From positions 26,948 to 90,947 of the forward strand of contig JAGAJO010000007.1 of the NCBI GenBank assembly GCA_017626015.1: a stretch of 64,000 nucleotides of DNA, written 5' to 3'. Origin of the DNA: Ruminococcus sp. (GTDB taxonomy: Bacteria; Bacillota; Clostridia; Oscillospirales; Ruminococcaceae). Numbering within the stretch: position 1 is the first letter of the stretch; each line of letters begins with the position of its first letter. A program made the translations under genes and the position numbers. Positions 1 through 64,000 of the stretch are shown here, one piece after another. The notes below the pieces were generated by a model. That model was given only the letters and a program-made list of their open reading frames with translations. It searched no databases and had not been told where the DNA came from.

Positions 1-1319
1 AGATCGCTTATCATGACCGCTGCGGGGGTTTCGATCATCGCCCCGATCTCCACATCGGAATTAAACGGGATACCCTGCTCCAGCAGTTCCTCCTTGACGC
101 TTTCAGTTATCTTCTTGACCTGTCTTATTTCTTCCACGTCTATTATCATAGGTATAAGTATAGCAAGCTGTCCGTAAACCGACGCTCTGTATAAGGCTCT
201 CAGCTGGGTGCGGAATATATCCTGTCTTTCAAGACAAACTCTTACAGCCCTGAACCCCATTGCAGGATTAAGCTCCTTATCCAGGCCGAAATAGCCTACG
301 TTTTTATCGGCTCCTATATCCAAAGTCCTTATTACGACACGCTTTCCCTTCATATCCTCCACTACCCTGCGGTAGTTGTAAAACAGCTCTTCCTCGTCAG
401 GAAAGCTTTCACGCTGCAAATACATAAATTCGCTTCGGAAAAGTCCCACGCCCCCGGCATCGTTTTCAATAGCAAACGGTATGTCGGACAAGCTGCCCAG
501 ATTGGCGTAAACGGCAAATTCTCTGCCGTCTCTGGTGATGTTCTTTCTGCCCTTGAGCCTTCTCAGAAGCTCTTTCTTTCTGCCCTCCTCGTCCTCCTTA
601 TGCTCCAGCATTTTCACGGTTTTCTCGTCAGGCTCTATATAAAGGTTTCCGCTGTATCCGTCTACAACAGCGTATTTACCGTCATACTCGTCTGTGAGAG
701 CTTCTCCCATGCCTATAAGCGCAGGAATATTCATAGTTTTGGCAAGTATTGCCGTATGTGAATTTGTAGAGCCTCCGCTGGTACAGAATGCTGCTACCTT
801 TGTCTTGTCAAGAGTAACCGTTTCACTTGGAAGCAGATCGTCAGCGCAGATAATCGACATTCCTTCCAGACTGAACGTATTTCCCGAACGGTTTTGTATA
901 TGTCTTATGATCCTGTCCGAAACGTCGTTTACGTCCGCCTGCCGCTCCTTGATATAATCCGAATCCATATTGGAAAGCATATCTGAAAATTTCTGTGCGG
1001 TGCGGGCTACGGCATAATCGGCGTTGTAACGCTTAATTAATATGTAATCCGCGATCAATCTTTCGTACTGATTGTCATTGAGTATCATCTGATGTATATA
1101 AAAGATCTGGGCATCGTTCTTGCCGATCTCTTCCTTCGCCTGCTCGTAAAGCTCATTAAGCTCTTCCATAGCTTCGCTTTTGGCAAGGATATATCTGTCC
1201 CATTCCCTTTCGGGATCACTTACTTTAAGCTTGCTTATTAATACTTCATCACGGTGATAATAAGAGATAACTCCTCTGGCAATTCCTCCGAAAACCGGTC
1301 TGCCTTTGATTATGGTCAT
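1..1319 (-). CDS. ptsI: PTS enzyme I (phosphoenolpyruvate-protein phosphotransferase), 5' part; runs off the window
   Basis: Cytosolic enzyme I takes the phosphate from PEP and passes it to HPr, the first step of PTS sugar uptake. About 439 codons are visible; the C-terminal third (rest of the PEP-binding barrel) lies beyond base 1. The protein opens MTIIKGRPVFGGIARG. The phosphorylated histidine is about residue 188 in GGSTNSHTAILAK, close to the family pattern GG(R)TSHTAI. VVIRTLDIGADK and NPAMGFRAVRVCLERQD from the barrel follow. The ATG at 1319 has GGAGG about 11 nt upstream. A TATAAT-like box at 1382-1387 (minus) may be its -10. HPr is not adjacent. Family call is sure. Confidence 0.95.
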   Translation of the reverse strand, partial: MTIIKGRPVFGGIARGVISYYHRDEVLISKLKVSDPEREWDRYILAKSEAMEELNELYEQAKEEIGKNDAQIFYIHQMILNDNQYERLIADYILIKRYNADYAVARTAQKFSDMLSNMDSDYIKERQADVNDVSDRIIRHIQNRSGNTFSLEGMSIICADDLLPSETVTLDKTKVAAFCTSGGSTNSHTAILAKTMNIPALIGMGEALTDEYDGKYAVVDGYSGNLYIEPDEKTVKMLEHKEDEEGRKKELLRRLKGRKNITRDGREFAVYANLGSLSDIPFAIENDAGGVGLFRSEFMYLQRESFPDEEELFYNYRRVVEDMKGKRVVIRTLDIGADKNVGYFGLDKELNPAMGFRAVRVCLERQDIFRTQLRALYRASVYGQLAILIPMIIDVEEIRQVKKITESVKEELLEQGIPFNSDVEIGAMIETPAAVMISD

Positions 1320-1544
1320 GAACGCTGTCACCTCCGGATCAGCTGCGAAAGTCTCCGCACCGATCTTTTATCTATACTATTATTATAGCATTTTATACAT
1401 GATCTAAAAGTAAATCCAGACTTTTTTTACATTTCTTTAATAATTTTCGTAACTAGAATTAAATTTTCAGGTCTGTTTTTATGCATATTGCTGAATTTTT
1501 ATTAACAATTACCTGCAAAAGTAGTACAATTTTTAGATAAACTG

Positions 1545-1583
1545 CAAAAAAAGTCCCCGGATCATACTCAGATCTGAGGACTT
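1545..1583 (-). terminator. Intrinsic terminator after the ABC permease gene
   Basis: On the minus strand an AGTCC.C / G.GGACT stem is followed by a run of seven T residues. It lies about 25 nt beyond the stop codon of the permease gene. Confidence 0.75.
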
Positions 1584-1606
1584 CGGTCTTTATTATCACA
1601 GAAAAG

Positions 1607-2941
1607 CTAAACTGATTTTTTTGTAAAGCCGTCCCATGCCGTAAGGATAAATACCGCCATATGAGCTATAAGTACTGCAACAGCAAATCCTACAGTGTGC
1701 TGCGGGAACATTGAATTTCCCTGAGAGATCGCAAGCAGATCGGTATTGGCAAAAAGGAAATACCTTGCCCAGTCAACACCTAGCTGTGAAAGCACCATTA
1801 CGATCGTGTTTCCGGCAAACATCATAAAAACTCCGGCGCCGACAGCCAATGCACTGCTTCTGATAAGAGAAGAAATAGCAAAGGCAAAGGTAGCCATTAC
1901 AACTGTTTCAACACTGGCAATAGCAAATGCCCTGACGGCGTACAAAAACGAATTCATGCTCTGTACCTCTCCGTCCGCAACATAAAGATAAGGATCGTTG
2001 ATACCTGCAAATCCGTGAATTATACCTACAGCCGGGATACAAAGAACAAACAGCAGTACGGTAAGAATATATCCCATTGTGATGACCGTAAAATACTTGG
2101 ACATAAGTATCTTCCAGCGCTTTACGGGATTGATAAGCAGAAATTTTATAGTTCCCTGGTGAAATTCCGAAGCAACCGAACCTCCTGCAATGATTATCAT
2201 TATCATGCTTATTACGGTTACAAGCATAGGCGTTTGCATAAACACATTAAAGAACCTTACGCCGTTTCTGAGATCCATATTCATGATATTCGTCATATCT
2301 GCCGTGTTTTCGTATATCTCGTTCTCCAGCTGATACATACCGAGTGTTACGGTATCCTCATAAGCAGATTTTTCAGCGGATTCCTCTGAGCCTGCATACT
2401 CCAGTCCCATTTTTGCTTCGTCGATCTTATCTATAAGAGCGTTCTGCTTGTCGAATTTTTCGCTCATATCTATACCATGGTCAAGACGGTACTGATATCC
2501 CCATTTTTCCGATTCTGACGAGGCGGTTCTTATCTTAAGGCTGCAGTAGCCTCTCCAATCATTAGTCTTTATGTAAATAAGAAGCTCTGACGCCTGTGCC
2601 GCATCAAGCTCGGATATTTCCTCAGCCGCAGCGCATCTCCAGTCTTCATAGCCCGCATCGCAGTCTATAAGCGCCTGATATGCTTTTATCTGGATTTCAT
2701 AGCCCTCCGGCTTGGTCTGCTCCAGCCAGCTTATCTGCTCCTCATACTCGTCGACAGCGCTGTAGTCATCTGAAAAATACTCCATTTCTGCCTGCGATGT
2801 TTTTTCCGCCACAAGAGCGATCAGAGAAAGTCCGAAGGCAGAAATTACGATAAGTCCCAGAAGTATTTTCGTAGAAAGCTTTTTTAATATTTTTATGTAC
2901 TCATTTTTCACAAGACCGAAAAATCTAGCCAATCTGACCAT
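1607..2941 (-). CDS. ABC-2 type exporter permease
   Basis: Membrane subunit of an ABC exporter; the substrate cannot be told from sequence. About 444 aa. A first membrane segment near residues 20-42 is followed by a long, charged outer loop of about 180 residues rich in Glu, Asp and Tyr. Some five more hydrophobic segments lie in the C-terminal half, including GGSVASEFHQGTIKFLLINP, typical of ABC-2 permeases. The gene overlaps the ATPase gene by 17 nt, which supports coupled translation. The ATG at 2941 sits directly on the GGAAGGAG motif. An in-frame TTG at 2932 has a better 9-nt spacing and may be the true start. A start further upstream would overlap the ATPase gene by over 100 nt and has no SD. 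Confidence 0.85.
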   Translation of the reverse strand: MVRLARFFGLVKNEYIKILKKLSTKILLGLIVISAFGLSLIALVAEKTSQAEMEYFSDDYSAVDEYEEQISWLEQTKPEGYEIQIKAYQALIDCDAGYEDWRCAAAEEISELDAAQASELLIYIKTNDWRGYCSLKIRTASSESEKWGYQYRLDHGIDMSEKFDKQNALIDKIDEAKMGLEYAGSEESAEKSAYEDTVTLGMYQLENEIYENTADMTNIMNMDLRNGVRFFNVFMQTPMLVTVISMIMIIIAGGSVASEFHQGTIKFLLINPVKRWKILMSKYFTVITMGYILTVLLFVLCIPAVGIIHGFAGINDPYLYVADGEVQSMNSFLYAVRAFAIASVETVVMATFAFAISSLIRSSALAVGAGVFMMFAGNTIVMVLSQLGVDWARYFLFANTDLLAISQGNSMFPQHTVGFAVAVLIAHMAVFILTAWDGFTKKSV

Positions 2942-3878
2942 CTCCTTCCCCGTTTTCCGTAAGTGTGATAAATACGTCTTCAAGCTTTTTATTATCCTTG
3001 CGGTGTACAGTGTAAAGACTTGCTCCGCCCCTGACAAGCTTTGCGTTTACAGCGGCTATAATTTCCCTCTCGGCGTCTGCGGGAACACGTACTATCAGGT
3101 TTCCGTCCTCCTGCTTGACTGTTGTATCAGGAAGATCGATAAGCGAGACTGCCTTCTCTGCGTTATCGGTCTCGATAACGTACTCCGCCATACCGCCGAT
3201 GTTCTGATTTATAAGCTGTTCCATGGAATATGTGCCTATCATTTTTCCGCCGGAAATTATTCCGACTCTGTCGCACATAAGCTCCATTTCGCTCATAAGG
3301 TGGGAGGATACCACTACGCATACGCCCTCCTCATGTGCAATATGCTTAAGAACGTCTCTCAGCTCCTTGATACCCTGAGGGTCGAGACCGTTTGTAGGCT
3401 CATCAAGTATCAGCAGTCTGGGTCTGTGAATAAGCGCCTGAGCCACTCCCAGCCTTTGACGCATTCCAAGCGAATACTTTGAAACCTTTTCATTTATACG
3501 GTTTGACAGCCTTACCATACCAACGACCTCGGCAATGCGTTTTTCGTCTGTGATCCCTCTCATTCTGGCATACTGCATAAGGTTTTCACGTCCCGTGAGG
3601 TACTTATACATCTCCGGATTTTCAACGATACCGCCGACATTTGCCATAGCAGGCTCAAATTCCTTTATAATATCGTGACCGCACACGCTTATCTCACCGC
3701 TGTCAAGAGAAAGCAGTCCCACGACTATTTTTATGGTAGTTGTCTTTCCGGCTCCGTTAGGGCCAAGAAATCCGAATACCTCTCCGCCCAGGCACTGCAT
3801 ATCTATATCATGAAGGATATGCTTTTTCCCAAGGGTCTTATTAAGTCCCTTAATGCTCAGTACAGCTTCCTTATCCAA
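2925..3878 (-). CDS. ABC transporter ATP-binding protein (ABC-2 exporter)
   Basis: ATPase that powers the adjacent permease. About 317 aa. Walker A is GPNGAGKTT, the signature is YSLGMRQRLGV, Walker B is LLILDEPTNGLDPQG, and the switch His is in VVVSSHLMSEME. The C-terminal 80 residues form the extension common in drug, lantibiotic and sodium exporters. I chose the TTG at 3878, which has GAGGAGGCGGAG upstream and overlaps the stop of the preceding gene by 8 nt. An ATG further up would add an Arg/Lys-rich stretch that is only the antisense-frame reading of the upstream gene's acidic tail. Confidence 0.9.
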   Translation of the reverse strand: MDKEAVLSIKGLNKTLGKKHILHDIDMQCLGGEVFGFLGPNGAGKTTTIKIVVGLLSLDSGEISVCGHDIIKEFEPAMANVGGIVENPEMYKYLTGRENLMQYARMRGITDEKRIAEVVGMVRLSNRINEKVSKYSLGMRQRLGVAQALIHRPRLLILDEPTNGLDPQGIKELRDVLKHIAHEEGVCVVVSSHLMSEMELMCDRVGIISGGKMIGTYSMEQLINQNIGGMAEYVIETDNAEKAVSLIDLPDTTVKQEDGNLIVRVPADAEREIIAAVNAKLVRGGASLYTVHRKDNKKLEDVFITLTENGEGDGQIG

Positions 3879-4587
3879 CGCTCTCCGCCTCCTCTCCGAT
3901 ATCGTCCGTCTCTTCCTCCGAGCTGCCGCTTTCAGCAGCTTCCTCATCCTCATTCTCTTCCTCATTCGGCGCTTCCTCAAGAACGTCGTTATGTACGTCG
4001 TAGAAGCCGTCCTGCATACCGGCTATTTTCCAGCCCTCTGAGGTCTCCAGCATATAGAATGAGGCCCTTCCGTCGAAGGTCACCTTGCTTTTTGCTGCGT
4101 TAGTTACAGACGGTTCTCCGTAAAAACTGTCAGCCAGGAAATTTATCCCCCAGAAATTCATATAGATCGGAGACTCTCCTGTATATTCATAATACAGGGA
4201 ATACTCAAACTCAACGTTTGCACCGTTGCTTCCGCTTTTTGAAACGGAAATATTTTTCACCTCTGCAGCGGCTTTGGTTATCTCTCCGTCACCGCCTTTA
4301 CTGTTATAATTGATTTCCCTCAGCACGTCCTGTTTCTTATATGAATAGTCGTTTTCATTGGTATAATCCGTCATATAGGTGCTGACAAAATTCCTCCACC
4401 TTCCCTCAAGCTTTTCCTGCTCGGCAGCATTGGATTCCGCCAGCGCACATAAGCTTTCCTTGACCGTGTCTTCGATATCCGGGACATTTTTCTTGAAATC
4501 CGAATTTTCCTTGACAACGTAAACTGCCGTACCTATTATAAGCGCTCCGCCCAGAATAAGCCCGCGGTTTAAATTTCTTAGCTTCAT
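3871..4587 (-). CDS. Membrane-anchored extracytoplasmic protein of the ABC-2 operon, family not recognised
   Basis: A 238-aa protein with one N-terminal membrane segment (about residues 9-25) and an outer domain rich in Tyr, Asn and Ser. It ends in a very acidic tail (about residues 205-238, runs of Glu and Asp). It is first in a three-gene operon with an ABC-2 ATPase and permease, so it may be an accessory or sensing subunit; that is inferred from position only. SD AGAAAGGA lies about 9 nt before the ATG. The promoter at 4632-4660 fits. I do not recognise the family. Confidence 0.75.
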   Translation of the reverse strand: MKLRNLNRGLILGGALIIGTAVYVVKENSDFKKNVPDIEDTVKESLCALAESNAAEQEKLEGRWRNFVSTYMTDYTNENDYSYKKQDVLREINYNSKGGDGEITKAAAEVKNISVSKSGSNGANVEFEYSLYYEYTGESPIYMNFWGINFLADSFYGEPSVTNAAKSKVTFDGRASFYMLETSEGWKIAGMQDGFYDVHNDVLEEAPNEEENEDEEAAESGSSEEETDDIGEEAESVG

Positions 4588-4631
4588 ATCAGTCGTTCCT
4601 TTCTTTTGATCTATAGGATCACTATAGTGTG

Positions 4632-4660
4632 ATTATATCATCTCTTAAATATCAAGTCAA
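4632..4660 (-). promoter_or_regulatory. Sigma-A type promoter of the ABC-2 exporter operon
   Basis: Minus strand: TTGACT (4660-4655), a 17-nt spacer, then TATAAT (4637-4632). It lies about 45 nt upstream of the first gene. Confidence 0.75.
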
Positions 4661-4787
4661 CACAATTAAGAAATATTTAAGAAAGCGTTAAGTCATTCAT
4701 AGGACTTGCCGCAGTCAGCATAGAATTTAATGGGGTGAAGGAAACGGCGTTTTATCGGCATATGCGGAAAACGCCGTAAGCCCCGAC

Positions 4788-4820
4788 AAAATAACGCAGC
4801 CGTTATAAGATCCGACTGCG
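4788..4820 (-). terminator. Probable terminator after the DUF4317-like gene
   Basis: Minus strand: a 7-bp stem (CGCAGTC/GGCTGCG, one wobble pair) followed by TTATTTTG. A second, stronger hairpin (GGCGTTTT/AAAACGCC, 4746-4779) lies just beyond, without a T-run. Confidence 0.5.
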
Positions 4821-4830
4821 CCGTTACATA

Positions 4831-5958
4831 TCATTCTATTTTCGTCTCCAGACCGTTTATGGAGATCTCAGGATCGTCAAGAGCGATAACAAGGCATCTC
4901 CTGCCGTCAATGACCTGTGTTTTTACCTTACCCACTGCGTCCTTGCCGATATTCACGGTAATACTGGGTACGGTAAGCACCGTCTTTTTATCCACAAGAT
5001 TGACCGCCGTCATAGGCTTGTCCCCCATGTGCTTATCATACACCTTGGGGAGATTTTCAAGCTTTTCCTGACTAACTCCCGCCTCCCACAATATGGAGGA
5101 AAGCTTATTGTTGTCGATAGTGGTGACCTCCGTCTCGTGTGCGTTCTGATCGATGATCGTCTGGATCTTTTCATTTACCGTGGTAATCAGGTCGTAGTCA
5201 AGCTCCTCTCCGCAGACGTTGTTCAGGATCGAATGAAAGGTCTCTTTTTCGCTCTGTCCCGTCATGACAAATTCACAGCCTAGAAACTCCTCGATAAAAG
5301 ACGTGTTCGGCTTTTTGGCATTCTTGGTGTAATACATAACGCCGTTGACGTCCGCCGCCCTGTCGTTGAAAAGCGGGTACAGAAAACCGTCGGTGGGAAA
5401 CTCGACTATTCTGTCGGAGCCTTCCTTTTTTGCGATAGAATTGCTGGTCTCGTCGTAAATAAGACCATCGATACGCAGATTTACCGGACAAACGGCAGTA
5501 ATAATAAAGCTGTAATCGCTTTCCGCCTCCTCATCAAGATCTCCGGACTTATTCTTGTTGAACACCGAATATGTACAATGTGCGGCAAATACCGAATAGG
5601 TCGAAATATACTCAACCTTTTCCGTAACAGCGTTAAGGAACTCGTCCACCGTCTCTTCATCGTTAAATCTGCTTTTCAAAACCTTATACAGAAACTGCTG
5701 AGAACCGCCCTCAAGATAAGCGTCTCTCGGGAACGAATATTCCAGCAGATTTGCGCCGATCCTTCCGCTGAGGACTTTTTTCAGGTTTGCCATTATCAGC
5801 TCGCTTTCGTCCTGCGGAATAATGCTGTAAAGCTGATTTGTCTTGCATTTTATATTTTTTTCAGCGTCCACGAATGCGGTAATTACACGGTTTACGGTGA
5901 AAAATCCGCAGTCGTCGCTGAAGTTCTTTTTTATCTCGTTTATTTCCTTCTTATTCAT
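4831..5958 (-). CDS. DUF4317 family protein
   Basis: A cytosolic protein of about 375 aa with no signal peptide or membrane segment. It opens MNKKEINEIKKNFS. The N-terminal part (CGFFTVNRVITAFVDAEKN) and overall plan match what I know as DUF4317, found mainly in Clostridia and of unknown function. The ATG at 5958 sits 7 nt after GGAGG; another ATG two codons earlier is too close to that SD. It appears to be a single-gene unit between gap and the exporter operon. Confidence 0.7.
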   Translation of the reverse strand: MNKKEINEIKKNFSDDCGFFTVNRVITAFVDAEKNIKCKTNQLYSIIPQDESELIMANLKKVLSGRIGANLLEYSFPRDAYLEGGSQQFLYKVLKSRFNDEETVDEFLNAVTEKVEYISTYSVFAAHCTYSVFNKNKSGDLDEEAESDYSFIITAVCPVNLRIDGLIYDETSNSIAKKEGSDRIVEFPTDGFLYPLFNDRAADVNGVMYYTKNAKKPNTSFIEEFLGCEFVMTGQSEKETFHSILNNVCGEELDYDLITTVNEKIQTIIDQNAHETEVTTIDNNKLSSILWEAGVSQEKLENLPKVYDKHMGDKPMTAVNLVDKKTVLTVPSITVNIGKDAVGKVKTQVIDGRRCLVIALDDPEISINGLETKIE

Positions 5959-6050
5959 TGTCATACCTCCGGATCCGCAATTTTTTTCAAACAGATTTAT
6001 TATAACATAACACGGCAGATTTTTCAAGAGAAATTTTATCCGTAAAAAAC

Positions 6051-6080
6051 AAAAAAGAACCGCCCGAAAACGGACGGTTC
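6051..6080 (-). terminator. Intrinsic terminator of gap
   Basis: Minus strand: GAACCGTCCG-TTTT-CGGGCGGTTC (one wobble pair) followed by six T residues, 20 nt after the gap stop codon. Confidence 0.9.
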
Positions 6081-6099
6081 CTGAAATTATCTACGGTAA

Positions 6100-7137
6100 T
6101 TATGCAAGCTCAGCAAAATACTTGATAGTTCTTACCATCTGGGATGTGTAAGAATTCTCGTTATCGTACCAAGAAACTACCTGAACCTCATAAAGATCGT
6201 CAGCGATCTTGGAAACCATTGTCTGAGTAGCGTCAAACAGAGAACCGTATCTCATACCGATAACATCGGAAGAAACGATAGGATCCTCGTTGTAGCCGAA
6301 GGACTCGGAAGCGGCAGCCTTCATAGCTGCATTGATCTCTTCCTTTGTAACGTCAGCCTTCTTAACAACAGCTGTAAGGATAGTTGTAGAACCTGTAGGA
6401 ACAGGAACTCTCTGAGCAGAGCCGATAAGCTTGCCGTTAAGCTCAGGGATAACAAGACCGATAGCCTTAGCAGCACCTGTAGAGTTAGGAACAATGTTAG
6501 CTGCGCCTGCTCTTGCTCTTCTCATGTCGCCCTTTCTGTGAGGACCGTCAAGGATCATCTGATCGCCTGTGTAAGCGTGGATTGTGGACATGATTCCGCT
6601 CTGGATAGGAGCATAGTCGTTAAGAGCCTTAGCCATAGGTGCAAGACAGTTTGTTGTGCAGGAAGCTGCGGAAATGATCTGATCGTCAGCAGTAAGAGTG
6701 TTCTCATTTACAGAGAATACGATAGTCTTAAGATCGTTGCCGGCAGGAGCAGAGATAACAACCTTCTTAGCGCCTGCATTGATGTGAGCCATGCTCTTGT
6801 CCTTAGAGCAGTAGAAACCTGTGCACTCGAGAACAACGTCAACGCCGATCTCGCCCCAAGGAAGCTTGGAAGCGTCAGCCTCTTTATAAATAGTAAGAGT
6901 CTTGCCGTCAACAGTGATAGTGTTTGCCTCGTCGTCAGCCTCTACCGTGTGAAGATTTTCACCGATTCTTCCGCAGTATCCGCCCTGAGCGGTATCATAC
7001 TTAAGAAGATTTGCAAGCATTGAAGGCTTTGTAAGATCGTTGATTGCAACTACCTCATAGCCCTCTGCGCCGAACATCTGTCTGAATGCCAGACGTCCGA
7101 TACGTCCAAAACCATTAATTGCGACTTTAACTGCCAT
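6100..7137 (-). CDS. gap: Glyceraldehyde-3-phosphate dehydrogenase, type I
   Basis: Glycolytic enzyme oxidising glyceraldehyde-3-phosphate to 1,3-bisphosphoglycerate. 345 aa, a normal length. The N-terminal Rossmann motif is INGFGRIGR. Asp34 (AINDL) is the residue expected for NAD rather than NADP. The catalytic Cys160 is in [13 protein letters not shown], and the phosphate site [10 protein letters not shown] follows. The ATG at 7137 has AGGAGG about 9 nt upstream. An ATG 15 codons earlier would add a tail without family support. It has its own promoter (7171-7199) and terminator, so it is monocistronic here. Confidence 0.98.
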
Positions 7138-7170
7138 AATTAATATACCTCCTAAAAATTTTCTTATATT

Positions 7171-7199
7171 ATTATACACCATATGTCAGAAGATTTCAA
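7171..7199 (-). promoter_or_regulatory. Promoter of gap
   Basis: Minus strand: TTGAAA (7199-7194), 17-nt spacer, TATAAT (7176-7171). About 35 nt upstream of the gap start. Confidence 0.75.
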
Positions 7200-7310
7200 G
7201 TGTTTTTCCAAAAAAAACTCCAATATTTTTTCTGCGTAATAATTTTTTTTCATTTCTTCCGCCGTGAGGTGATAGAATTATGAAAATTTCGTCAGACGGA
7301 TAATTTATGC

Positions 7311-7339
7311 TTGACTTGACAGTGAAATTAGTGTATAAT
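7311..7339 (+). promoter_or_regulatory. Promoter of the PrsA-like lipoprotein gene
   Basis: TTGACT (7311-7316), 17-nt spacer, TATAAT (7334-7339). It is divergent from the gap promoter. Confidence 0.75.
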
Positions 7340-7391
7340 GTATTAGTTAAAGTCTGATTTGGCTATAAATTCGGAAAGGATTTGAAAATAA

Positions 7392-8771
7392 ATGGCAATG
7401 TTAAAAAAGATCGCGGCATTTGCAGCTGCTGCCGCTATGACGTTCAGCCTTGCCGGCTGTACCGACACCAGCTATGTTATGACCTACGGAGACGAAAAGA
7501 TCAATGCGGGCGTTTATCTTTATAATATGTATAATGAAATGTCCTCTCAGATAGCGATGCTTTATTATATGCAGGGCATCACCGATAAGTATTTCGATCA
7601 GGAGATCGAGGGCAAGAAATTTGCGGATTACCTCAACGATAAGGCAATGCAGGCAACCAAGGAATATGCAGCAGTCGTTTCTCAGTTTGAGGAGCTTGGG
7701 CTGGAGCTTACGGAGGACGAGATAAAGGAGATAAGCGACAATGCAAGGGATCTGTGGCAAAGCAGCGGCGAGCTTTACGAGAAGGAGGGTATCTCCAAGG
7801 ATTCGGCAAAGCTTGTCATGAAAGCAGCAAAAATGCGTGAAAAGATCTTTGATTATTACTACGCCGAGGGCGGTACCGAAGAGGTAACCAACGCCGATAT
7901 CGAAAGCTACCTTAACGAAAATTATATCAGATACAAAACTATTTCCATATCCAAAAGCACCAACGAGGACAAAGCTGCAGCTGAGGAGGAGGATAAGGAA
8001 AGCGAGGCTCTCAGGGACGAATACCTCGCCAAAGCAGAGGGACTTTCATTTGAGGAATTTGATTCCGTTATCGACGAATACAACGATTATCTTGCCAAAA
8101 AAGCAGAAGAAGAAAGCGCCGGCAGCAGCACGGACGATACCTCCTCAGAAATCGCAGATGAAAGCTCAGCTGCCGACAGCAGCTCTTCCGAGCCCGAGCC
8201 TGTAAGCGCAGCCGAAGAAGCTACGGAAGCTCCCGAGGCAGATCTCAGCTCTGCTGACAGCTTCTCTGATGATACCGTAATGTCCGAAGGGGATTTTTCG
8301 GATGACAGTGCAGTTGATTTCAGCGACATTTCAGACAGCAGCATGGCAGGATCAGATGATTCCGCTGCGGAGGATATTTCAGGTGATACCGCAGATTCCG
8401 CCGCCGAGGATCCGTATGTAAACGAAACGATGTTCAACTACGGCGGTATGGACGATGAAACCAAGGATTCAAACAGCGGAAAGCTTGCGGAAAAGGTAAA
8501 TTCCATGACGGTCGGTGTTGCCACCTCCTACGAGGACGAAAGCAGCTACTATATCGTTATAAAGGGCGACATTACCGAAAGAAGTGCAGAATACGCTTCA
8601 AAAAACAAGACAAACATGGTCAAGGAAATGAAAGCTGACGACTTCCAGGAAAAGCTCGACGGCTGGATAGAGGAACTGGGGATCAAGGAAAATAAGGACG
8701 CCATCAAGAGATATACTCCCGAAACAATGTACGAGAGACAGCAAGAGTATAATAAGGACAACCAAAAATAA
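7392..8771 (+). CDS. SurA/PrsA-like lipoprotein (putative extracytoplasmic foldase)
   Basis: A 459-aa lipoprotein. The signal peptide ends in the lipobox SLAGC, with Cys23 as the lipidated residue. The next 200 residues are helical and charged, like the N-terminal chaperone part of SurA/PrsA proteins (LTEDEIKEIS; VTNADIESYLNENYIRYKTI). Residues of about 235-345 are an acidic low-complexity Ser/Asp/Glu/Ala insert. A C-terminal segment of about 100 residues follows. I see no convincing parvulin active site, so foldase activity is uncertain and it may be only a chaperone. The SD AAAGGA is 11 nt from the first ATG; an ATG two codons on is also possible. Confidence 0.7.
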   Translation: MAMLKKIAAFAAAAAMTFSLAGCTDTSYVMTYGDEKINAGVYLYNMYNEMSSQIAMLYYMQGITDKYFDQEIEGKKFADYLNDKAMQATKEYAAVVSQFEELGLELTEDEIKEISDNARDLWQSSGELYEKEGISKDSAKLVMKAAKMREKIFDYYYAEGGTEEVTNADIESYLNENYIRYKTISISKSTNEDKAAAEEEDKESEALRDEYLAKAEGLSFEEFDSVIDEYNDYLAKKAEEESAGSSTDDTSSEIADESSAADSSSSEPEPVSAAEEATEAPEADLSSADSFSDDTVMSEGDFSDDSAVDFSDISDSSMAGSDDSAAEDISGDTADSAAEDPYVNETMFNYGGMDDETKDSNSGKLAEKVNSMTVGVATSYEDESSYYIVIKGDITERSAEYASKNKTNMVKEMKADDFQEKLDGWIEELGIKENKDAIKRYTPETMYERQQEYNKDNQK

Positions 8772-8788
8772 AGCATATCGGATATCAA

Positions 8789-8817
8789 ACGGGTGAGCCA
8801 ACGGTTCGCCCGTTTTT
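8789..8817 (+). terminator. Intrinsic terminator after the PrsA-like gene
   Basis: ACGGGTGAGCC-AAC-GGTTCGCCCGT stem with two wobble pairs, followed by TTTTT. Confidence 0.9.
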
Positions 8818-8884
8818 ATGGGCTTATTGTAGAAAATGCTCATAAATTTCTCACTTATGCCGGTTCTGTTTTCTTACTTTGACG

Positions 8885-8913
8885 TTGAATAAATCCGGGA
8901 AAAGTTGTATAAT
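8885..8913 (+). promoter_or_regulatory. Promoter of the MATE transporter gene
   Basis: TTGAAT (8885-8890), 17-nt spacer, TATAAT (8908-8913). Translation starts at 8950, so the leader is short. Confidence 0.7.
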
Positions 8914-8949
8914 ATCATTGGATCAAAGAAATTGAAAGAGGTTTTGAGA

Positions 8950-10296
8950 ATGACGGATTTGACCGCAGGAAAGCCATGGTCAGTATTGTGGAGACTTTCT
9001 CTGCCAATGTTTATCAGTGTAATATTCCAGCAGATGTATTCTATCTTCGACAGCGCAATAGCAGGAAAATACGCCGGAGAGGATGCGCTTGCCGCAGTGG
9101 GAGCGTCGTACCCCATAACAATGATATTTATGGCGGTGGCGATAGGCTGCAACGTCGGCTGCTGTGTTGTTATTTCCCAGTATTTCGGAGCAAAGGACTA
9201 TTCAAGAGTCAAAACAGCAGCATCTACAACTGTCATATCCTGTACCATACTGGCAGCTGTACTTACGGCTGTGGGACTTGCTCTGTCCGGGCCGCTGATG
9301 ATAATGATAAACACGCCGGACAACGTTATGGAAGACGGAACGCTGTATCTGAAAATATATACGGCGGGACTTATATTCCTTTTCTTATATAATGTTTCTA
9401 CAGGCATTTATACTTCTCTGGGCGATACGAAAACTCCTCTGTATTTTCTTATAGGCTCATCTGTTGGAAACGTTCTGCTCGATTACATATTCGTTGCCAT
9501 ATGCGGTTTCGGCGTTGCGGGAGTTGCGTGGGCGACATTTATAGCTCAGGGAATAGCCTGCGTTCTTTCACTGATCACTCTTATGAAAAAAATATCCGGT
9601 ATAAGGACAGATGAAAAGCCTGAGAAATTTTCATCGCCAATGCTGAAAAAGATCGCATTATATTCGATCCCCAGCATTTTACAGCAGTCCTTCGTGTCGG
9701 TAGGAAATATATTTGTCCAGTATCTTGTCAACGGCTTTGGATCCTCCTGCATTGCGGGATATTCCGCAGCCATAAAGCTTAACACCTTTGCAATAACAAG
9801 CTTTTCTACCCTTTCAAACGGACTTTCCAGCTACGTTGCCCAGAATTACGGCGCTGGTAAAAGCCTTCGCATAAAGCAGGGATATCATTCCGGAATACTC
9901 CTGTCACTCATAACAGCTGTTCCGTTCACTCTGTGCTACTTCTTCCTTTCGGAAACAATGATAGGATTTTTCCTGGACGAAGGCGGCGTGAAGGCTCTGG
10001 AGGTCGGCATGAAGTTTCTGCATATCGCCGCCCCGTTCTATGTCTTTGTCGGCGTAAAGATCATGTCGGACGGAGCGCTGAGAGGCAAAGGAGATATGCC
10101 CTACTTCATGATAACCACCTTCTCAGATCTCATACTTCGTGTTATACTGGCATTTATCCTTTCAAAACCCTTCGGTTCTACAGGAATATGGCTCTCATGG
10201 CCCGTAGGCTGGCTTGCCTCCACGATCCTTTCGGTAGCGTTTATAAATATCAAGCTGAAAAAGCTGCCTCCCGACACGGCTGACATCGTACAGTGA
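8950..10296 (+). CDS. MATE family efflux transporter
   Basis: Cation-coupled multidrug/toxin exporter of the inner membrane. About 448 aa with 12 hydrophobic segments. The opening MTDLTAGKPWSVLWRLSLP and FQQMYSIFDSAIAGKY are typical of the NorM/DinF-type MATE group in Clostridia. A second-half repeat (SFVSVGNIFVQYLVNGFG) matches the two-bundle fold. The ATG at 8950 has AAGAGG 9 nt upstream. An in-frame ATG at 8905 lies inside the promoter and is rejected. The substrate is unknown and there is no regulator next to it. Confidence 0.92.
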   Translation: MTDLTAGKPWSVLWRLSLPMFISVIFQQMYSIFDSAIAGKYAGEDALAAVGASYPITMIFMAVAIGCNVGCCVVISQYFGAKDYSRVKTAASTTVISCTILAAVLTAVGLALSGPLMIMINTPDNVMEDGTLYLKIYTAGLIFLFLYNVSTGIYTSLGDTKTPLYFLIGSSVGNVLLDYIFVAICGFGVAGVAWATFIAQGIACVLSLITLMKKISGIRTDEKPEKFSSPMLKKIALYSIPSILQQSFVSVGNIFVQYLVNGFGSSCIAGYSAAIKLNTFAITSFSTLSNGLSSYVAQNYGAGKSLRIKQGYHSGILLSLITAVPFTLCYFFLSETMIGFFLDEGGVKALEVGMKFLHIAAPFYVFVGVKIMSDGALRGKGDMPYFMITTFSDLILRVILAFILSKPFGSTGIWLSWPVGWLASTILSVAFINIKLKKLPPDTADIVQ

Positions 10297-10342
10297 ATCT
10301 GCGTCCATTCGCCGTATTGTTCCGACAATGTGATAAAGTAAA

Positions 10343-10384
10343 CAACGCACAACCACCGCCTGACGTCTTTGTGCTGTATTGCCT
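10343..10384. repeat. Short dispersed palindromic repeat, copy 1
   Basis: Contains CGCACAACCACCGCCTGACG followed by TTTGTGC and ends in TATTGCCT. The same words occur at 38376-38430 and in the left arm of the 54343-54547 element. The two halves can pair with each other. Confidence 0.7.
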
Positions 10385-10483
10385 AAAAACATTTATAATT
10401 GTGCAAAATGCTAAAAGAAACTGCCGAGTTCCCGCCAATTATGATACTAAATGTAAAATATGCATAAATCGCTCTTCGGGGAC

Positions 10484-10512
10484 TTGTAAATCTTTAAAAA
10501 AAATAGTATAAT
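10484..10512 (+). promoter_or_regulatory. Promoter of the biotin-dependent carboxytransferase operon
   Basis: TTGTAA (10484-10489), 17-nt spacer, TATAAT (10507-10512). It drives the genes at 10591-13796. Confidence 0.65.
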
Positions 10513-10590
10513 GTTATTATATGATTATGATAAAATAACTGTATGTTTATGGTATTTTATTGGGAAAATATTTGAAATGGAGGAAACTGT

Positions 10591-11973
10591 ATGTCTGAAA
10601 TCAATAATACTCTTGCCGAGCTTAAAACGGCTTCACAGGCTGTTTCTGCTGCAAGAACAAGACTGACATATCTGTTTGACGACGGAAAATTTACCGAGCT
10701 TGACGCTTATGCCAAGGACGGCGGAGAGCTTACAGGTGTCATAACCGCTTTCGGTTATGCGGAGGGAAACCCCGTATACGCCTTTTCACAGAACATCGAC
10801 GTGAAAAACGGCGCTGTTTCCAAAGCTTCCGCCGATAAAATCGTTAAGATCTACGACCTTGCCGCCAAGACGGGCGTGCCTGTTATCGGAATTTACGATT
10901 CCTGCGGAGCTGACGTCAGCGACCAGACAAAGGCTCTTAAGGCTTACGGAGAGCTGCTCCTGTGGGCTTCAAACCTGTCGGGAGTCGTTCCTCAGATCGC
11001 AGTGGTCGCAGGGGTGTGCGCAGGCTGTGCAGCAATGCTCGCTCAGTCGGCGGATTTTGTTGTCATGGCTAAGGATGCGCAGATGTATGTGGCTCCCAAT
11101 TGCGACATAAAGGATCATGCGGAAAACGCCGCTGCAAACGGTACAGCTTCACTTGTATGCGAGGACGATAAGGCTGCCGTAGAAGCTGCAAGGGAAATCC
11201 TGCTGAGGCTTCCGCAGAATAACCTTTCACCTGTTCCCATGTATGAATTTTCCGAGCCGGATGCAGCTTTTTCCGGAAATGCTGCCGCTGACGCAGAGGC
11301 TGTCTTTGACGCCGGAAGCGTTATGGAGCTTAACGCAGGCTGCGGAAAGGCGTCCTATACCGCTCTTGCTTCGCTCGGAGGCGCAACGGTCGGAATAGTA
11401 GCTACAAATAAAACAAACGATAAGCTTGACAGCGCTGACTGCTCCAAGATCGCAAGATTTGTAAGGACCTGCGACGGATTCGGAGTACCCGTTGTCACCT
11501 TTGTTGATACCGAGGGCTTCAAGGCTGACGACGCAAGCGAGATGCAGGGTGCGGTAAAGAGCATGGCGAAGCTTGCCCACGCTTACTCAGAGGCTACCAC
11601 GATAAAGCTTTCGGTAGTTACAGGAAAAGCTTACGGTCCCGCTTACATAGCTCTTGCAGGAAAAGGCGCAAGCTCCGATCTGTCATATGCTACGCCTTCT
11701 GCCGTCATTTCGGCTCTCGATCCCGTTACGGCTGTGGAATTTCTGGAGCATGACAAGCTCAAGGGTGCAGAGGATCTGACCGCTGCAAGAAATTCACTCG
11801 CAGCGGATTATGTGCAGAACAATGCAAATGCCGCAACAGCAGCAGCCGAGGGCTGCATAGACGGAATTATCGAGCCGTCCGAGATCAGACAGACGCTTAT
11901 TGACTCCGTTGAGATCATGGCAGGCAAGAGAATTTCCAGACTTCCCAAAAAGCACAGCAATATTCAGCTGTAA
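10591..11973 (+). CDS. Carboxyltransferase-domain protein (12S / MmdA-like subunit, divergent)
   Basis: Member of the acyl-CoA carboxyltransferase superfamily (PccB, MmdA, transcarboxylase 12S), which moves a carboxyl group between carboxybiotin and an acyl-CoA. 460 aa, shorter than the usual 510-520. Recognisable parts are ARTRLTYLFDDGKFTELDAY at the N-terminus, GIYDSCGADVSD, and the C-terminal AGKRISRLPKKHSNIQL, close to the usual ...R.LP.K.HGN.P end. Many canonical glycine-rich motifs are altered, so it is a diverged branch. It is followed by a biotin carrier and an OadA-like gene, an arrangement like transcarboxylase 12S-1.3S-5S. SD GGAGG is about 9 nt before the ATG. The substrate is not certain. 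Confidence 0.8.
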   Translation: MSEINNTLAELKTASQAVSAARTRLTYLFDDGKFTELDAYAKDGGELTGVITAFGYAEGNPVYAFSQNIDVKNGAVSKASADKIVKIYDLAAKTGVPVIGIYDSCGADVSDQTKALKAYGELLLWASNLSGVVPQIAVVAGVCAGCAAMLAQSADFVVMAKDAQMYVAPNCDIKDHAENAAANGTASLVCEDDKAAVEAAREILLRLPQNNLSPVPMYEFSEPDAAFSGNAAADAEAVFDAGSVMELNAGCGKASYTALASLGGATVGIVATNKTNDKLDSADCSKIARFVRTCDGFGVPVVTFVDTEGFKADDASEMQGAVKSMAKLAHAYSEATTIKLSVVTGKAYGPAYIALAGKGASSDLSYATPSAVISALDPVTAVEFLEHDKLKGAEDLTAARNSLAADYVQNNANAATAAAEGCIDGIIEPSEIRQTLIDSVEIMAGKRISRLPKKHSNIQL

Positions 11974-12001
11974 TACTAATATAAAGATTGGTGGTATTAT
12001 T

Positions 12002-12361
12002 ATGAAAAGATATAACATTACAGTAAACGGCAAAGCCTATGACGTTGCGGTGGAAGAGATCGTCGGAGACGCAGCTCCTGTGACTGCCGCTCCTGCAGTT
12101 TCAGCTCCCGCACCGGCAGCTGCTCCCGCTCCTGCTCCCGTTGCCGAGGGAACAAAGATCACCGCTCCCATGCCCGGAACTATCCTTGACATCAAAGTAG
12201 CAGTCGGAGATACCGTTGCAGCAGGACAGGCAGTATGCGTGCTTGAAGCAATGAAGATGGAAAACGACGTTAATGCTCCGGTTGCCGGAAAGGTACTCAG
12301 CATCAATACAACAAAGGGTTCGCAGGTTGAGACCGGAGCGGTTCTTGCAGTTATCGGCTGA
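12002..12361 (+). CDS. Biotin carboxyl carrier protein (1.3S / BCCP type)
   Basis: Carries CO2 on biotin between the carboxyltransferase half-reactions. 119 aa: a short N-terminal strand (MKRYNITVNGKAYDVAVEE), an Ala/Pro linker (about residues 24-48), and a biotinyl domain with the biotinylated Lys85 in LEAMKMEND. The start at 12002 is the only ATG that gives a normal N-terminus; the reading frame stays open upstream but overlaps the preceding gene. The SD is weak (GGTGGT). The flanking genes supply the two transferase activities. No biotin carboxylase subunit is adjacent, which favours a decarboxylase or transcarboxylase over an ATP-driven carboxylase. Confidence 0.92.
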   Translation: MKRYNITVNGKAYDVAVEEIVGDAAPVTAAPAVSAPAPAAAPAPAPVAEGTKITAPMPGTILDIKVAVGDTVAAGQAVCVLEAMKMENDVNAPVAGKVLSINTTKGSQVETGAVLAVIG

Positions 12362-12398
12362 CCGTACTTTTATTTAGACTTGAAAGGATTGAATATAA

Positions 12399-13796
12399 AT
12401 GGCAAAGCTTAAAATTACGGAAACCGTACTCCGTGACGCTCACCAGTCGCTGCTTGCTACAAGAATGTCCATGGACGATATGAAGCCTATTCTTTCCACA
12501 ATGGATAAGATCGGCTTTTACTCCGCCGAATGCTGGGGCGGCGCAACCTTTGACTCATGTATCAGATTTTTAGGCGAGGATCCATGGGAAAGACTGAGGA
12601 TAATCAGAAAGGAAATGCCCAATACAAAGCTCCAGATGCTTTTCAGAGGACAGAATATGCTGGGTTATCGCCACTACGCCGACGATCTGGTGGAGTATTT
12701 TGTTCAGAAATCAATAGCCAACGGTATAGATATCATCAGGATCTTTGACGCTCTTAACGATATTCGAAATCTTGAAACCGCAATTAAAGCTGCAAACAAG
12801 GAAAAGGGTCACGCTCAGGTAGCTATTTCTTATACTCTGGGAGAGGTCTTTACCCACGAATACTACATGAACTATGCAAAGCAGATCGAGGAAGCGGGCG
12901 CCGATTCAATTTGTATAAAGGATATGGCTGCGCTGCTTACCCCGTATGAGGCTGAGTCGCTGGTCAAAGACATAAAGTCGGCAGTCAAGATACCTGTACA
13001 GCTGCACACCCACTACACTTCGGGACTTGCTTCAATGTGTATAATCAAGGCTGTCGAAGCGGGCGTTGACGCTGTGGATACGGCAATGTCTCCGCTAGCG
13101 CTTGGTACATCTCATGCGCCTACTGAGTCTATCGTTGCTACATTCCAGGGTACAGAATACGATACCGGACTTGATCTTGTCAAGCTCAACGAGGTAAGAG
13201 ATTACTTTATGACTCTGAGAAAGAAGTACATTGACAATGGTCTTCTTGATCCCTCAATGCTTGCTACGAACACTAACGCACTGCTCTATCAGGTTCCCGG
13301 CGGAATGCTTTCAAATCTGCTTTCTCAGCTTAAGCAGGCAGGAAAGGCTGACCAGCTGGAGGACGTTCTTAAGGAGGTCCCAAGAGTACGTAAGGATTCG
13401 GGATTCCCGCCCCTTGTTACGCCTACCTCACAGATCGTCGGAACACAGGCTGTGTTCAATGTTATCATGGGCGAGAGATATAAGACCGTCACCAAGGAGT
13501 TCAAGGGTCTTGTAAAGGGCGAATACGGAAAGACTCCCGTGGCTATAGATCCCGAATTCCAGAAGAAGATACTGGGAGATGAGGAGCCTATAACCTGCCG
13601 TCCGGCTGACCTGCTCGAGCCTGAATTTGAGGCTATGAAGAAAGAAGCTGCCGAGTGGACGGAGCAGGAAGAGGACATTCTTACCTACGCAATGTTCCCG
13701 AAGGTCGCTCCTAAGTTCTTTAAGGACAGACGTGACAAGAAGTACGGCGTTGACGGAAAAAATTCCAACGCAGAAAATAAGGTTCACCCTGTTTGA
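12399..13796 (+). CDS. oadA: Oxaloacetate decarboxylase alpha / transcarboxylase 5S-type subunit
   Basis: Carboxyltransferase acting on oxaloacetate/pyruvate with carboxybiotin as partner. 465 aa with the TIM-barrel domain of the pyruvate carboxylase/OadA/5S family: opening ITETVLRDAHQSLLATRM, RGQNMLGYRHYADD, active-site lysine about residue 174 (CIKDMAALLTP), and metal-binding HTHYTSG (about 202-208). The C-terminal PYC/OADA domain follows (QVPGGMLSNL). No biotinyl domain is fused at the end; the separate upstream carrier supplies it. The last gene of the set, it ends at a strong terminator. No membrane OadB (sodium pump) is present here. Confidence 0.9.
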   Translation: MAKLKITETVLRDAHQSLLATRMSMDDMKPILSTMDKIGFYSAECWGGATFDSCIRFLGEDPWERLRIIRKEMPNTKLQMLFRGQNMLGYRHYADDLVEYFVQKSIANGIDIIRIFDALNDIRNLETAIKAANKEKGHAQVAISYTLGEVFTHEYYMNYAKQIEEAGADSICIKDMAALLTPYEAESLVKDIKSAVKIPVQLHTHYTSGLASMCIIKAVEAGVDAVDTAMSPLALGTSHAPTESIVATFQGTEYDTGLDLVKLNEVRDYFMTLRKKYIDNGLLDPSMLATNTNALLYQVPGGMLSNLLSQLKQAGKADQLEDVLKEVPRVRKDSGFPPLVTPTSQIVGTQAVFNVIMGERYKTVTKEFKGLVKGEYGKTPVAIDPEFQKKILGDEEPITCRPADLLEPEFEAMKKEAAEWTEQEEDILTYAMFPKVAPKFFKDRRDKKYGVDGKNSNAENKVHPV

Positions 13797-13840
13797 TACA
13801 AAAAACACTTTCTGTTAGTACGATACGCATAAAATAGTTT

Positions 13841-13884
13841 AATCCCCGAAGCAATTATTGATAACTGCTTCGGGGATTGTTGTT
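13841..13884 (+). terminator. Intrinsic terminator of the carboxytransferase operon
   Basis: Perfect 13-bp stem AATCCCCGAAGCA / TGCTTCGGGGATT (13841-13853 and 13866-13878) followed by GTTGTT. Confidence 0.85.
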
Positions 13885-13913
13885 AATATTCGATTGTTTG
13901 CATAAATCAGAGT

Positions 13914-14243
13914 TTATATGCCAAAATGGATTACAAACTTATTCTCATCTTGAGCTTTTGAAAGCAAAATCAATAATTCTGTTAAATTTTTATTGTCCAA
14001 AATCATTTCAATTATTGAATCAATTGATTCTGGTGGAATTATAGTTATTCCATAATAAGCCAACCCTAATTCAGGTCTATCTAATGTATGCCAATATAAC
14101 TTTACTTTTTTCATCTTTTTTAAAAGTGGTAAAATATAATCATCATCAACTGAAATACAGTTGAATCTTTCAGGTTCATATTGGTCATATATTTCACCCT
14201 TTTTAGGACAAATATTCATAATACCAAATTCATGTTTAGGCAT
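13914..14243 (-). CDS. Hypothetical protein, AT-rich orphan gene
   Basis: About 109 aa, opening MPKHEFGIMNICPKKGEIYD, with FNCISVDDDYILPLLKKM and ELGLAYYGITIIPPESI. No membrane segment or signal peptide. I recall similar small cytosolic proteins in gut Firmicutes but know no function. The gene is visibly richer in A/T than its neighbours and uses ATA, AAT and TTA freely, which suggests a different origin. The ATG at 14243 has GGTGAT 6 nt upstream; an ATG four codons earlier is an alternative. It is alone on the minus strand between two plus units. Confidence 0.55.
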   Translation of the reverse strand: MPKHEFGIMNICPKKGEIYDQYEPERFNCISVDDDYILPLLKKMKKVKLYWHTLDRPELGLAYYGITIIPPESIDSIIEMILDNKNLTELLILLSKAQDENKFVIHFGI

Positions 14244-14255
14244 TTCAATCACCAT

Positions 14256-14537
14256 GTAAATTCTGATTTATCTCATTATTTTCCCCCTCCCCTTGGGGAG
14301 GGCACACTAAGTATGAACACCCTATCAATGTTGGTGGGTGGGGGAATTGCCCCGTGCGGGTTAGCACAAATTCCGATTCATTTTAGTAATAATTATACAT
14401 CAAAGCCGTTACATTGTCAATAAAAACGACATACCGCTTTTGACTGAAAATCATAAGCGCTATGGCGAAAGCTTCTTTATGAAGGCCTGTCTTTTGCAGA
14501 GGGTTTTTATAACCATTTTTCACCGCTTTTTTGCTAC
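14256..14537. other. Gene-free stretch with a GC hairpin
   Basis: Holds a perfect 8-bp inverted repeat CCCTCCCC-TT-GGGGAGGG (14285-14302) and a GC-rich patch (14330-14370), then AT-rich DNA before the leuB promoter. It looks like a degenerate intergenic repeat. No gene is seen. Confidence 0.45.
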
Positions 14538-14566
14538 TTGATTTTAGACAAATAATATGCTATAAT
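14538..14566 (+). promoter_or_regulatory. Promoter of leuB
   Basis: TTGATT (14538-14543), 17-nt spacer, TATAAT (14561-14566). The leader is only about 30 nt, leaving no room for a T-box. Confidence 0.75.
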
Positions 14567-14601
14567 ATTTATGACAAAATTTTTAGCTGGAGTGATATTT
14601 T

Positions 14602-15684
14602 ATGAACAAAAAAATTACAGTTATCAGGGGCGACGGTATAGGTCCCGAAATTGTAAACGAGGCTATCAAGGTACTTGATAAAACTGCCGAGAAATTCGGT
14701 CATAGCTTTGAATACACCGATATTCTCATGGGCGGATGCTCTATAGACGCTTACGGTGTTCCGCTTACCGATGAAGCGATAGCTACTGCAAAGGCTGCCG
14801 ACGCAGTCCTGTTGGGAGCTATCGGAGGAAATACATCCACGTCTCCGTGGTACAAGCTTGCACCTGAGCTGCGTCCCGAAGCAGGACTTCTGAAAATACG
14901 CAAGGAGCTTGGACTTTTTGCAAATCTCCGTCCCGCCGTACTTTACGATGAGCTTAAATTCGCCTGCCCTCTCAGGGACGATATTATCGGAGAAGGATTT
15001 GACATGATGATAATGAGAGAGCTTACAGGCGGACTTTACTTCGGCGAAAGAAAAACCGAAACGGTCAACGGCCTTGAAACCGCAGTAGATACCCTCTCAT
15101 ACAACGAAAATGAGATCAGGAGGATCGCAAGGCGGGGCTTCGATATTGCCATGAAGAGAAAGAAAAAGGTCACCTCAGTTGACAAGGCTAACGTACTTGA
15201 TTCCTCCAGACTCTGGAGAAAGGTCGTAAACGAGGTTTCAAAGGACTACCCCGAGGTCGAGCTTGAGCATATGCTGGTCGATAACTGCGCAATGCAGCTG
15301 GTTAGAGATCCCAAGCAGTTTGACGTTATCCTTACGGAAAATATGTTCGGTGACATTCTTTCGGACGAAGCTGCAATGGTCACAGGCTCTCTGGGAATGC
15401 TGGCATCGGCTTCTCTCAACGATACAAAGTTTGGTCTTTATGAACCCAGCCACGGATCTGCTCCCGATATCGCAGGTCAGAACAAGGCTAATCCCCTTGC
15501 AACGATACTTTCGGCTTCAATGATGCTGCGATTCTCTTTCGACATGGATAAGGAGGCGGACGCTATCGACAACGCCGTAAAGCAGGTGCTTAACGAGGGC
15601 TACCGCACCGGAGATATTATGTCCGAGGGTATGACCCTTGTAGGCTGCAAGGAAATGGGCGATCTGGTCGCTGGACGCATCTGA
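14602..15684 (+). CDS. leuB: 3-isopropylmalate dehydrogenase
   Basis: Third step of leucine synthesis: oxidative decarboxylation of 3-isopropylmalate to 2-oxoisocaproate with NAD+. 360 aa, a typical length. Motifs: [12 protein letters not shown] at the N-terminus, [51 protein letters not shown], and [29 protein letters not shown] lies about 10 nt before the ATG. leuC and leuD lie 6-8 kb away on the other strand, so the pathway genes are close but not one operon. Confidence 0.97.
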
Positions 15685-15716
15685 GGCAGCGACTGTTTAA
15701 AAACACTATAAAAAAC

Positions 15717-15768
15717 AGGACGGCACAGCTTTGACCGCTTTCTGCGGGGAGCTGTGACCGTCCCTTTT
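15717..15768. terminator. Bidirectional terminator between leuB and the CHAP gene
   Basis: GGACGG(T)CACAGCT-type stem (15718-15730 with 15750-15763) with A residues on the left and CCTTTT on the right. It serves the convergent genes on both strands. Confidence 0.75.
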
Positions 15769-15770
15769 AT

Positions 15771-17339
15771 TTACCGTATCATTACCATTACAGGCTGGGA
15801 AAAGCTGCCCAGAACAGCCTTGCCGCCTGAATAATAATAGCCTCTTACCTTGACAAAACGCAGACAGGTCGAACCGACTCCGCCGCAGGTACAGCTAAGC
15901 TTATCCTTGACATCGGCAAGCTTTGTATAGCTTCCCTCAACACCAGTGTTTGAAATGAAGATCTCATAGCCGGAAACTCCGTTCAGCTTTGTCCAGCTGA
16001 CAGTAATACTGCCGCTTTTCGGTGATGACGCCTTACATACTGTTTTTCCCGGAAGAGTTTTGCATACAAGCTGCCCGGTCATATCGCCGTAATAGGTTTT
16101 ACCCTGAACGACCCGGTACGCCCGTACCTTATATTTGCATACAGTCGCACTTTTAAGTCCGTTATCTGTATAATACGTGACAGAGGTGTCGGAAATTTTA
16201 TCCCATCTTGCCAGTGCGCTGTTGTAACGGTAGATCTCATATCCTCCAGCTCCCCTTGCGGCGTTCCAGTCCAGCTTGACGGATACGTCCGTTACTCTTT
16301 GCGTGCTTAAGGACGAAACATCTCCCGGTACAATAACAAAGCTTACTGTTTTTGAACCTGTATAGCAGCCTTTACCCTTTATGATAACAGACGCTCGTCC
16401 CACACCCTTGTTGTTTTCATAGGAAAGCGTGTAGTCGGTACCCTTTACAAGAGTTTTACCTCCAAACGTGACCTTTACCGACGGGGACTGAGCGCTGCCG
16501 TTGTATACCCTGTCAGGTATAGAACCCACGGACGCTCCGGAGATCGGCGCAGTGACCTTAACGGTGCAGTAAGCCGTTTTTCCTCCGCTGGTAGCTGCCA
16601 TGATCTTTACGGTTCCGGCAGATTTACCGGTTATTTTTCCGTTAGAAACGGATGCGATACTGCTGTCAGCGCTTTTCCAGGTTATACGTTCTCCCGCATC
16701 TGTTCCTGTAACAGCCGCAGTGATCGTTCTGGAGCTTCCCTTTGCAACCGTGATTGAGGAAGCACTGAGCTTTATCTGCGAATTATTCACAAGCGACTGC
16801 GCCGTACCGTTTATGTAAAGTCTGTAATAGTAATGCGCACTTTTTATAAGCTTTCTGTTTACCACCGTGCAGACCGTGCTTTCGTCCTCCGACTTTCTGA
16901 CAGTCCATTTATAATTCTGCTCTATGACAGTTACCTCGTTTTCGGAACAGTCCTTTACCACAGCGACATGACAATAGTCCTTATCCTGCATAATATCGCC
17001 TGCACGGGGAGTTTCTACCTCCCGAAGCTCGGCGTCCTTACCGTAAACATATACGTCCGGCTTAGCGTCCTGAGTATTTATATTATAAACCGTCACACCG
17101 AATTTTTCCCTGTAAAACCGTGAAACATATTCTGCACAGCAATAATCGCCTGTATCGGATTCATCAAGGATATATCTTGCATCGACCCCGTAAAAGGAGT
17201 CTACGACCTGTCCGTCATGGGTGACCTCAACGTTTTTTTCTGCGTAGGCGGCTGCGGCAGCGGTATCGGACAGACCAAAAAGGAATATAAATAAAACGAA
17301 TACAGCAGACGCTGCAGATCTTAGCGCTTTGGCAGACAT
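15771..17339 (-). CDS. Secreted CHAP-domain protein with Ig-like (Big_2) and fibronectin III domains
   Basis: Probable exported cell-wall hydrolase or surface protein, 522 aa. Signal peptide: about residues 1-32, ending ...DTAAAAAYAE. A CHAP-like amidase domain covers about 35-195, with Cys67/Cys68 (DYCCAEYVSRF), His124 (DYCHVAVVKD) and Glu140 as candidate catalytic residues. A Big_2 domain follows at about 200-275 (ITWKSADSSIASVSNGKITG). A YDG-like segment comes next (about 280-345, VYNGSAQSPSVKVTFGGKTL). Two FN3-like repeats complete the protein (about 355-440 and 445-522). No LPXTG or other anchor is seen. SD GAGGAG is 9 nt before the ATG at 17339. The CHAP call is by motif; activity is not proven. 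Confidence 0.8.
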   Translation of the reverse strand: MSAKALRSAASAVFVLFIFLFGLSDTAAAAAYAEKNVEVTHDGQVVDSFYGVDARYILDESDTGDYCCAEYVSRFYREKFGVTVYNINTQDAKPDVYVYGKDAELREVETPRAGDIMQDKDYCHVAVVKDCSENEVTVIEQNYKWTVRKSEDESTVCTVVNRKLIKSAHYYYRLYINGTAQSLVNNSQIKLSASSITVAKGSSRTITAAVTGTDAGERITWKSADSSIASVSNGKITGKSAGTVKIMAATSGGKTAYCTVKVTAPISGASVGSIPDRVYNGSAQSPSVKVTFGGKTLVKGTDYTLSYENNKGVGRASVIIKGKGCYTGSKTVSFVIVPGDVSSLSTQRVTDVSVKLDWNAARGAGGYEIYRYNSALARWDKISDTSVTYYTDNGLKSATVCKYKVRAYRVVQGKTYYGDMTGQLVCKTLPGKTVCKASSPKSGSITVSWTKLNGVSGYEIFISNTGVEGSYTKLADVKDKLSCTCGGVGSTCLRFVKVRGYYYSGGKAVLGSFSQPVMVMIR

Positions 17340-17417
17340 AACGGATATCTCCTCTCTCATATAATTTGTTAAAACGGTTACTGAAATAAGGATATCACAT
17401 TGGTTACAAAATGGCAA

Positions 17418-17642
17418 CAGAGTTTTTTATATTTCTACGTTTTGCACTAAACTATTCTGCATTTTGCACAAAGAAAAAAATGTAATAAACGCCGCAGATA
17501 CGCCATATATGCGGGAAAATCAAATACATTTGTTCTTTGGAAAAGGCTATAAAAGAAATATTACAAATTGTAACATTTGAGAATTGTTTTTTTACATATG
17601 CATACCGAATGACGTATTTTGACTAAATAATCGTAAAAATGG
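17418..17642. other. AT-rich divergent intergenic region
   Basis: Non-coding DNA between the CHAP gene (minus) and iorA (plus). It has A/T runs but no stable hairpin or small ORF that I can support. The iorA promoter begins at 17643. Confidence 0.4.
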
Positions 17643-17671
17643 TTGAACTTGCGTAAATTTTGTGATATAAT
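17643..17671 (+). promoter_or_regulatory. Promoter of the first iorAB-paaK operon
   Basis: TTGAAC (17643-17648), 17-nt spacer, TATAAT (17666-17671). The leader to the iorA start is about 145 nt and contains a TTGATCA / TGATCAA inverted repeat near 17765-17787. Confidence 0.7.
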
Positions 17672-17822
17672 TAAGAAAATGCTGATTAACATATCTCTTT
17701 ACCGAAGTCAAAAAAGATTCACCTGAATATGTTATCTGCAAGACATTGGATTTTTAAACATCGATTTGATCAGTACTTTCTTGATCAAGGCAATTATATT
17801 TGAAAGGAATCTACAGCTTGAT

Positions 17823-19610
17823 ATGAAAAAAGAATATGTTATGGGAAACAGCGCTATTGCTCTGGGCGCTTTGGCGGCAGGCGTAAATCTTGTTTCCGGC
17901 TATCCGGGAACTCCGTCGTCAGAAATAATCGAAACAGTAGCAAAATATAAAAACGGCGATGTTCACCTTGAATGGTCGGTCAATGAAAAGGCTGCCCTGG
18001 AGGTCGCCGCAGGTGCGGCATATGCGGGAGCAAGAGCAATGGTCACCATGAAGCAGGTGGGACTGAACGTTGCCTCCGATCCGCTTATGTCGCTTGCTTA
18101 TGTGGGAGTCAAGGGCGGGCTTGTGATCGTTGCCGCAGACGATCCGGGACCTATCTCCTCTCAGACGGAGCAGGATACCAGAATGTTCGCAGAATTTGCA
18201 AGGATCCCGGTATTCGACCCGTCCTCGCCCGAGGAAGCCTACATAATGATCCGGGACGCTTTTGATTATTCGGAAAAATACCGCACTCCCGTCCTGTTCA
18301 GACCTACCACAAGAGTGTGCCATGCCTATGCTTCTATAGAACGTGAAGAAGATCCTGTTCCTAAGAAGTACGAGGGCTTTATAAAGGATTCTAAAAAATG
18401 GGTCATCTTCCCCAGGCTATCCTTTATGAACCATGAAATGATAGAAAAAAGAAATCCCATGATAGGCGACGATTTTTCCGGATATCATCTCAACACTGTG
18501 ACCGGTTCGGGCAAAAAAGCGATTTTCGCTTCGGGTATAAGCTATGCATATGTAAAGGAATATTTGCAGGACAGGGACGATGTTATCCTGTGCAAAATAT
18601 CCACACCGTATCCGTTTCCGGAAAAGCTTGCACTGTCGGTGCTTGAAAAAGCAGAGGAAGTCCTGTGCGCCGAGGAGCTGAGTCCCTACATAGAAACACA
18701 GCTCCAGCGACTTGCGGGAATACACCGTCTCCCGGTAAGGATCTTAGGAAAAACCACCGGCAACGGCAGACTGTCGGGAGAAAATTCCGCCGACTGGGCA
18801 GCAGAAACCGTAGGAGAATTTCTCGGAGACGAACCGAAACCAAAGACCGATCTCTCGGATATGCCTCCCCTGCCGGTACGTCCGCCCGTACTTTGCGCAG
18901 GCTGTCCGCACAGGGCGTCGTTTTACGCTGTAAAAAAAGCAATGGCAGGAAGAAAAGCATATTTCTGCGGAGACATAGGCTGTTACACTCTTGGCAACGC
19001 TATGCCGCTTGATATGACCGATACCTGTCTTTGCATGGGAGCGGGCATCACCATGGCGCAGGGATTCAATCACATGGATAAGGACGCCGTTTCCTTTGCA
19101 TTTGTAGGAGATTCCACATTTTTTGCTTCGGGTATGACGGGTACGGTAAACGCGGTATATAACGAGGCGGACATGATCCTGTGCGTTCTGGACAATTCCA
19201 CAACGGCAATGACGGGACATCAGCCTCACCCGGGTACCGGACGGAATATGATGGGAGATATAATAGAAAAGATCGATATAGTAAAAATATTAGAGGGGAT
19301 CGGCGTAAAAAAGATAGTTACGGTAAATCCCTTCGACCTTGAAAGCGCAGTCGGAGCAGTCCGTGATTGCGCAGATATCCCGGGCGTAAAGGCTATAATC
19401 TTTAAAGCTCCCTGCATTGCCTTGACAAAGCCCACACAAAAAATGGAGATAACCGACAGGTGCATAAAATGCAAAAAATGCATCAAGGAGATCGGCTGTC
19501 CCGCAATTACCGTTTCAGAGGGCAGGGTCGTTATCGACACAACTCTCTGTACCGGCTGCGGACTGTGCAGTAAGATTTGTCCCGTAAACGCTATCGGAGG
19601 TGAATGTTAA
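17823..19610 (+). CDS. iorA: Indolepyruvate:ferredoxin oxidoreductase alpha subunit (copy 1)
   Basis: Thiamine-diphosphate enzyme linking aryl-pyruvates to aryl-acetyl-CoA, CO2 and reduced ferredoxin, reversibly. About 595 aa. Motifs: GYPGTPSSEIIE at the N-terminus, the VRPPVLCAGCPHRASFY linker, and a TPP domain (GDIGCYTLGNAMPL; FVGDSTFFASGMTG; LDNSTTAMTGHQ). Two [4Fe-4S] sites sit at the C-terminus (CIKCKKCIKEIGCP and CTGCGLCSKICP). The ATG at 17823 has AAAGGA 14 nt upstream; an ATG at 17766 is inside the leader hairpin. It overlaps iorB by one base. A paralogue lies at 59852-61579. Confidence 0.95.
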   Translation: MKKEYVMGNSAIALGALAAGVNLVSGYPGTPSSEIIETVAKYKNGDVHLEWSVNEKAALEVAAGAAYAGARAMVTMKQVGLNVASDPLMSLAYVGVKGGLVIVAADDPGPISSQTEQDTRMFAEFARIPVFDPSSPEEAYIMIRDAFDYSEKYRTPVLFRPTTRVCHAYASIEREEDPVPKKYEGFIKDSKKWVIFPRLSFMNHEMIEKRNPMIGDDFSGYHLNTVTGSGKKAIFASGISYAYVKEYLQDRDDVILCKISTPYPFPEKLALSVLEKAEEVLCAEELSPYIETQLQRLAGIHRLPVRILGKTTGNGRLSGENSADWAAETVGEFLGDEPKPKTDLSDMPPLPVRPPVLCAGCPHRASFYAVKKAMAGRKAYFCGDIGCYTLGNAMPLDMTDTCLCMGAGITMAQGFNHMDKDAVSFAFVGDSTFFASGMTGTVNAVYNEADMILCVLDNSTTAMTGHQPHPGTGRNMMGDIIEKIDIVKILEGIGVKKIVTVNPFDLESAVGAVRDCADIPGVKAIIFKAPCIALTKPTQKMEITDRCIKCKKCIKEIGCPAITVSEGRVVIDTTLCTGCGLCSKICPVNAIGGEC

Positions 19611-20218
19611 TGAGTAAAATTTCCAAGGATATACTTCTCTGCGGCGTAGGAGGACAGGGAACGGTGCTTGCTTCAAAGCTTATAGCAGCGGCGGCTATGC
19701 TGGAAGGCAACACCGTCCACTCGGCTGAAACTATCGGAATGGCGCAGAGAGGCGGCTCTGTTACAAGCCATGTAAGGATAGGAGACAGGGCTTTTTCTCC
19801 GCTTATCCCCGGCGGATCGGCAGACCTTATGCTTGCATTTGAACCCGCCGAGGCTGTAAGAAATCTGGGCTATCTCAAACAGGACGGAGCAGTTATCGTA
19901 AACAGCGTTACAGTAAAGCCCGTAACGGAATCCCTAGCCGACACCGGATACGACGGAAAAAAAGAGCTGGAGTATCTGAAAAAGAAATGCGGCTGCGTTA
20001 TCGTAGTAGACGCTTCGGAGCTTTGCAGAGAATTCGGCTCCTCAAAATTCTTTAACACAGCCATTCTCGGCGTAGCGGTGGGTACAGGCAAAACGGGTCT
20101 TGACCGCAACAGCGTACTCAGCGAGATCGAAAACCGTGTGCCCGAAAGATTCCGTGAAGTCAACAAAAAAGCTTTCCTCAAAGGAGAAAGGATAGGAGAA
20201 GAATATGCAGTTAAATGA
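19610..20218 (+). CDS. iorB: Indolepyruvate:ferredoxin oxidoreductase beta subunit (copy 1)
   Basis: Small subunit of the IOR complex, a pyruvate/2-oxoacid oxidoreductase gamma-type domain. 202 aa. Motifs: DILLCGVGGQGTVLASKLI, SAETIGMAQRGGSVTSHVRIG, and C-terminal VNKKAFLKGE. The ATG at 19610 overlaps the iorA stop (TTAATG) and has GGAGG 9 nt upstream. An ATG two codons earlier is only 3 nt from that SD. It overlaps paaK by 14 nt, so the three genes are translationally linked. Confidence 0.95.
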   Translation: MSKISKDILLCGVGGQGTVLASKLIAAAAMLEGNTVHSAETIGMAQRGGSVTSHVRIGDRAFSPLIPGGSADLMLAFEPAEAVRNLGYLKQDGAVIVNSVTVKPVTESLADTGYDGKKELEYLKKKCGCVIVVDASELCREFGSSKFFNTAILGVAVGTGKTGLDRNSVLSEIENRVPERFREVNKKAFLKGERIGEEYAVK

Positions 20219-21446
20219 AAAACAGCTGGAACAGGTAAATAAGCAGATAAAACGTCTGATTGAGTCAGGCAGCTATTACGGACAAAAATACAAGCAGCTC
20301 GGCATAACCGGAGTAAGCTCTCAGGAGGATTTTGAAAAGCTTCCCTTTTCGGAAAAAAACGATCTGAGAAACGCTTACCCTCTGGGAATTATGGCGTGTG
20401 ATGAAAGCGAGATCGTAAGGATACATTCCTCATCAGGCACGACAGGTACTCCTGTTATAATTCCCTATACAGCCAAGGACGTTGACGACTGGGCTACCAT
20501 GTTCGCCAGATGCTACGAAACTGCGGGTATCACCAACAAGGACAGGATACAGATCACTCCGGGCTACGGTCTGTGGACGGCGGGCATAGGCTTTCAGGCA
20601 GGCTGCGAAAAGCTGGGAGCAATGGCGATCCCTATGGGACCCGGTAACACCGAAAAGCAGCTTAAAATGATGATCGATCTCCAGACGACTGTTATCACCG
20701 CTACCTCCTCGTATGCACTGCTGCTGGCTGAGGAGATCCAGAAAAGAGGTCTCAGGGACAAGATCAACCTTAAAAAAGGTGTTTTCGGCTCGGAACGCTG
20801 GAGCGACAAAATGAGAAAGCGTATCCATGACGAGCTGGGAATAGAGCTTTACGACATCTACGGACTTACGGAGATCTACGGTCCCGGCATCGGTATAAAC
20901 TGCCAGTACGAAACGGGAATACACTACTGGGACGACTACATTTATATTGAGATCGTTGACCCCGCAACAGGAAAACCCGTCCCGGACGGAGAAGAGGGTG
21001 AGATCGTTATCACGACACTGGTAAAGGAAGGCGCTCCCCTTCTGAGATTCAGGACGCACGATCTTTCCAGAATAATCCCCGGCGAATGTCCCTGCGGCAG
21101 CAAATACCCGAGAATAGACATCATAAAGGGCAGAAGCGACGATATGTTCAAGGTGAGAGGCGTAAATATGTTCCCCAGCCAGGTCGAAGATATCCTTAAG
21201 CTTGTTGAGGGAGCTTCCAGCGAATACAGCATAACCATTGCCCACGATGACGACAACAACAAAGACGTTATGCTCCTGACAGTGGAGGGTGACGGAAAAT
21301 ACGATTTCGATCTTATGGCTAAAAAGGTAATAGAGAATTTCAAGGCGCTTATCGGAATGACTCCTAAGGTCATCATAGTGCCTATCGGAACTCTCCCGAG
21401 AAGCGAAAAAAAGACCAAGCGTGTTACCGATTACAGAAACGTATAA
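20205..21446 (+). CDS. paaK: Phenylacetate-CoA ligase (copy 1)
   Basis: AMP-forming ligase that makes phenylacetyl-CoA or a related aryl-acetyl-CoA. 413 aa, near the usual 430. The P-loop-like motif is HSSSGTTGTPV, followed by YGLTEIYGPG, LLRFRTHDLSRI, a small Cys patch (PGECPCGSKYPR), and the C-terminal GRSDDMFKVRGVNMFPSQVE. SD AGGAGAAG is 6-7 nt before the ATG. In an operon with iorAB it would activate aryl acetates for carboxylation, or release them, depending on direction. The copy at 56792-58099 is related but distinct. Confidence 0.93.
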   Translation: MQLNEKQLEQVNKQIKRLIESGSYYGQKYKQLGITGVSSQEDFEKLPFSEKNDLRNAYPLGIMACDESEIVRIHSSSGTTGTPVIIPYTAKDVDDWATMFARCYETAGITNKDRIQITPGYGLWTAGIGFQAGCEKLGAMAIPMGPGNTEKQLKMMIDLQTTVITATSSYALLLAEEIQKRGLRDKINLKKGVFGSERWSDKMRKRIHDELGIELYDIYGLTEIYGPGIGINCQYETGIHYWDDYIYIEIVDPATGKPVPDGEEGEIVITTLVKEGAPLLRFRTHDLSRIIPGECPCGSKYPRIDIIKGRSDDMFKVRGVNMFPSQVEDILKLVEGASSEYSITIAHDDDNNKDVMLLTVEGDGKYDFDLMAKKVIENFKALIGMTPKVIIVPIGTLPRSEKKTKRVTDYRNV

Positions 21447-21460
21447 AGTGCGTACAAACA

Positions 21461-21498
21461 AAAAGCGGACGGCAGATCCAATGCCGTCCGCTTTAATA
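21461..21498. terminator. Bidirectional terminator between paaK and leuD
   Basis: Perfect stem AAAGCGGACGGCA / TGCCGTCCGCTTT (21462-21474 and 21482-21494) with A-rich and T-rich flanks. Confidence 0.9.
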
Positions 21499-21517
21499 TT
21501 ACATTCATACCGTGCTG

Positions 21518-22003
21518 CTATTCATCCTTCAGGGAGTTGAGCAGACCGTTGGAATTAATGATATTGATAAGAAACTCAGGAAAAGACTGTCCCTGATATT
21601 CCTCGTTCTTAGTCTTATTGGTGATAACGCCGCTGTCAAAATCTATTTCGACCTCGTCACCGTCTTCGATCTTTTCCGAAGCCTCAGCACACTCGATAAT
21701 GGGCAGACCGATATTGATAGCGTTCCTGTAAAAAATTCTCGCAAAGGTCTTTGCTATAACGCACGATACCCCGCTTGCCTTGATCGCAGCAGGAGCGTGT
21801 TCTCTGGAAGATCCGCAGCCAAAATTAGACTTCGCCACAATAAGATCTCCCTTACATACATTCTTTGCAAAATCTGCGTCTATGTCCTCCATGCAATGCT
21901 GCGCAAGCTCCTCCATATTGGCGGTATTGAGGTATCTTGCAGGGATAATAACGTCGGTATCTACGTTATCTCCGTATTTATGTACCCTTCCGCAAGCCTT
22001 CAT
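21518..22003 (-). CDS. leuD: 3-isopropylmalate dehydratase small subunit
   Basis: Small subunit of isopropylmalate isomerase. 161 aa, the short form that pairs with a 420-aa LeuC (the archaeal/clostridial type, as opposed to the 200-aa E. coli type). Motifs: [64 protein letters not shown] is about 9 nt before the ATG. A small unknown gene separates it from leuC. Confidence 0.96.
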
Positions 22004-22024
22004 AATGAAAACTCCTTTCGTATT

Positions 22025-22411
22025 TTAACCTTTTTTATAATCCTTTGAACCAAAAACATTTTCTCCGGACGCCTGCCCGGACAGCTCTTTATAAACCTGT
22101 TCAAGATACGGCCCGTCCACTACGTCCTTGCTGCGGGTAAAAAACCAGCAAGCCTTGACCTTGTGAAACATTCCCTCCTTGACAAGCACATACACGGACC
22201 GATCCCCGAGCTTTGTGGTATAAAAATTGTTGAAGCCGGCCTTGTCTATAAGCACCTGAGTTTTTTCCACTGTAAAAAAGTTTTTCTCATGCAGCTCTGC
22301 TATAAACTCGTCAGCCTTTTCTTCTTTTTGACTGTCGTTGAGAGAAGTACCGTATTTTTTTGTTATAATGCTCAGAATGACGTCAAAAAGCACATCTTTA
22401 AGATAGTTCAT
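22025..22411 (-). CDS. Hypothetical protein between leuC and leuD
   Basis: 128 aa opening MNYLKDVLFDVILSIITKKY, with IDKAGFNNFYTTKLGDRSVY and KACWFFTRSKDVVDGPYLEQ. No signal peptide or clear membrane segment. I do not recognise the family. The ATG at 22411 has GGAGAG 7 nt upstream. It sits 97 nt after leuC and 21 nt before leuD on the same strand, so it is probably co-transcribed with both. Any role in leucine synthesis is a guess from position. Confidence 0.65.
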   Translation of the reverse strand: MNYLKDVLFDVILSIITKKYGTSLNDSQKEEKADEFIAELHEKNFFTVEKTQVLIDKAGFNNFYTTKLGDRSVYVLVKEGMFHKVKACWFFTRSKDVVDGPYLEQVYKELSGQASGENVFGSKDYKKG

Positions 22412-22508
22412 ATTTACTCTCCATACAACAAATCTGTCCTGCACCGTATAAACAACGATATCAAGACTAAAGAACTACCCCAACGTCATTATAATTTTTT
22501 ATTTTTTG

Positions 22509-23771
22509 TTAAACAACATCCGCAGGCTGAGCTATTCTTCCTGCAACCGCCGAAGCAGCGGCAACATACGGAGAAGCCAGATAAACCTCAGACTCGGGAT
22601 GTCCCATTCTTCCCACAAAATTCCTGTTTGTCGTAGCGACAGCCCTCTCGCCCGCCGCAAGGATACCCATATGTCCTCCCAGACACGGACCGCAGGTCGG
22701 CGTAGATACGGAGCAGCCTGCGTTAATAAAGATCTCCAGCAGACCTTCCTTCATTGCCGTAAGGTAAATATTCTGTGTTGCGGGAATAACGATACACCTT
22801 ACATGACCCGCAACCTTTTTACCCTTAAGTATCTCCGCTGCGCACCTCAGATCCTCTATACGTCCATTGGTGCATGAGCCTATGACCACCTGGTCTATCT
22901 TTATTTCGGGAATATCATCAAATGTCCTTGCATTCTCGGGAAGATGCGGAAAAGCAACCGTAGGTCTGATCTCGTCGAGATTTATTGTATACTCCTCATC
23001 ATATTCCGCATCGGGATCAGCCTCGTATACGGTGTACTCTCTGTCCGTTCTGCCTTTAAGATACTCCTTTGTGACCTCGTCAACAGCAAAGATACCGTTC
23101 TTAGCTCCCGCCTCAATAGCCATATTTGCCATACAGAGCCTGTCCTCCATGGTGAGATTCTTAAGTCCCTCACCGGAAAATTCCATAGAGCGGTAAAGTG
23201 CGCCGTCAACTCCGATCATACCTATTATGTGAAGTATAACGTCCTTGGCTGCGCTGTATTTCGGAAGCTTGCCGACAATATTGAATTTTATCGCCGACGG
23301 GACCTTGAACCACGTTTTGCCCTTAGCCATGCCTGCGCACATATCAGTCGAGCCTATACCCGTGGAAAATGCACCAAGAGCGCCGTATGTACAGGTGTGG
23401 GAATCTGCACCGATAACGCAGTCTCCGGGAACTACAAGTCCTTTTTCCGGAAGGAGCGCATGCTCTATGCCCACATCGCCTACATCGTAGTAATGCTTGA
23501 TATCATACTTAGACGCAAAATCCCTGCACTGCTTGCACTGAGCGGCAGCCTTGATATCCTTGTTGGGCGTGAAATGGTCCATGACCATTGTGATCTTACT
23601 TTTGTCAAAAACCTCGCTGAAGCCCGACTTGTTGAACTCGTTGATAGCTACCGGAGTGGTAACGTCGTTGCCGAGGACCAGATCGAGATCTGCCATTATC
23701 AGCTGTCCCGCCTTTACTTCGTCAAGTCCTGCGTGAGCCGCAAGTATTTTCTGAGTCATTGTCATACCCAT
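22509..23771 (-). CDS. leuC: 3-isopropylmalate dehydratase large subunit
   Basis: Catalytic [4Fe-4S] subunit of isopropylmalate isomerase, converting 2- to 3-isopropylmalate. 420 aa, the clostridial/archaeal type. Motifs: [57 protein letters not shown]. The cluster cysteines are in VIGSCTNGR and [25 protein letters not shown] is 7 nt before the first ATG; two more ATGs lie within six codons. The promoter is at 23830-23858. The operon order is leuC-X-leuD. Confidence 0.97.
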
Positions 23772-23829
23772 AATTTATCTCTCCTCACTTACCGGGCGAA
23801 AAACTAAAAGATATCCGCCCTTTTTATAC

Positions 23830-23858
23830 ATTATAACCTTTTTGTTTAAAAATGTAAA
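23830..23858 (-). promoter_or_regulatory. Promoter of the leuC-X-leuD operon
   Basis: Minus strand: TTTACA (23858-23853), 17-nt spacer, TATAAT (23835-23830). The leader of about 55 nt can fold GGGCG/CGCCC. Confidence 0.7.
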
Positions 23859-23983
23859 GGGGAAAATATTATATATATATGAATAATTTATTCACGCTGT
23901 TTTAAACTGCGCCGTTAATACATGGCAGTGCCGGAAAAGTGCAAATGATATGTAAAATTCACGGAACATTAATGCATAACCGC

Positions 23984-24012
23984 TTGCAAAAAGGAACAAA
24001 ATAAGTTATAAT
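23984..24012 (+). promoter_or_regulatory. Promoter of ftrB-trxA
   Basis: TTGCAA (23984-23989), 17-nt spacer, TATAAT (24007-24012). The start codon is 40 nt downstream. Confidence 0.7.
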
Positions 24013-24051
24013 TATGTTATAATTAAATTATGATGACACAGGAGGGCTGCT

Positions 24052-24255
24052 ATGAAAATACGTCTGAATGAGGATAAGGAGCTTGTGGCTCAGATAAAAG
24101 AGGGACTTAAGAAAAAAGGCGGATACTGCCCTTGCCGTCTTGAGAAAAAAGAGGAATATAGGTGTATGTGCGACGAGTTCAAGGCTCAGATCGCCGACCC
24201 GGAGTTCGAGGGCTACTGTCACTGTATGCTCTACTACAAAAGCTTAAAGGATTGA
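24052..24255 (+). CDS. Ferredoxin-thioredoxin reductase catalytic beta chain, compact form
   Basis: Transfers electrons from ferredoxin to the thioredoxin disulfide through a [4Fe-4S] centre. Only 67 aa, against about 110 in plants and cyanobacteria. All six key cysteines are present: Cys26/Cys28 (CPC), Cys38/Cys40 (CMC), Cys56/Cys58 (CHC). By family rules Cys26, 38, 40 and 56 bind the cluster, and Cys28-Cys58 form the redox disulfide. AGGAGG precedes the ATG. trxA starts 12 nt after the stop, a direct link to its partner. No FTR variable subunit is seen, as is usual for the simple forms in anaerobes. Confidence 0.9.
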   Translation: MKIRLNEDKELVAQIKEGLKKKGGYCPCRLEKKEEYRCMCDEFKAQIADPEFEGYCHCMLYYKSLKD

Positions 24256-24267
24256 GAGGTTATTATT

Positions 24268-24576
24268 ATGTCAGTTATTACAGTTAACGAGGAAAATTTC
24301 CGTTCGGAGGTGCTGGGATCCTCCAGACCTGTACTTATAGACTTCTGGGCTTCGTGGTGCGGTCCGTGCAGAATGCTGTCACCGCTGGTCGATGAGGTGG
24401 CAGAGGAGCAGGACAAGGTAAAGGTGTGCAAGATAAACGTGGACGATAATCCCGCACTGGCACAGCAATTCGGCGTGTCAAGCATCCCCATGCTTGCGGT
24501 GGTCAAGGACGGCAAGGTCGTAAAAGCCTCAATAGGCGCCGTACCGAAGGTAAAAATACTGGAGCTTATAAAGTGA
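24268..24576 (+). CDS. trxA: Thioredoxin
   Basis: Cytosolic disulfide reductase of 102 aa, a normal length. The redox motif is WASWCGPCRML (Cys residues about 32 and 35), and the cis-proline is in VSSIPMLAVVKDGK. SD GAGAGG is about 9 nt before the ATG. Paired with the FTR chain, it is probably reduced by ferredoxin here rather than by NADPH; no trxB is adjacent. Confidence 0.96.
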   Translation: MSVITVNEENFRSEVLGSSRPVLIDFWASWCGPCRMLSPLVDEVAEEQDKVKVCKINVDDNPALAQQFGVSSIPMLAVVKDGKVVKASIGAVPKVKILELIK

Positions 24577-24614
24577 TCGCTGCAAGTTAAGCAATTATAA
24601 TATTCAAAAAACAT

Positions 24615-24667
24615 ATCGGAGATTTAAAAAAAACTCTAAGGAGAGATTTTCAAATCTCCGATTTTTA
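24615..24667 (+). terminator. Intrinsic terminator of ftrB-trxA
   Basis: ATCGGAGATTT (24615-24625) pairs with AAATCTCCGAT (24652-24662), followed by TTTTT. The 26-nt loop contains further GGAGA/TCTCC-like words that could form alternative pairs. Confidence 0.8.
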
Positions 24668-24823
24668 TGCATAACTTAAAGTCATTACTGAATTTCCAGC
24701 AAAAAATATGGTTTGTCTTATGAATTTTATCTTTACGATTCCTGCATATGCATAAAATTTGTGTCCGATTTTAAAGATTATTTGCTGGAATGTTAAAAAA
24801 TTAACTTTTGAAGGGCAAAACGC

Positions 24824-24851
24824 TTGACAAAGGTCAAAATTATGTTATAAT
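24824..24851 (+). promoter_or_regulatory. Promoter of pckA
   Basis: TTGACA (24824-24829), 16-nt spacer, TATAAT (24846-24851), about 70 nt before the pckA start. The rest of the 350-nt gap (24668-24823) is AT-rich with no gene seen. Confidence 0.75.
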
Positions 24852-24923
24852 AAATATAGTTGGCGTCCGCTCGGAGAAAGCAGTTCTTCAGATGCGGCGC
24901 AATATAATAAGGAGGAAAGACAA

Positions 24924-26492
24924 ATGGAAACATACGGTCTCGAAAAATTGGGTATAATCAACCCCACAGCGGTTTACCGCAATCTCACCCCTGCTCAGCT
25001 CACAGAAGCTGCTCTTCGCAGAGGCGAGGGAAAGCTCAGTAACAAAGGCGCTCTGGTCGTTAAGACGGGCAAATACACAGGACGTTCCGCAAACGATAAG
25101 TTCATTGTTGACAGCGAAGGCGTTCACGATGAAATAGCCTGGGGCAAGGTCAACAAGCCTATAACTCAGGAGAAGTTTGACGCTCTTTACAATAAGGTCA
25201 TCGCTTATCTTCAGAACCGTGAGATCTTTATCTTTGACGGCTTTGCAGGCGCAGACCCCAAATACACAGAATCCTTCAGGATCGTAAACGAGCTTGCTTC
25301 ACAGAATATGTTCATTCACCAGCTCCTCCGCCGTCCTACGGCAGAACAGCTTGCTGATTTTAAGGAGAATTATACGATCATCGCAGCTCCCGGCTTCAAG
25401 TGCATTCCCGAAAGAGACGGCACAAACAGCGAGGCTGCTATCATAATCGACTACGAAAAGCACATCGTTCTTATCTGCGGCACACAGTATGCGGGCGAGA
25501 TCAAAAAGAGCGTGTTCTCGGTAATGAACTACATCCTTCCCAAGAAGGGCGTATTCCCAATGCACTGCTCTGCAAACATCGGTAAGGACGGCGACTCCGC
25601 AGTATTCTTCGGACTTTCCGGAACAGGTAAAACTACTCTTTCGGCAGACCCCAACAGACTTCTTATCGGTGACGACGAACACGGCTGGGCTGACGACTCA
25701 GTATTCAACTTTGAGGGCGGCTGCTACGCTAAGTGCATCAACCTTTCACCCGAGGGCGAGCCTGATATCTATAATGCCATCAAGTTCGGCGCACTTGTTG
25801 AGAACGTTGTTATGGACGACGAAACAAGAGAGTTTGACTTTGACGACGCTTCTCTTGCAGAGAACAGCCGTGTTGGCTATCCTGTAGAATACATCCCCAA
25901 TGCGGAGCTTTCAGGAAAATCAACCAGCGTTCCCAAGACTGTTATCTTCCTTACAGCGGACGCTTACGGTGTACTTCCTCCTATCTCCAAGCTTGACAAA
26001 AACCAGGCTATGTACTATTTCGTATCAGGATTCACCTCAAAGCTTGCAGGAACCGAGATCGGCGTTACCGAGCCTGTTCCTACATTCTCCACCTGCTTCG
26101 GTGAGCCTTTCCTCCCTCTCGATCCTTCTGTTTATGCAGCAATGCTTGCTGACAAGGTAGAGAAATCCGGCGCATCTGTTTACCTTGTAAACACAGGTTG
26201 GAACGGTACAGGAAAGAGAATGAAGCTTTCCTACACAAGAGCTATGGTCACAGCAGCTCTTACAGGCGATATTCTTAAGAGCGATTTCGTAAAGGATCCT
26301 TACTTCGGCGTAGATGTTCCTACTAAGATCGAGGGCGTGCCTGACGATCTCCTCATCGTTGAAAAGACATGGGAGGACAAGGCAGCTTACGAGGCTAAGG
26401 CTAAGGAGCTTGCAGCTTCCTTCGTTAAGAACTTCAAGAAGTATACTCATATGTCCGATGAGGTCGTTGCAGCAGGTCCTAAGGCTGAATAA
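24924..26492 (+). CDS. pckA: Phosphoenolpyruvate carboxykinase (ATP)
   Basis: Interconverts oxaloacetate + ATP and PEP + CO2 + ADP. In many gut anaerobes it runs in the carboxylating direction in fermentation. 522 aa, a typical ATP-type length. Motifs: GKYTGRSANDKFIV, MHCSANIGKDGD, P-loop FFGLSGTGKTTLSAD (about 229-243), IGDDEHGWADDSVFNFEGGC, and the LVNTGWNGTGKRM region near the C-terminus. SD AAGGAGG lies 10 nt before the ATG. It has its own promoter and terminator. With the biotin-dependent gene set 11 kb upstream it could feed oxaloacetate to pyruvate; that link is inference. Confidence 0.97.
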   Translation: METYGLEKLGIINPTAVYRNLTPAQLTEAALRRGEGKLSNKGALVVKTGKYTGRSANDKFIVDSEGVHDEIAWGKVNKPITQEKFDALYNKVIAYLQNREIFIFDGFAGADPKYTESFRIVNELASQNMFIHQLLRRPTAEQLADFKENYTIIAAPGFKCIPERDGTNSEAAIIIDYEKHIVLICGTQYAGEIKKSVFSVMNYILPKKGVFPMHCSANIGKDGDSAVFFGLSGTGKTTLSADPNRLLIGDDEHGWADDSVFNFEGGCYAKCINLSPEGEPDIYNAIKFGALVENVVMDDETREFDFDDASLAENSRVGYPVEYIPNAELSGKSTSVPKTVIFLTADAYGVLPPISKLDKNQAMYYFVSGFTSKLAGTEIGVTEPVPTFSTCFGEPFLPLDPSVYAAMLADKVEKSGASVYLVNTGWNGTGKRMKLSYTRAMVTAALTGDILKSDFVKDPYFGVDVPTKIEGVPDDLLIVEKTWEDKAAYEAKAKELAASFVKNFKKYTHMSDEVVAAGPKAE

Positions 26493-26522
26493 ACCTTGTC
26501 TGAAAGAAAATAAACAATTAAG

Positions 26523-26549
26523 GCTCCGCATTTTTTGCGGAGCTTTTTG
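26523..26549 (+). terminator. Intrinsic terminator of pckA
   Basis: GCTCCGC (26523-26529) pairs with GCGGAGC (26537-26543), followed by TTTTT. Confidence 0.9.
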
Positions 26550-26568
26550 TAACAAAGGAGAAATTTTT

Positions 26569-26916
26569 ATGCTGTTTATATGTTACCCTAAATGCACAAC
26601 CTGCCGTAAGGCTCAGAAGTGGCTCGATGAAAACAGGATCGGATACGAACTCAGGGATATAAAGGAAAACAATCCCACCCTTGAGGAGCTTACCGACTGG
26701 TACACAAAAAGCGGACTTCCGCTTAAAAAGTTTTTTAACACCAGCGGGACGCTCTATAAGAGCATGGATCTTAAGAACAAGCTTGCCGATATGTCTGAAG
26801 AGGAACAGCTCAGATTGCTTTCCACCAACGGAATGCTAGTGAAAAGACCCATTGCAGTAAACGGAAGCACTGTCCTTGTGGGATTTAAGGAATCTGAGTG
26901 GGAAAAGCTTAAATAA
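26569..26916 (+). CDS. ArsC/Spx-family thioredoxin-fold protein
   Basis: Small protein of the arsenate reductase (ArsC)/Spx family, 115 aa. It opens MLFICYPKCTTCRKAQKWLD, with a CxxC motif (Cys9/Cys12). The conserved FNTSGTLYKSM and LLSTNGMLVKRPIAVNG segments follow. Actual substrate is unknown: no ars genes are near. The CxxC also occurs in Spx/MgsR regulators that bind RNA polymerase, so both roles remain open. The ATG at 26569 has AAAGGAG 8 nt upstream; an upstream reading-frame extension overlaps pckA and is not real. Confidence 0.88.
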   Translation: MLFICYPKCTTCRKAQKWLDENRIGYELRDIKENNPTLEELTDWYTKSGLPLKKFFNTSGTLYKSMDLKNKLADMSEEEQLRLLSTNGMLVKRPIAVNGSTVLVGFKESEWEKLK

Positions 26917-26940
26917 AACCTTTCGGCAAAAAAATCGTCT
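26917..26940 (+). promoter_or_regulatory. Candidate ECF-type promoter before the sigma factor gene
   Basis: AACC (26917-26920), 15-nt spacer, CGTCT (26936-26940). This resembles the AAC/CGTC pattern of many ECF sigma promoters and would suggest autoregulation. The match is short. Confidence 0.35.
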
Positions 26941-26986
26941 CTATAGGTGAAAGGACTTTCAAATCATAAGAACAGGGGGGATTTTT

Positions 26987-27547
26987 GTGGAGGACGCTGA
27001 AATAATCAGACTGTACGAGGAAAGAGACCAGCAGGCGATCAGCCGTTCGCAGGAACGCTACGGCGGCTACTGCTATTCAATAGGGTACAATATTTTGTAC
27101 AGTAAGGAAGACACCGAGGAGTGCGTCAACGAGACGTGGCTCAAAGCGTGGAATGCTATCCCTCCCAAAAAGCCGGGTAAGCTGTCCGTTTTTCTTGGCA
27201 GCATAACCCGCAATCTCGCCCTGGACAGATATAAGGGAAGAAAACGCATCAAGCGAGGCGGAGGAGAATTTCCGCAGATACTGGAGGAGCTTGACGAATG
27301 CGTTCCCGACCGGTCAACAACAGATGAGGAAATAGACAGAAAGCTGTTAGGTGAGATACTGAGCAGATTTGTAGCGTCACTGTCAGAACAGGACAGAGCA
27401 GTTTTTCTGTCACGATACTGGTATGCAATGCCCATAAAAAGCATTTCAGAAAAGTTTTCCCTTAATGAAAACACGGTAAAGTCCGTACTTTTCAGAAGCA
27501 GGAGCAAGCTTAAGAAACGTCTTGAAGAAGAGGGCATAACGGTTTGA
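26987..27547 (+). CDS. ECF-type RNA polymerase sigma factor
   Basis: Alternative sigma-70 family factor, 186 aa, with region 2 (YSIGYNILYSKEDTEECVNE; WLKAWNAIPP) and region 4 (LSEQDRAVFLSRYWYAMPIK, then a helix-turn-helix ISEKFSLNENTVKSVLFRSR). Starts with GTG; SD CAGGGGGG lies 6 nt upstream. The next gene begins 15 nt downstream and has one membrane segment, the usual layout of an ECF sigma factor with its anti-sigma or sensor. The signal is unknown. Confidence 0.92.
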   Translation: MEDAEIIRLYEERDQQAISRSQERYGGYCYSIGYNILYSKEDTEECVNETWLKAWNAIPPKKPGKLSVFLGSITRNLALDRYKGRKRIKRGGGEFPQILEELDECVPDRSTTDEEIDRKLLGEILSRFVASLSEQDRAVFLSRYWYAMPIKSISEKFSLNENTVKSVLFRSRSKLKKRLEEEGITV

Positions 27548-27562
27548 AAGGAGACGGTGTAT

Positions 27563-28756
27563 ATGAAAGGCGAGGATATTTTCAGAGCGTTGGAAAATAC
27601 CGACGAACGGCTTATTGCAGAAGCCGGAGAATATAAATGTAAAGTAAAAATCAGAAAAAGCGGAAAATGGATAGCTGCGGCTGCGTGCGCCTGTTTTGCA
27701 GCTGTCGGAGCATTTATTGCGCTTCAGCTACAGTCAGACGGATCTGACAGCGGCGTACGGAAGGCGGAATGCTCCGACACCGGATATTACGGAGCATACG
27801 ACAACAGCGCCGACGATACCAAATACAAAGCGGCAGCCGGCGGAGCTGCGGAAAGCCAACAGGATAACGGGACTTCTGCCGGCTCAGATACCTCTGATTC
27901 CGATATTTACAATGATGATATGTCCACTGAGACCGCATATGTGAAGAAATGGGACGAAATGGCTCTGTGTGAACAGTACAATTTTATGGACTATAACAGC
28001 TGCGACTATATCGGCTGCGGCGAGTTCCTTTATCCTGACAGGATAGAGGAAAAGCTCGGAGACATACAGCTTGAAGGGGTGGACTATTACGCACCCGAGG
28101 ACGTTCATGTTATTGATGCAACGATCTACTCTATCAGCAGTATCTCCCCCAACGCAGCGGTAGCGGTAAAGCTTGGCGATGAAAACGGATACTGCGTCTA
28201 CCGCAATTTTGATTATATCCCAGAAAGTCTCGAGCAGCTGACAGAGGATCTGAACCTTGAAAACGAGATCCGCTTCGGAAAAATATACACCGAACGCACT
28301 GATAACAGCGGTATCACACACAGCCTTGAATACTCCTGTGATGACTTCAACAAGGTGTGGGAAATGCTGATCTCAGACGATCCTGACCTGCCGAACAGCA
28401 AAATGACAGACGATATAGCGTTTGAATATGGCATATCCGTAATGGACGTGTCTGTAAGTGTCCCGGTCATTAATATTGATAACCTCGGACTGTGGGTAAC
28501 TGAGACCGGATATATGGGTACAAACATTGCACCGTGCGGCTGTTACTTCAATATCGGAAATGACAGAGTAACCGCATTTGTCAGCTATGTCAAGGATAAT
28601 TTCACCTGTACGGACAGCATTGCCCTGCCCGAAATGGAAAACAGTGTCTCGGACAGCAGCGTCATTGAAAAATCAGTACCCGCTTACGATCCGGAAGATC
28701 CTTCAGGCAATTACGATCCCTATGAGCCTAATACAGAAATTGAAATATGTGAATGA
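27563..28756 (+). CDS. Membrane-anchored probable anti-sigma or sensor protein
   Basis: 397 aa. A short cytosolic N-terminus (MKGEDIFRALENTDERLIAE) comes before one membrane segment (about residues 35-55, Ala-rich). A low-complexity Ser/Asp/Gly linker (about 60-125) and an outer domain rich in acidic and Tyr residues complete it. The N-terminal pattern is common in proteins encoded directly after ECF sigma factors in Clostridia, so an anti-sigma role is likely but inferred. No zinc-binding HxxxCxxC motif is seen. The ATG at 27563 has AAAGGAG 9 nt upstream. Confidence 0.7.
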   Translation: MKGEDIFRALENTDERLIAEAGEYKCKVKIRKSGKWIAAAACACFAAVGAFIALQLQSDGSDSGVRKAECSDTGYYGAYDNSADDTKYKAAAGGAAESQQDNGTSAGSDTSDSDIYNDDMSTETAYVKKWDEMALCEQYNFMDYNSCDYIGCGEFLYPDRIEEKLGDIQLEGVDYYAPEDVHVIDATIYSISSISPNAAVAVKLGDENGYCVYRNFDYIPESLEQLTEDLNLENEIRFGKIYTERTDNSGITHSLEYSCDDFNKVWEMLISDDPDLPNSKMTDDIAFEYGISVMDVSVSVPVINIDNLGLWVTETGYMGTNIAPCGCYFNIGNDRVTAFVSYVKDNFTCTDSIALPEMENSVSDSSVIEKSVPAYDPEDPSGNYDPYEPNTEIEICE

Positions 28757-28801
28757 TTTGTCTGAGAACAAAATATTATAACCCATAATACAAATACAAA
28801 A

Positions 28802-28838
28802 GCGGAGAGTGACCGTACGGCCCCTCTCCGTCCTTTTT
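28802..28838. terminator. Terminator between the anti-sigma gene and gltD
   Basis: CGGAGAG (28803-28809) pairs with CTCTCCG (28824-28830), followed by TCCTTTTTT on the plus strand and by CTTTTG on the minus strand. The inner CCGTACGG is itself palindromic. Confidence 0.75.
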
Positions 28839-30325
28839 TATTTAAGATTTGTATAGCCTATAAGGCTTTCGTCGACCTCTTTGGCAGCGTCTCTGCCTTC
28901 TCTTATTGCTCTCACTACAAGCGATTGACCGATATGCATATCGCCGCACACAAATACATTTTCCACATTAGTCATATGTGTACCCTCATGAGACGCAACG
29001 TTTGATCTCTTATCAGTCTCAACGCCGAATGCCTTTGTTACATAGCTTTCCGAGCCTAAAAAGCCTGCTGCGATCAGCACAAGATCAACGTCTACGCTGT
29101 ATTCCGAGCCTTCGATCTCCTTCATCATAAGCCTGCCCGTCTTTTTATCTCTTTCAGCCTTGAGCTTTACAAGCACGGCGCTCTTGAGATCTCCCTTTTC
29201 GTCCGGGATAAACTCCTTGACAGTGGTCTGGTAGATCCTCGGATCGCTGCCGAACACACCTATAGCCTCCTCCTGACCGTAGTCTGTCTTGCAGACTCTT
29301 GGCCACTCAGGCCACGGATTATCCTCCGCCCTTGTATCGGGCAGCTTAGGCATCATCTCCAGCTGTATAACGCTTTTCGCTCCGTGACGGATACTTGTGC
29401 CTACACAGTCGTTTCCGGTATCTCCTCCGCCGATGACCATAACGTTCTTTCCCTTGGCGGAAATGAATGTACCCTCCTTCATGTCGGTGTCAAGCAATGC
29501 TTTGGTGGTGGACTTAAGAAAATCTACTGCAAAATATATTCCGCCGCAATCTCTTCCGGGAGCCTTAATATCTCTTGGTTCAGATGCTCCGCACGCCAGT
29601 ATGACCCTGTCGTATTCCTGAAGCAGCTGTGACGCCTTCACATTTCTTCCGACGTCTGCCTCGGTAATAAATTCTATTCCCTCTGCCTCCATTATTTCAA
29701 CACGTCTGTCAATAACGTCCTTTTCAAGCTTCATGTTAGGGATACCGTACATAAGCAGTCCGCCCACCCTGTCTGAACGCTCGAATACCGTTACGCTGTG
29801 TCCCCTCTGGTTAAGCTGGTCGGCAGCGGCAAGTCCCGAAGGACCCGAACCGATAACTGCTATCCTCTTGCCGGTCCTCACCTTAGGGATCCTGGGTACT
29901 GCAAAGCCCTGCTCATAGGCATTTTCCACGATCCCGTATTCGTTTGCCTTTACCGTTACCGCATCGCCGTTTGCTCCGCAGGTACACGCCTTTTCGCAAA
30001 GTGCAGGACACACTCTGGAAGTAAACTCAGGAAAATTGTTTGTAAGTCTGAGTCTGTTGTATGCCTGCTCCCAGCAGCCCTTGTATATAAGGTCGTTCCA
30101 TTCGGGTATCAGGTTGTTGAGCGGACATCCTGTGACCGCATTGGCTATGCTCATTCCCGACTGACAAAATGGTACACCGCATTCCATACATCTTGCACCC
30201 TGCTTACGCTGCTGCTCCTTTGAAAGCGGAGTATGAAACTCGTCATAATTTTTTATACGCTCAGCGACCGTGTACGCCTCGGCGTCCTCTCTATCATATT
30301 CCATAAATCCGGTTGGCTTTCCCAT
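28838..30325 (-). CDS. gltD: Glutamate synthase small (NADPH) subunit
   Basis: Beta subunit of GOGAT: carries electrons from NAD(P)H through FAD and Fe-S centres to the large subunit. 495 aa. The N-terminal Fe-S cysteines are in CMECGVPFCQSG, GCPLNNLIPEWN and CPALCEKACTCG. FAD motif: IAVIGSGPSGLAAADQLNQ. NAD(P) motif: VMVIGGGDTGNDCVGTS. C-terminal FVCGDMHIGQSLVVRAIREG. It starts 13 nt after gltB in one operon; SD AAGGAGGGG. Confidence 0.97.
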   Translation of the reverse strand: MGKPTGFMEYDREDAEAYTVAERIKNYDEFHTPLSKEQQRKQGARCMECGVPFCQSGMSIANAVTGCPLNNLIPEWNDLIYKGCWEQAYNRLRLTNNFPEFTSRVCPALCEKACTCGANGDAVTVKANEYGIVENAYEQGFAVPRIPKVRTGKRIAVIGSGPSGLAAADQLNQRGHSVTVFERSDRVGGLLMYGIPNMKLEKDVIDRRVEIMEAEGIEFITEADVGRNVKASQLLQEYDRVILACGASEPRDIKAPGRDCGGIYFAVDFLKSTTKALLDTDMKEGTFISAKGKNVMVIGGGDTGNDCVGTSIRHGAKSVIQLEMMPKLPDTRAEDNPWPEWPRVCKTDYGQEEAIGVFGSDPRIYQTTVKEFIPDEKGDLKSAVLVKLKAERDKKTGRLMMKEIEGSEYSVDVDLVLIAAGFLGSESYVTKAFGVETDKRSNVASHEGTHMTNVENVFVCGDMHIGQSLVVRAIREGRDAAKEVDESLIGYTNLK

Positions 30326-30338
30326 TGTTATCCCCTCC

Positions 30339-33300
30339 TTATTTGCCGTTGATCATGCTGTAAAAAGCTTCGATCTGCGCCTGCTCACTGGAAAGTCCCT
30401 GCTCCTCCATAGATACGATAGCGGCGGTGATCTTCTTGTAGTCGTGAGGAATGATCCTCTTGAATTTAGGCAGATATTCGTCAAAATTATCGAGTATCTT
30501 CCTTCCTTTTTCGGAACCCGTCGCCTCGACGTGCTGTTCTATAAGCTCCTTAAGCTCTATGATATCGTACTTTTCCTTGACCTCTGAAAACAGTACCATT
30601 TCCTTGTTAAGCTTGGTGTAAAGATCTCTGTCCTCATCCAGAACATATGCTACTCCGCCGGACATACCCGCCGCAAAATTTTTGCCGGTTTTTCCGATAA
30701 CTACCACACGTCCGCCTGTCATATACTCGCAGCCGTGATCGCCTACGCCCTCTACTACCGCAACTGCGCCGGAATTTCTTACGCAGAACCGCTCTCCGGC
30801 AACTCCGTTTATAAACGCCTTTCCGCTTGTCGCTCCGTAAAGTGCAACATTACCGATGATTATATTGTCCTCTGCCTTAAAGGTGGAATTTTTCGGAGGA
30901 TAGACCGCCAGCTTACCGCCGGAAAGTCCCTTTCCGAAGTAGTCGTTGGAATCTCCCACAAGCTCCAGTGTCAGTCCGTTAGGTATGAATGCTCCGAAGC
31001 TCTGTCCGCCGGAACCGCTGCACACGATCTTAAACGTATCGTCCTCAAGAGTATTGTAATATTTCTTTGTTATCTCGGAACCGAATATCGTACCGAACGA
31101 ACGGTCAGTGTTCTTAACGTTTACCTTGATGGTCTTTTTCTGCTTCTTGTCAAGAGCCTTTGAGAATTCCTTAAGCACTACCTTTTCGTCCAGAGTTTTG
31201 TCAAGCTTGAAGTCATACAGGCTCTTATTTGCATACTCGACCTTTTCGGAAGCAAAATCTGCGGAGAGTATATTGGAGAGATCTACCTCGGCAGCCATTC
31301 CGCTTATTCCCTCTCTGGGCTTGATAAGATCTATCCTTCCCACCAGCTCGTCTACGGTCCTTACTCCCAGCAGAGACATATATTCTCTCAGCTCGGAAGC
31401 AATAAATATCATAAAGTTCATTACATATTCCGGCTTGCCTGCAAATCTCTTTCTCAGCTCCGGGTTCTGCGTAGCCACGCCGAACGGGCAGGTATCAAGA
31501 TTGCACACTCTCATCATAGCGCAGCCAAGGGTTATCAGCGGAGCCGTTGCAAAGCCGAATTCCTCTGCGCCGAGAATAGCGGCGACTGCCACGTCTCTGC
31601 CCGTCATCAGCTTACCGTCCGTTTCAATAACGACCTTGTTTCTCAGATTGTTCTGGATAAGTGTCTGATGCGCTTCGGCAAGTCCCAGCTCCCACGGAAG
31701 TCCTGCGTTGTATATGGAATTTCTGGGCGCAGCGCCTGTTCCGCCGTCATAGCCTGAGATAAGTATGCAGCCGGCTCCCGCCTTTGCAACACCGGCAGCG
31801 ACAGTTCCGACGCCGCACTCCGAAACAAGCTTTACGGAGATCCTTGCGTCCTTATTGGCGTTTTTCAGATCATAGATCAGCTGAGCCAGATCCTCGATAG
31901 AGTAGATATCATGATGAGGCGGCGGTGAGATCAGTGAAACTCCCGGTGTGGAATGCCTTGTCTTGGCGATCCACGGGTATACCTTTTTACCGGGAAGATG
32001 TCCGCCCTCTCCGGGCTTTGCTCCCTGCGCCATTTTTATCTGTATCTCGCTTGCAGATGTGAGATATCTGGAGGTAACTCCGAAACGTCCGGAAGCGACC
32101 TGCTTTATCGCAGAGCATTTATCCTCCTTCTGTCCCTTGGTCAGAAGTCTTTCAATGCTTTCTCCGCCCTCTCCCGAATTGGACTTTCCGTGAAGTCTGT
32201 TCATGGCAACGGCAAGGGTCTCATGAGCCTCCTGAGAGATCGAGCCGTAGGACATGGCTCCCGTTTTGAATCTTCTGACAATGGAATCGACGCTTTCGAC
32301 CTCCTCCAGCGGTACAGGAGTCTCAGCATAGTTAAAGTCCATAAGCCCCCTGATATTTACAGGGTCTATCTCCTCAGAGATAAGCCTTGAATATTCCTTA
32401 TAGGTATCGTAGCTGCCTGTCCTTGCCGCTTTCTGGAGAAGATAAATGGTTTTGGGATTGTAAAGATGCTCCTCCTTACCGCTCCTGAACTTATGGCTGC
32501 CCCTCGATTCAAGCTCCGTATCCGTACCGAGACCGAGAGGATCGAAGGCTGCCGTGTGAAGCCTGTCAACATTGTCTTCAATATCCTTGACAGTAATTCC
32601 GCCGATCCTGCTCACAGTGCCGGTAAAATACTTGTCTATTACATCCTGACCGATACCGATAGCCTCAAAGATCTGCGAGCCCTGATACGACTGCATAGTG
32701 GAAATTCCCATTTTGGATGCGATCTTGACGATACCGTGAAGTACGGCGTTGTTATAGTCGTCAACTGCCGCATAGTAATCCTTGTCAAGAAGATCGTCTC
32801 CGATAAGCTCATGGATCGTCTCCTGAGCAAGATAGGGATTGATAGCAGACGCTCCGTAGCCCAGCAGCGTTGCAAAATGATGTACCTCTCTCGGCTCACC
32901 GCTTTCAAGGATTATCGCAAGGGAGGTCCTTTTCTTTGTTACAACAAGGTGCTGGTGTAGAGCCGAAACCGCCAGCAGCGACGGAATGGCAAGATGATTT
33001 TCGTCTACCCCTCTGTCTGACAGAATAAGAATATTCGCTCCCTCGCTGAACGCCTTGTCAGCTTCGATGAACAGTCTGTTTACCGCCTTTGAAAGACGTG
33101 TGTTCTTATAATAAAGTATGGGAATCACAGCGACCTTGAATCCGGAGATATGCATATTCTTGATCTTGAGAATATCCGTGGAGGTCAGGATCGGGTTGTG
33201 TATTTTGATGACCTTGCAGTTTTCCGGCTTCTCCTCCAGGATATTTCCGTCCTCACCGATATAAACGGTCGTGGAGGTAACTATCTCCTCACGGATAGCG

Positions 33301-34886
33301 TCGATAGGAGGATTTGTTACCTGAGCGAAAAGCTGCTTGAAATAATTGAAAAGGGGCTGAGGCTCCTTTGAAAGCACTGCAAGAGGACTGTCCGTACCCA
33401 TTGCGGCAATAGATTCGCTGCCGTTTTTCGCCATAGGCAGGATAGATGTCATGACCTCCTCATAGGTGTATCCGAAAGCCTTCTGTAGTCTTTTTCTGTC
33501 ATCGTAGGAATGCTCCTCGACCTTCGCATTAGGTATCTTCAGATCCCTGAGACGGACAAGATTGGAGTCAAGCCACTCTCCGTAAGGCTGCTTTGATGCA
33601 TAATATTCTTTAAGCTCGTCATCATCGATAAGTCTGCCCTGAACGGTGTCAACAAGCAGCATTTTTCCCGGGCGGAGTCTTTCCTTTACCACGATCTTGG
33701 CAGGATCGATAGGCAGTGCGCCCACCTCTGAGGACAGGATAAGATTTCCGTCGTCTGTAATGTAATATCTTGACGGTCTCAGACCGTTTCTGTCAAGCAC
33801 AGCGCCCATAATGTCTCCGTCAGAAAACAGTATTGAAGCAGGACCGTCCCATGGCTCCATCATAGTGGCGTAATACTGGTAGAAATCCTTTTTCTTCTGA
33901 CTCATGGTGCCGTTGTTGTCCCACGGCTCGGGAATGGTTATCATGACCGCCAGCGGAAGATCCATACCGCTCATCACAAGAAATTCCAACGTGTTATCCA
34001 GCATTGCAGAGTCGGAGCCTTCGGTGTTTACAACGGGAATGACCTTATCAAGATCACCCTTAAGATGCTCTGACTTCATGGTCTCCTCACGGGCGAGCAT
34101 TTTGTCTGCATTTCCTCTTATGGTATTTATCTCGCCGTTGTGTACCATCATCCTGTTAGGATGCGCTCTCTGCCAGCTGGGGTTTGTATTTGTGGAAAAT
34201 CTGGAATGTACCATAGCGATAGCGGACTCGTAATCCTCGTCCTGCAGATCGAGGAAAAAGCTTCGCAGGTCTCCTACAAGGAACATACCCTTGTAAACAA
34301 TTGTCCTGCTGGAAAGGGAAACCACATATGTATCCTCGTTGGACTGCTCAAAAACACGTCTTGCAACGTAAAGCTTTCTGTCAAAATCAAGTCCCTTTTT
34401 AACGCCCCTGGGTCTTTTTATAAAGCACTGCATGATAGCAGGCATACATTCCACAGCCCTGTGACCCAGCACCTCCGGCTTTGAGGGAACGTTTCTCCAG
34501 CCAAGGATCTCCAGACCCTCCTTTGAGGCGATGATCTCAAACATTTTTTTCGCTTGATTTCTTGCAAGCTCGTTCTGAGGGAAGAAAAACATTCCTACCG
34601 CATAATCTCTTTCGGAGGTGAGATTGATGCCAAGATCCTGTTTTGCGGCTTTCTTAAAGAATTTGTGAGAGATCTGGAGCAAAATGCCTACGCCGTCGCC
34701 CGTCTTGCCCTCAGCGTCCTTACCTGCCCTATGTTCAAGAGTTTCAACGATAGTCAGAGCGTTTGCGACCGTATCATGAGACTTTATTCCCTTGATATTC
34801 ACCACAGCTCCGATACCGCAGTTGTCATGCTCGAATTTCGGGGAATATAGACCCTTCCGGCTTTGCCTGTTTTGTGCCTGTTCCAT
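30339..34886 (-). CDS. gltB: Glutamate synthase large subunit
   Basis: Alpha subunit of GOGAT, making two glutamates from glutamine and 2-oxoglutarate. About 1515 aa, full length. The first 22 residues form a propeptide before the catalytic Cys23 (DNCGIGAVVNIKG) of the amidotransferase domain. The central and FMN-binding domains follow (GSISQEAHETLAVAMNRLHG; SGYDGGTGAAPRNSIYNAG), then the 3Fe-4S cysteines in GCAMMRVCNLDTCPFG. The C-terminal beta-helix has the usual glycine repeats. The ATG at 34886 is 8 nt after AAAGGG; the frame is open further upstream but crosses a repeat element. Confidence 0.97.
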   Translation of the reverse strand: MEQAQNRQSRKGLYSPKFEHDNCGIGAVVNIKGIKSHDTVANALTIVETLEHRAGKDAEGKTGDGVGILLQISHKFFKKAAKQDLGINLTSERDYAVGMFFFPQNELARNQAKKMFEIIASKEGLEILGWRNVPSKPEVLGHRAVECMPAIMQCFIKRPRGVKKGLDFDRKLYVARRVFEQSNEDTYVVSLSSRTIVYKGMFLVGDLRSFFLDLQDEDYESAIAMVHSRFSTNTNPSWQRAHPNRMMVHNGEINTIRGNADKMLAREETMKSEHLKGDLDKVIPVVNTEGSDSAMLDNTLEFLVMSGMDLPLAVMITIPEPWDNNGTMSQKKKDFYQYYATMMEPWDGPASILFSDGDIMGAVLDRNGLRPSRYYITDDGNLILSSEVGALPIDPAKIVVKERLRPGKMLLVDTVQGRLIDDDELKEYYASKQPYGEWLDSNLVRLRDLKIPNAKVEEHSYDDRKRLQKAFGYTYEEVMTSILPMAKNGSESIAAMGTDSPLAVLSKEPQPLFNYFKQLFAQVTNPPIDAIREEIVTSTTVYIGEDGNILEEKPENCKVIKIHNPILTSTDILKIKNMHISGFKVAVIPILYYKNTRLSKAVNRLFIEADKAFSEGANILILSDRGVDENHLAIPSLLAVSALHQHLVVTKKRTSLAIILESGEPREVHHFATLLGYGASAINPYLAQETIHELIGDDLLDKDYYAAVDDYNNAVLHGIVKIASKMGISTMQSYQGSQIFEAIGIGQDVIDKYFTGTVSRIGGITVKDIEDNVDRLHTAAFDPLGLGTDTELESRGSHKFRSGKEEHLYNPKTIYLLQKAARTGSYDTYKEYSRLISEEIDPVNIRGLMDFNYAETPVPLEEVESVDSIVRRFKTGAMSYGSISQEAHETLAVAMNRLHGKSNSGEGGESIERLLTKGQKEDKCSAIKQVASGRFGVTSRYLTSASEIQIKMAQGAKPGEGGHLPGKKVYPWIAKTRHSTPGVSLISPPPHHDIYSIEDLAQLIYDLKNANKDARISVKLVSECGVGTVAAGVAKAGAGCILISGYDGGTGAAPRNSIYNAGLPWELGLAEAHQTLIQNNLRNKVVIETDGKLMTGRDVAVAAILGAEEFGFATAPLITLGCAMMRVCNLDTCPFGVATQNPELRKRFAGKPEYVMNFMIFIASELREYMSLLGVRTVDELVGRIDLIKPREGISGMAAEVDLSNILSADFASEKVEYANKSLYDFKLDKTLDEKVVLKEFSKALDKKQKKTIKVNVKNTDRSFGTIFGSEITKKYYNTLEDDTFKIVCSGSGGQSFGAFIPNGLTLELVGDSNDYFGKGLSGGKLAVYPPKNSTFKAEDNIIIGNVALYGATSGKAFINGVAGERFCVRNSGAVAVVEGVGDHGCEYMTGGRVVVIGKTGKNFAAGMSGGVAYVLDEDRDLYTKLNKEMVLFSEVKEKYDIIELKELIEQHVEATGSEKGRKILDNFDEYLPKFKRIIPHDYKKITAAIVSMEEQGLSSEQAQIEAFYSMINGK

Positions 34887-34940
34887 TAACATCACCCTTT
34901 CCTGCCGACCGATGCCGGCATCTTCACTTATAAATATTAC

Positions 34941-34976
34941 GGCAATCCGCACGCAATAGTTGTGCGGTGCTGCCTT
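34941..34976. repeat. Short palindromic repeat, copy 2 (gltB leader)
   Basis: GGCAATCCGCAC - loop - GTGCGGTGCTGCC. The right arm matches the terminal repeat of the 54343-54547 element. It lies between the leader terminator and the gltB start. Confidence 0.6.
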
Positions 34977-35025
34977 AAAAAACAATACTCATAAGCGTCA
35001 CGGACTAGCCCGACGCTTATGAGTA
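34974..35025 (-). terminator. Terminator-like hairpin in the gltBD leader (putative attenuator)
   Basis: Perfect 14-bp inverted repeat TACTCATAAGCGTC / GACGCTTATGAGTA (34986-34999 and 35012-35025). On the minus strand it is followed by TTGTTTTTT. It lies about 70 nt after the predicted gltB transcription start and 90 nt before the gene, so it would cut gltBD transcripts unless bypassed. Confidence 0.7.
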
Positions 35026-35102
35026 CCTCGTTGTACATTAACTTTATGGAAAACCGTTATTGATTTTCATTTCATACCGCAGAGCACGCCTACAGCTTTT
35101 TT

Positions 35103-35131
35103 ATTATATCACACGAAAGCAAAAAATGCAA
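35103..35131 (-). promoter_or_regulatory. Promoter of gltBD
   Basis: Minus strand: TTGCAT (35131-35126), 17-nt spacer, TATAAT (35108-35103). It predicts a leader of about 210 nt. Confidence 0.75.
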
Positions 35132-35233
35132 GATTTAAATAGCATTCCTGCATAAATTATTTTTTAACTTTCTGTTAACGTTTTATGACCTTCCGGCAAT
35201 TTCCTAAAATAAAACATAAATAACACGCTGTGA

Positions 35234-35878
35234 TCACTTCCTGAAAATACCCGCAGCAGCGCTGATAACCGTCTTAAAACGGCTTTTTTCCGGCTTGTAG
35301 AAGTGCTGGTAATCCTTTTCGCTTTTCCAGTCTCCGCCCCACAGCCAGCCGTGAGCCGCAAACGCTCTGTAACACACGTCGTTTTTATCTATTTTATGCT
35401 CAAATGCAAGTTCACGATCGCAATAATTCAAAGCATTGGCAGGCATGACCTTTTCGCCGACTATATATGGATTGTACAGCGGATTGATGTCTACCGCCCT
35501 GCCAAGCGCATGAAGCGACAGCTTATCGGTATCGGCTACCGTGCGGTAATTGAAAGCCGAGGAGTTGTTATCCGACATTGACCTTTCATCATCTCCGCCG
35601 TAATGATCGCAAAGACGTATCTTTTCTATTTCATATTCCTGCTCATACAGACAGAAAAAAATATCCAGCATCTCCTCCGCCAGAGGTCTTGCGGCAATCA
35701 GCTCACCCTCAGCGACCCTATGGGAAAAATCATAATGCCTTACCCTCAGATAAGAAAGCTCCTCCAATGTAATGTGAGGATTTTCACGGTATGTCACACC
35801 GTTTATAAAACTGATGATATTTTCGGGCAGAGGACAGGCAGTAAAGCCGTCCCTGTATGATATAATAAGTCCGCTCAC
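35234..35878 (-). CDS. M15-family D-alanyl-D-alanine carboxypeptidase-like protein
   Basis: Zinc peptidase of the VanY/M15 type, acting on peptidoglycan stem peptides. About 214 aa. Zinc-site features: SMSDNNSSAFNYR, then SLHALGRAVDINPLYNPY (His, Asp ligands) and GWLWGGDWKSEKDYQHF (third His). No clear signal peptide is seen, which is odd for a wall enzyme. I chose the GTG at 35878, 8 nt after GAGGAG; an ATG at 35929 has no SD. It follows the TVP38-like gene by about 70 nt. Confidence 0.85.
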   Translation of the reverse strand: MSGLIISYRDGFTACPLPENIISFINGVTYRENPHITLEELSYLRVRHYDFSHRVAEGELIAARPLAEEMLDIFFCLYEQEYEIEKIRLCDHYGGDDERSMSDNNSSAFNYRTVADTDKLSLHALGRAVDINPLYNPYIVGEKVMPANALNYCDRELAFEHKIDKNDVCYRAFAAHGWLWGGDWKSEKDYQHFYKPEKSRFKTVISAAAGIFRK

Positions 35879-35947
35879 TGTATTTCTCCTCTTATATTTA
35901 GGTCGGACACACAAAAAGCCGTCAGACAACGGTTGTGTGCTACTGCT

Positions 35948-36655
35948 TTAAGAACGGACGTCAAACCCGCCGAACTCATCCTTATCCGCTTCCTTGCCGT
36001 GTCTGCTGATCTTTTTATTGAGCAGCAAAGAAAACGCAAGCGTCAGAACGATAAGCGTCAAAAGCACGAGTACGGTCCTGAAATCAAGACTGTCCAACTT
36101 CGCACCGACATAGGTCTGAACGAGCATTTCCGGCAGTACCCCCACAAGGGAACCAAGCAGATAGGATCTGTACGGCATTTTCATAGCGCCGTGGATCATC
36201 GAAACAACATCTCCGGGAACGAACACGACCGCTCTTGTTATATAAGATGTAAAAAAATTATTATCGTGACTGTATTTTATAAGCTTTCGGGCGTTAGGAT
36301 ATTTTTCGGAAACAGCGTCAATAAAATCTCCGCCCGAGTACCTTCCCACAAGATAAGGAATGGTAAAGGATACCGACAGCCCGATAATATTTATCAGCGA
36401 TGCAAGCCAGAAAGGATATACCGCTCCCACCGCCACGAAAAGCGCAGTCAGCGGAAAAACGACTGAAAGGGATTTCAGCCCGTAAAAGCCCCACAAGACC
36501 GCTGCCGCCAGCCACAGATTTTCAGGCGTATAGCTTAAAAGCTCGTCAAAATCGTGACCTGTCATAAAAATAACACAGCAGCAAATTATGATGACCGTAA
36601 GAAAAAAAGGTACATATTTTATAAGCTTTCTGTATCGCTCCCTGGACTCTGCCAC
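35948..36655 (-). CDS. TVP38/TMEM64 family (DedA-like) membrane protein
   Basis: 235 aa with about six hydrophobic segments. It has the family core around SVVFPLTALFVAVGAVYPFW, with PYLVGRYSGGDF, and the second conserved stretch FFTSYITRAVVFVPGDVVSM. Proteins of this VTT-domain family are linked to lipid (undecaprenyl-phosphate or phospholipid) flipping in some cases; the role here is unknown. Starts with GTG at 36655, SD AGGTGA 5-6 nt upstream. Same strand as the M15 gene. Confidence 0.88.
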   Translation of the reverse strand: MAESRERYRKLIKYVPFFLTVIIICCCVIFMTGHDFDELLSYTPENLWLAAAVLWGFYGLKSLSVVFPLTALFVAVGAVYPFWLASLINIIGLSVSFTIPYLVGRYSGGDFIDAVSEKYPNARKLIKYSHDNNFFTSYITRAVVFVPGDVVSMIHGAMKMPYRSYLLGSLVGVLPEMLVQTYVGAKLDSLDFRTVLVLLTLIVLTLAFSLLLNKKISRHGKEADKDEFGGFDVRS

Positions 36656-36770
36656 TCAGGTCACCTCACTTTATTTTTTCAATTATACCGCATATTTATG
36701 ACCGGCTTATGAAAAATCAAAGGTGAATTTACTAATTTATGAAAATTCTCTTCCCGACGGCATCTTAATG

Positions 36771-38135
36771 TCAGATATCGAACACCACCGTTGCCAGAGC
36801 AAAAAACATAAGCGTCGAACAGGTATCGACAATAGTCGTAATAAGGGGCGCCGCCATAATCGCCGGGTCAAGCTTCAGCTTTTTAGCCGCCATAGGAAGC
36901 ATAGCCGCAATAAGCTTTGAAAGCACTACCGTAAGCATTATTGCCGCACTGACGGTAAATGCCAGCTTGTAGCAATCAACCGAAGTGTCATTTCGGTACA
37001 CCAGTATTATTCTGCAGGCGTTTACAAGAGAAAGAATTATCCCGCACACAAAAGCGACCCTGAACTCCTTGAACATGACCTTGAAAAAATCCCTCATGCG
37101 TATCTCTCCCAGAGCCATTCCTCGTATGATAAGCGTCGAGGTCTGGGAGCCGCAGTTTCCGCCTGTTCCGCTGAGCATGGAAAGGAAGGAGACCAGCACG
37201 GGAACAGCCGCAAAGGCTTCCTGATAGCGGTTTACGATAGCTCCCGTAATAGTAGCGGAAAGCATAAGCACCAGAAGCCATACTATTCGGTTTTTTGCGT
37301 GGGCAAAAACAGATGTCTTGAAATAGGAATCCTCGCTGGGTGCAACGGCGGCGTATTTCAGGAAGTCCTCCGTGTTCTCCTCCTGCATGACGTCCATAGC
37401 ATCGTCGTAGGTAATAATTCCCACCATGCGGTTTTCCTTATCCACAACGGGCATTGCAACAAAATCGTACTTGGCGAATTTTGCCGCCACAAGCTCCTTA
37501 TCCTCCATAGTGTCCACGGAGATTATATTTGTATCCATTATATCCGCAATAAGGTCGTCCTCGTCCGCAGTAATTACGTCAAGCACCGACAGAACTCCTA
37601 TAAGCTCCCTGCTTTCGGTAACGTAAAGTGTATAGACCGTCTCCTTTACCATTCCCACATGGCGTATCCATTCCAGAGCCTCTCTGGCAGTGTAATCCTT
37701 TTTAAGATACACATACTCTGTGGTCATGATAGATCCTGCGGAGTCCTTGGGATATTTCAGTATCTGATTTATCTGCTTTCTCGTCTCAGCGTCCGCCGAC
37801 TTAAGAACTCTCGCAACAACGTTTGCGGGCATTTCCTCGATCATATCGACAGTATCGTCAACATACAGATCGTCTATAACGTCCTGAAGCTCCTTATCCG
37901 TAAAGGAATTTATAAGCATCATCTGCATATCGCTGTCCATATATGCGAATACATCTGCCGCAACATCCTTGTTGAGCAGTCTGAAAAGCACGATAAGCTC
38001 ATGCGTCTCAGCCTCGTGATCGTCATAAAAGCGCTGGAGCAGAGCGGCTACGTCCGCCTCGTTCATATCAATGAATATCTCACGGATAGCCTTGAAATTT
38101 CTATTATTCAGCAATTCAAGCACAGTATCGTACAT
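36771..38135 (-). CDS. mgtE: Magnesium transporter MgtE
   Basis: Mg2+-gated inner-membrane channel, 454 aa. Order: N-terminal helical Mg-sensing domain (about 1-125), CBS pair (about 130-255; MTTEYVYLKKDYTAREAL, MDTNIISVDTMED), then five membrane helices with the family motif in LSGTGGNCGSQTSTLIIRG and DPAIMAAPLITTIVDTCS near the end. The ATG at 38135 has GGGAGG 8 nt upstream. The promoter at 38472-38500 predicts an unusually long leader of about 330 nt, discussed separately. Confidence 0.96.
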   Translation of the reverse strand: MYDTVLELLNNRNFKAIREIFIDMNEADVAALLQRFYDDHEAETHELIVLFRLLNKDVAADVFAYMDSDMQMMLINSFTDKELQDVIDDLYVDDTVDMIEEMPANVVARVLKSADAETRKQINQILKYPKDSAGSIMTTEYVYLKKDYTAREALEWIRHVGMVKETVYTLYVTESRELIGVLSVLDVITADEDDLIADIMDTNIISVDTMEDKELVAAKFAKYDFVAMPVVDKENRMVGIITYDDAMDVMQEENTEDFLKYAAVAPSEDSYFKTSVFAHAKNRIVWLLVLMLSATITGAIVNRYQEAFAAVPVLVSFLSMLSGTGGNCGSQTSTLIIRGMALGEIRMRDFFKVMFKEFRVAFVCGIILSLVNACRIILVYRNDTSVDCYKLAFTVSAAIMLTVVLSKLIAAMLPMAAKKLKLDPAIMAAPLITTIVDTCSTLMFFALATVVFDI

Positions 38136-38177
38136 AAATATTCCTCCCTTTTTATAAGTAGGATTTACCATGCACGG

Positions 38178-38351
38178 TCACCCTGCCGTCAGGATCCGGT
38201 ATCCGTCGGAAAAAATCTCAGGCACAAACCCGCAGATACGCCGGCGGCTGAATGATCTGACAGAAAAAGATCCGTATTCGGGGTAATCGGCTGTTACCGG
38301 CGTCGTCCACTTGTACACACTCCTTATTTTATCCGGCAGTGAAGATCCCAT
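38178..38351 (-). CDS. Possible small ORF (57 aa) in the mgtE leader
   Basis: Reads MGSSLPDKIRSVYKWTTPVT and ends ...DGYRILTAG. It has a balanced, gene-like codon choice but no SD before its ATG. It is either a leader peptide, a remnant of a gene, or chance. A competing 30-codon frame (GTG at 38310 to TGA at 38218), rich in Arg and Pro near its centre and end, has a better SD. Low confidence. Confidence 0.25.
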   Translation of the reverse strand: MGSSLPDKIRSVYKWTTPVTADYPEYGSFSVRSFSRRRICGFVPEIFSDGYRILTAG

Positions 38352-38375
38352 CAGCTGCTGACTGCTGTGATCCCG

Positions 38376-38430
38376 TTAAGGCAGCACCGCACAACCACCG
38401 CCTGACGGCTTTGTGTACGTCTTGCCTTAA
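38376..38430. repeat. Short palindromic repeat, copy 3 (mgtE leader)
   Basis: Bounded by TTAAGGCA and TGCCTTAA and containing CGCACAACCACCGCCTGACG and GCTTTGTGTACGTCTTGCC. Nearly identical to the left arm of the element at 54343-54547. It can fold end to end. Confidence 0.8.
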
Positions 38431-38471
38431 TGCCGTAAATTTCTGCGGAATTCTTATCCGCATACAAATTT

Positions 38472-38500
38472 ATTATAACCTCAAAACAGATTTTTGTCAA
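38472..38500 (-). promoter_or_regulatory. Promoter of mgtE
   Basis: Minus strand: TTGACA (38500-38495), 17-nt spacer, TATAAT (38477-38472): a near-perfect sigma-A promoter. Confidence 0.8.
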
Positions 38501-38622
38501 CTTTTTCACAAAGAATTTACATACGCATAAGCCAAGGAAACGCATTCTGTTAATATTTGTTACCGCTTTGAGATTTTCTGCCGAAATAATTACAGACTGT
38601 CATAAAAATTTTGCAATTGCTA

Positions 38623-38651
38623 TTGTACTTTTAAAATTTATATGTTATAAT
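38623..38651 (+). promoter_or_regulatory. Promoter of cdaA-cdaR
   Basis: TTGTAC (38623-38628), 17-nt spacer, TATAAT (38646-38651), 50 nt before cdaA. Confidence 0.7.
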
Positions 38652-38701
38652 ATTAAGTGTATAAGTATGTTTTTATAACATTGTTGTAAAGGGTGTGCGC
38701 T

Positions 38702-39583
38702 ATGCTCGATTTTATATCCGGTACAATTAATTCAGTATGGGGCGTTTTTAAAACCATTGGTCTTAACGATATCGTCGATATTATAATTTTATATTTTCTC
38801 ATATACAACGGCATAAAGCTTATCCGTGAGACAAGGGCTCAGCAGCTTACAAAGGGTATTCTCATTCTGGTAGCCTGCTATGCTCTCGCTGTGATATTTA
38901 ATCTTCAGACTATGCGGTTTCTGCTGAAGCTGTGCTTTCAGTGGGGATTTCTTGCGCTTATTATCCTCTTTCAGCCCGAGCTTCGGCGTATGCTGGAAAA
39001 GGTTGGACGTGCGAAAATTGCCGAGCTTAGCTTTTTCGGCTCGTCAGACAACAGCAGCGATGAGGAAAAATGGGCAAGCGCAATAAATGTGATATGTGAC
39101 TCCGCACAGAATCTCTCATCGACCAAAACAGGCGCACTTATCATCTGCGAGAGAAAAACAAAGCTCGGAGAGCAGATCGCTACGGGTACGGTGCTTAACT
39201 GCGTACCGTCGGTTGCGGTTTTCGGCAATATTTTTTTCCCCAACACTCCCCTGCATGACGGAGCGGTCATCATAAGAGACGGCGTTATACTTGCCGCAGG
39301 CTGTTTTCTGCCCAGACCGCAGAAAGACGAGCTTATAAACAAGCAGCTCGGTTCACGTCACAGGGCGGCGATAGGAATGAGCGAGAACTCTGACGCTGTT
39401 GTCGTTGTTGTCTCGGAGGAGACAGGTTCGATCTCCGTTGCGGAAAACGGCGAGCTTACCAGAGGATATACAAAGGATTCCCTTAAAAAACTGCTCACAG
39501 CCAGACTTATACCTGAAAAGGATACCGATTCCATTAAGGAAAATACTTTTGCAGGAAGGGTGATTTCAAAATGGAAGAAGTAA
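38702..39583 (+). CDS. cdaA: Diadenylate cyclase CdaA
   Basis: Membrane enzyme that makes c-di-AMP from two ATP. 293 aa: three N-terminal membrane helices (about 22-92) and a DAC domain with the DGA motif at 186-188 (PLHDGAVII) and RHR at 219-221 (GSRHRAAIG). The ATG at 38702 is 8 nt after AAAGGG; a GTG nine bases earlier overlaps that SD. It overlaps cdaR by 13 nt. c-di-AMP controls potassium and osmotic balance in Firmicutes. The usual third gene, glmM, is not next. Confidence 0.96.
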   Translation: MLDFISGTINSVWGVFKTIGLNDIVDIIILYFLIYNGIKLIRETRAQQLTKGILILVACYALAVIFNLQTMRFLLKLCFQWGFLALIILFQPELRRMLEKVGRAKIAELSFFGSSDNSSDEEKWASAINVICDSAQNLSSTKTGALIICERKTKLGEQIATGTVLNCVPSVAVFGNIFFPNTPLHDGAVIIRDGVILAAGCFLPRPQKDELINKQLGSRHRAAIGMSENSDAVVVVVSEETGSISVAENGELTRGYTKDSLKKLLTARLIPEKDTDSIKENTFAGRVISKWKK

Positions 39584-40875
39584 AAAGAAATAAACCCGAA
39601 AAGAAAAAAAACTCCGGAATGGGAACAGATTTCTCTCTGAGGATACTGGCTCTTGTTGCTGCTATAATCTCATGGTTCGTGCTTTCAATTACACAGTATC
39701 CTACGATCAACAAAACTATTACGGGCGTCCCGGTGGATTTCAGTCTGGAGGACACTCAGGCTCAGGAAAAGGGACTTGCCGCCCTTAATTACAAGGATAT
39801 CACTGTAGATGTGGAAATAAAGGGAATGAACTACGAGATCGGAGGATATACCGCAAACGATCTTTCTGCTACCGTAAAGCTTGACGAGGTCACCAAGGAA
39901 GGTACCTATAAGCTGGACATAGACGTAAAAAGCACCCACGCAGCCGACAGATGCACCGTAGTTTCAGTCACGCCCCAGACGGTGGAGGTGGATTTTGACA
40001 GGATAACCACCAAAAAATTTGAAGTCGTTCCGGAAGCTCCGCTGATAACGGCAGACTCTGGATATACTCTCAAGGATGCGTCCGTTTCTCCGGGCGAAGT
40101 AACTATAGAGGGTCCTAAAAACGAGCTGGACAATATAAACAAGGTCACTGCAAGGATCTCTCAGTCCAAAAAGATCAAGGAGGACATTACCCTTTCCACT
40201 GACGAGCTTATTTTCTATGACGCCGATGACAATAAAATGGACGACAGCAAGCTTTCGCCTGCGGACGAGACACAATTTGATATAAACTTTGTTGTATACA
40301 AAAAGAAAACCCTCAACCTTAAGGTGGATATCTCCGGCTGTCCCAAGAATTTTAATCTCGATTCGCTGCCGATGACAATGTCCGAAAACAGCTTGTCCGT
40401 TATTTCGCCGAATCTGGAGGGAAGCGAAACCGAGGACGTTGTTGTAGGAACCATACCGCTTTCGGGAATTAATCTGGCAAAGGCGTTTGAATTTACAATA
40501 CCTATCCCGCAGGAAGAGGTAAATCTGAACGGTACGGATACCGTAAAGGTAACGTTTGACGGTAAGGGCTATACCTCCCGTGAATTTACGGTGGCGGCGG
40601 ATAAGATATCGCTGATAAACAGACCAGCCGGAATGACGTCAAGCCTTGAAACCAAAAAGCTCTCCGGAATTGTGATCTACGGTCCCGAGGACGTTGTAGA
40701 AAAGCTTAAGGATGAGGACATATACGCCCAGGTGGATCTGAGCGGGATCTACGAGGAAGGCTCATATACCCGCAGTGCAGTCATATACGCTCCAGACTAT
40801 GACAACGTGTGGTGCTACGGTACAAACACGGTACAGGTAGTTACAAAAACGACACGTCCGGCCGAAAGCGACTGA
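39571..40875 (+). CDS. cdaR: YbbR-domain protein CdaR, regulator of CdaA
   Basis: Extracytoplasmic regulator of CdaA. 434 aa: a short basic N-terminus, one membrane helix (about 22-42), and about four YbbR-like beta-rich repeats (e.g. ATVKLDEVTKEGTYKLDIDV; VTPQTVEVDFDRITTKKFEV). SD GGAAGGGTG lies inside the end of cdaA. The gene ends just before a terminator, so the operon is only cdaA-cdaR. Confidence 0.93.
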   Translation: MEEVKRNKPEKKKNSGMGTDFSLRILALVAAIISWFVLSITQYPTINKTITGVPVDFSLEDTQAQEKGLAALNYKDITVDVEIKGMNYEIGGYTANDLSATVKLDEVTKEGTYKLDIDVKSTHAADRCTVVSVTPQTVEVDFDRITTKKFEVVPEAPLITADSGYTLKDASVSPGEVTIEGPKNELDNINKVTARISQSKKIKEDITLSTDELIFYDADDNKMDDSKLSPADETQFDINFVVYKKKTLNLKVDISGCPKNFNLDSLPMTMSENSLSVISPNLEGSETEDVVVGTIPLSGINLAKAFEFTIPIPQEEVNLNGTDTVKVTFDGKGYTSREFTVAADKISLINRPAGMTSSLETKKLSGIVIYGPEDVVEKLKDEDIYAQVDLSGIYEEGSYTRSAVIYAPDYDNVWCYGTNTVQVVTKTTRPAESD

Positions 40876-40897
40876 TAAGTAAAACATAAAATAAAAA

Positions 40898-40935
40898 GAT
40901 CCGGCGGCGGAATGACCTGCGCCGGACCTTTTTTC
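40898..40935 (+). terminator. Intrinsic terminator of cdaA-cdaR
   Basis: TCCGGCG / CGCCGGA stem (40900-40906 with 40920-40926) followed by CCTTTTTT. The SD of the next gene starts directly after the T-run. Confidence 0.8.
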
Positions 40936-40947
40936 GGAGGAAAGCAT

Positions 40948-42543
40948 ATGCCTATTATTGTAAATCAAATAGTATCTCCGCTCAACGCAGACGAACGGTC
41001 GGTGATCCGTAATGCGGTGAGAGCAGCAGGTGCTGAAAGAGATCATGTAATTGATGCAAAGCTTCACAAAACCTCTCTGGACGCCAGACGGCGTGAAAGC
41101 ATACATTTTGTCCACTCGGTCTTTATCCGTCTGGACAGCTCCGAAGCCGAAAAAAAGCTGTGCGGAAAAGATCCGAAGCTTGCTTACGTCCCCGACAGCA
41201 GCTTTTCTCCTGTCATTTCCTGTGAAAAAAGAGAGGGCAGAACGGTTATCGCCGGATTCGGTCCTGCGGGAATGTTCTGCGGACTTGCGCTTGCCGAAAA
41301 CGGATACAGACCTGTCATACTGGAGCGTGGAGAATGTATCGAAAAACGCACGGCAAGTGTCGGAGCATTCTGGCAGGGAGGAAATCTGAACACTCAGTCA
41401 AATGTACAGTTCGGCGAAGGCGGAGCAGGAACCTTTTCAGACGGCAAGCTCACCACAAGGATCAAGGATCCCCTTTGCAGATACGTTCTCGACCGTTTTG
41501 TAGAATTCGGAGCGCCGCCTGAGATAGTATCAAAGGCAAAGCCCCACATCGGCACCGATAATCTCAGGGGCATCGTAAAAGCAATACGTGAACGGATAAT
41601 TTCCCTTGGCGGAGAGGTGAGATTCGACACCGAGCTGACAGACATCACCGTAAAAAACCGTTACGCCGAAAGTGCAGTATGCGGCGGCGGGGAAATAAAA
41701 ACCTCTGCGCTGGTGCTTGCTATAGGTCATTCCGCAAGAAACACCTTTGAAATGCTGGCTGAAAAAGGTATCTTCCTCGAGCCTAAACCATTTTCTGTCG
41801 GCGCAAGGATCGAACACAGGCAGTCGGACGTTGAGAAAAGCCTTTACGGCGTTCATGCGGGAAATCCTCTTCTGCCCAGGGGAGAATATCAGCTTTCCCG
41901 CCGAAACAAGGCAGGACGGGGCGTTTACACATTTTGTATGTGTCCGGGAGGAGTGGTTGTTCCTGCTGCGTCGGAGGAGGGCGGAACCGTCACCAACGGC
42001 ATGAGCGAATACGCCCGTGACGGAGCAAACGCAAATTCCGCCATGGTCGTATCTGTGACCCCCGAAGATTTCGGACACGATCCCCTTGACGGCGTGGAAT
42101 TTGCACGCAGCATAGAACGCCGTGCATACTCTCAGGCAAACTGCTATAAGGCGTGCGGGACCACCGTAAAGGGATTTCTCGAGGGAAAGCCGGATCTGGA
42201 CAGCAGTATTGTACCCACCTACTCTCTGGGACTTGTTCCGGCGGATTATGAGAAGATCTTCCCGAAATTTGTGATATCCATGATGAAAACGGGGCTGGAG
42301 GACTTCGGCAGGAAAATGGGCTGTTTTTCTGTGGGAGACGCTATTCTTTCCGCACCCGAGACCCGTACAAGCTCTCCTGTCAGGATCACCCGCAGCAGCG
42401 ATTCACTTACATCACTCTCCTGCGGCAATCTCTACCCCTGCGGCGAGGGAGCAGGCTACGCAGGAGGGATAATGAGCGCCGCCGTTGACGGGCTGCGCAC
42501 GGCACTGAAGATCATGTCCTCATTCGCTCCTCCAGAAAATTAA
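40948..42543 (+). CDS. Uncharacterised FAD-dependent dehydrogenase (COG2509 type)
   Basis: 531 aa. An N-terminal domain of about 85 residues (MPIIVNQIVSPLN ...) is followed by the FAD Rossmann motif VIAGFGPAGMFCGLALAENG. The family-specific NVQFGEGGAGTFSDGKLTTR comes next, with a GVYTFCMCPGGVVVPA segment and the C-terminal GEGAGYAGGIMSAAVDGLRT. No substrate is known for this family. The ATG at 40948 has GGAGG 8 nt upstream; an ATG at 40912 is inside the terminator. It lies beyond the cdaAR terminator and probably depends on read-through or an unseen promoter. Confidence 0.88.
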   Translation: MPIIVNQIVSPLNADERSVIRNAVRAAGAERDHVIDAKLHKTSLDARRRESIHFVHSVFIRLDSSEAEKKLCGKDPKLAYVPDSSFSPVISCEKREGRTVIAGFGPAGMFCGLALAENGYRPVILERGECIEKRTASVGAFWQGGNLNTQSNVQFGEGGAGTFSDGKLTTRIKDPLCRYVLDRFVEFGAPPEIVSKAKPHIGTDNLRGIVKAIRERIISLGGEVRFDTELTDITVKNRYAESAVCGGGEIKTSALVLAIGHSARNTFEMLAEKGIFLEPKPFSVGARIEHRQSDVEKSLYGVHAGNPLLPRGEYQLSRRNKAGRGVYTFCMCPGGVVVPAASEEGGTVTNGMSEYARDGANANSAMVVSVTPEDFGHDPLDGVEFARSIERRAYSQANCYKACGTTVKGFLEGKPDLDSSIVPTYSLGLVPADYEKIFPKFVISMMKTGLEDFGRKMGCFSVGDAILSAPETRTSSPVRITRSSDSLTSLSCGNLYPCGEGAGYAGGIMSAAVDGLRTALKIMSSFAPPEN

Positions 42544-42550
42544 CGCAAAA

Positions 42551-42580
42551 AACGGACGACCCGAAGATCGTCCGTTATTC
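42551..42580. terminator. Bidirectional terminator between the flavoprotein and the DtxR-type gene
   Basis: AACGGACGA (42551-42559) pairs with TCGTCCGTT (42568-42576), with A-rich DNA to the left and ATTCTTATTT to the right. Confidence 0.8.
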
Positions 42581-42970
42581 TTATTTCCTGTCGCCAACGC
42601 CATTCTCCAGCTTGGCGGCATATTTTTTTATCGCCTCAAAGGTCTCCTGACTTATAACGTGCTCCACACGGCAGGCGTCCTCAACAGCAGTTGCGGGATC
42701 TACGCCCATAAGGATTAGACAGCGTGAGATCAGCCTGTGCCGCTCGTAAATTCTTTCGGCGATCTCCGCTCCCTTTTCTGTCAGGGTGATATATCCGTCC
42801 TTGTTGACGTTTATATATCCGTTTTCACGAAGATTTTTCATGGCGATACTGACGCTTGGCTTGGAAAATTCCAGCTCATTGACAATATCTATGCTCCTGA
42901 CCTCTCCCTTCCGTTCATGGATTATCAGGATAGTCTCAAGATAGTTTTCAGCTGATTCCTGTATTTTCAA
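42581..42970 (-). CDS. DtxR/MntR-family metal-dependent transcription regulator
   Basis: About 129 aa. A winged-helix N-terminus (SIDIVNELEFSKPSVSIAMK, NLRENGYINVNKDGYITLT) is followed by the metal-binding and dimerisation helices (RHRLISRCLILMGVDPATA; EDACRVEHVISQETFEAI). No SH3 domain, so closer to MntR than DtxR. The best start is the TTG at 42970, 6 nt after GGAGGG; an ATG at 42976 is only 1 nt from it. No metal transporter is adjacent, so its target cannot be inferred. Confidence 0.9.
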   Translation of the reverse strand: MKIQESAENYLETILIIHERKGEVRSIDIVNELEFSKPSVSIAMKNLRENGYINVNKDGYITLTEKGAEIAERIYERHRLISRCLILMGVDPATAVEDACRVEHVISQETFEAIKKYAAKLENGVGDRK

Positions 42971-43009
42971 AATCATCCCTCCGTTCGTCAATCAGATCTA
43001 TACTCGGGA

Positions 43010-43894
43010 TCACGAAATTGTTTTACCCTTGCGGCGAACCTTTTTCTCCTTTACGGGAGCTTCCTCGGCGGCTCTGTCCTCAAAAACAGCCTCGTCGGGA
43101 GCTGCCTTTTTGTAAGCAAATTCAGGATTTTCCTCTCCCCTCTGGTCGTAATAAGGCTGGATAACGTGCTTTCTTATCACCGGATAGCAGTTAAAGCAGG
43201 AGATAAACGCAATAAACGTAAGCGGGAAAAACGGAATTATAAAATAAGTGTACGGCATAAACAGATACACCATCAGTATCACAATTATAGAAGACAGCAG
43301 CGTCCACGCAGATTCTTTAATGCCGAGATTGACCAGAAACAGCGAGTTTTTCAGTATCTGCTTCATAGTGAGATTTGTGGAGCATATCATCAGGTAAATG
43401 TAAAAATGCATCATATAGAAGGTGAGCATACAGGCAAGACAGAGAACGAACGGGATATACATCATGGAATTCTGCTCGGCAAGCTGCTTGTAGACCGGTA
43501 TACCGACAATAAAGCCTAAAATGAAAAGCACGTCGATAAATCCCATAGCGATACCCTGCTTGAAGTTTTTCTTAAGCGCCTCCCAGAAATCATGGAAAAC
43601 AAAAGAAGGTCTCTCCTGAGAAAAATTTCTGGCGACCTTGGTCATTCCTGCCGTAGCGGGGCCGACGATAGCCGAGGGTATCCCAAGAGCTATCCACGTC
43701 ATATGTTTTGTACCGAGAGTAAGCACTACCGTGGCGACAAGAGGAATACAGAATATGAAATATACAAAATTAAGCTCCATGAGCTTCCACATATGACGTC
43801 CGTAGATCTCCCAGAATTTAAAGAAGCCTTTCTTCTCGTGGGGAGCTTTCAGGATCCCGTTGCCCGGGGTATTGTAATTTCTGAATAATGACAT
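43010..43894 (-). CDS. DUF624 (YesL-like) membrane protein
   Basis: 294 aa with about five to six membrane segments and a basic, Lys/Arg-rich C-terminal tail (about 260-294). It has the DUF624 pattern: MSLFRNYNTPGNG, WKLMELNFVYFIFCIPLV, GPATAGMTKVARNFSQ, and HDFWEALKKNFKQG. Function unknown; in other Firmicutes such genes sit beside sugar-uptake systems, but not here. Confidence 0.8.
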   Translation of the reverse strand: MSLFRNYNTPGNGILKAPHEKKGFFKFWEIYGRHMWKLMELNFVYFIFCIPLVATVVLTLGTKHMTWIALGIPSAIVGPATAGMTKVARNFSQERPSFVFHDFWEALKKNFKQGIAMGFIDVLFILGFIVGIPVYKQLAEQNSMMYIPFVLCLACMLTFYMMHFYIYLMICSTNLTMKQILKNSLFLVNLGIKESAWTLLSSIIVILMVYLFMPYTYFIIPFFPLTFIAFISCFNCYPVIRKHVIQPYYDQRGEENPEFAYKKAAPDEAVFEDRAAEEAPVKEKKVRRKGKTIS

Positions 43895-43943
43895 TTAAAA
43901 TACTCCTTAATTTTACGGTTTCCGTCTGCCTTATAAACGGCTG

Positions 43944-44540
43944 TCAGAAATATCCGATAAAAATATAATTGCAAATACAGTCCGCACCTGCCGAAACCGC
44001 TATTGCAGCCTCAAGCACCATAAATTTGGCGGCATACAGCTTAACCGGCTCCAGCAGACCGTTTTCCTGCCTTTCCGAAAGAGATATCCTCAGCAGAATA
44101 TTAGACAGAGAGACCGATTCCCTCACCGCCGTCACGATAGCAAGTGTGGATATAACCGCTCCCGGAAGGATCAAGCCTGCCGCCGGGAGAATACCGGAGC
44201 TGCCGTAGGTTGAATACAGCTGCGCCATGGTAAGACCAAGTCCCATTCCCCTAAACACCAGCAGCGCTATCGCCGCAGGCTGACCGACGGCGCACAGACC
44301 ACACACAAATGCCGCCGCAATAAACAGCGACGTTCTCCAGAGACTGCCTGCCATAAGCGACGCATAATCCATAGCCATACGGGATCTGATAAAATCCGAC
44401 TGCGCAAGTCCCAGCTTCTGTAAAAAAACGCCGTCCGAACAGCAATATGACACCGTACCGAGCAGCACTCCCATAAGCGCCGCACCGCACAAAAAAGCAA
44501 AGAAACCGCTTTTACGGTTTTCCGATCTGACAAAACGCAT
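43944..44540 (-). CDS. SpoIIM-like (DUF95) membrane protein
   Basis: 198 aa with about five hydrophobic segments. The stretches LLVFRGMGLGLTMAQLYSTY and AAGLILPGAVISTLAIVTAV resemble stage II sporulation protein M, which takes part in engulfment. The ATG at 44540 has AGGAG 9 nt upstream; a GTG three codons earlier overlaps the SD. It sits 45 nt after proC on the same strand. Identity as a true spoIIM is likely but not certain. Confidence 0.65.
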   Translation of the reverse strand: MRFVRSENRKSGFFAFLCGAALMGVLLGTVSYCCSDGVFLQKLGLAQSDFIRSRMAMDYASLMAGSLWRTSLFIAAAFVCGLCAVGQPAAIALLVFRGMGLGLTMAQLYSTYGSSGILPAAGLILPGAVISTLAIVTAVRESVSLSNILLRISLSERQENGLLEPVKLYAAKFMVLEAAIAVSAGADCICNYIFIGYF

Positions 44541-44585
44541 ATAAATCACTCCTCAGCAAATTATATGCGGACAAGTCCTTAATAA

Positions 44586-45416
44586 TTACTTTTCGGCAAG
44601 CTCATAGGCTCTTTTAGTACAAGCCCGGCAGCATTCCTCCACAGCCTGGGGAAGTCCGCCCTCCCTGAGCTTTTCCAGTCCTGCGATCGTAGTTCCGCCC
44701 TTGGAGGAAACCATTTCAATAAGCTCGTCTATCGTTTTTCCGCTGTCGGTGATCATTTTTGCGGAGCCGATAAGCGATCTTGCGAACAGACTCTTCGCCA
44801 CCTCTCCGTCGATACCGACGCTTTCCGCATACTTAACGAAGGACTGAGCGTACAGATATATAAATGCAGGAGACGAACCGTTGACAGCAATGATCTCCTT
44901 CATTTTATCCTTGGGAACAACTGCATACATACCGCAAGCCCCAAAGATACTGCATACCAGATCAAATTCCTCATCGCTTACGCTGTCCGAGCGTGAAAGA
45001 GCCGTTGCGCCCTCTCCCAGAAGCAGCGGAGTATTCGGCATTACAAGAACCACCTTGGCGCCCTCAACTGTTTTTGACGCAATATACTCATCGGTGATCC
45101 CGGCACATATGGAAACTATGACCGTATCACTGTTAACGGAGCCGGAAACAGCCTCCAGCACCTCGTCAAGCTGCTGAGGCTTTACCGCAAGGAAAACATA
45201 CTTGCATTTATCAAACACCTCGGCTTCGCTGGCACAGGGAGTCACACCAAGCTCATTAAGCCTTTTTAACTTTTCGTTATCACAGTCATAGGCGTAAAGC
45301 TTAATGGACGGAGAAGCTTCAGACATTTCATCTACCCCGTTCAGGGCGCTGTTCAAAATACCCTTCATGATCGCAAAGCCCATATTGCCCGCGCCTATAA
45401 ACCCAACCGTAGTCAT
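44586..45416 (-). CDS. proC: Pyrroline-5-carboxylate reductase
   Basis: Last step of proline synthesis: NAD(P)H reduction of pyrroline-5-carboxylate. 276 aa. Motifs: VGFIGAGNMGFAIMKG (Rossmann), YVFLAVKPQQLDEVL, VIVSICAGITDEYI, VVLVMPNTPLLLGEGATALS, and the C-terminal LIEMVSSKGGTTIAGLEKLR with AVEECCRACTKRAYEL. SD GAAAGG is about 13 nt before the ATG. Promoter at 45460-45488. Confidence 0.97.
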   Translation of the reverse strand: MTTVGFIGAGNMGFAIMKGILNSALNGVDEMSEASPSIKLYAYDCDNEKLKRLNELGVTPCASEAEVFDKCKYVFLAVKPQQLDEVLEAVSGSVNSDTVIVSICAGITDEYIASKTVEGAKVVLVMPNTPLLLGEGATALSRSDSVSDEEFDLVCSIFGACGMYAVVPKDKMKEIIAVNGSSPAFIYLYAQSFVKYAESVGIDGEVAKSLFARSLIGSAKMITDSGKTIDELIEMVSSKGGTTIAGLEKLREGGLPQAVEECCRACTKRAYELAEK

Positions 45417-45459
45417 ATATTATCTTACCTTTCAGATTTTTATATAAAGTCTTTATTTT

Positions 45460-45488
45460 ATTATACTACATTCTCCGCCGGATTTCAA
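45460..45488 (-). promoter_or_regulatory. Promoter of proC
   Basis: Minus strand: TTGAAA (45488-45483), 17-nt spacer, TATAAT (45465-45460). Confidence 0.7.
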
Positions 45489-45531
45489 GTATTTCACCAA
45501 TTTTTCACACAATAAACATACTGCCGGACGC

Positions 45532-45558
45532 AAAAACAGGCGGAGCCTTCCGCCTGTA
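45532..45558 (-). terminator. Intrinsic terminator after the folate transporter gene
   Basis: Minus strand: ACAGGCGGA / TCCGCCTGT stem followed by TTTTG. Confidence 0.85.
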
Positions 45559-45603
45559 ATTCATTATTCCGGCTTATCTCTCTGCCGTGGGGCTGAATGT
45601 ATT

Positions 45604-46218
45604 CTAAGCCGACGCTCTGCTGCGTTTGAATACCCGTACATACGCCTGATAAGCCACGGGGAGAATAAAAGCGGTCAATGCGCATTCAACAGGAAGCATA
45701 ACGGCGTTCTTAATGACTCTAGGCGTCATCCACACGGCGAAGGCGTTCCATTCGGAGCCTGACATAAACGGGAAATTACGGTTTGTATAGCTGTAATACA
45801 GCACGCAGGAGTTAAGCACGAGCTGACACAGAAGTACGGAAATGATCCTTGACACCACCGAATTGATCGCAATAGATTTCCCAGTGGTCTTTTTATAGAG
45901 CATAACGCCGTATATCACCGCCGCAAAAAGCTTGACGGCAAGCAGCGCAACGTTATAATCCCTAGCCTTATAGCCGTCCAGGATATAGCCTATGATATCT
46001 ATACCCGCAGCGCCCATCATTGAAACCACCGGACCGAACAGCATAGCGATCAGCATGGTCCCCAGAAAAGCGAAATTGATACGCAGATCCTGGGAAAAAT
46101 TAATTGACAGGTTTCTCAGAACGACCGCCATTGCGATCAGCATTCCGGAGACTGTCAGTGTGGAAATTTTTTTCAGCTCCCCTGCGGAGTCTGAAAACAG
46201 TTTTGCAAAGCTCATCAT
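45604..46218 (-). CDS. folT: ECF transporter S component, folate-type (FolT)
   Basis: Substrate-binding membrane subunit of an energy-coupling-factor vitamin transporter. 204 aa with about six hydrophobic segments. GMLIAMAVVLRNLSINFSQD, RINFAFLGTMLIAMLFGPVV and GAAGIDIIGYIL are the usual S-component core. The folate assignment rests mainly on the tetrahydrofolate riboswitch directly upstream (46332-46443), a known partner of folT. The ATG at 46218 has AAAGGAGG 9 nt upstream. The ECF A and T subunits must be elsewhere. Confidence 0.9.
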   Translation of the reverse strand: MMSFAKLFSDSAGELKKISTLTVSGMLIAMAVVLRNLSINFSQDLRINFAFLGTMLIAMLFGPVVSMMGAAGIDIIGYILDGYKARDYNVALLAVKLFAAVIYGVMLYKKTTGKSIAINSVVSRIISVLLCQLVLNSCVLYYSYTNRNFPFMSGSEWNAFAVWMTPRVIKNAVMLPVECALTAFILPVAYQAYVRVFKRSRASA

Positions 46219-46271
46219 TTTTAATTCCTCCTTTATCCTATGCGAGCCTGTCGCTTTGTGCATAACGGAGC

Positions 46272-46316
46272 AAAAAACGGCTGCGCACTAATCCCTTACG
46301 GATTGTGAACAGCCGC
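46272..46316 (-). terminator. Expression-platform terminator of the THF riboswitch
   Basis: Minus strand: CGGCTG with inner AATCC/GGGATT, closing CAGCCG, then TTTTTT. It lies between the aptamer and folT, so it can switch transcription. Confidence 0.9.
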
Positions 46317-46331
46317 TTATGAAAAGCTTCA

Positions 46332-46443
46332 ATTACACATTCAGCGGGATGCGGAAACCGAACCGCAAAGGTTTTGCCTTTTTCGTTCCGCCGGCAACTC
46401 CCCGTCCGACGAACACTTAACGCACGATTTCCTACTCTGTAAT
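46332..46443 (-). ncRNA. Tetrahydrofolate (THF) riboswitch aptamer
   Basis: On the minus strand the conserved AGAGTAGG...GCGTTAAGTG block is followed by GCCGGCGGAACGA and ends with GGTTTCCGCATCCCGCT. The order and spacing match the THF (folE/folT) riboswitch class. The ends pair as ATTACA / TGTAAT (P1). A terminator follows. It would turn folT off when reduced folate is abundant. Confidence 0.93.
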
Positions 46444-46503
46444 ATGTCAGACCTTACGGTCGTAACACCTTTTTAAAATACCGATATTCAGGTTACTGCA
46501 TTA

Positions 46504-47466
46504 TCAGAAAGCCGTCCTTGTGAGAATGTCGTACAGATCGTCCTCAAAAGGCTTCTTCATAGACAGCGCTTCCTGTATATCCACATCATAGATCTTGTTG
46601 TTCTTCATTCCTACGATCCTGTTGCCAATACCCTGCTCCAGCAGCTCAACTGCGTGATAACCCATTTCCGTAGCGATCACCCTGTCTCTTACTGTAGGCG
46701 AACCGCCTCTCTGAACGTGTCCCAGTATCGTCGCTCTCGCCTCGATCCCTGTAAGCTCCTGAATGGTTCTCGTTATGTACTCGGTCTTTCCAACACCCTC
46801 GGCTACAACGATTATAAAGTGAGTCTTGCCTGCCTTCTTGGTTTCCTGCATATTCTTTGCGATAGCGTTAAGGTCATACTCCCTCTCCGGAGTGATGACA
46901 GCCTCTGCACCAACGGCTGCTCCTACATTGATAGCAATATAGCCTGCGCCTCTGCCCATTACCTCTACAACAGAGCATCTGTCATGTGACTGCGCCGTAT
47001 CTCTTATCTTATCTATCATTTCCATAGCCGTATTCATTGCCGTATCATAGCCGATCGTATACTCGGTGCAAGAAATGTCGTTGTCGATCGTTCCGGGAAT
47101 ACCTATGCAGGGAATGCCCTGTGCGGAAAGATCTGCAGCTCCCCTGAAGGAACCGTCGCCGCCAATAACGACAATACCGTCAAGGCCAAGCTCAATGCAC
47201 TTGTCTCTGCCCTTTTTTACGCCCTCTGCTCCCATGAACTCGGGACATCTTGCAGTATAAAGCATGGTACCGCCTCTCTGGATAATGCCGGAAACGGATC
47301 TTGCGTTCATGTCTACGACCTCGCCGTTAAGCAAGCCGTTATATCCTCTGCGGATCCCCAGAACCTGCATTCCCTTTTGCAAACCTGCTCTGCATACCGC
47401 TCTTACGGCAGCGTTCATTCCCGGAGCGTCTCCGCCGCTTGTCAGAACACCGATTTTCTTTGCCAT
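46504..47466 (-). CDS. pfkA: ATP-dependent 6-phosphofructokinase
   Basis: Phosphorylates fructose-6-phosphate to the 1,6-bisphosphate, the committed step of glycolysis. 320 aa, typical of bacterial PfkA. Motifs: IGVLTSGGDAPGMNAAVRAV, IVIGGDGSFRGAADLS, GIPGTIDNDISCTEYTIGYD (catalytic Asp), EVMGRGAGYIA, ILGHVQRGGSPTVRDRVIA. The Gly-Asp-Gly signature indicates ATP rather than pyrophosphate use. SD GGAGG is about 9 nt before the ATG. Confidence 0.97.
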   Translation of the reverse strand: MAKKIGVLTSGGDAPGMNAAVRAVCRAGLQKGMQVLGIRRGYNGLLNGEVVDMNARSVSGIIQRGGTMLYTARCPEFMGAEGVKKGRDKCIELGLDGIVVIGGDGSFRGAADLSAQGIPCIGIPGTIDNDISCTEYTIGYDTAMNTAMEMIDKIRDTAQSHDRCSVVEVMGRGAGYIAINVGAAVGAEAVITPEREYDLNAIAKNMQETKKAGKTHFIIVVAEGVGKTEYITRTIQELTGIEARATILGHVQRGGSPTVRDRVIATEMGYHAVELLEQGIGNRIVGMKNNKIYDVDIQEALSMKKPFEDDLYDILTRTAF

Positions 47467-47532
47467 AACATAACCTCCAAAATTAGGCGCAGGACAAACC
47501 TCCGCCCGTTTTTTTCATAATTCACTTTATTT

Positions 47533-47570
47533 AGCATAGCACAAAGCCCCTGAAATGTCAAGGGCTTTGC
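47533..47570 (-). promoter_or_regulatory. pfkA promoter within an inverted repeat
   Basis: Minus strand: TTGACA (47561-47556), 17-nt spacer, TATGCT (47538-47533). The -35 box is flanked by GCAAAGCCC (47570-47562) and GGGCTTTGT (47549-47541), an inverted repeat that could be an operator. No T-run follows, so it is a poor terminator. Confidence 0.6.
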
Positions 47571-47618
47571 AAATCATTTACACAAATTTAAACGTTTTCA
47601 GCCGAACTATTGTTCCTA

Positions 47619-49451
47619 TCAGGCGTTGGGAACATCGGTTACAGGAGCTTCTCCGCTGTTTTGGGTAACATCGGACTGACCTGTACCGTTAACGTCGGAA
47701 GAAACTGTAGAAGCCGTTGTTGTAGTCTTTGTCGTCAGCTTTCCGTCGCATACCGTGACAGTAAGCACCTCGCCCTTTTCAACATCGATATAGCTTCCTA
47801 CACCGATACTCGTTTTTATGACAAAATCCACTTCAACGGTGGCTGATTTTTCATTTGCGACCTTATACTTGATATTCAAGGAATCCAGCAGCTTAAGATA
47901 CTCTTTTTTGTTATATCCGGAATAATCCGGAACGGGGATCTTTGCAGGACCTGCGCACACCTCAAGCACCAGCTCGTTTTTCATTGCCGGGTCGTAATCA
48001 GCTCCCTCCGGTATGCCCTGACTCTTTACATATCCTCTGTCGTCCACCTCAGAATAGTAATAATCCGGTCTGAGGGTAAACTCGCTTCCTATACGTCTTT
48101 CCACCTCTGCATAGTCCATGCCCACAATATTGGGCATTATGGATCCGTAGCCCCATTCGGATTCCTCATCGGTTGTCGTGACCGACGGAGTTGCTACGGT
48201 CGTTCCGTAAACGTATTCTCCATCGTCATCGTCATCATCATACTCGTCAAAGCTGTAATCCACAGCCTTATCCGACGTTTCCGAGCCGTCGTCGTCCGAA
48301 GCCGAAAACAGCTGTATCAGCAATACCACTGCCAGTATTATCACCGCAGCCAGCACGCACCAGCCAACGATCATTGCAGCCTTGTTCGCCGGCTTTTTCT
48401 GAGTCTCTACAGAGCTGTCCTTAGACGTCTGTCTCGGGACGTGCTGAATCGGGACAGTCTGAGTTGCACCCTTGGGATGCTCCATATGAACAGGCTGCTG
48501 CTCGAAAAGTGCGGCAACAAGCTCGTTCACCGTCCTTATCCTTTCCTCGCCTCTGACAGCCATAGCCTTTGAAAGCACCCTTGAAATATGCCTGGGAACT
48601 CCGGGATTGACTCTTGCTGCCTCCACCAGAGTATCGTTATGTATCCTCGTATTGGCGTCAAGCGGCATACAGCCCGTAAGTATCCTGTAAATTACTGCGG
48701 CTACAGCGTATACGTCGGTCCATGTACCCTGCCACTGGAGAGAAGAATACTGCTCCGGAGCGGTATATCCGGAATAAAACTCGGGCATAAGTCCCGTATT
48801 CGACGTCCTTATAGAGCTTATGCAAAATCCGGTAAGCTTAAGCTCGCAGTCTGTGGTGACGATAATATTTTCAGGCGATATACCCCTGTGGATAACCCCT
48901 GCATTGTGGATAATGCTAAGCGTTGTGAACAGCGGCATAAACAGCTTTCTGACCTGTTCCCATGTAAGAAAGCCCGTATTCGACTGGAGAAATTTTTTTA
49001 GCGAAACGCCCTCCACATACTCAAGAATAACGTAGGTCGTATTATTTTCAAAGAACATATCCTTTGCGGTAGCGATATGACCCAGATTTCTCATTCTGGA
49101 AAGTGTCTTGTTCATATCGGCAAATTCCGACATAAAGGTCTTGTATTTTGCAAGACAGTCGGGATTAACGATAATGCTCTGATCCCTGCTGTCCCTTTCG
49201 CAGAGTGTATCGGGCATATATTCACGGCAGACGCATTTGCACTTGCCTACCGTATCGTAGCATATATATGATGCTCCCTCTCCGTTATAGGAGAGCATTT
49301 TTCCCACTATATACCTGTTGTCCAGCATAGTTTTCGGCGCTAAATATGACTGAAGATGAGGAATATCGTCCGTATAGCTGCAATAGCGGCAGCGACCGTT
49401 GCTGTCCAGCTCGTTCATACAGCCCATACAAAGCTTAACACTCGGTTCCAT
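47619..49451 (-). CDS. Zinc-ribbon / protein-kinase-like / PASTA membrane protein, probable pseudokinase
   Basis: 610 aa. Order: N-terminal zinc ribbon (Cys8, Cys11, Cys21, Cys24), kinase-like domain (about 43-315), basic linker, one membrane helix (about 358-382), an acidic outer stretch, and two PASTA-like repeats (about 430-570) with a Thr/Ser-rich tail. The plan is that of PrkC/Stk1 kinases that sense peptidoglycan, but key residues are changed. HRD is HRG (188-190), the DFG is TGF (207-209), and the VAIK lysine position reads CVCREYMP (Arg76). APE (231-233) and the PEN asparagine remain. It may be a scaffold or sensor. The ATG at 49451 has AGGAGG 7 nt upstream. Confidence 0.85.
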   Translation of the reverse strand: MEPSVKLCMGCMNELDSNGRCRYCSYTDDIPHLQSYLAPKTMLDNRYIVGKMLSYNGEGASYICYDTVGKCKCVCREYMPDTLCERDSRDQSIIVNPDCLAKYKTFMSEFADMNKTLSRMRNLGHIATAKDMFFENNTTYVILEYVEGVSLKKFLQSNTGFLTWEQVRKLFMPLFTTLSIIHNAGVIHRGISPENIIVTTDCELKLTGFCISSIRTSNTGLMPEFYSGYTAPEQYSSLQWQGTWTDVYAVAAVIYRILTGCMPLDANTRIHNDTLVEAARVNPGVPRHISRVLSKAMAVRGEERIRTVNELVAALFEQQPVHMEHPKGATQTVPIQHVPRQTSKDSSVETQKKPANKAAMIVGWCVLAAVIILAVVLLIQLFSASDDDGSETSDKAVDYSFDEYDDDDDDGEYVYGTTVATPSVTTTDEESEWGYGSIMPNIVGMDYAEVERRIGSEFTLRPDYYYSEVDDRGYVKSQGIPEGADYDPAMKNELVLEVCAGPAKIPVPDYSGYNKKEYLKLLDSLNIKYKVANEKSATVEVDFVIKTSIGVGSYIDVEKGEVLTVTVCDGKLTTKTTTTASTVSSDVNGTGQSDVTQNSGEAPVTDVPNA

Positions 49452-49484
49452 ACCGAACCTCCTAACATCATGATCTATCAATTT

Positions 49485-49513
49485 ATAATAACAACAAATA
49501 AGACAAAAGTCAA
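49485..49513 (-). promoter_or_regulatory. Promoter of the pseudokinase gene
   Basis: Minus strand: TTGACT (49513-49508), 17-nt spacer, TATTAT (49490-49485), 35 nt before the start codon. Confidence 0.65.
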
Positions 49514-49594
49514 GTTTTAAGCGTTATCTGTACACTTTGTGCAATAATTTGTAGTTTTTCTGTAACATATGACAGAGAGAGGTTACACCCTGCC

Positions 49595-50335
49595 TTACTG
49601 CTTTTTCTTTGCAGGCTTTTTATCGTATTCCGCAAAAGCCTCGTCTACAGTACCGTCAACCTTTACCCTACCGTCCTTGAGGAATATTGCCCGGGAGCAG
49701 GTCTCGGAAATAGCGTCCCTGGAATGCGAAACGAAAAGTACGGTAACGCCTGTTTCGATAAGCTCGTTTATCTTGCGGCGGCATTTGAGCTTGAATTCTG
49801 CGTCTCCCACACTGAGAGCCTCGTCCACCACAAGTATCTCAGGCTTGATATTTATATTTATGGCAAAGCCGAGACGCATTTTCATTCCGCTGGAGTATGT
49901 CCTTACAGGCTGGTCTATATACTCCCCCAGATCGGCAAACTCAATAATGCTCGGCTCTATATCCTTTATCTCATCATCGGAAAGTCCCAGCAGATAGCCT
50001 TTAAGGTAAATATTTTCCGTTCCCGTCATGTCGGGAGAAAAACCTGCGGTAAGCTCCAGCAGCGCAGCCACCTTACCTCTGACGATAACCTCTCCCGCCG
50101 TGGGAAAGCTTACGCCCGTTATCATTTTGAGTATGGTTGATTTTCCCGCACCGTTTTTTCCGATAATTCCCACAGACTCGCCCTTATATATCTTAAAGCT
50201 GACGCCCTTTAGAGCGCTGTGACGCTTCACTCCCTTATTTTTTGTAAAAATAGCACGGAATCTCTGCTTTTCGTTTTTATAAAGCAGATACTCCTTCTGC
50301 ACGTCCCTGAATTCTATAATAGGCTGTTGTTCCAT
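49595..50335 (-). CDS. tagH: Polymer-export ABC transporter ATP-binding protein (TagH/Wzt type)
   Basis: ATPase of a teichoic-acid or polysaccharide exporter. 246 aa, without the C-terminal extension of long TagH or Wzt forms. Motifs: FRAIFTKNKGVKRHSALKGV (family-typical entry), Walker A GIIGKNGAGKST, VAALLELTAGFSPDMTGTEN, signature YSSGMKMRLGFA, Walker B ILVVDEALSVGD, VLFVSHS. It follows the permease gene by 24 nt and ends the operon. Confidence 0.92.
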   Translation of the reverse strand: MEQQPIIEFRDVQKEYLLYKNEKQRFRAIFTKNKGVKRHSALKGVSFKIYKGESVGIIGKNGAGKSTILKMITGVSFPTAGEVIVRGKVAALLELTAGFSPDMTGTENIYLKGYLLGLSDDEIKDIEPSIIEFADLGEYIDQPVRTYSSGMKMRLGFAININIKPEILVVDEALSVGDAEFKLKCRRKINELIETGVTVLFVSHSRDAISETCSRAIFLKDGRVKVDGTVDEAFAEYDKKPAKKKQ

Positions 50336-50359
50336 ATAAAAGCCTCCGTCCTTTCAAAG

Positions 50360-51181
50360 CTACAAAACGTCAGGAAGTATTTTCCTGAACTTTTTGTAAA
50401 AATGGGAGCCGACAAATATAAGCAGCACAAATTCACCGAAGAAAACGCAGGTCTCCGTAGTGTAGTTGCTGTCGAATATAAAAGTGTCAGTAAGAAACGA
50501 CTTGCGGTAGCCGTTTACAAAATAATTTATAGGATTAAGATACATTATCTTTCTCAGCAGCGGGCTTTCCAGATCATAGGTACTCCAGAAAACGCCCGAA
50601 AGCCAGAAAAGACCTGTTATTATAGAATTTATCAGATTCTCAAAATCCTTGCTGAATGCGCTCAGCGGAGCTGTCGCCCACGAAAGCACAAGAAAAAACA
50701 GATACATTGCAGCGCAGTAATAGAAAAACTGCAAATTGTAAATACTTGGGGCATATCCCATGCATATAAGTACGATATACATTATCACGCAAAGCATAAT
50801 ATGAACGTACAGAGAAGCCATAGAAGTAAAGGTCATGATATTCGACACGGGAAAGCTGAGCTTTGTAACAAACTGCTTGTTGTTCCGTATGGATCTTGAC
50901 CCGCCCACTATCATTTCCGATATAAAAAACCACGGTACATAGCCCGTAAGCATGAATACGAACCGGCGGTATTTTTCCCCCATAAACAGCACGTCGCCGG
51001 AGCCTCTGAGTCCCACTGCAAAGGCAAACCACAATATAAAAAGAGTAAATGTCGGCTTTATGACCGCCCACAGCGGACCCAGCGCCGCTCCCTTATATTT
51101 CTTTTTCAGTTCGTTTACGGACAGCAGCATTATCTGCTTGCCCTTGCCCTTATGCTCGGAAAGTATTTCCGTAAGACCCAT
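50360..51181 (-). CDS. tagG: Polymer-export ABC transporter permease (TagG/Wzm type)
   Basis: ABC-2 permease partner of the TagH-like ATPase. 273 aa with about six membrane segments. Family traits: YKGAALGPLWAVIKPTFTLF near the start, GYVPWFFISEMIVGGSRSIR and YLNPINYFVNGYRKS in the second half. The ATG at 51181 has AAAGGAAGATAGGA upstream; the frame extends further back, but those codons come from an AT-rich repeat element (51208-51475). Confidence 0.92.
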   Translation of the reverse strand: MGLTEILSEHKGKGKQIMLLSVNELKKKYKGAALGPLWAVIKPTFTLFILWFAFAVGLRGSGDVLFMGEKYRRFVFMLTGYVPWFFISEMIVGGSRSIRNNKQFVTKLSFPVSNIMTFTSMASLYVHIMLCVIMYIVLICMGYAPSIYNLQFFYYCAAMYLFFLVLSWATAPLSAFSKDFENLINSIITGLFWLSGVFWSTYDLESPLLRKIMYLNPINYFVNGYRKSFLTDTFIFDSNYTTETCVFFGEFVLLIFVGSHFYKKFRKILPDVL

Positions 51182-51207
51182 TTTTCCTATCTTCCTTTCA
51201 GATACTG

Positions 51208-51475
51208 AATTGACAATTGATAATTGATAATTGACAGTTAACAATTAACAATGATTGTGCGCCTTCGGCGGTATTATGAGGCTGCGCTTGCCGTTTTTAT
51301 GTAGGTTCAGAACGCCGTCTGCAAGCTCTGATAGTTATTATTCCCCCGAAAGAACCGCAAGTTAAAAGCTACACAAAATTGTCAATTCAACATAAATTCT
51401 GCTGAAAACAGCAAATGAAAAGTTCCACAAAATAATTATCAATTGTCAATTTTCAATTGTCAATTGTTAATTAAA
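51208..51475. repeat. AT-rich repeat element A (268 bp)
   Basis: Begins with tandem words like AATTGACAATTGATAATTG and ends with inverted forms such as CAATTGTCAATTTTCAATTG. The middle holds ACGCCGTCTGCAAGCTC. A second copy with the same plan lies at 52181-52364, so the two flank the DUF4272 gene in the same orientation. Confidence 0.75.
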
Positions 51476-51500
51476 TATCGGTCTGCTCCCGATTTTAGCT

Positions 51501-52160
51501 TTAAGTGTCCAGCGAAATATCGAACCAGTTATCCTCGTCCGATATAAGCCATTCAAGACCGCGGCGGCGTTCATAAACTATTTCCTCGTTAAGATCGCCT
51601 ATGGGAAGCTCCTTATCTATCCATTTACGCTGCACAGTCGCCCAATGATAGCGGTAGTACAGATCCAGCATATCGAGGATCTCTTCGATATCACGCATTC
51701 TGCATTTTGCTTTGAATTCTTCAAAGTCTTCGCAGTCCGCAACAAGGCGGACAGCAATATTGCAGTCGCAGACAGAGCTTGCGTCCTCGATATCGCCGAC
51801 AAGTCCCAAAGCCCACACCAGCGACCAGTAGCACTCATATTCCCAGACAACGTCGGTAACGTCCTGAGCTGAAAACTGAGCGTTGACCAGATTCTGTTCC
51901 TTGGGATTAAGGCAGTCTCTCACATTGAATTTATACATTAAATCAATAAAAAATTTAACGTCCTTATAATTCTGATTTGATATTTCAAAAGCTACCTGAG
52001 TTGAAAGCAAAGCCGCTATCGCTCTCTTGCATACATCGTCAATATCTCTCAGCTTTACAGCGTTGCTCGGAGGTACCATAGGCAGATATTTGTTAATACC
52101 TATACCCTTTTTAATAATTTTCCGTTCCGAACGTTCTTTTCTTTCCTGCGGTGATATCAT
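51501..52160 (-). CDS. DUF4272 domain protein
   Basis: 219 aa, cytosolic. The opening ISPQERKERSERKIIKKGIG with NKYLPMVP, and the VVWEYECYWSLVWALGLV core, match DUF4272, a family of unknown function. SD GGGAGG is about 7 nt before the ATG at 52160. It lies inside the polymer operon but has repeat elements on both sides, which suggests it was inserted. A role in polymer export is not implied. Confidence 0.75.
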   Translation of the reverse strand: MISPQERKERSERKIIKKGIGINKYLPMVPPSNAVKLRDIDDVCKRAIAALLSTQVAFEISNQNYKDVKFFIDLMYKFNVRDCLNPKEQNLVNAQFSAQDVTDVVWEYECYWSLVWALGLVGDIEDASSVCDCNIAVRLVADCEDFEEFKAKCRMRDIEEILDMLDLYYRYHWATVQRKWIDKELPIGDLNEEIVYERRRGLEWLISDEDNWFDISLDT

Positions 52161-52180
52161 TATTTTCCCTCCCAAATTTA

Positions 52181-52364
52181 CAATTAACAATTAACAATTA
52201 ACAGTTAACAATTGATAATTAACAGTTAACAATTAATAATTTATAATTGACAATTGAAAATTGATAATTATTGTGTGACTGCCATTTTTATAAAGGACGA
52301 AACACCGTCTGCAAGCTCCAATGTAATTGTTAATTGTTAACTGTTAACTGTTAATTTTTAATTA
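52181..52364. repeat. AT-rich repeat element B (184 bp)
   Basis: Tandem CAATTAACAATTAACAATTA-like words, a core with ACCGTCTGCAAGCTC, then inverted words (TTGTTAACTGTTAACTGTTA). Shares core and plan with 51208-51475. It covers the stop codon of the TagB-like gene. Confidence 0.75.
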
Positions 52365-53460
52365 GTTCCGCAATTCTTGCGCTTGAGTTTCCGTCGCAGG
52401 CAGACATATATTTTGATACAAAGCATTCCGCTTTGCTGATTTCAAAACGTTCCTCCGCCCTCAGGACTGCGCTGTACAGCTGCACGCCGTCGGTGACTAT
52501 CTCCCCCGGCATTTCCTTTTCAAAGCTTATATAAAAGCTCCTCTTGCCTTTGTATTCCTTAAGATCCGGAACAAAAAAGATCATAGGCTTTTTAAACAGC
52601 GCATACTCAAAAGCCAGCGAGGAATAATCTGTTATAAGCAGATCTGCCACAGGTAAAAGCCTGCTTGTTTCCATATCACAGTCGGTAAGACTGCTTTTCA
52701 GGCGGGGATGCATTTTTATTATCACAGCCCAGCTGTCCCCAAGACGTTTCCTGAGCTTCAGGATATACTCCTCCCCCACGCAGTAAGCCTCAGAAGCGTT
52801 TCCTCTGAATGTGGGAGCGTACAGCAGTATCTTTTTTCCCTTATATTCGGGATATTTCCCATAAAATTCCCGTTTGCAGTCCTCCGGAAAATCTTTTTTG
52901 AAGAACATATCCGTGCGGCTTACTCCCAGCGGAAGCACCCTGCCCCCCGGCAGTCTGAATGCAGACTGAAAGGGCTTTACGCAGGCTTGCCCGCTGACTG
53001 TGACTATATCGAAATTACCCGCCGCATTGCCCTTATAGTAGGGCGAAATATCGTCGGGACTGTCGTAGCCGAATTTTTTCATACAGCCGCAGCCGTGCCA
53101 CAGCTGCACAACGGTAGTTTCCTTGCGCTTTTTGCAGGCGGCAACGGGAACAAAATAATTACATATGAACACTGCCCTTGCGTTGGCGTAGACCCTCATA
53201 AATCCCGTCATAAACTTCATTACAGAAGCTATACCGCTCCGGGAAAAATCAAGATACATTTCCCGGACATCATAGCCCCTCTTTAAAAGCTCCTCCTTCA
53301 TGCAAAGCATACTTTCCGGAGTGTCCGAGCAGTTGGAATCCGCAAGAATAACAAGTCTGCCGTCAATATTCTTTTTCTTTGACAGATCATAGCAGAGCGG
53401 CAGCAGAGTTTTCTGTAAAACAGTTTTCACATACTGCTTGATAATAACGCCTATACTCAT
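52351..53460 (-). CDS. CDP-glycerol glycerophosphotransferase family protein (TagB/TagF-like)
   Basis: Transfers glycerol-phosphate (or a similar polyol-phosphate) units in teichoic-acid-type polymer synthesis. 369 aa. Motifs: VVQLWHGCGCMKKFGYDSPD, VLPLGVSRTDMFF, KKILLYAPTFRGN, VIIKMHPRLK, and LLITDYSSLAFEYALFKKP. Starts on the last base of the glycosyltransferase gene (overlap of one base). Its last codons lie in repeat element B, so the C-terminus may be slightly altered from the ancestral form. Confidence 0.9.
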   Translation of the reverse strand: MSIGVIIKQYVKTVLQKTLLPLCYDLSKKKNIDGRLVILADSNCSDTPESMLCMKEELLKRGYDVREMYLDFSRSGIASVMKFMTGFMRVYANARAVFICNYFVPVAACKKRKETTVVQLWHGCGCMKKFGYDSPDDISPYYKGNAAGNFDIVTVSGQACVKPFQSAFRLPGGRVLPLGVSRTDMFFKKDFPEDCKREFYGKYPEYKGKKILLYAPTFRGNASEAYCVGEEYILKLRKRLGDSWAVIIKMHPRLKSSLTDCDMETSRLLPVADLLITDYSSLAFEYALFKKPMIFFVPDLKEYKGKRSFYISFEKEMPGEIVTDGVQLYSAVLRAEERFEISKAECFVSKYMSACDGNSSARIAELIKN

Positions 53461-54302
53461 CAGCTTCTTAAAAACCTCTTGTAAATTTTACCCGTCAGAG
53501 ACGAGGGAAGTGCAAATATCATCAGCTGCATGGCACAGGGAATGATAAGATCCGGAAGTCGGGAATATCCCGAGCGGAATATCCTCCAGCGGACTTCTAT
53601 AAACGCCTTTGTGTTCGCCCAGTTCCTGCGCCTTGCGTAGTTGCCCTTTGTGACCCTGTACCTTACCAGCACCTTGCCGATATTTCGTCCTCTCACGCCC
53701 GAGGACAGCATTCTTACAACAAATTCATAGTCCTCGCAGCGGGTCCTGCGGGGATAGCCGCCGCAGCTTAACGCCTTGGATTTCTTATACACCAGGGTCT
53801 GATTGTTAAAGGGGTTTCTGCGTCTGGAATACTTTTTTATTTCCTTGTGACTGAGTGGAGTTTTCTTCACAGCGATAAATTCTCCGCTGTCGCTGTCAAA
53901 CTCCTCTATATACGCCCCCAGCATATCTATCTCAGGGTGCTTAGCCAATGCGTAGAGAGACGCTTCACACCTCTGGGGAAGAGCTATGTCATCGGAGTCC
54001 ATTTTGACTATATACTCATGCTTGCAGGCGTTGATACCCACATTGGCGCAGTATCCCGTACCCTCGTTCTTCTCGATACGGACAGGACGGAAGCATGGAT
54101 ATTTTGCCGCAAACTCCTCTACGACCCTGTCAAGCTCCGGTGTGAGCTTCCCGTCACACACCAGAACGAAATCGTTTGTGGGATAGGTCTGATCCATCAT
54201 GCTGGCAATGCTTTCCCGCAGAAAATCCGGATCCTCCCCCGCATATACGGACATAAGCACGCTGTATGCGGGAAGTCTTATATCATCTTTAACATTCTTC
54301 AA
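53460..54302 (-). CDS. Glycosyltransferase family 2
   Basis: 280 aa with a GT-A fold: YSVLMSVYAGEDPDFLRESI at the start, EKNEGTGYCANVGINACKHE, DXD-type residues at about 102-105 (KMDSDDIALPQ), and CEDYEFVVRML as acceptor-side motif. A C-terminal hydrophobic stretch may touch the membrane. It is the first gene of the polymer operon. The start is a TTG at 54302, 12 nt after GGAAAGGA; no in-frame ATG with an SD exists. The donor sugar is unknown. Confidence 0.9.
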   Translation of the reverse strand: MKNVKDDIRLPAYSVLMSVYAGEDPDFLRESIASMMDQTYPTNDFVLVCDGKLTPELDRVVEEFAAKYPCFRPVRIEKNEGTGYCANVGINACKHEYIVKMDSDDIALPQRCEASLYALAKHPEIDMLGAYIEEFDSDSGEFIAVKKTPLSHKEIKKYSRRRNPFNNQTLVYKKSKALSCGGYPRRTRCEDYEFVVRMLSSGVRGRNIGKVLVRYRVTKGNYARRRNWANTKAFIEVRWRIFRSGYSRLPDLIIPCAMQLMIFALPSSLTGKIYKRFLRS

Positions 54303-54342
54303 TCGGGCGCACCGTCCTTTCCCTCACTCAATGGCCATACAG

Positions 54343-54547
54343 ATATAGGCAACACCGCACAACCACCGCCTAGCGGCTTTGTGTACGTCTTGCGGCGTTT
54401 GAGCTTGATCAAACGCTGCAGATCTTTCCGTCATATTACCCAAATTCACCTTGACATACGTCAGTATGCCTGCGTCGAATTTAGGCAATCTGACGAAAAA
54501 TCTGACTGTGCAATACACACACAATGGTTGTGCGGTATTGCCTATAT
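54343..54547. mobile_element. MITE-like element, 205 bp with 22-bp terminal inverted repeats
   Basis: The left end (54343-54364) ATATAGGCAACACCGCACAACC, shown here joined from ATATAGGCAACA and CCGCACAACC, is the inverse of the right end (54526-54547) at 21 of 22 positions. The ends carry TATA, consistent with a TA target. It has no ORF of note but two inner hairpins (GCGTTTGA/TCAAACGC; CATAC/GTATG). It lies between the polymer-operon promoter and its first gene. Relatives occur at 10343, 34941, 38376 and 55630. Confidence 0.85.
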
Positions 54548-54565
54548 AGATCCGTAAGCACTTTT

Positions 54566-54594
54566 ATTATACCATTATAACTTATTTTTGTCAA
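54566..54594 (-). promoter_or_regulatory. Promoter of the polymer export operon
   Basis: Minus strand: TTGACA (54594-54589), 17-nt spacer, TATAAT (54571-54566). The MITE-like element starts about 12 nt past the predicted start of transcription. Confidence 0.8.
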
Positions 54595-54662
54595 TCGCAA
54601 TTGAAGTTTATACAGTTGACGTCAGATCCGGGATAAATATTCCTCAGTGCTGCGAATATAAT

Positions 54663-54692
54663 TTGACAAATCTGTGGGAAATGAGTTATAAT
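54663..54692 (+). promoter_or_regulatory. Promoter of the RNase Z-like gene
   Basis: TTGACA (54663-54668), 18-nt spacer, TATAAT (54687-54692), 22 nt before the start codon. Confidence 0.7.
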
Positions 54693-54713
54693 ATCAACAG
54701 GGAGGCGATCTGA

Positions 54714-55628
54714 ATGGAAATATGTCTTGCAGGTACAGGCGGAATGCTGCCGCTTAAGGAACGCTGGCTGACCTGCTGCTATATAGAGCATAACGGCAGC
54801 TCACTGCTTATCGACTGCGGAGAGGGTACTCAGATCGCTCTGGCTGAGTACGGCTGTAAGCTAAGCAGAATAGAAACGCTGCTTATCACCCACTGTCACG
54901 CAGATCATATTTCAGGTCTGCCGGGGCTGCTGCTGTCTATGGGAAATTCCTCCAGAACACGTCCGCTGGATATCTTTATCCCGCAGGGCGGAAGAAAGAT
55001 CGTGGAAAAGCTTTGCTGCATATGCTGCGCACTCCCCTACGGGATAACGGTACATGAGCTTTCCGTGCAGGATATCTCAAGGTTTGACGTACCTTCTCTT
55101 GACAGTCTTGCGTCAATAACCTCGCTGCCCTTAAAGCACAGCGTTCCCTGTCTCGGCTACTCTCTCGAGATCGGAAAAAAGCCTGTTTTTCTTCCCGAAC
55201 GTGCCGAAAAGCTTGGCATTCCCGTAAAGCTGTGGAGCAGTCTCCACAAGGGGGAAAGCGTTACCCTTGACACCGGCAGGACGGTACTGCCGCAGGAGGT
55301 ACTCGGGGAATCACGCAAGGGCATAAAGATAACCTATGTCACCGATACCCTCCCCTTTGACGGTATCGCAGAGCTTGCCGAAGGCTCCGACCTGTTTATA
55401 TGCGAGGGAATGTATGGGGAAACGGATAAAAAGGAAAGCATGGACTGCAAGGGTCATATGCTTATGCAGGACGCCTGCCGTCTGGCTGAGAAAGCCGTTG
55501 CCGAAAGGCTGTGGCTGACCCATTACAGTCCTGCCGAAAAGCGCCCCGAACGCTTTGAAAATGAGCTTAAGGAAATTTTCCCCGCAGCAACTGTCAGCCG
55601 TGACGGACAGAAAATATCTCTGAAATAG
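54714..55628 (+). CDS. Metallo-beta-lactamase fold hydrolase, ribonuclease Z-like
   Basis: 304 aa, close to the length of tRNA 3'-processing RNase Z. The zinc motif is THCHADHISGLPG (His60, His62, Asp64, His65). Other family features: MEICLAGTGGMLPL, DCGEGTQIALAEYG, PLKHSVPCLGYSLE, ITYVTDTLP (later Asp ligand), HMLMQDACRLAEKA, LTHYSP. The usual LHGDH reads CHADH, so it may be a paralogue with another substrate. SD AGGGAGG is 8 nt before the ATG. Confidence 0.85.
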   Translation: MEICLAGTGGMLPLKERWLTCCYIEHNGSSLLIDCGEGTQIALAEYGCKLSRIETLLITHCHADHISGLPGLLLSMGNSSRTRPLDIFIPQGGRKIVEKLCCICCALPYGITVHELSVQDISRFDVPSLDSLASITSLPLKHSVPCLGYSLEIGKKPVFLPERAEKLGIPVKLWSSLHKGESVTLDTGRTVLPQEVLGESRKGIKITYVTDTLPFDGIAELAEGSDLFICEGMYGETDKKESMDCKGHMLMQDACRLAEKAVAERLWLTHYSPAEKRPERFENELKEIFPAATVSRDGQKISLK

Positions 55629-55629
55629 T

Positions 55630-55660
55630 TAAGGCAATACCGCACAACCATTGTGTGTGT
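55630..55660. repeat. Half copy of the MITE-like element's end
   Basis: AAGGCAATACCGCACAACCA followed by TTGTGTGTGT. This equals the inverse of the right end of the 54343-54547 element, then diverges. It sits 2 nt after the RNase Z stop codon. Confidence 0.8.
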
Positions 55661-55885
55661 CAGTCTGTCGAAAAACCCCATTGGGGAATTAAAGCGCAGG
55701 CTCAAGCGCGGCGCTAGAGCGCTTGCAAGGGGTATCGTTCCCGCAGGAGCGAAACTCCCCTACACGCAGGAGCTCCGCACAGGGTGAATTTTCAAACAGT
55801 CCGGTGGACTGTTTGAAAAGAGGGGCTTGCCCTGCGATAGAGGGCTGCCCCTTACTTGCGCTGTGTAGACTTTTTTGACAACCTG
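55661..55885. repeat. GC-rich structured element of about 225 bp
   Basis: Begins CAGTCTGTCGAAAAA and ends TTTTTTGACAACCTG, imperfect inverted repeats (12 of 15). Inside are several hairpins, the best being TCAAACAGTCC-GGT-GGACTGTTTGA. No ORF is supported. It resembles an intergenic mobile repeat or a structured RNA. Confidence 0.5.
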
Positions 55886-55886
55886 C

Positions 55887-55916
55887 AACGGGTGGGACGA
55901 TCCGCCCGTTTGCTTT
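55887..55916 (+). terminator. Probable terminator downstream of the RNase Z-like gene
   Basis: AACGGGTGG (55887-55895) pairs with CCGCCCGTT (55902-55910) with one wobble pair, followed by TGCTTTG. Confidence 0.5.
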
Positions 55917-55940
55917 GTATGCATTTTATAATAACGTCAA

Positions 55941-55971
55941 ACAAAAAGCGTCCGCCCGAAAGCGAACGCTT
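55941..55971 (-). terminator. Intrinsic terminator of the second ior operon
   Basis: Minus strand: AAGCGTTCGC / GCGGACGCTT-type stem followed by TTTTTG, 24 nt after the ferredoxin stop codon. Confidence 0.85.
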
Positions 55972-55994
55972 ATGTACATAATTATTTAAAATAA

Positions 55995-56165
55995 TTATTC
56001 AGCCTGGGGTGCTCCTACGGGACAAACTCCTGCGCAAGCTCCGCAGTCGAGACAAGCGTCAGCGTCGATAACGCACTTGCCGTCAGCCTCGGAAATAGCG
56101 CCTGCAGGACACTCAGCGGCACAAGCGCCGCAACCGATACACTCATCACTGATCTTATAAGCCAT
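55995..56165 (-). CDS. 2[4Fe-4S] ferredoxin
   Basis: Small electron carrier of 56 aa with two clusters: [12 protein letters not shown] and [12 protein letters not shown]. It is the last gene of the minus operon with iorA, iorB and paaK, so it is a natural electron partner of IOR. The ATG at 56165 has AAAGGAGG about 9 nt upstream; the frame extends further back without an SD. A 150-nt gap separates it from the ACT gene. Confidence 0.97.
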
Positions 56166-56320
56166 TTTTACTGACCTCCTTTGATATACTGAAAGAATGA
56201 ACTTACCGGGAAGATCCTCGGTTCGTTCTATTATATATAATAACACATCTGAAAAAAAAATCAAGACCTTTTTGTCACTTTACAAAAAATTCATAATATT
56301 ATTCCCATTGAAGTCACATC

Positions 56321-56755
56321 TCAGATCTTCTTCATTTCCTCCTCGGAAAGAAGTCTGTAACCTGCCTCGGTCAGAGCCTCCACAGCTCTCTCACTGCTGT
56401 CGGTCCTGAGTATAAGGCAGGCTGTGCTTTCCGAAACATTCAGAAACGCAGCATACATATACTCAACGCTTATATTGTCCTTATAAAGCGTATCCATGAC
56501 CTTTGCCATTCCGCAGGGCTTATCGTCTATTTCAACTGCAATAACGCTTGACACCGTTACAAGGCAGTTGTTTTCCTTAAGTACCGCCGCTGCTTTTTCG
56601 GCGTCGCTCACAATGATCCTCATAATACCGAAATCCTTTGTATCGGCAATAGAGATCGCCCTTATGTTTATTCCCGCATTGCCCAGCATTCCCGTTACTG
56701 CGGACAGTCTTCCGGGTCTGTTCTCAACGAAAACGGACAGCTGTTTTACCGTCAT
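56321..56755 (-). CDS. Tandem ACT-domain protein
   Basis: 144 aa made of two ACT domains (about 1-67 and 69-144): VKQLSVFVENRPGRLSAVTG with GNAGINIRAISIADT, then CGMAKVMDTLYKDNISVEYM. ACT domains bind amino acids. Free-standing ones of this type are often found next to paaK and may sense an aromatic amino acid; this is inferred. SD GGAGG lies about 7 nt before the ATG. Confidence 0.9.
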   Translation of the reverse strand: MTVKQLSVFVENRPGRLSAVTGMLGNAGINIRAISIADTKDFGIMRIIVSDAEKAAAVLKENNCLVTVSSVIAVEIDDKPCGMAKVMDTLYKDNISVEYMYAAFLNVSESTACLILRTDSSERAVEALTEAGYRLLSEEEMKKI

Positions 56756-56791
56756 AAAAATACCTCCCTCTATATCACTTCAAGCCGGCTG

Positions 56792-58099
56792 TCAGTGCAG
56801 CTTTCTTCTGTCTATAACTCTTACCGCCTTGCCCTCTGAACGTGGTATGCTCTTAGGCTCAACAAGGCTGATCTTCGCCCTGATGCCCAGTATGCCCTGA
56901 ATATCCGAGGAGATCTTCTTTTCAAGCTCCTCCACCGATCTTATCGTATCGGAGAACATCTCATCGGAAAGCTCTACCTTGATCTCAAAGGTATCTACGC
57001 TTCCCACTCTGTCTACTACTATCTGGTAGTTAGGCGTAGTGTTGGACATCTTGAGAAGTACCGACTCTATCTGCGACGGGAACACGTTTACACCCTTGAT
57101 TATCAGCATATCGTCGCTTCTTCCCATAGGCTTGGACATTTTTACGAGCGTTCTTCCGCAGGAGCATTTTTTCCTCGTAAGCACGCAGATATCCCTCGTC
57201 CTGTATCTGAGCAGCGGAAAAGCCTCCTTGGTAATGCTTGTGAACACCAGCTCTCCCTTAGAGCCTTCGGGAAGCACCTCGCCTGTGTCGGGATCGATTA
57301 TCTCAGCGATAAAGTGATCCTCGTTGATATGCATACCCGTCTGCTCCTCGCACTCGAAGGACACGCCCGGACCGCTTGTTTCGGTAAGTCCGTAGATGTC
57401 GTAAGCCTTTATTCCCAGCAGTCTCTCGATCTCGTGTCTCATTTCCTCCGTCCACGGCTCTGCTCCGAAAATACCCGCCTTAAGCTTGATATCATCCGGA
57501 CCGTAGCCCATATCGTGAAGCGTTTCGCCGATATACGCCGCATAGGAAGGAGTACAGCAGAGAATGGTAGAGCCGAGGTCTCTCATAAACTGTATCTGTC
57601 TTTCGGTATTTCCCGATGACATAGGCAGCGTGAGACAGCCTACCTTGTGCGAACCTCCGTTAAGTCCGGGACCGCCGGTGAAAAGTCCGTAGCCGTAGCA
57701 TACCTGGCAAACGTCCTCGTTGGTTCCGCCTGCCGCCGTGATAGCTCTTGCACAGCAGTCCTCCCACAGATCAAGGTCGTGCTGAGTGTAGAATGCCACT
57801 ACTCTCCTGCCCGTTGTACCGCTTGTGGACTGGATCCTTACGCAGTCGGCAAGAGGCTTTGCAAGCAGTCCGTAAGGATATGCGTCACGCAGATCCGCCT
57901 TTGTAAGAAACGGCAGCTTGTGAAGATCCTCCAGACCCTTGATGTCCTCGGGCGCAACGCCCTTTTCCTCCATGAGCTTTCTGTAGTAGGGCACGTTATC
58001 CCAGACGTGCTTTACCTGTGCCACCAGACGCTCGCTCTGGAGTCTTTTCATGTCCTCCCGTGCCATGCACTCGATCTTTTCGTTCCAATATCTTCCCAT
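56792..58099 (-). CDS. paaK: Phenylacetate-CoA ligase (copy 2)
   Basis: AMP-forming aryl-acetate ligase, 435 aa, the usual length. Opens MGRYWNEKIECMAREDMKRL. Motifs: IQSTSGTTGRRVVAFYT, YGYGLFTGGPGLNGGSHKVG, YDIYGLTETSGPGVSFEC, LLRYRTRDICVLTRKKCSCG, and GRSDDMLIIKGVNVFPSQIE. The ATG at 58099 has AAGGAG about 12 nt upstream. Gene order here is iorA-membrane protein-iorB-HD-paaK-ACT-ferredoxin. It differs from copy 1 in the binding-site region, so the aryl substrate may differ. Confidence 0.93.
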   Translation of the reverse strand: MGRYWNEKIECMAREDMKRLQSERLVAQVKHVWDNVPYYRKLMEEKGVAPEDIKGLEDLHKLPFLTKADLRDAYPYGLLAKPLADCVRIQSTSGTTGRRVVAFYTQHDLDLWEDCCARAITAAGGTNEDVCQVCYGYGLFTGGPGLNGGSHKVGCLTLPMSSGNTERQIQFMRDLGSTILCCTPSYAAYIGETLHDMGYGPDDIKLKAGIFGAEPWTEEMRHEIERLLGIKAYDIYGLTETSGPGVSFECEEQTGMHINEDHFIAEIIDPDTGEVLPEGSKGELVFTSITKEAFPLLRYRTRDICVLTRKKCSCGRTLVKMSKPMGRSDDMLIIKGVNVFPSQIESVLLKMSNTTPNYQIVVDRVGSVDTFEIKVELSDEMFSDTIRSVEELEKKISSDIQGILGIRAKISLVEPKSIPRSEGKAVRVIDRRKLH

Positions 58100-58176
58100 T
58101 GGAAATTTCACTCCTTCTATATTTATTTTTTTGTAATTCCAAACGTTTCTTAAAATCCGCCGTATACTGCTTACAG

Positions 58177-58674
58177 TCATATACCGAACATAGCGTCAAG
58201 CAGCTTTGATCCGGTATCTGTTCTGAACACTCTTTCACGGAAATTTATTATGCTTTCCTTTGAAAGTCCGTCCTCGTAAGCATTTACCAGAAAATCCGCC
58301 TCGAGAAGTATCTGCCAGTCCATTCCGTCCACATTGGTATAGGTATGGTGATGAGCGACCAGAAAGCATACCCGCTCGGTAATATCCTTGTCAAAGCCAA
58401 GCTCAGACAGCATTTTTCTTGCCGGTTCCACGCCCAGCTTTTGCTGTAAGTCTCCTCCGCATACGCCCCTGCCGTACTTTTCCTCGGCGGGCTTAATGCC
58501 TATATCGTGTACTACCGACGCTATATCCAGACAATACATGGTCCTGATGTCAAGGCCCTCTCCCCTGCCGATAATATCCGCAAAGGAATGTACTTTTATA
58601 AAATGCTGTATACGCTTCGGATCCCCCTCATAATATCCGACCATTCTTACAATAAGCTCTCTGATCTCATCCAT
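58177..58674 (-). CDS. HD-domain hydrolase
   Basis: 165 aa with metal-binding residues typical of the HD superfamily: KVHSFADIIG (His), VVHDIGIKPAEE (HD), VAHHHTYTN (further His) and LLEADFLVN (Asp). Likely a small phosphohydrolase; substrate unknown. It lies between iorB and paaK in one operon, 14 nt after iorB. Why an HD enzyme belongs there is unclear. Confidence 0.85.
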   Translation of the reverse strand: MDEIRELIVRMVGYYEGDPKRIQHFIKVHSFADIIGRGEGLDIRTMYCLDIASVVHDIGIKPAEEKYGRGVCGGDLQQKLGVEPARKMLSELGFDKDITERVCFLVAHHHTYTNVDGMDWQILLEADFLVNAYEDGLSKESIINFRERVFRTDTGSKLLDAMFGI

Positions 58675-58688
58675 ACTGCGCCTCTGAA

Positions 58689-59264
58689 TTATACTGCTTC
58701 TCTTCCCAGAGCAAACGCCTTTTTGTTAAGCTCCAGGAACTTAGGCGGAACGCACTGCTCGAGGGCGCTGAGCCATACGCTTTCTTCAAAGTCCATTTTT
58801 TTGGACACAACTCCCATAAGAGCCACGTTTGAGGCTTTTGACGTGCCTGCCTGCTCCGCAATGGCAAGAGCGTCCGCAGCGATAACGTCCACACCCTTTG
58901 CCCTGAGCTTTCCGATGATATCCTCCGGATATTCCGCTGCGCCTGTGATAACGGGCATAGGGTCTATCTGCTGGGTGGAGGTAACGATGTGACCGCCCTT
59001 TTTCAGATACTGCACATATCTTGCCGCCTCCAGCTGCTCGAAGCTGATTATAATATCCGCCTCTCCCTTTTCAACAACGGGAGAATACACCCTATCGCCG
59101 TACTTAACGTATGTAACCACCGAGCCGCCTCTCTGGCTCATGCCGTGGACCTCGGAGACCTTAACGTCATATCCCTGCGAAAGCAGAACGTTTCCGATGA
59201 TCCTTGAAGCGAGCAGAGAACCCTGTCCTCCGACGCCTACTATCATAATTGATCTTGTTTCCAT
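58689..59264 (-). CDS. iorB: Indolepyruvate:ferredoxin oxidoreductase beta subunit (copy 2)
   Basis: 191 aa. Motifs: IMIVGVGGQGSLLASRIIGN, VSEVHGMSQRGGSVVTYVKY, SFEQLEAARYVQYLKKGG, ELNKKAFALG at the C-terminus. The ATG at 59264 has GAGGTG 7 nt upstream. Unlike copy 1, it does not overlap iorA: a small membrane-protein gene lies between the two subunits. Confidence 0.95.
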   Translation of the reverse strand: METRSIMIVGVGGQGSLLASRIIGNVLLSQGYDVKVSEVHGMSQRGGSVVTYVKYGDRVYSPVVEKGEADIIISFEQLEAARYVQYLKKGGHIVTSTQQIDPMPVITGAAEYPEDIIGKLRAKGVDVIAADALAIAEQAGTSKASNVALMGVVSKKMDFEESVWLSALEQCVPPKFLELNKKAFALGREAV

Positions 59265-59297
59265 TTTATACACCTCGTCTTTAATTTAAACGCACTG

Positions 59298-59729
59298 TCA
59301 GGCTGCTCTTTTTTTGATAAAGCTAAAACCGGCGGCAAAGGTCATAACATATCCGAGAACCAGATCTACATAAAATCTCCATGTCACATCGGCAAGCTCC
59401 GCCCAGTCCATACAGTGCTTAAAGCCTTCCCATAGGCTCATATCGTAATTAAGCTCCTCGTCAAAAGCGTCCTGTAGACTGATAGCCCAGTTAAGCCTTG
59501 TTGCAAGATATACGGACACGATCATAAGCACTACCGAAACGATCAGACCGAACTTGCTTACGTCCTTACCCAACAGCATATAGCCGCCCAGTGTGAACAC
59601 GCTTATTGCAAGACCGCCTATCCACGATATGTAACCAAGCTTGCCTATCAGACACCATACAACGATACCCAGTACCGCTCCTGCCACAGCGCCCAGTACG
59701 CCCATAATTTTGTTTTCATTGCTCATCAT
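59298..59729 (-). CDS. Small membrane protein between iorA and iorB
   Basis: 143 aa with four hydrophobic segments (about 8-28, 35-53, 58-75 and 118-138). A loop of about 40 residues rich in Trp, Asp and Glu lies before the last segment. I do not recognise the family. SD AAAGGA is 6 nt before ATG-ATG. Its place between the two IOR subunit genes suggests co-expression; it could help import or export an aryl acid, but four segments are few for a transporter. Confidence 0.7.
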   Translation of the reverse strand: MMSNENKIMGVLGAVAGAVLGIVVWCLIGKLGYISWIGGLAISVFTLGGYMLLGKDVSKFGLIVSVVLMIVSVYLATRLNWAISLQDAFDEELNYDMSLWEGFKHCMDWAELADVTWRFYVDLVLGYVMTFAAGFSFIKKRAA

Positions 59730-59851
59730 ATTTTTTCCTTTTTGCAAGACAGTCAGACCGTTCTCCTGCGGTCTGTGTCATATTTTCTTCCTTTTAATCC
59801 CCCGGGATCATTTTTCAACCGTATCGAGCCGGAAAAATATCCCGGAGCTGT

Positions 59852-61579
59852 TCAATCTCCGATAGCGTTAAGCTTGCACATCTCCTTGCAGATACCGCAG
59901 CCTACGCACTGGGTATGATCTATCACGCACTTGCCGTTATGTATGCTTATTGCAGGACATCCGATCTTAAGGCACTGCTTACAGCCGACACACTTATCAG
60001 TATTTACCTTGAGCGGAGGATTATGCTTTACATACTTGAGCAAAGCGCAGGGACGTCTTGAAATAATAACGCTGGGCTCTTCCTTTGCAAGCTCTTCCCT
60101 GATGACAGCCTCCGTTTCAGCCATGTGATAGGGATCTACGACCCTGACGCTTGAAATTCCCATTGCGTGACAAAGCGCCACCAGATCTACAGCGTATGCG
60201 GGATCGCCTTTAAGATTCTTTCCCGTGGTGGGGTTCTGCTGATGTCCCGTCATGCCGGTGATAGAATTGTCAAGGATAATAACGGTGGAATTTGTAGAGT
60301 TGTAGGCGATATTCACCAGTCCGGTCATACCGCTGTGCATAAATGTCGAATCTCCGATGACCGCCACCGACTTCTTCTCCGACTCGGCTCCTCTCACCTT
60401 ATTGAAGCCGTGGAGTGCAGATATGGAAGCTCCCATGCAGATCGTGGAATCCATAGCGCAAAGCGGAGCGGCAGCTCCCAGTGTATAGCAGCCTATGTCT
60501 CCCGAAACGGTGACGCCCAGCTTTTTCAGGCAGTAGAAAAGTCCTCTGTGGGGACAGCCTGCACACATAACGGGAGGTCTTACCGGGACATTATCCTCAA
60601 AGGTATCGTATTCAGCCTTTACTCCCAGTATCTTATCCCTTATCTTCAGCTGCGAGATCTCTCCCAGCCAGCCGAAAAGCTCCTTGCCCTTTACGGCGAC
60701 GCCGTTCTTTTTGCAGTGCGTCTCGATTATGTCGTCAAGCTCCTCTATAACGAATACCTCTCTGCACTTTGCGGCAAAGTCCTTTATAAGCTTCACAGGC
60801 ATGGGATTTACTATTCCCAGCTTGAGATAGTTCACGCTGTCTCCGAGAGCCTCCTTGGCATACTGGTAGCAGATACCTGCGGTAATGACTCCGATCTCCG
60901 AACCGTTATCCTCCACCGTATTAAGGGGACAATCCTCGGCGTATCCGGCTATAGCCGCCATTCTCTCCTCAACTATCGGGTGACGGCGGATAGCGTTGCC
61001 GGGCATCATAACGTATTTTCCCGGATTCTTTTCATATGGGATAAGCTCTCTTTCCTCTCTGGGACAAAGCTCCACCGCCGACTGCGAATGAGATACTCTT
61101 GTTGACATTCTCACGATAACGGGAACGTCGAATCTTTCGGAAAGCTCAAAGGCAGCCTTGGCGTACTCCTTGCATTCCGCAGAGTCGGAAGGCTCTACCA
61201 TCATGGTTTTAGATGCTATAGCATGGTGACGTGAATCCTGCTCGTTCTGAGAGGAATGCATTCCGGGATCGTCCGCAACGCAGATGACCATTCCTCCAGT
61301 TACTCCCGTATAGCCCGCAGTGTAAAGCGGGTCTGCGGCAACGTTGAGTCCGACGTGCTTCATTCCGCAGAATGAACGTGCCCCAGCCATAGACGCACCC
61401 AGCGCAACCTCCATAGCGACCTTTTCATTAGGCGCCCACTCTGCGTATATCTCGTCGTACTTTGCCGCCGCCTCGGTGACCTCCGTAGATGGAGTTCCGG
61501 GATATGAGGAAACGACTCTGCACCCTGCCTCGTAAAGACCTCTGGCAAAGGCTTCGTTTCCAAGCATAAGTGTTTTCAT
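59852..61579 (-). CDS. iorA: Indolepyruvate:ferredoxin oxidoreductase alpha subunit (copy 2)
   Basis: 575 aa. Same plan as copy 1: SSYPGTPSTEVTEAAAKYDE, VRPPVMCAGCPHRGLFYCL, TPP motifs GDIGCYTLGAAAPL and AVIGDSTFMHSGMTG with LDNSITGMTGHQQNPTTG, and two C-terminal Fe-S sites (CVGCKQCLKIGCP; CVGCGICKEMCK). The last cluster ends CKLNAIGD rather than CPVNAIG, a small change. SD GAAAGGAAAG precedes the ATG. It is first in a seven-gene minus operon. Confidence 0.95.
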   Translation of the reverse strand: MKTLMLGNEAFARGLYEAGCRVVSSYPGTPSTEVTEAAAKYDEIYAEWAPNEKVAMEVALGASMAGARSFCGMKHVGLNVAADPLYTAGYTGVTGGMVICVADDPGMHSSQNEQDSRHHAIASKTMMVEPSDSAECKEYAKAAFELSERFDVPVIVRMSTRVSHSQSAVELCPREERELIPYEKNPGKYVMMPGNAIRRHPIVEERMAAIAGYAEDCPLNTVEDNGSEIGVITAGICYQYAKEALGDSVNYLKLGIVNPMPVKLIKDFAAKCREVFVIEELDDIIETHCKKNGVAVKGKELFGWLGEISQLKIRDKILGVKAEYDTFEDNVPVRPPVMCAGCPHRGLFYCLKKLGVTVSGDIGCYTLGAAAPLCAMDSTICMGASISALHGFNKVRGAESEKKSVAVIGDSTFMHSGMTGLVNIAYNSTNSTVIILDNSITGMTGHQQNPTTGKNLKGDPAYAVDLVALCHAMGISSVRVVDPYHMAETEAVIREELAKEEPSVIISRRPCALLKYVKHNPPLKVNTDKCVGCKQCLKIGCPAISIHNGKCVIDHTQCVGCGICKEMCKLNAIGD

Positions 61580-61637
61580 AATAAAATCTTTCCTTTCGAT
61601 TTGGTAAAATAAACAATTTTTTCATTATATATAAATC

Positions 61638-61666
61638 ATTATATCATAATTATCACTAAATTGCAA
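61638..61666 (-). promoter_or_regulatory. Promoter of the second ior operon
   Basis: Minus strand: TTGCAA (61666-61661), 17-nt spacer, TATAAT (61643-61638), about 60 nt before iorA. Confidence 0.75.
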
Positions 61667-61816
61667 CAATTTTCACAAAAAAAATTTTCAAAATGTTCTG
61701 AGATTAACAGATCCGGCAAAAAAACAGCATAAACGCCGCACAGTAACCAAAACCGCTCCGGCTGCATAGGATAAGCAGGTGGGAGAAAAGTAAAAAAATT
61801 TTAAGGAGTGGATATT

Positions 61817-62062
61817 TTGGATAAAGTTGACAGCACAATGCTGAGCAGGATCTTTGCGGACAACAGCTGCGGAGACGACGCAGAGTGTCCCATGCCCTCG
61901 TCGGTATTTCCCGCAAGCACGCCTCCTGCAATGGCTTACGTTCCCTTTCAGCAGTGGGAGACACCGTATGAAGCCGAGGTAGGGCTCAGCAGGGGTACGG
62001 TGTTCCCGTCACTAGACAAACCCTTTATCGGAGAGGAGGCTGTAAAAAAATGCCCTTACTGA
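61817..62062 (+). CDS. cotJA: Spore coat-associated protein CotJA
   Basis: About 81 aa. The C-terminal half MAYVPFQQWETPYEAEVGLS followed by RGTVFPSLDKPF is the CotJA signature. The N-terminal 40 residues are acidic and Pro/Ser-rich. Start: TTG at 61817, 9 nt after AAGGAG; a GTG at 61808 shares bases with the SD and is unlikely. It overlaps cotJB by 13 nt. In known spore formers the CotJ proteins are made in the mother cell. Confidence 0.9.
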   Translation: MDKVDSTMLSRIFADNSCGDDAECPMPSSVFPASTPPAMAYVPFQQWETPYEAEVGLSRGTVFPSLDKPFIGEEAVKKCPY

Positions 62063-62337
62063 ATGACAGGCAGAAGCTTATGCGAAAGCTTATGGCGTGC
62101 AAATTCGCACTGGTAGAGGCAAATCTCTATCTTGACAGCCACCCGACCTGTAAAATGGGTCTGGCATATTTTGAAAAGCACAAGGCGGAATACGAAAAGG
62201 TCGAAGCCGAATACGTGGAAAAATACGGTCCGATCACCGCAGTACAGTCAAATAACGATAAAAAATGGGAATGGGTAAAAACGCCGTTCCCTTGGGAAAG
62301 ATCAATTAAATTTTCACAATTTTACATTGTTACTTAA
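62050..62337 (+). CDS. cotJB: Spore coat protein CotJB
   Basis: 95 aa. Matches CotJB: KLMACKFALVEANLYLDSHP, EAEYVEKYGPITAV, KKWEWVKTPFPWE. Family members usually stop shortly after the PWPWE-like motif; here an extra tail of about ten residues (SIKFSQFYIVT) follows. GGAGG precedes the ATG. cotJC (manganese catalase-like), normally next, is missing; prophage-type genes on the opposite strand follow instead. Confidence 0.9.
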   Translation: MPLLNDRQKLMRKLMACKFALVEANLYLDSHPTCKMGLAYFEKHKAEYEKVEAEYVEKYGPITAVQSNNDKKWEWVKTPFPWERSIKFSQFYIVT

Positions 62338-62412
62338 AACAGCGAAAACACGGCATTTACAAGCTATTTACGCCCTTATAGTTACAATGAATAAAACCCA
62401 AAAAATGTGATT

Positions 62413-62432
62413 AACGTGTACATAACGTGTAC
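62413..62432 (+). repeat. Direct repeat near the prophage edge
   Basis: AACGTGTAC occurs twice (62413-62421 and 62424-62432), one helical turn apart, in AT-rich DNA between cotJB and the phage genes. It could be an integrase arm site or part of an att region. Confidence 0.35.
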
Positions 62433-62445
62433 GCAACCCCTAAAT

Positions 62446-62703
62446 CTACCCCGAACTATACCGTCCGTACTTCTCCAACTGATCCATCATATCGTCCGAA
62501 GAAGTTGGGTGATAATCGTCGTAAAGCTTCTTTTTAAGTATAATGTTCATATCCGTGGTTTTCAGCTTGCTGTCGTAGACTATGCACGTTGTCTGATGTA
62601 TGCGGCTCTGCTCGTGGCACAGGCACAGAATTGTCACCAGATCGTTATCTTCGCCGACCTTGTAGCCGCCTTTTTCCTTCGGCAAAAACACACTGTATCT
62701 CAT
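62446..62703 (-). CDS. Hypothetical protein at the prophage edge
   Basis: About 85 aa, opening MRYSVFLPKEKGGYKVGEDN, with a Cys/His cluster (LCLCHEQSRIHQTTC) that might bind metal. I do not recognise it. The ATG at 62703 has GGAG 7 nt upstream; an ATG seven codons earlier has none. It lies after the endolysin terminator, a common place for phage accessory genes. Confidence 0.5.
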   Translation of the reverse strand: MRYSVFLPKEKGGYKVGEDNDLVTILCLCHEQSRIHQTTCIVYDSKLKTTDMNIILKKKLYDDYHPTSSDDMMDQLEKYGRYSSG

Positions 62704-62775
62704 TGCTTCGACTCCATTTGACATGATTCATGTATTCATTTTACCATAACTGGAGCGATATGTCAATGAAATTCT

Positions 62776-62812
62776 GCAAAAATCCAGCCGCCCCGGACCC
62801 CCCGGGACGGCT
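62776..62812 (-). terminator. Intrinsic terminator after the endolysin gene
   Basis: Minus strand: AGCCGTCCCGG / CCGGGGCGGCT stem (one wobble pair) followed by GGATTTTTG. Confidence 0.8.
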
Positions 62813-62822
62813 ATAATCATAC

Positions 62823-63587
62823 CTAAACCCTCTTAGTAAACCCCGTCAGACATATCCACCCAGCGCCGGATTTCAGCTTGCCCCAGGTCTGACCTGCAAC
62901 GACCTTTTCGGCGGTTATGGTGTAGATATACCCATACTTTGCCGTAACTCCCCTGACAAGCGCACAGCCCACTCCTGCGCCCTTTCTGACGTTCATTCCG
63001 CCCTTGTACGTGATCTTTACTTTGTAGGGTTTGAACGCCTTGGACGGCTTTGCTGTAGAGCTGACGGCAGGCTTACAGTCAGCGTTCAGACGCTTGTTGA
63101 CCTCGTCGGCTATGTACTTGAACTTGCTCTCCAGATACGGACCCGGACAAGCTGTCGGAGCAAAATACTTGTGCATTGTCAGGTTGCCGCTTGCGTCTCC
63201 TGTGAAATTAAGCTTTTTAATGCCGTTGCGTCTACAGATGTCCTCGCAAAGGTCGATAAGCTTTGCAAGAGCCTTGTCGCTGACGTGCCATTTGTCCTTA
63301 TCGGAGGGCTTGTCGTTGGCGACCTCAATAGTGATTGCCCTGTGGTCGTTTGAGGGACTGGAGCTGCACCACGAACGGTTGCATTCCTCGACGAAAAGAC
63401 CCACTTTGCCATCGCTGGCGATAGCGTAGTTGGACGATCCTCCTCTTGATGTTACTGCATTGTAGCAGCCGTCAAGGGTCAGATTTCCTGCCATGTGGTG
63501 GATAGTGATCTTGTCGATCTTGTGATTTCTCGGCTTGTTGCAGTTGGGACTAAGCCTTGTGTAGGATGCCAGTTTGCTGTTACTCAT
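62823..63587 (-). CDS. Phage-type endolysin: N-acetylmuramoyl-L-alanine amidase with SH3 domain
   Basis: 254 aa. An Amidase_2/PGRP zinc domain (about 1-165) contains ITIHHMAGNL (His ligand) and MHKYFAPTACPGPYLESKF (His, Cys ligands). A Ser/Ala/Lys linker and a C-terminal SH3-like wall-binding domain (about 195-254; GGMNVRKGAG, WGKLKSGAGWICLTGF) follow. There is no signal peptide, as expected for release through a holin. It is the third gene of the lysis cassette, 2 nt after the XhlA-like gene. Confidence 0.92.
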   Translation of the reverse strand: MSNSKLASYTRLSPNCNKPRNHKIDKITIHHMAGNLTLDGCYNAVTSRGGSSNYAIASDGKVGLFVEECNRSWCSSSPSNDHRAITIEVANDKPSDKDKWHVSDKALAKLIDLCEDICRRNGIKKLNFTGDASGNLTMHKYFAPTACPGPYLESKFKYIADEVNKRLNADCKPAVSSTAKPSKAFKPYKVKITYKGGMNVRKGAGVGCALVRGVTAKYGYIYTITAEKVVAGQTWGKLKSGAGWICLTGFTKRV

Positions 63588-63589
63588 AA

Positions 63590-63817
63590 TTATTCCTTCC
63601 TTTCCAGATCGTCAATACGGTGATTCGCTACCTTGATTTTTTCCTCCAGAAGCTTGCCGTCCTCCTCGAGCTTGTATGTACGCTCCACTATCTGATTGTG
63701 CTTTTCCACTTTTTTCTCCAGCTGCTCTATGCGGTAGCTCATCAGCTTTATGCCGGAAAACGTTCCGAAAAACGTGCCTGCAAGGGACAGCAGAGCTACA
63801 ATGATCTCGCTTGACAT
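63590..63817 (-). CDS. XhlA-like phage membrane/coiled-coil protein
   Basis: 75 aa. An N-terminal membrane segment (about residues 3-24) is followed by a charged heptad-type helix (YRIEQLEKKVEKHNQIVERT). XhlA-type proteins act with holins in phage and prophage lysis. Here the membrane part comes first, the reverse of classic XhlA, so the match is by type only. Start ATG at 63817 overlaps the preceding stop (TGATG); SD GGAGGTGAGG. Confidence 0.7.
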   Translation of the reverse strand: MSSEIIVALLSLAGTFFGTFSGIKLMSYRIEQLEKKVEKHNQIVERTYKLEEDGKLLEEKIKVANHRIDDLERKE

Positions 63818-64000
63818 CAGTCCTCACCTCCGGAGCCTGACTGCGGAGATTCGCCCCTGTTTTTCTGATACTGCGTGCCGAAATAGAAGCTTATCACAAC
63901 GGTGAAAACCGTCAGAAACTGCTCTGCGGAGACCGTCCCCCGGACTGCCAGAACGCAGAAAACCGCCGTCAGCAGCAGCGTGACTATGGACTTTACGTCG
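63817..64000 (-). CDS. Putative phage holin, C-terminal part; runs off the window
   Basis: The last 60 residues are visible: a membrane segment (SIVTLLLTAVFCVLAVRG), a second one (FLTVFTVVISFYFGTQY), then a short polar tail. The N-terminus lies beyond base 64000. Small size, membrane segments and place before XhlA-like and amidase genes suggest a holin. Confidence 0.65.
   Translation of the reverse strand, partial: DVKSIVTLLLTAVFCVLAVRGTVSAEQFLTVFTVVISFYFGTQYQKNRGESPQSGSGGED

Follow-up and report, generated by a model that had tools for sequence, protein, structure and literature searches.

What has become of cotJC in this Ruminococcus genome, and would the departure of a prophage bring it back? 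The window, the whole stretch of 64,000 nucleotides that was analysed, is C7:26948-90947 of genome G000 (2.42 Mb in 28 contigs), and contig C7 stops where the window stops. Close to that end the sequence-only reading had seen complete cotJA and cotJB genes followed, in place of cotJC, by a minus-strand lysis cassette about 100 nt past cotJB. It suspected that a prophage had used the 3' end of cotJB as its att site, altering the CotJB tail and splitting the operon, and that excision might restore it. Both genes are indeed complete (Table 1), and minus-strand phage genes do stand where cotJC, a sporulation gene, was expected. The tail is as odd as it had seemed: the 95-aa CotJB ends in ERSIKFSQFYIVT, whereas the protein stops 1-3 residues past PFPWER in 25 of 25 genus relatives. 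In 24 of these relatives cotJC begins within the cotJB stop codon, 1 nt in, and in one it begins 5 nt behind it; in G000 the minus-strand gene set starts 108 nt past the stop. The endolysin and XhlA-like members of the supposed cassette are borne out, but the holin lacks confirmation by name, since the family of the short ORF in that position has no assigned function. The 92-aa ORF has no match in Pfam or PHROGs.

Table 1. Coordinates of the cotJ genes, the cotJC pieces and the prophage features in genome G000 (window positions unless a contig is given)
Feature	Position	Strand	Match or remark
cotJA, complete	61808..62062	+	PF11007, 68.1 bits
cotJB, 95 aa, phage-derived tail	62050..62337	+	PF12652, 97.8 bits; tail unlike 25/25 genus relatives
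attL core TTCCCTTGGGAAAGA of prophage 1, 15 bp	62287..62301	+	longest stretch shared exactly by the two junctions
92-aa ORF at prophage end	62446..62724	-	near-copies on C15 and C27
Amidase_2 endolysin	62823..63587	-	PF01510 and phrog_7698
XhlA-like protein	63590..63817	-	PF10779 below Pfam cut-off; phrog_1863
Short ORF in holin position, runs off contig end	63817..64000	-	phrog_13256, function unknown
cotJC 5' piece	C22:25916-26011		profile 1-32, first 31 codons, right after far att site
cotJC 3' piece	C22:83381-83839		profile 30-196, other 167 codons

The 3' end of cotJB is occupied by a temperate prophage with a tyrosine integrase, here prophage 1. A second, exact copy of its core, TTCCCTTGGGAAAGA, lies outside the window at C22:25890-25904 in direct repeat, with the integrase gene (L015:4694-5815) before it and directly behind it GGTGAAAGCTGATGTGG, which comprises the native end of CotJB and the start of cotJC. 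Such an exact repeat of the 15-bp core, beside the integrase at the far end of the prophage, shows that the odd tail is not a matter of chance. The native tail found there reads ERGES followed by a stop, and joining at the core in silico gives an 87-aa CotJB; the att site and its effect on the tail and the operon were thus correctly foreseen. In C22:1-25.9 kb lie genes for a phage repressor, replication, a terminase, the portal and the head; with the lysis genes of the window, head, packaging, replication and lysis functions are all represented. The tail region is missing from the assembly between the start of C22 and the end of C7. The last 141 bp of C7 are the reverse complement of C11:1-141, as expected of a collapsed repeat. 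At E <= 1e-40 the integrase has no match in the other 28 genus genomes (one of 29 in total), and it has no confirmed relative among the viral contigs. Prophage 1 may be an ordinary prophage without a developmental role.

The 92-aa ORF has near-copies elsewhere in G000, at C15:48325-48674 and C27:16810-17110 (93% and 81% DNA identity), one of which lies at the end of a prophage on C15. This second prophage (C14 end and C15; L276, L267 and L012) has an integrase 61% identical to that of prophage 1 and occupies an ordinary site, a tRNA-Ser (cga), with the 92-aa ORF at its other end. An ORF similar by eye lies by the last cotJC piece of G014 (L106:14064-14270).

The far end of prophage 1 holds the integrase, the core copy, the native tail and the start of cotJC that had been predicted, but only the first 31 codons of cotJC. 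A profile search for the CotJC family in G000 gave two partial matches on the same contig and strand, about 57 kb apart, which rules out that cotJC is absent or has moved intact. Prophage 1 does not fill the whole gap in the operon either, since C22:26-83 kb looks like core genome. The 5' piece leads into CAGCTTGG-AGGA-CCTCGCTGCAAAAGGATAT and the 3' piece begins from ATATCCATTGGAAGTCAGG-AGGT-CCGGACGG. Both junctions have a GGAGG core and half-att arms, and the outer arms are, by eye, near inverted repeats, a typical feature of the attP sites of serine integrases. A gene for a large serine recombinase of 476 aa, with Resolvase and Recombinase domains, ends just before the 3' piece; the best solved match of the protein is YokA of SPbeta. 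Codons 30-31 of cotJC, two glycine codons with the core GGNGG, serve this recombinase, which is of phage type, as its attachment site. Because cotJC itself is broken at this second site, excision of prophage 1 alone would not restore the operon, and that part of the earlier proposal is not supported.

Joining the G000 pieces at the short att core gives a CotJC of 198 aa, in frame and without gaps, that is identical to the uninterrupted protein of G016 at 180 of 198 positions. The interrupted gene, the recombinase at the end of the interval and the in-frame rejoining at a short core are features of a skin-like element. When joining was tried in 13 genomes, 11 yielded a joined protein: gapless at 198 aa in G000, G003 and G233, and of 200-247 aa with gaps in the other eight.

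The cotJ operon of G000 is interrupted twice, and on the analysis as a whole it is moderately probable that cotJC harbours skin-type intervening elements excised in sporulation. If cotJC behaves like sigK with skin or spsM with SPbeta, the serine recombinase would join attL to attR in the sporulating mother cell, the interval would leave as a circle and the 198-aa cotJC would be rebuilt, whilst the spore would retain the split copy. A continuous operon in G000 would require prophage 1 to leave as well. On this view the recombinase would be active, at this time and in this cell type, and the 57-kb interval of G000 may still be excisable.

That interval consists mostly of core genes, and a phage-like remnant marks one of its ends, whereas in many other genomes the interval is a prophage or a small element. 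MtaB, PurL and Cmk match above the NCBIfam cut-offs, FtsK-like, PBP1A-like, UppP-like and HPr-like proteins below them, and PurA and IspH were read by eye. The right end looks like a phage remnant, since the 78-aa ORF before the recombinase has counterparts in a viral contig (44%) and in the prophage of G061 (43%), and a partial one in G014. On the same contig a repeat of about 180 bp (L017:11494-11674), with dozens of matches in G003, could aid rearrangements.

It is possible, if somewhat doubtful, that cotJC in G000 is dead, a rearrangement having placed core DNA between the att sites and left the pieces as leftovers. The core genes within the 57 kb would suit this, as would the surroundings of HPr, which lies about 130 bp from the cotJC-site attL in G000, while in G003, G014 and G016 its neighbour is a membrane protein of 252-257 aa; the different neighbours indicate a breakpoint at that attL. 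The interval genes are scattered in relatives, which also rules out that they normally stand as a block behind cotJC, and in the single-contig genome G179 the cotJC pieces lie 675 kb apart. In G000, however, both pieces and the recombinase keep open, in-frame coding sequences, each junction has its half-att arm and the orientation permits excision. A similar arrangement is moreover found in the Anaeromassilibacillus isolate An172 (G095), where YebC, Gmk, PriA, Fmt, RsmB, RlmN, RsgA and AckA in the third interval, and FeoB in the second, match above cut-offs.

A bolder possibility is that, once the att sites were in place, core DNA came to lie between the pieces (57 kb with PurL, MtaB and Cmk in G000, about 20-23 kb with Gmk, PriA, Fmt and others in An172), and that the mother cell excises this stretch of its own core genome and so assembles cotJC from two to four pieces. 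Such a loss would be tolerable because the mother cell dies; on balance this stronger version seems unlikely.

A split cotJC is not peculiar to G000. Among the 29 genomes of the genus, cotJC is uninterrupted in 23, split in four (G000, G001, G003 and G014, with only the 3' piece found in G001) and without a match in two. Relatives of the recombinase at 59% identity or more occur in exactly the four genomes with a split gene; other matches in the genus at E <= 1e-30 reach 39% or less. In G000 and G001 the recombinase adjoins the 3' piece; in G003 and G014 it lies on the opposite strand and adjoins the 5' piece. Near residue 65 the G014 gene is broken a second time, next to another serine recombinase.

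A wider scan of named genomes, which used the recombinase alignment and not cotJC, gave at least 71 loci. Among the matches listed, 57 loci reach 40% identity, and in 52 of these a cotJC piece lies no more than 350 nt from the recombinase 3' end (the 3' piece in 29, the 5' piece in 23); none of the 14 loci below 40% has one. The five exceptions are three loci at a contig end (L126, L138 and L166) and two with matches of 40-58 residues (L189 and L190). All 40 genomes reached through such loci, stemming from 40 of the 57, hold at least one cotJC piece, with a single piece found in five (G062, G063, G065, G073 and G078). In an even draw of the order at a completeness of at least 80%, the recombinase was found at E <= 1e-80 in 36 of 394 genomes and 27 of 168 genera. 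A piece starting or ending at the first site (about profile positions 16-50) is present in 34 of the 35 recombinase-positive genomes besides G000. G434 has one piece (profile 23-140) with the recombinase at its far end, and among the 35 no partner piece was found in G052, G194, G205 and G452. Of 20 same-family genomes taken from the 358 recombinase-negative ones, ten have an uninterrupted cotJC, four have none and six are split or partial (G179, G225, G235, G265, G283 and G323), four of these at the second or third site and one at the first.

The breaks fall near residues 31, 65 and 134, the last at about profile position 150, and four collinear pieces occur in G095 and G291. The G000 break belongs to a class that recurs in the order, in which cotJC serves as attB for phages, phage remnants and minimal recombinase elements. 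The intervals range from elements of about 2.3 kb to prophages (37.5 kb in G061; also G383) and stretches of core genes; in G383, a single contig of 4.0 Mb, there are three pieces and a different terminase in each interval. The second interval of G291 (C1:213000-228000; L307-L310) holds, by eye, Cas-like ORFs and a translated CRISPR array.

Forms of the element that have not been inserted are also found. Three viral contigs (L241, L242 and L243) and the circular phage record PQ006094.1 carry the recombinase without cotJC, with a symmetric site centred on GGNGG or CCNCC behind it. Which of the two cotJC pieces, 5' or 3', the recombinase ends next to may depend on the direction of this centre. 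A cotJC piece is present in three of 16 viral loci (L244, L252 and L253). The viral contig L249 (IMGVR_UViG_3300010275_000205) carries the first 167 aa of a recombinase, cut off by the end of the contig, which share 89% identity with the G000 protein.

The many intervals that are prophages with head, tail or lysis genes raise the question of whether cotJC is merely a convenient attB, from which phages depart in the ordinary way, with no tie to sporulation and with CotJC dispensable. The pieces could then be intact through recent insertion or through the phages' need of working att sites. An additional cotJC-like gene without interruption does occur in some split genomes (G059, G163, G213, G383, G068, G074, G090, G096 and G098 at the least), and the sporulation timing of excision is presumptive. 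Three observations speak against this explanation, which we consider rather unlikely. The first is the persistence of an open recombinase in minimal elements of about 2.3 kb (G085 and G098) that have no phage structural genes and carry an Amidase_6 gene (L157:9196-9681 and L172:9202-9684), a small divergent ORF and the recombinase. The second is that 42 of 45 neighbouring same-contig pairs have the order and orientation that excision needs; this hand count omits G237 and G451, five draw genomes being repeats of earlier ones with identical coordinates. The exceptions are G252 (L299/L300), inverted over 108 kb, and G446 (L301) and G179 (L297/L298), in reversed order, and in these three the rebuilding of cotJC would take more than simple excision. 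The third is the parallel in the literature with sigK, spsM, spoVFB, gerE and yabG.

The small divergent ORF belongs to a family found just before the recombinase in seven loci, six of which built its profile (L157, L172, L140, L144, L145, L167 and L171, both 2.3-kb elements included). It is a candidate excision factor; the 78-aa ORF before the G000 recombinase differs from it.

Patterns of substitution bear on whether cotJC is kept functional while split. When the 3' pieces from G000, G001 and G003 are compared with the other genomes, pN/pS is 0.05-0.17, similar to pairs of uninterrupted cotJC, which have a median of 0.137 (5-95% range 0.03-0.18; 322 pairs of 26 sequences, which are 23 genes with three entered twice). 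Values are 0.02-0.38 for the recombinase (13 pairs) and 0.04-0.43 for the 3' piece (seven pairs), the top value coming from a nearly identical pair. Between G085 and G098 the recombinase, which is open, gives 0.32 and the 3' piece 0.08. These sequence comparisons support selection on cotJC while split but do not prove it, since synonymous sites are near saturation and the insertions are undated. A sigma-E-like pattern occurs before none of 52 recombinase genes (0.4 in shuffles) and misses cotJA too, and alignments upstream of cotJA and of the recombinase gave no promoter evidence.

That the 57-kb spacing in G000 is an assembly artefact, as its 28 contigs and the prophage repeats collapsed at contig ends might suggest, is very improbable, since the split recurs in many genomes, the single-contig G233 and G383 included, and core genes lie between the pieces in the isolate An172 too.

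Published reports (PMC5595907, PMC4191935, PMC10747680, PMC11222575) name sigK, spsM, spoVFB, spoVR, gerE and yabG as sporulation genes that are split. In Bacillus subtilis, as described there, SPbeta is excised from spsM in the mother cell and the gene is rebuilt (PMC4191935). The cotJC intervals resemble SPbeta in that a serine recombinase prophage lies within a sporulation gene, and YokA is the best solved match here. However, the gene and site are different, there are up to three sites, the intervals may hold core genes, and excision, observed for SPbeta, is predicted for cotJC. Likewise skin in sigK of B. subtilis and Clostridioides difficile, as there described, is a recombinase element in a mother-cell sporulation gene with in-frame halves, whereas cotJC is a coat catalase-like gene, not one for a sigma factor, and its excision would remain a prediction. 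The account of gin in gerE of Bacillus cereus ATCC10987, with three recombinase genes and the helper GirX (PMC5595907), indicates that an interrupting element may be excised even when it lacks phage genes, and the 2.3-kb cotJC elements might be such a case, although their small ORF is no more than a candidate helper. In C. difficile R20291 the prophage phi027 adjoins a CotJC-like gene, and the sections concerned do not state that the gene is split (PMC11222575). Both there and in G000 a prophage adjoins cotJC or a related gene, but in G000 cotJC is split, and the reported phi027 attP differs. No report of a split cotJC was found in a search of the open-access literature.

The larger finding concerns cotJC itself: phage-type recombinases have targeted it repeatedly, in G000 it is cut in two, and skin-type reconstitution is the likely means by which it would be restored. 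cotJC would join the few sporulation genes known to be split. It is a single coat gene struck at three places in an order whose members are mostly gut bacteria, and in such genomes it will appear missing or truncated. The 2.3-kb elements would provide small test systems for the coupling of excision to sporulation; an element of about this size is present in the cultured isolate Caproicibacter fermentans EA1. The core-gene intervals, if they are really excised, would mean that a terminal cell deletes essential chromosomal DNA in a programmed way.
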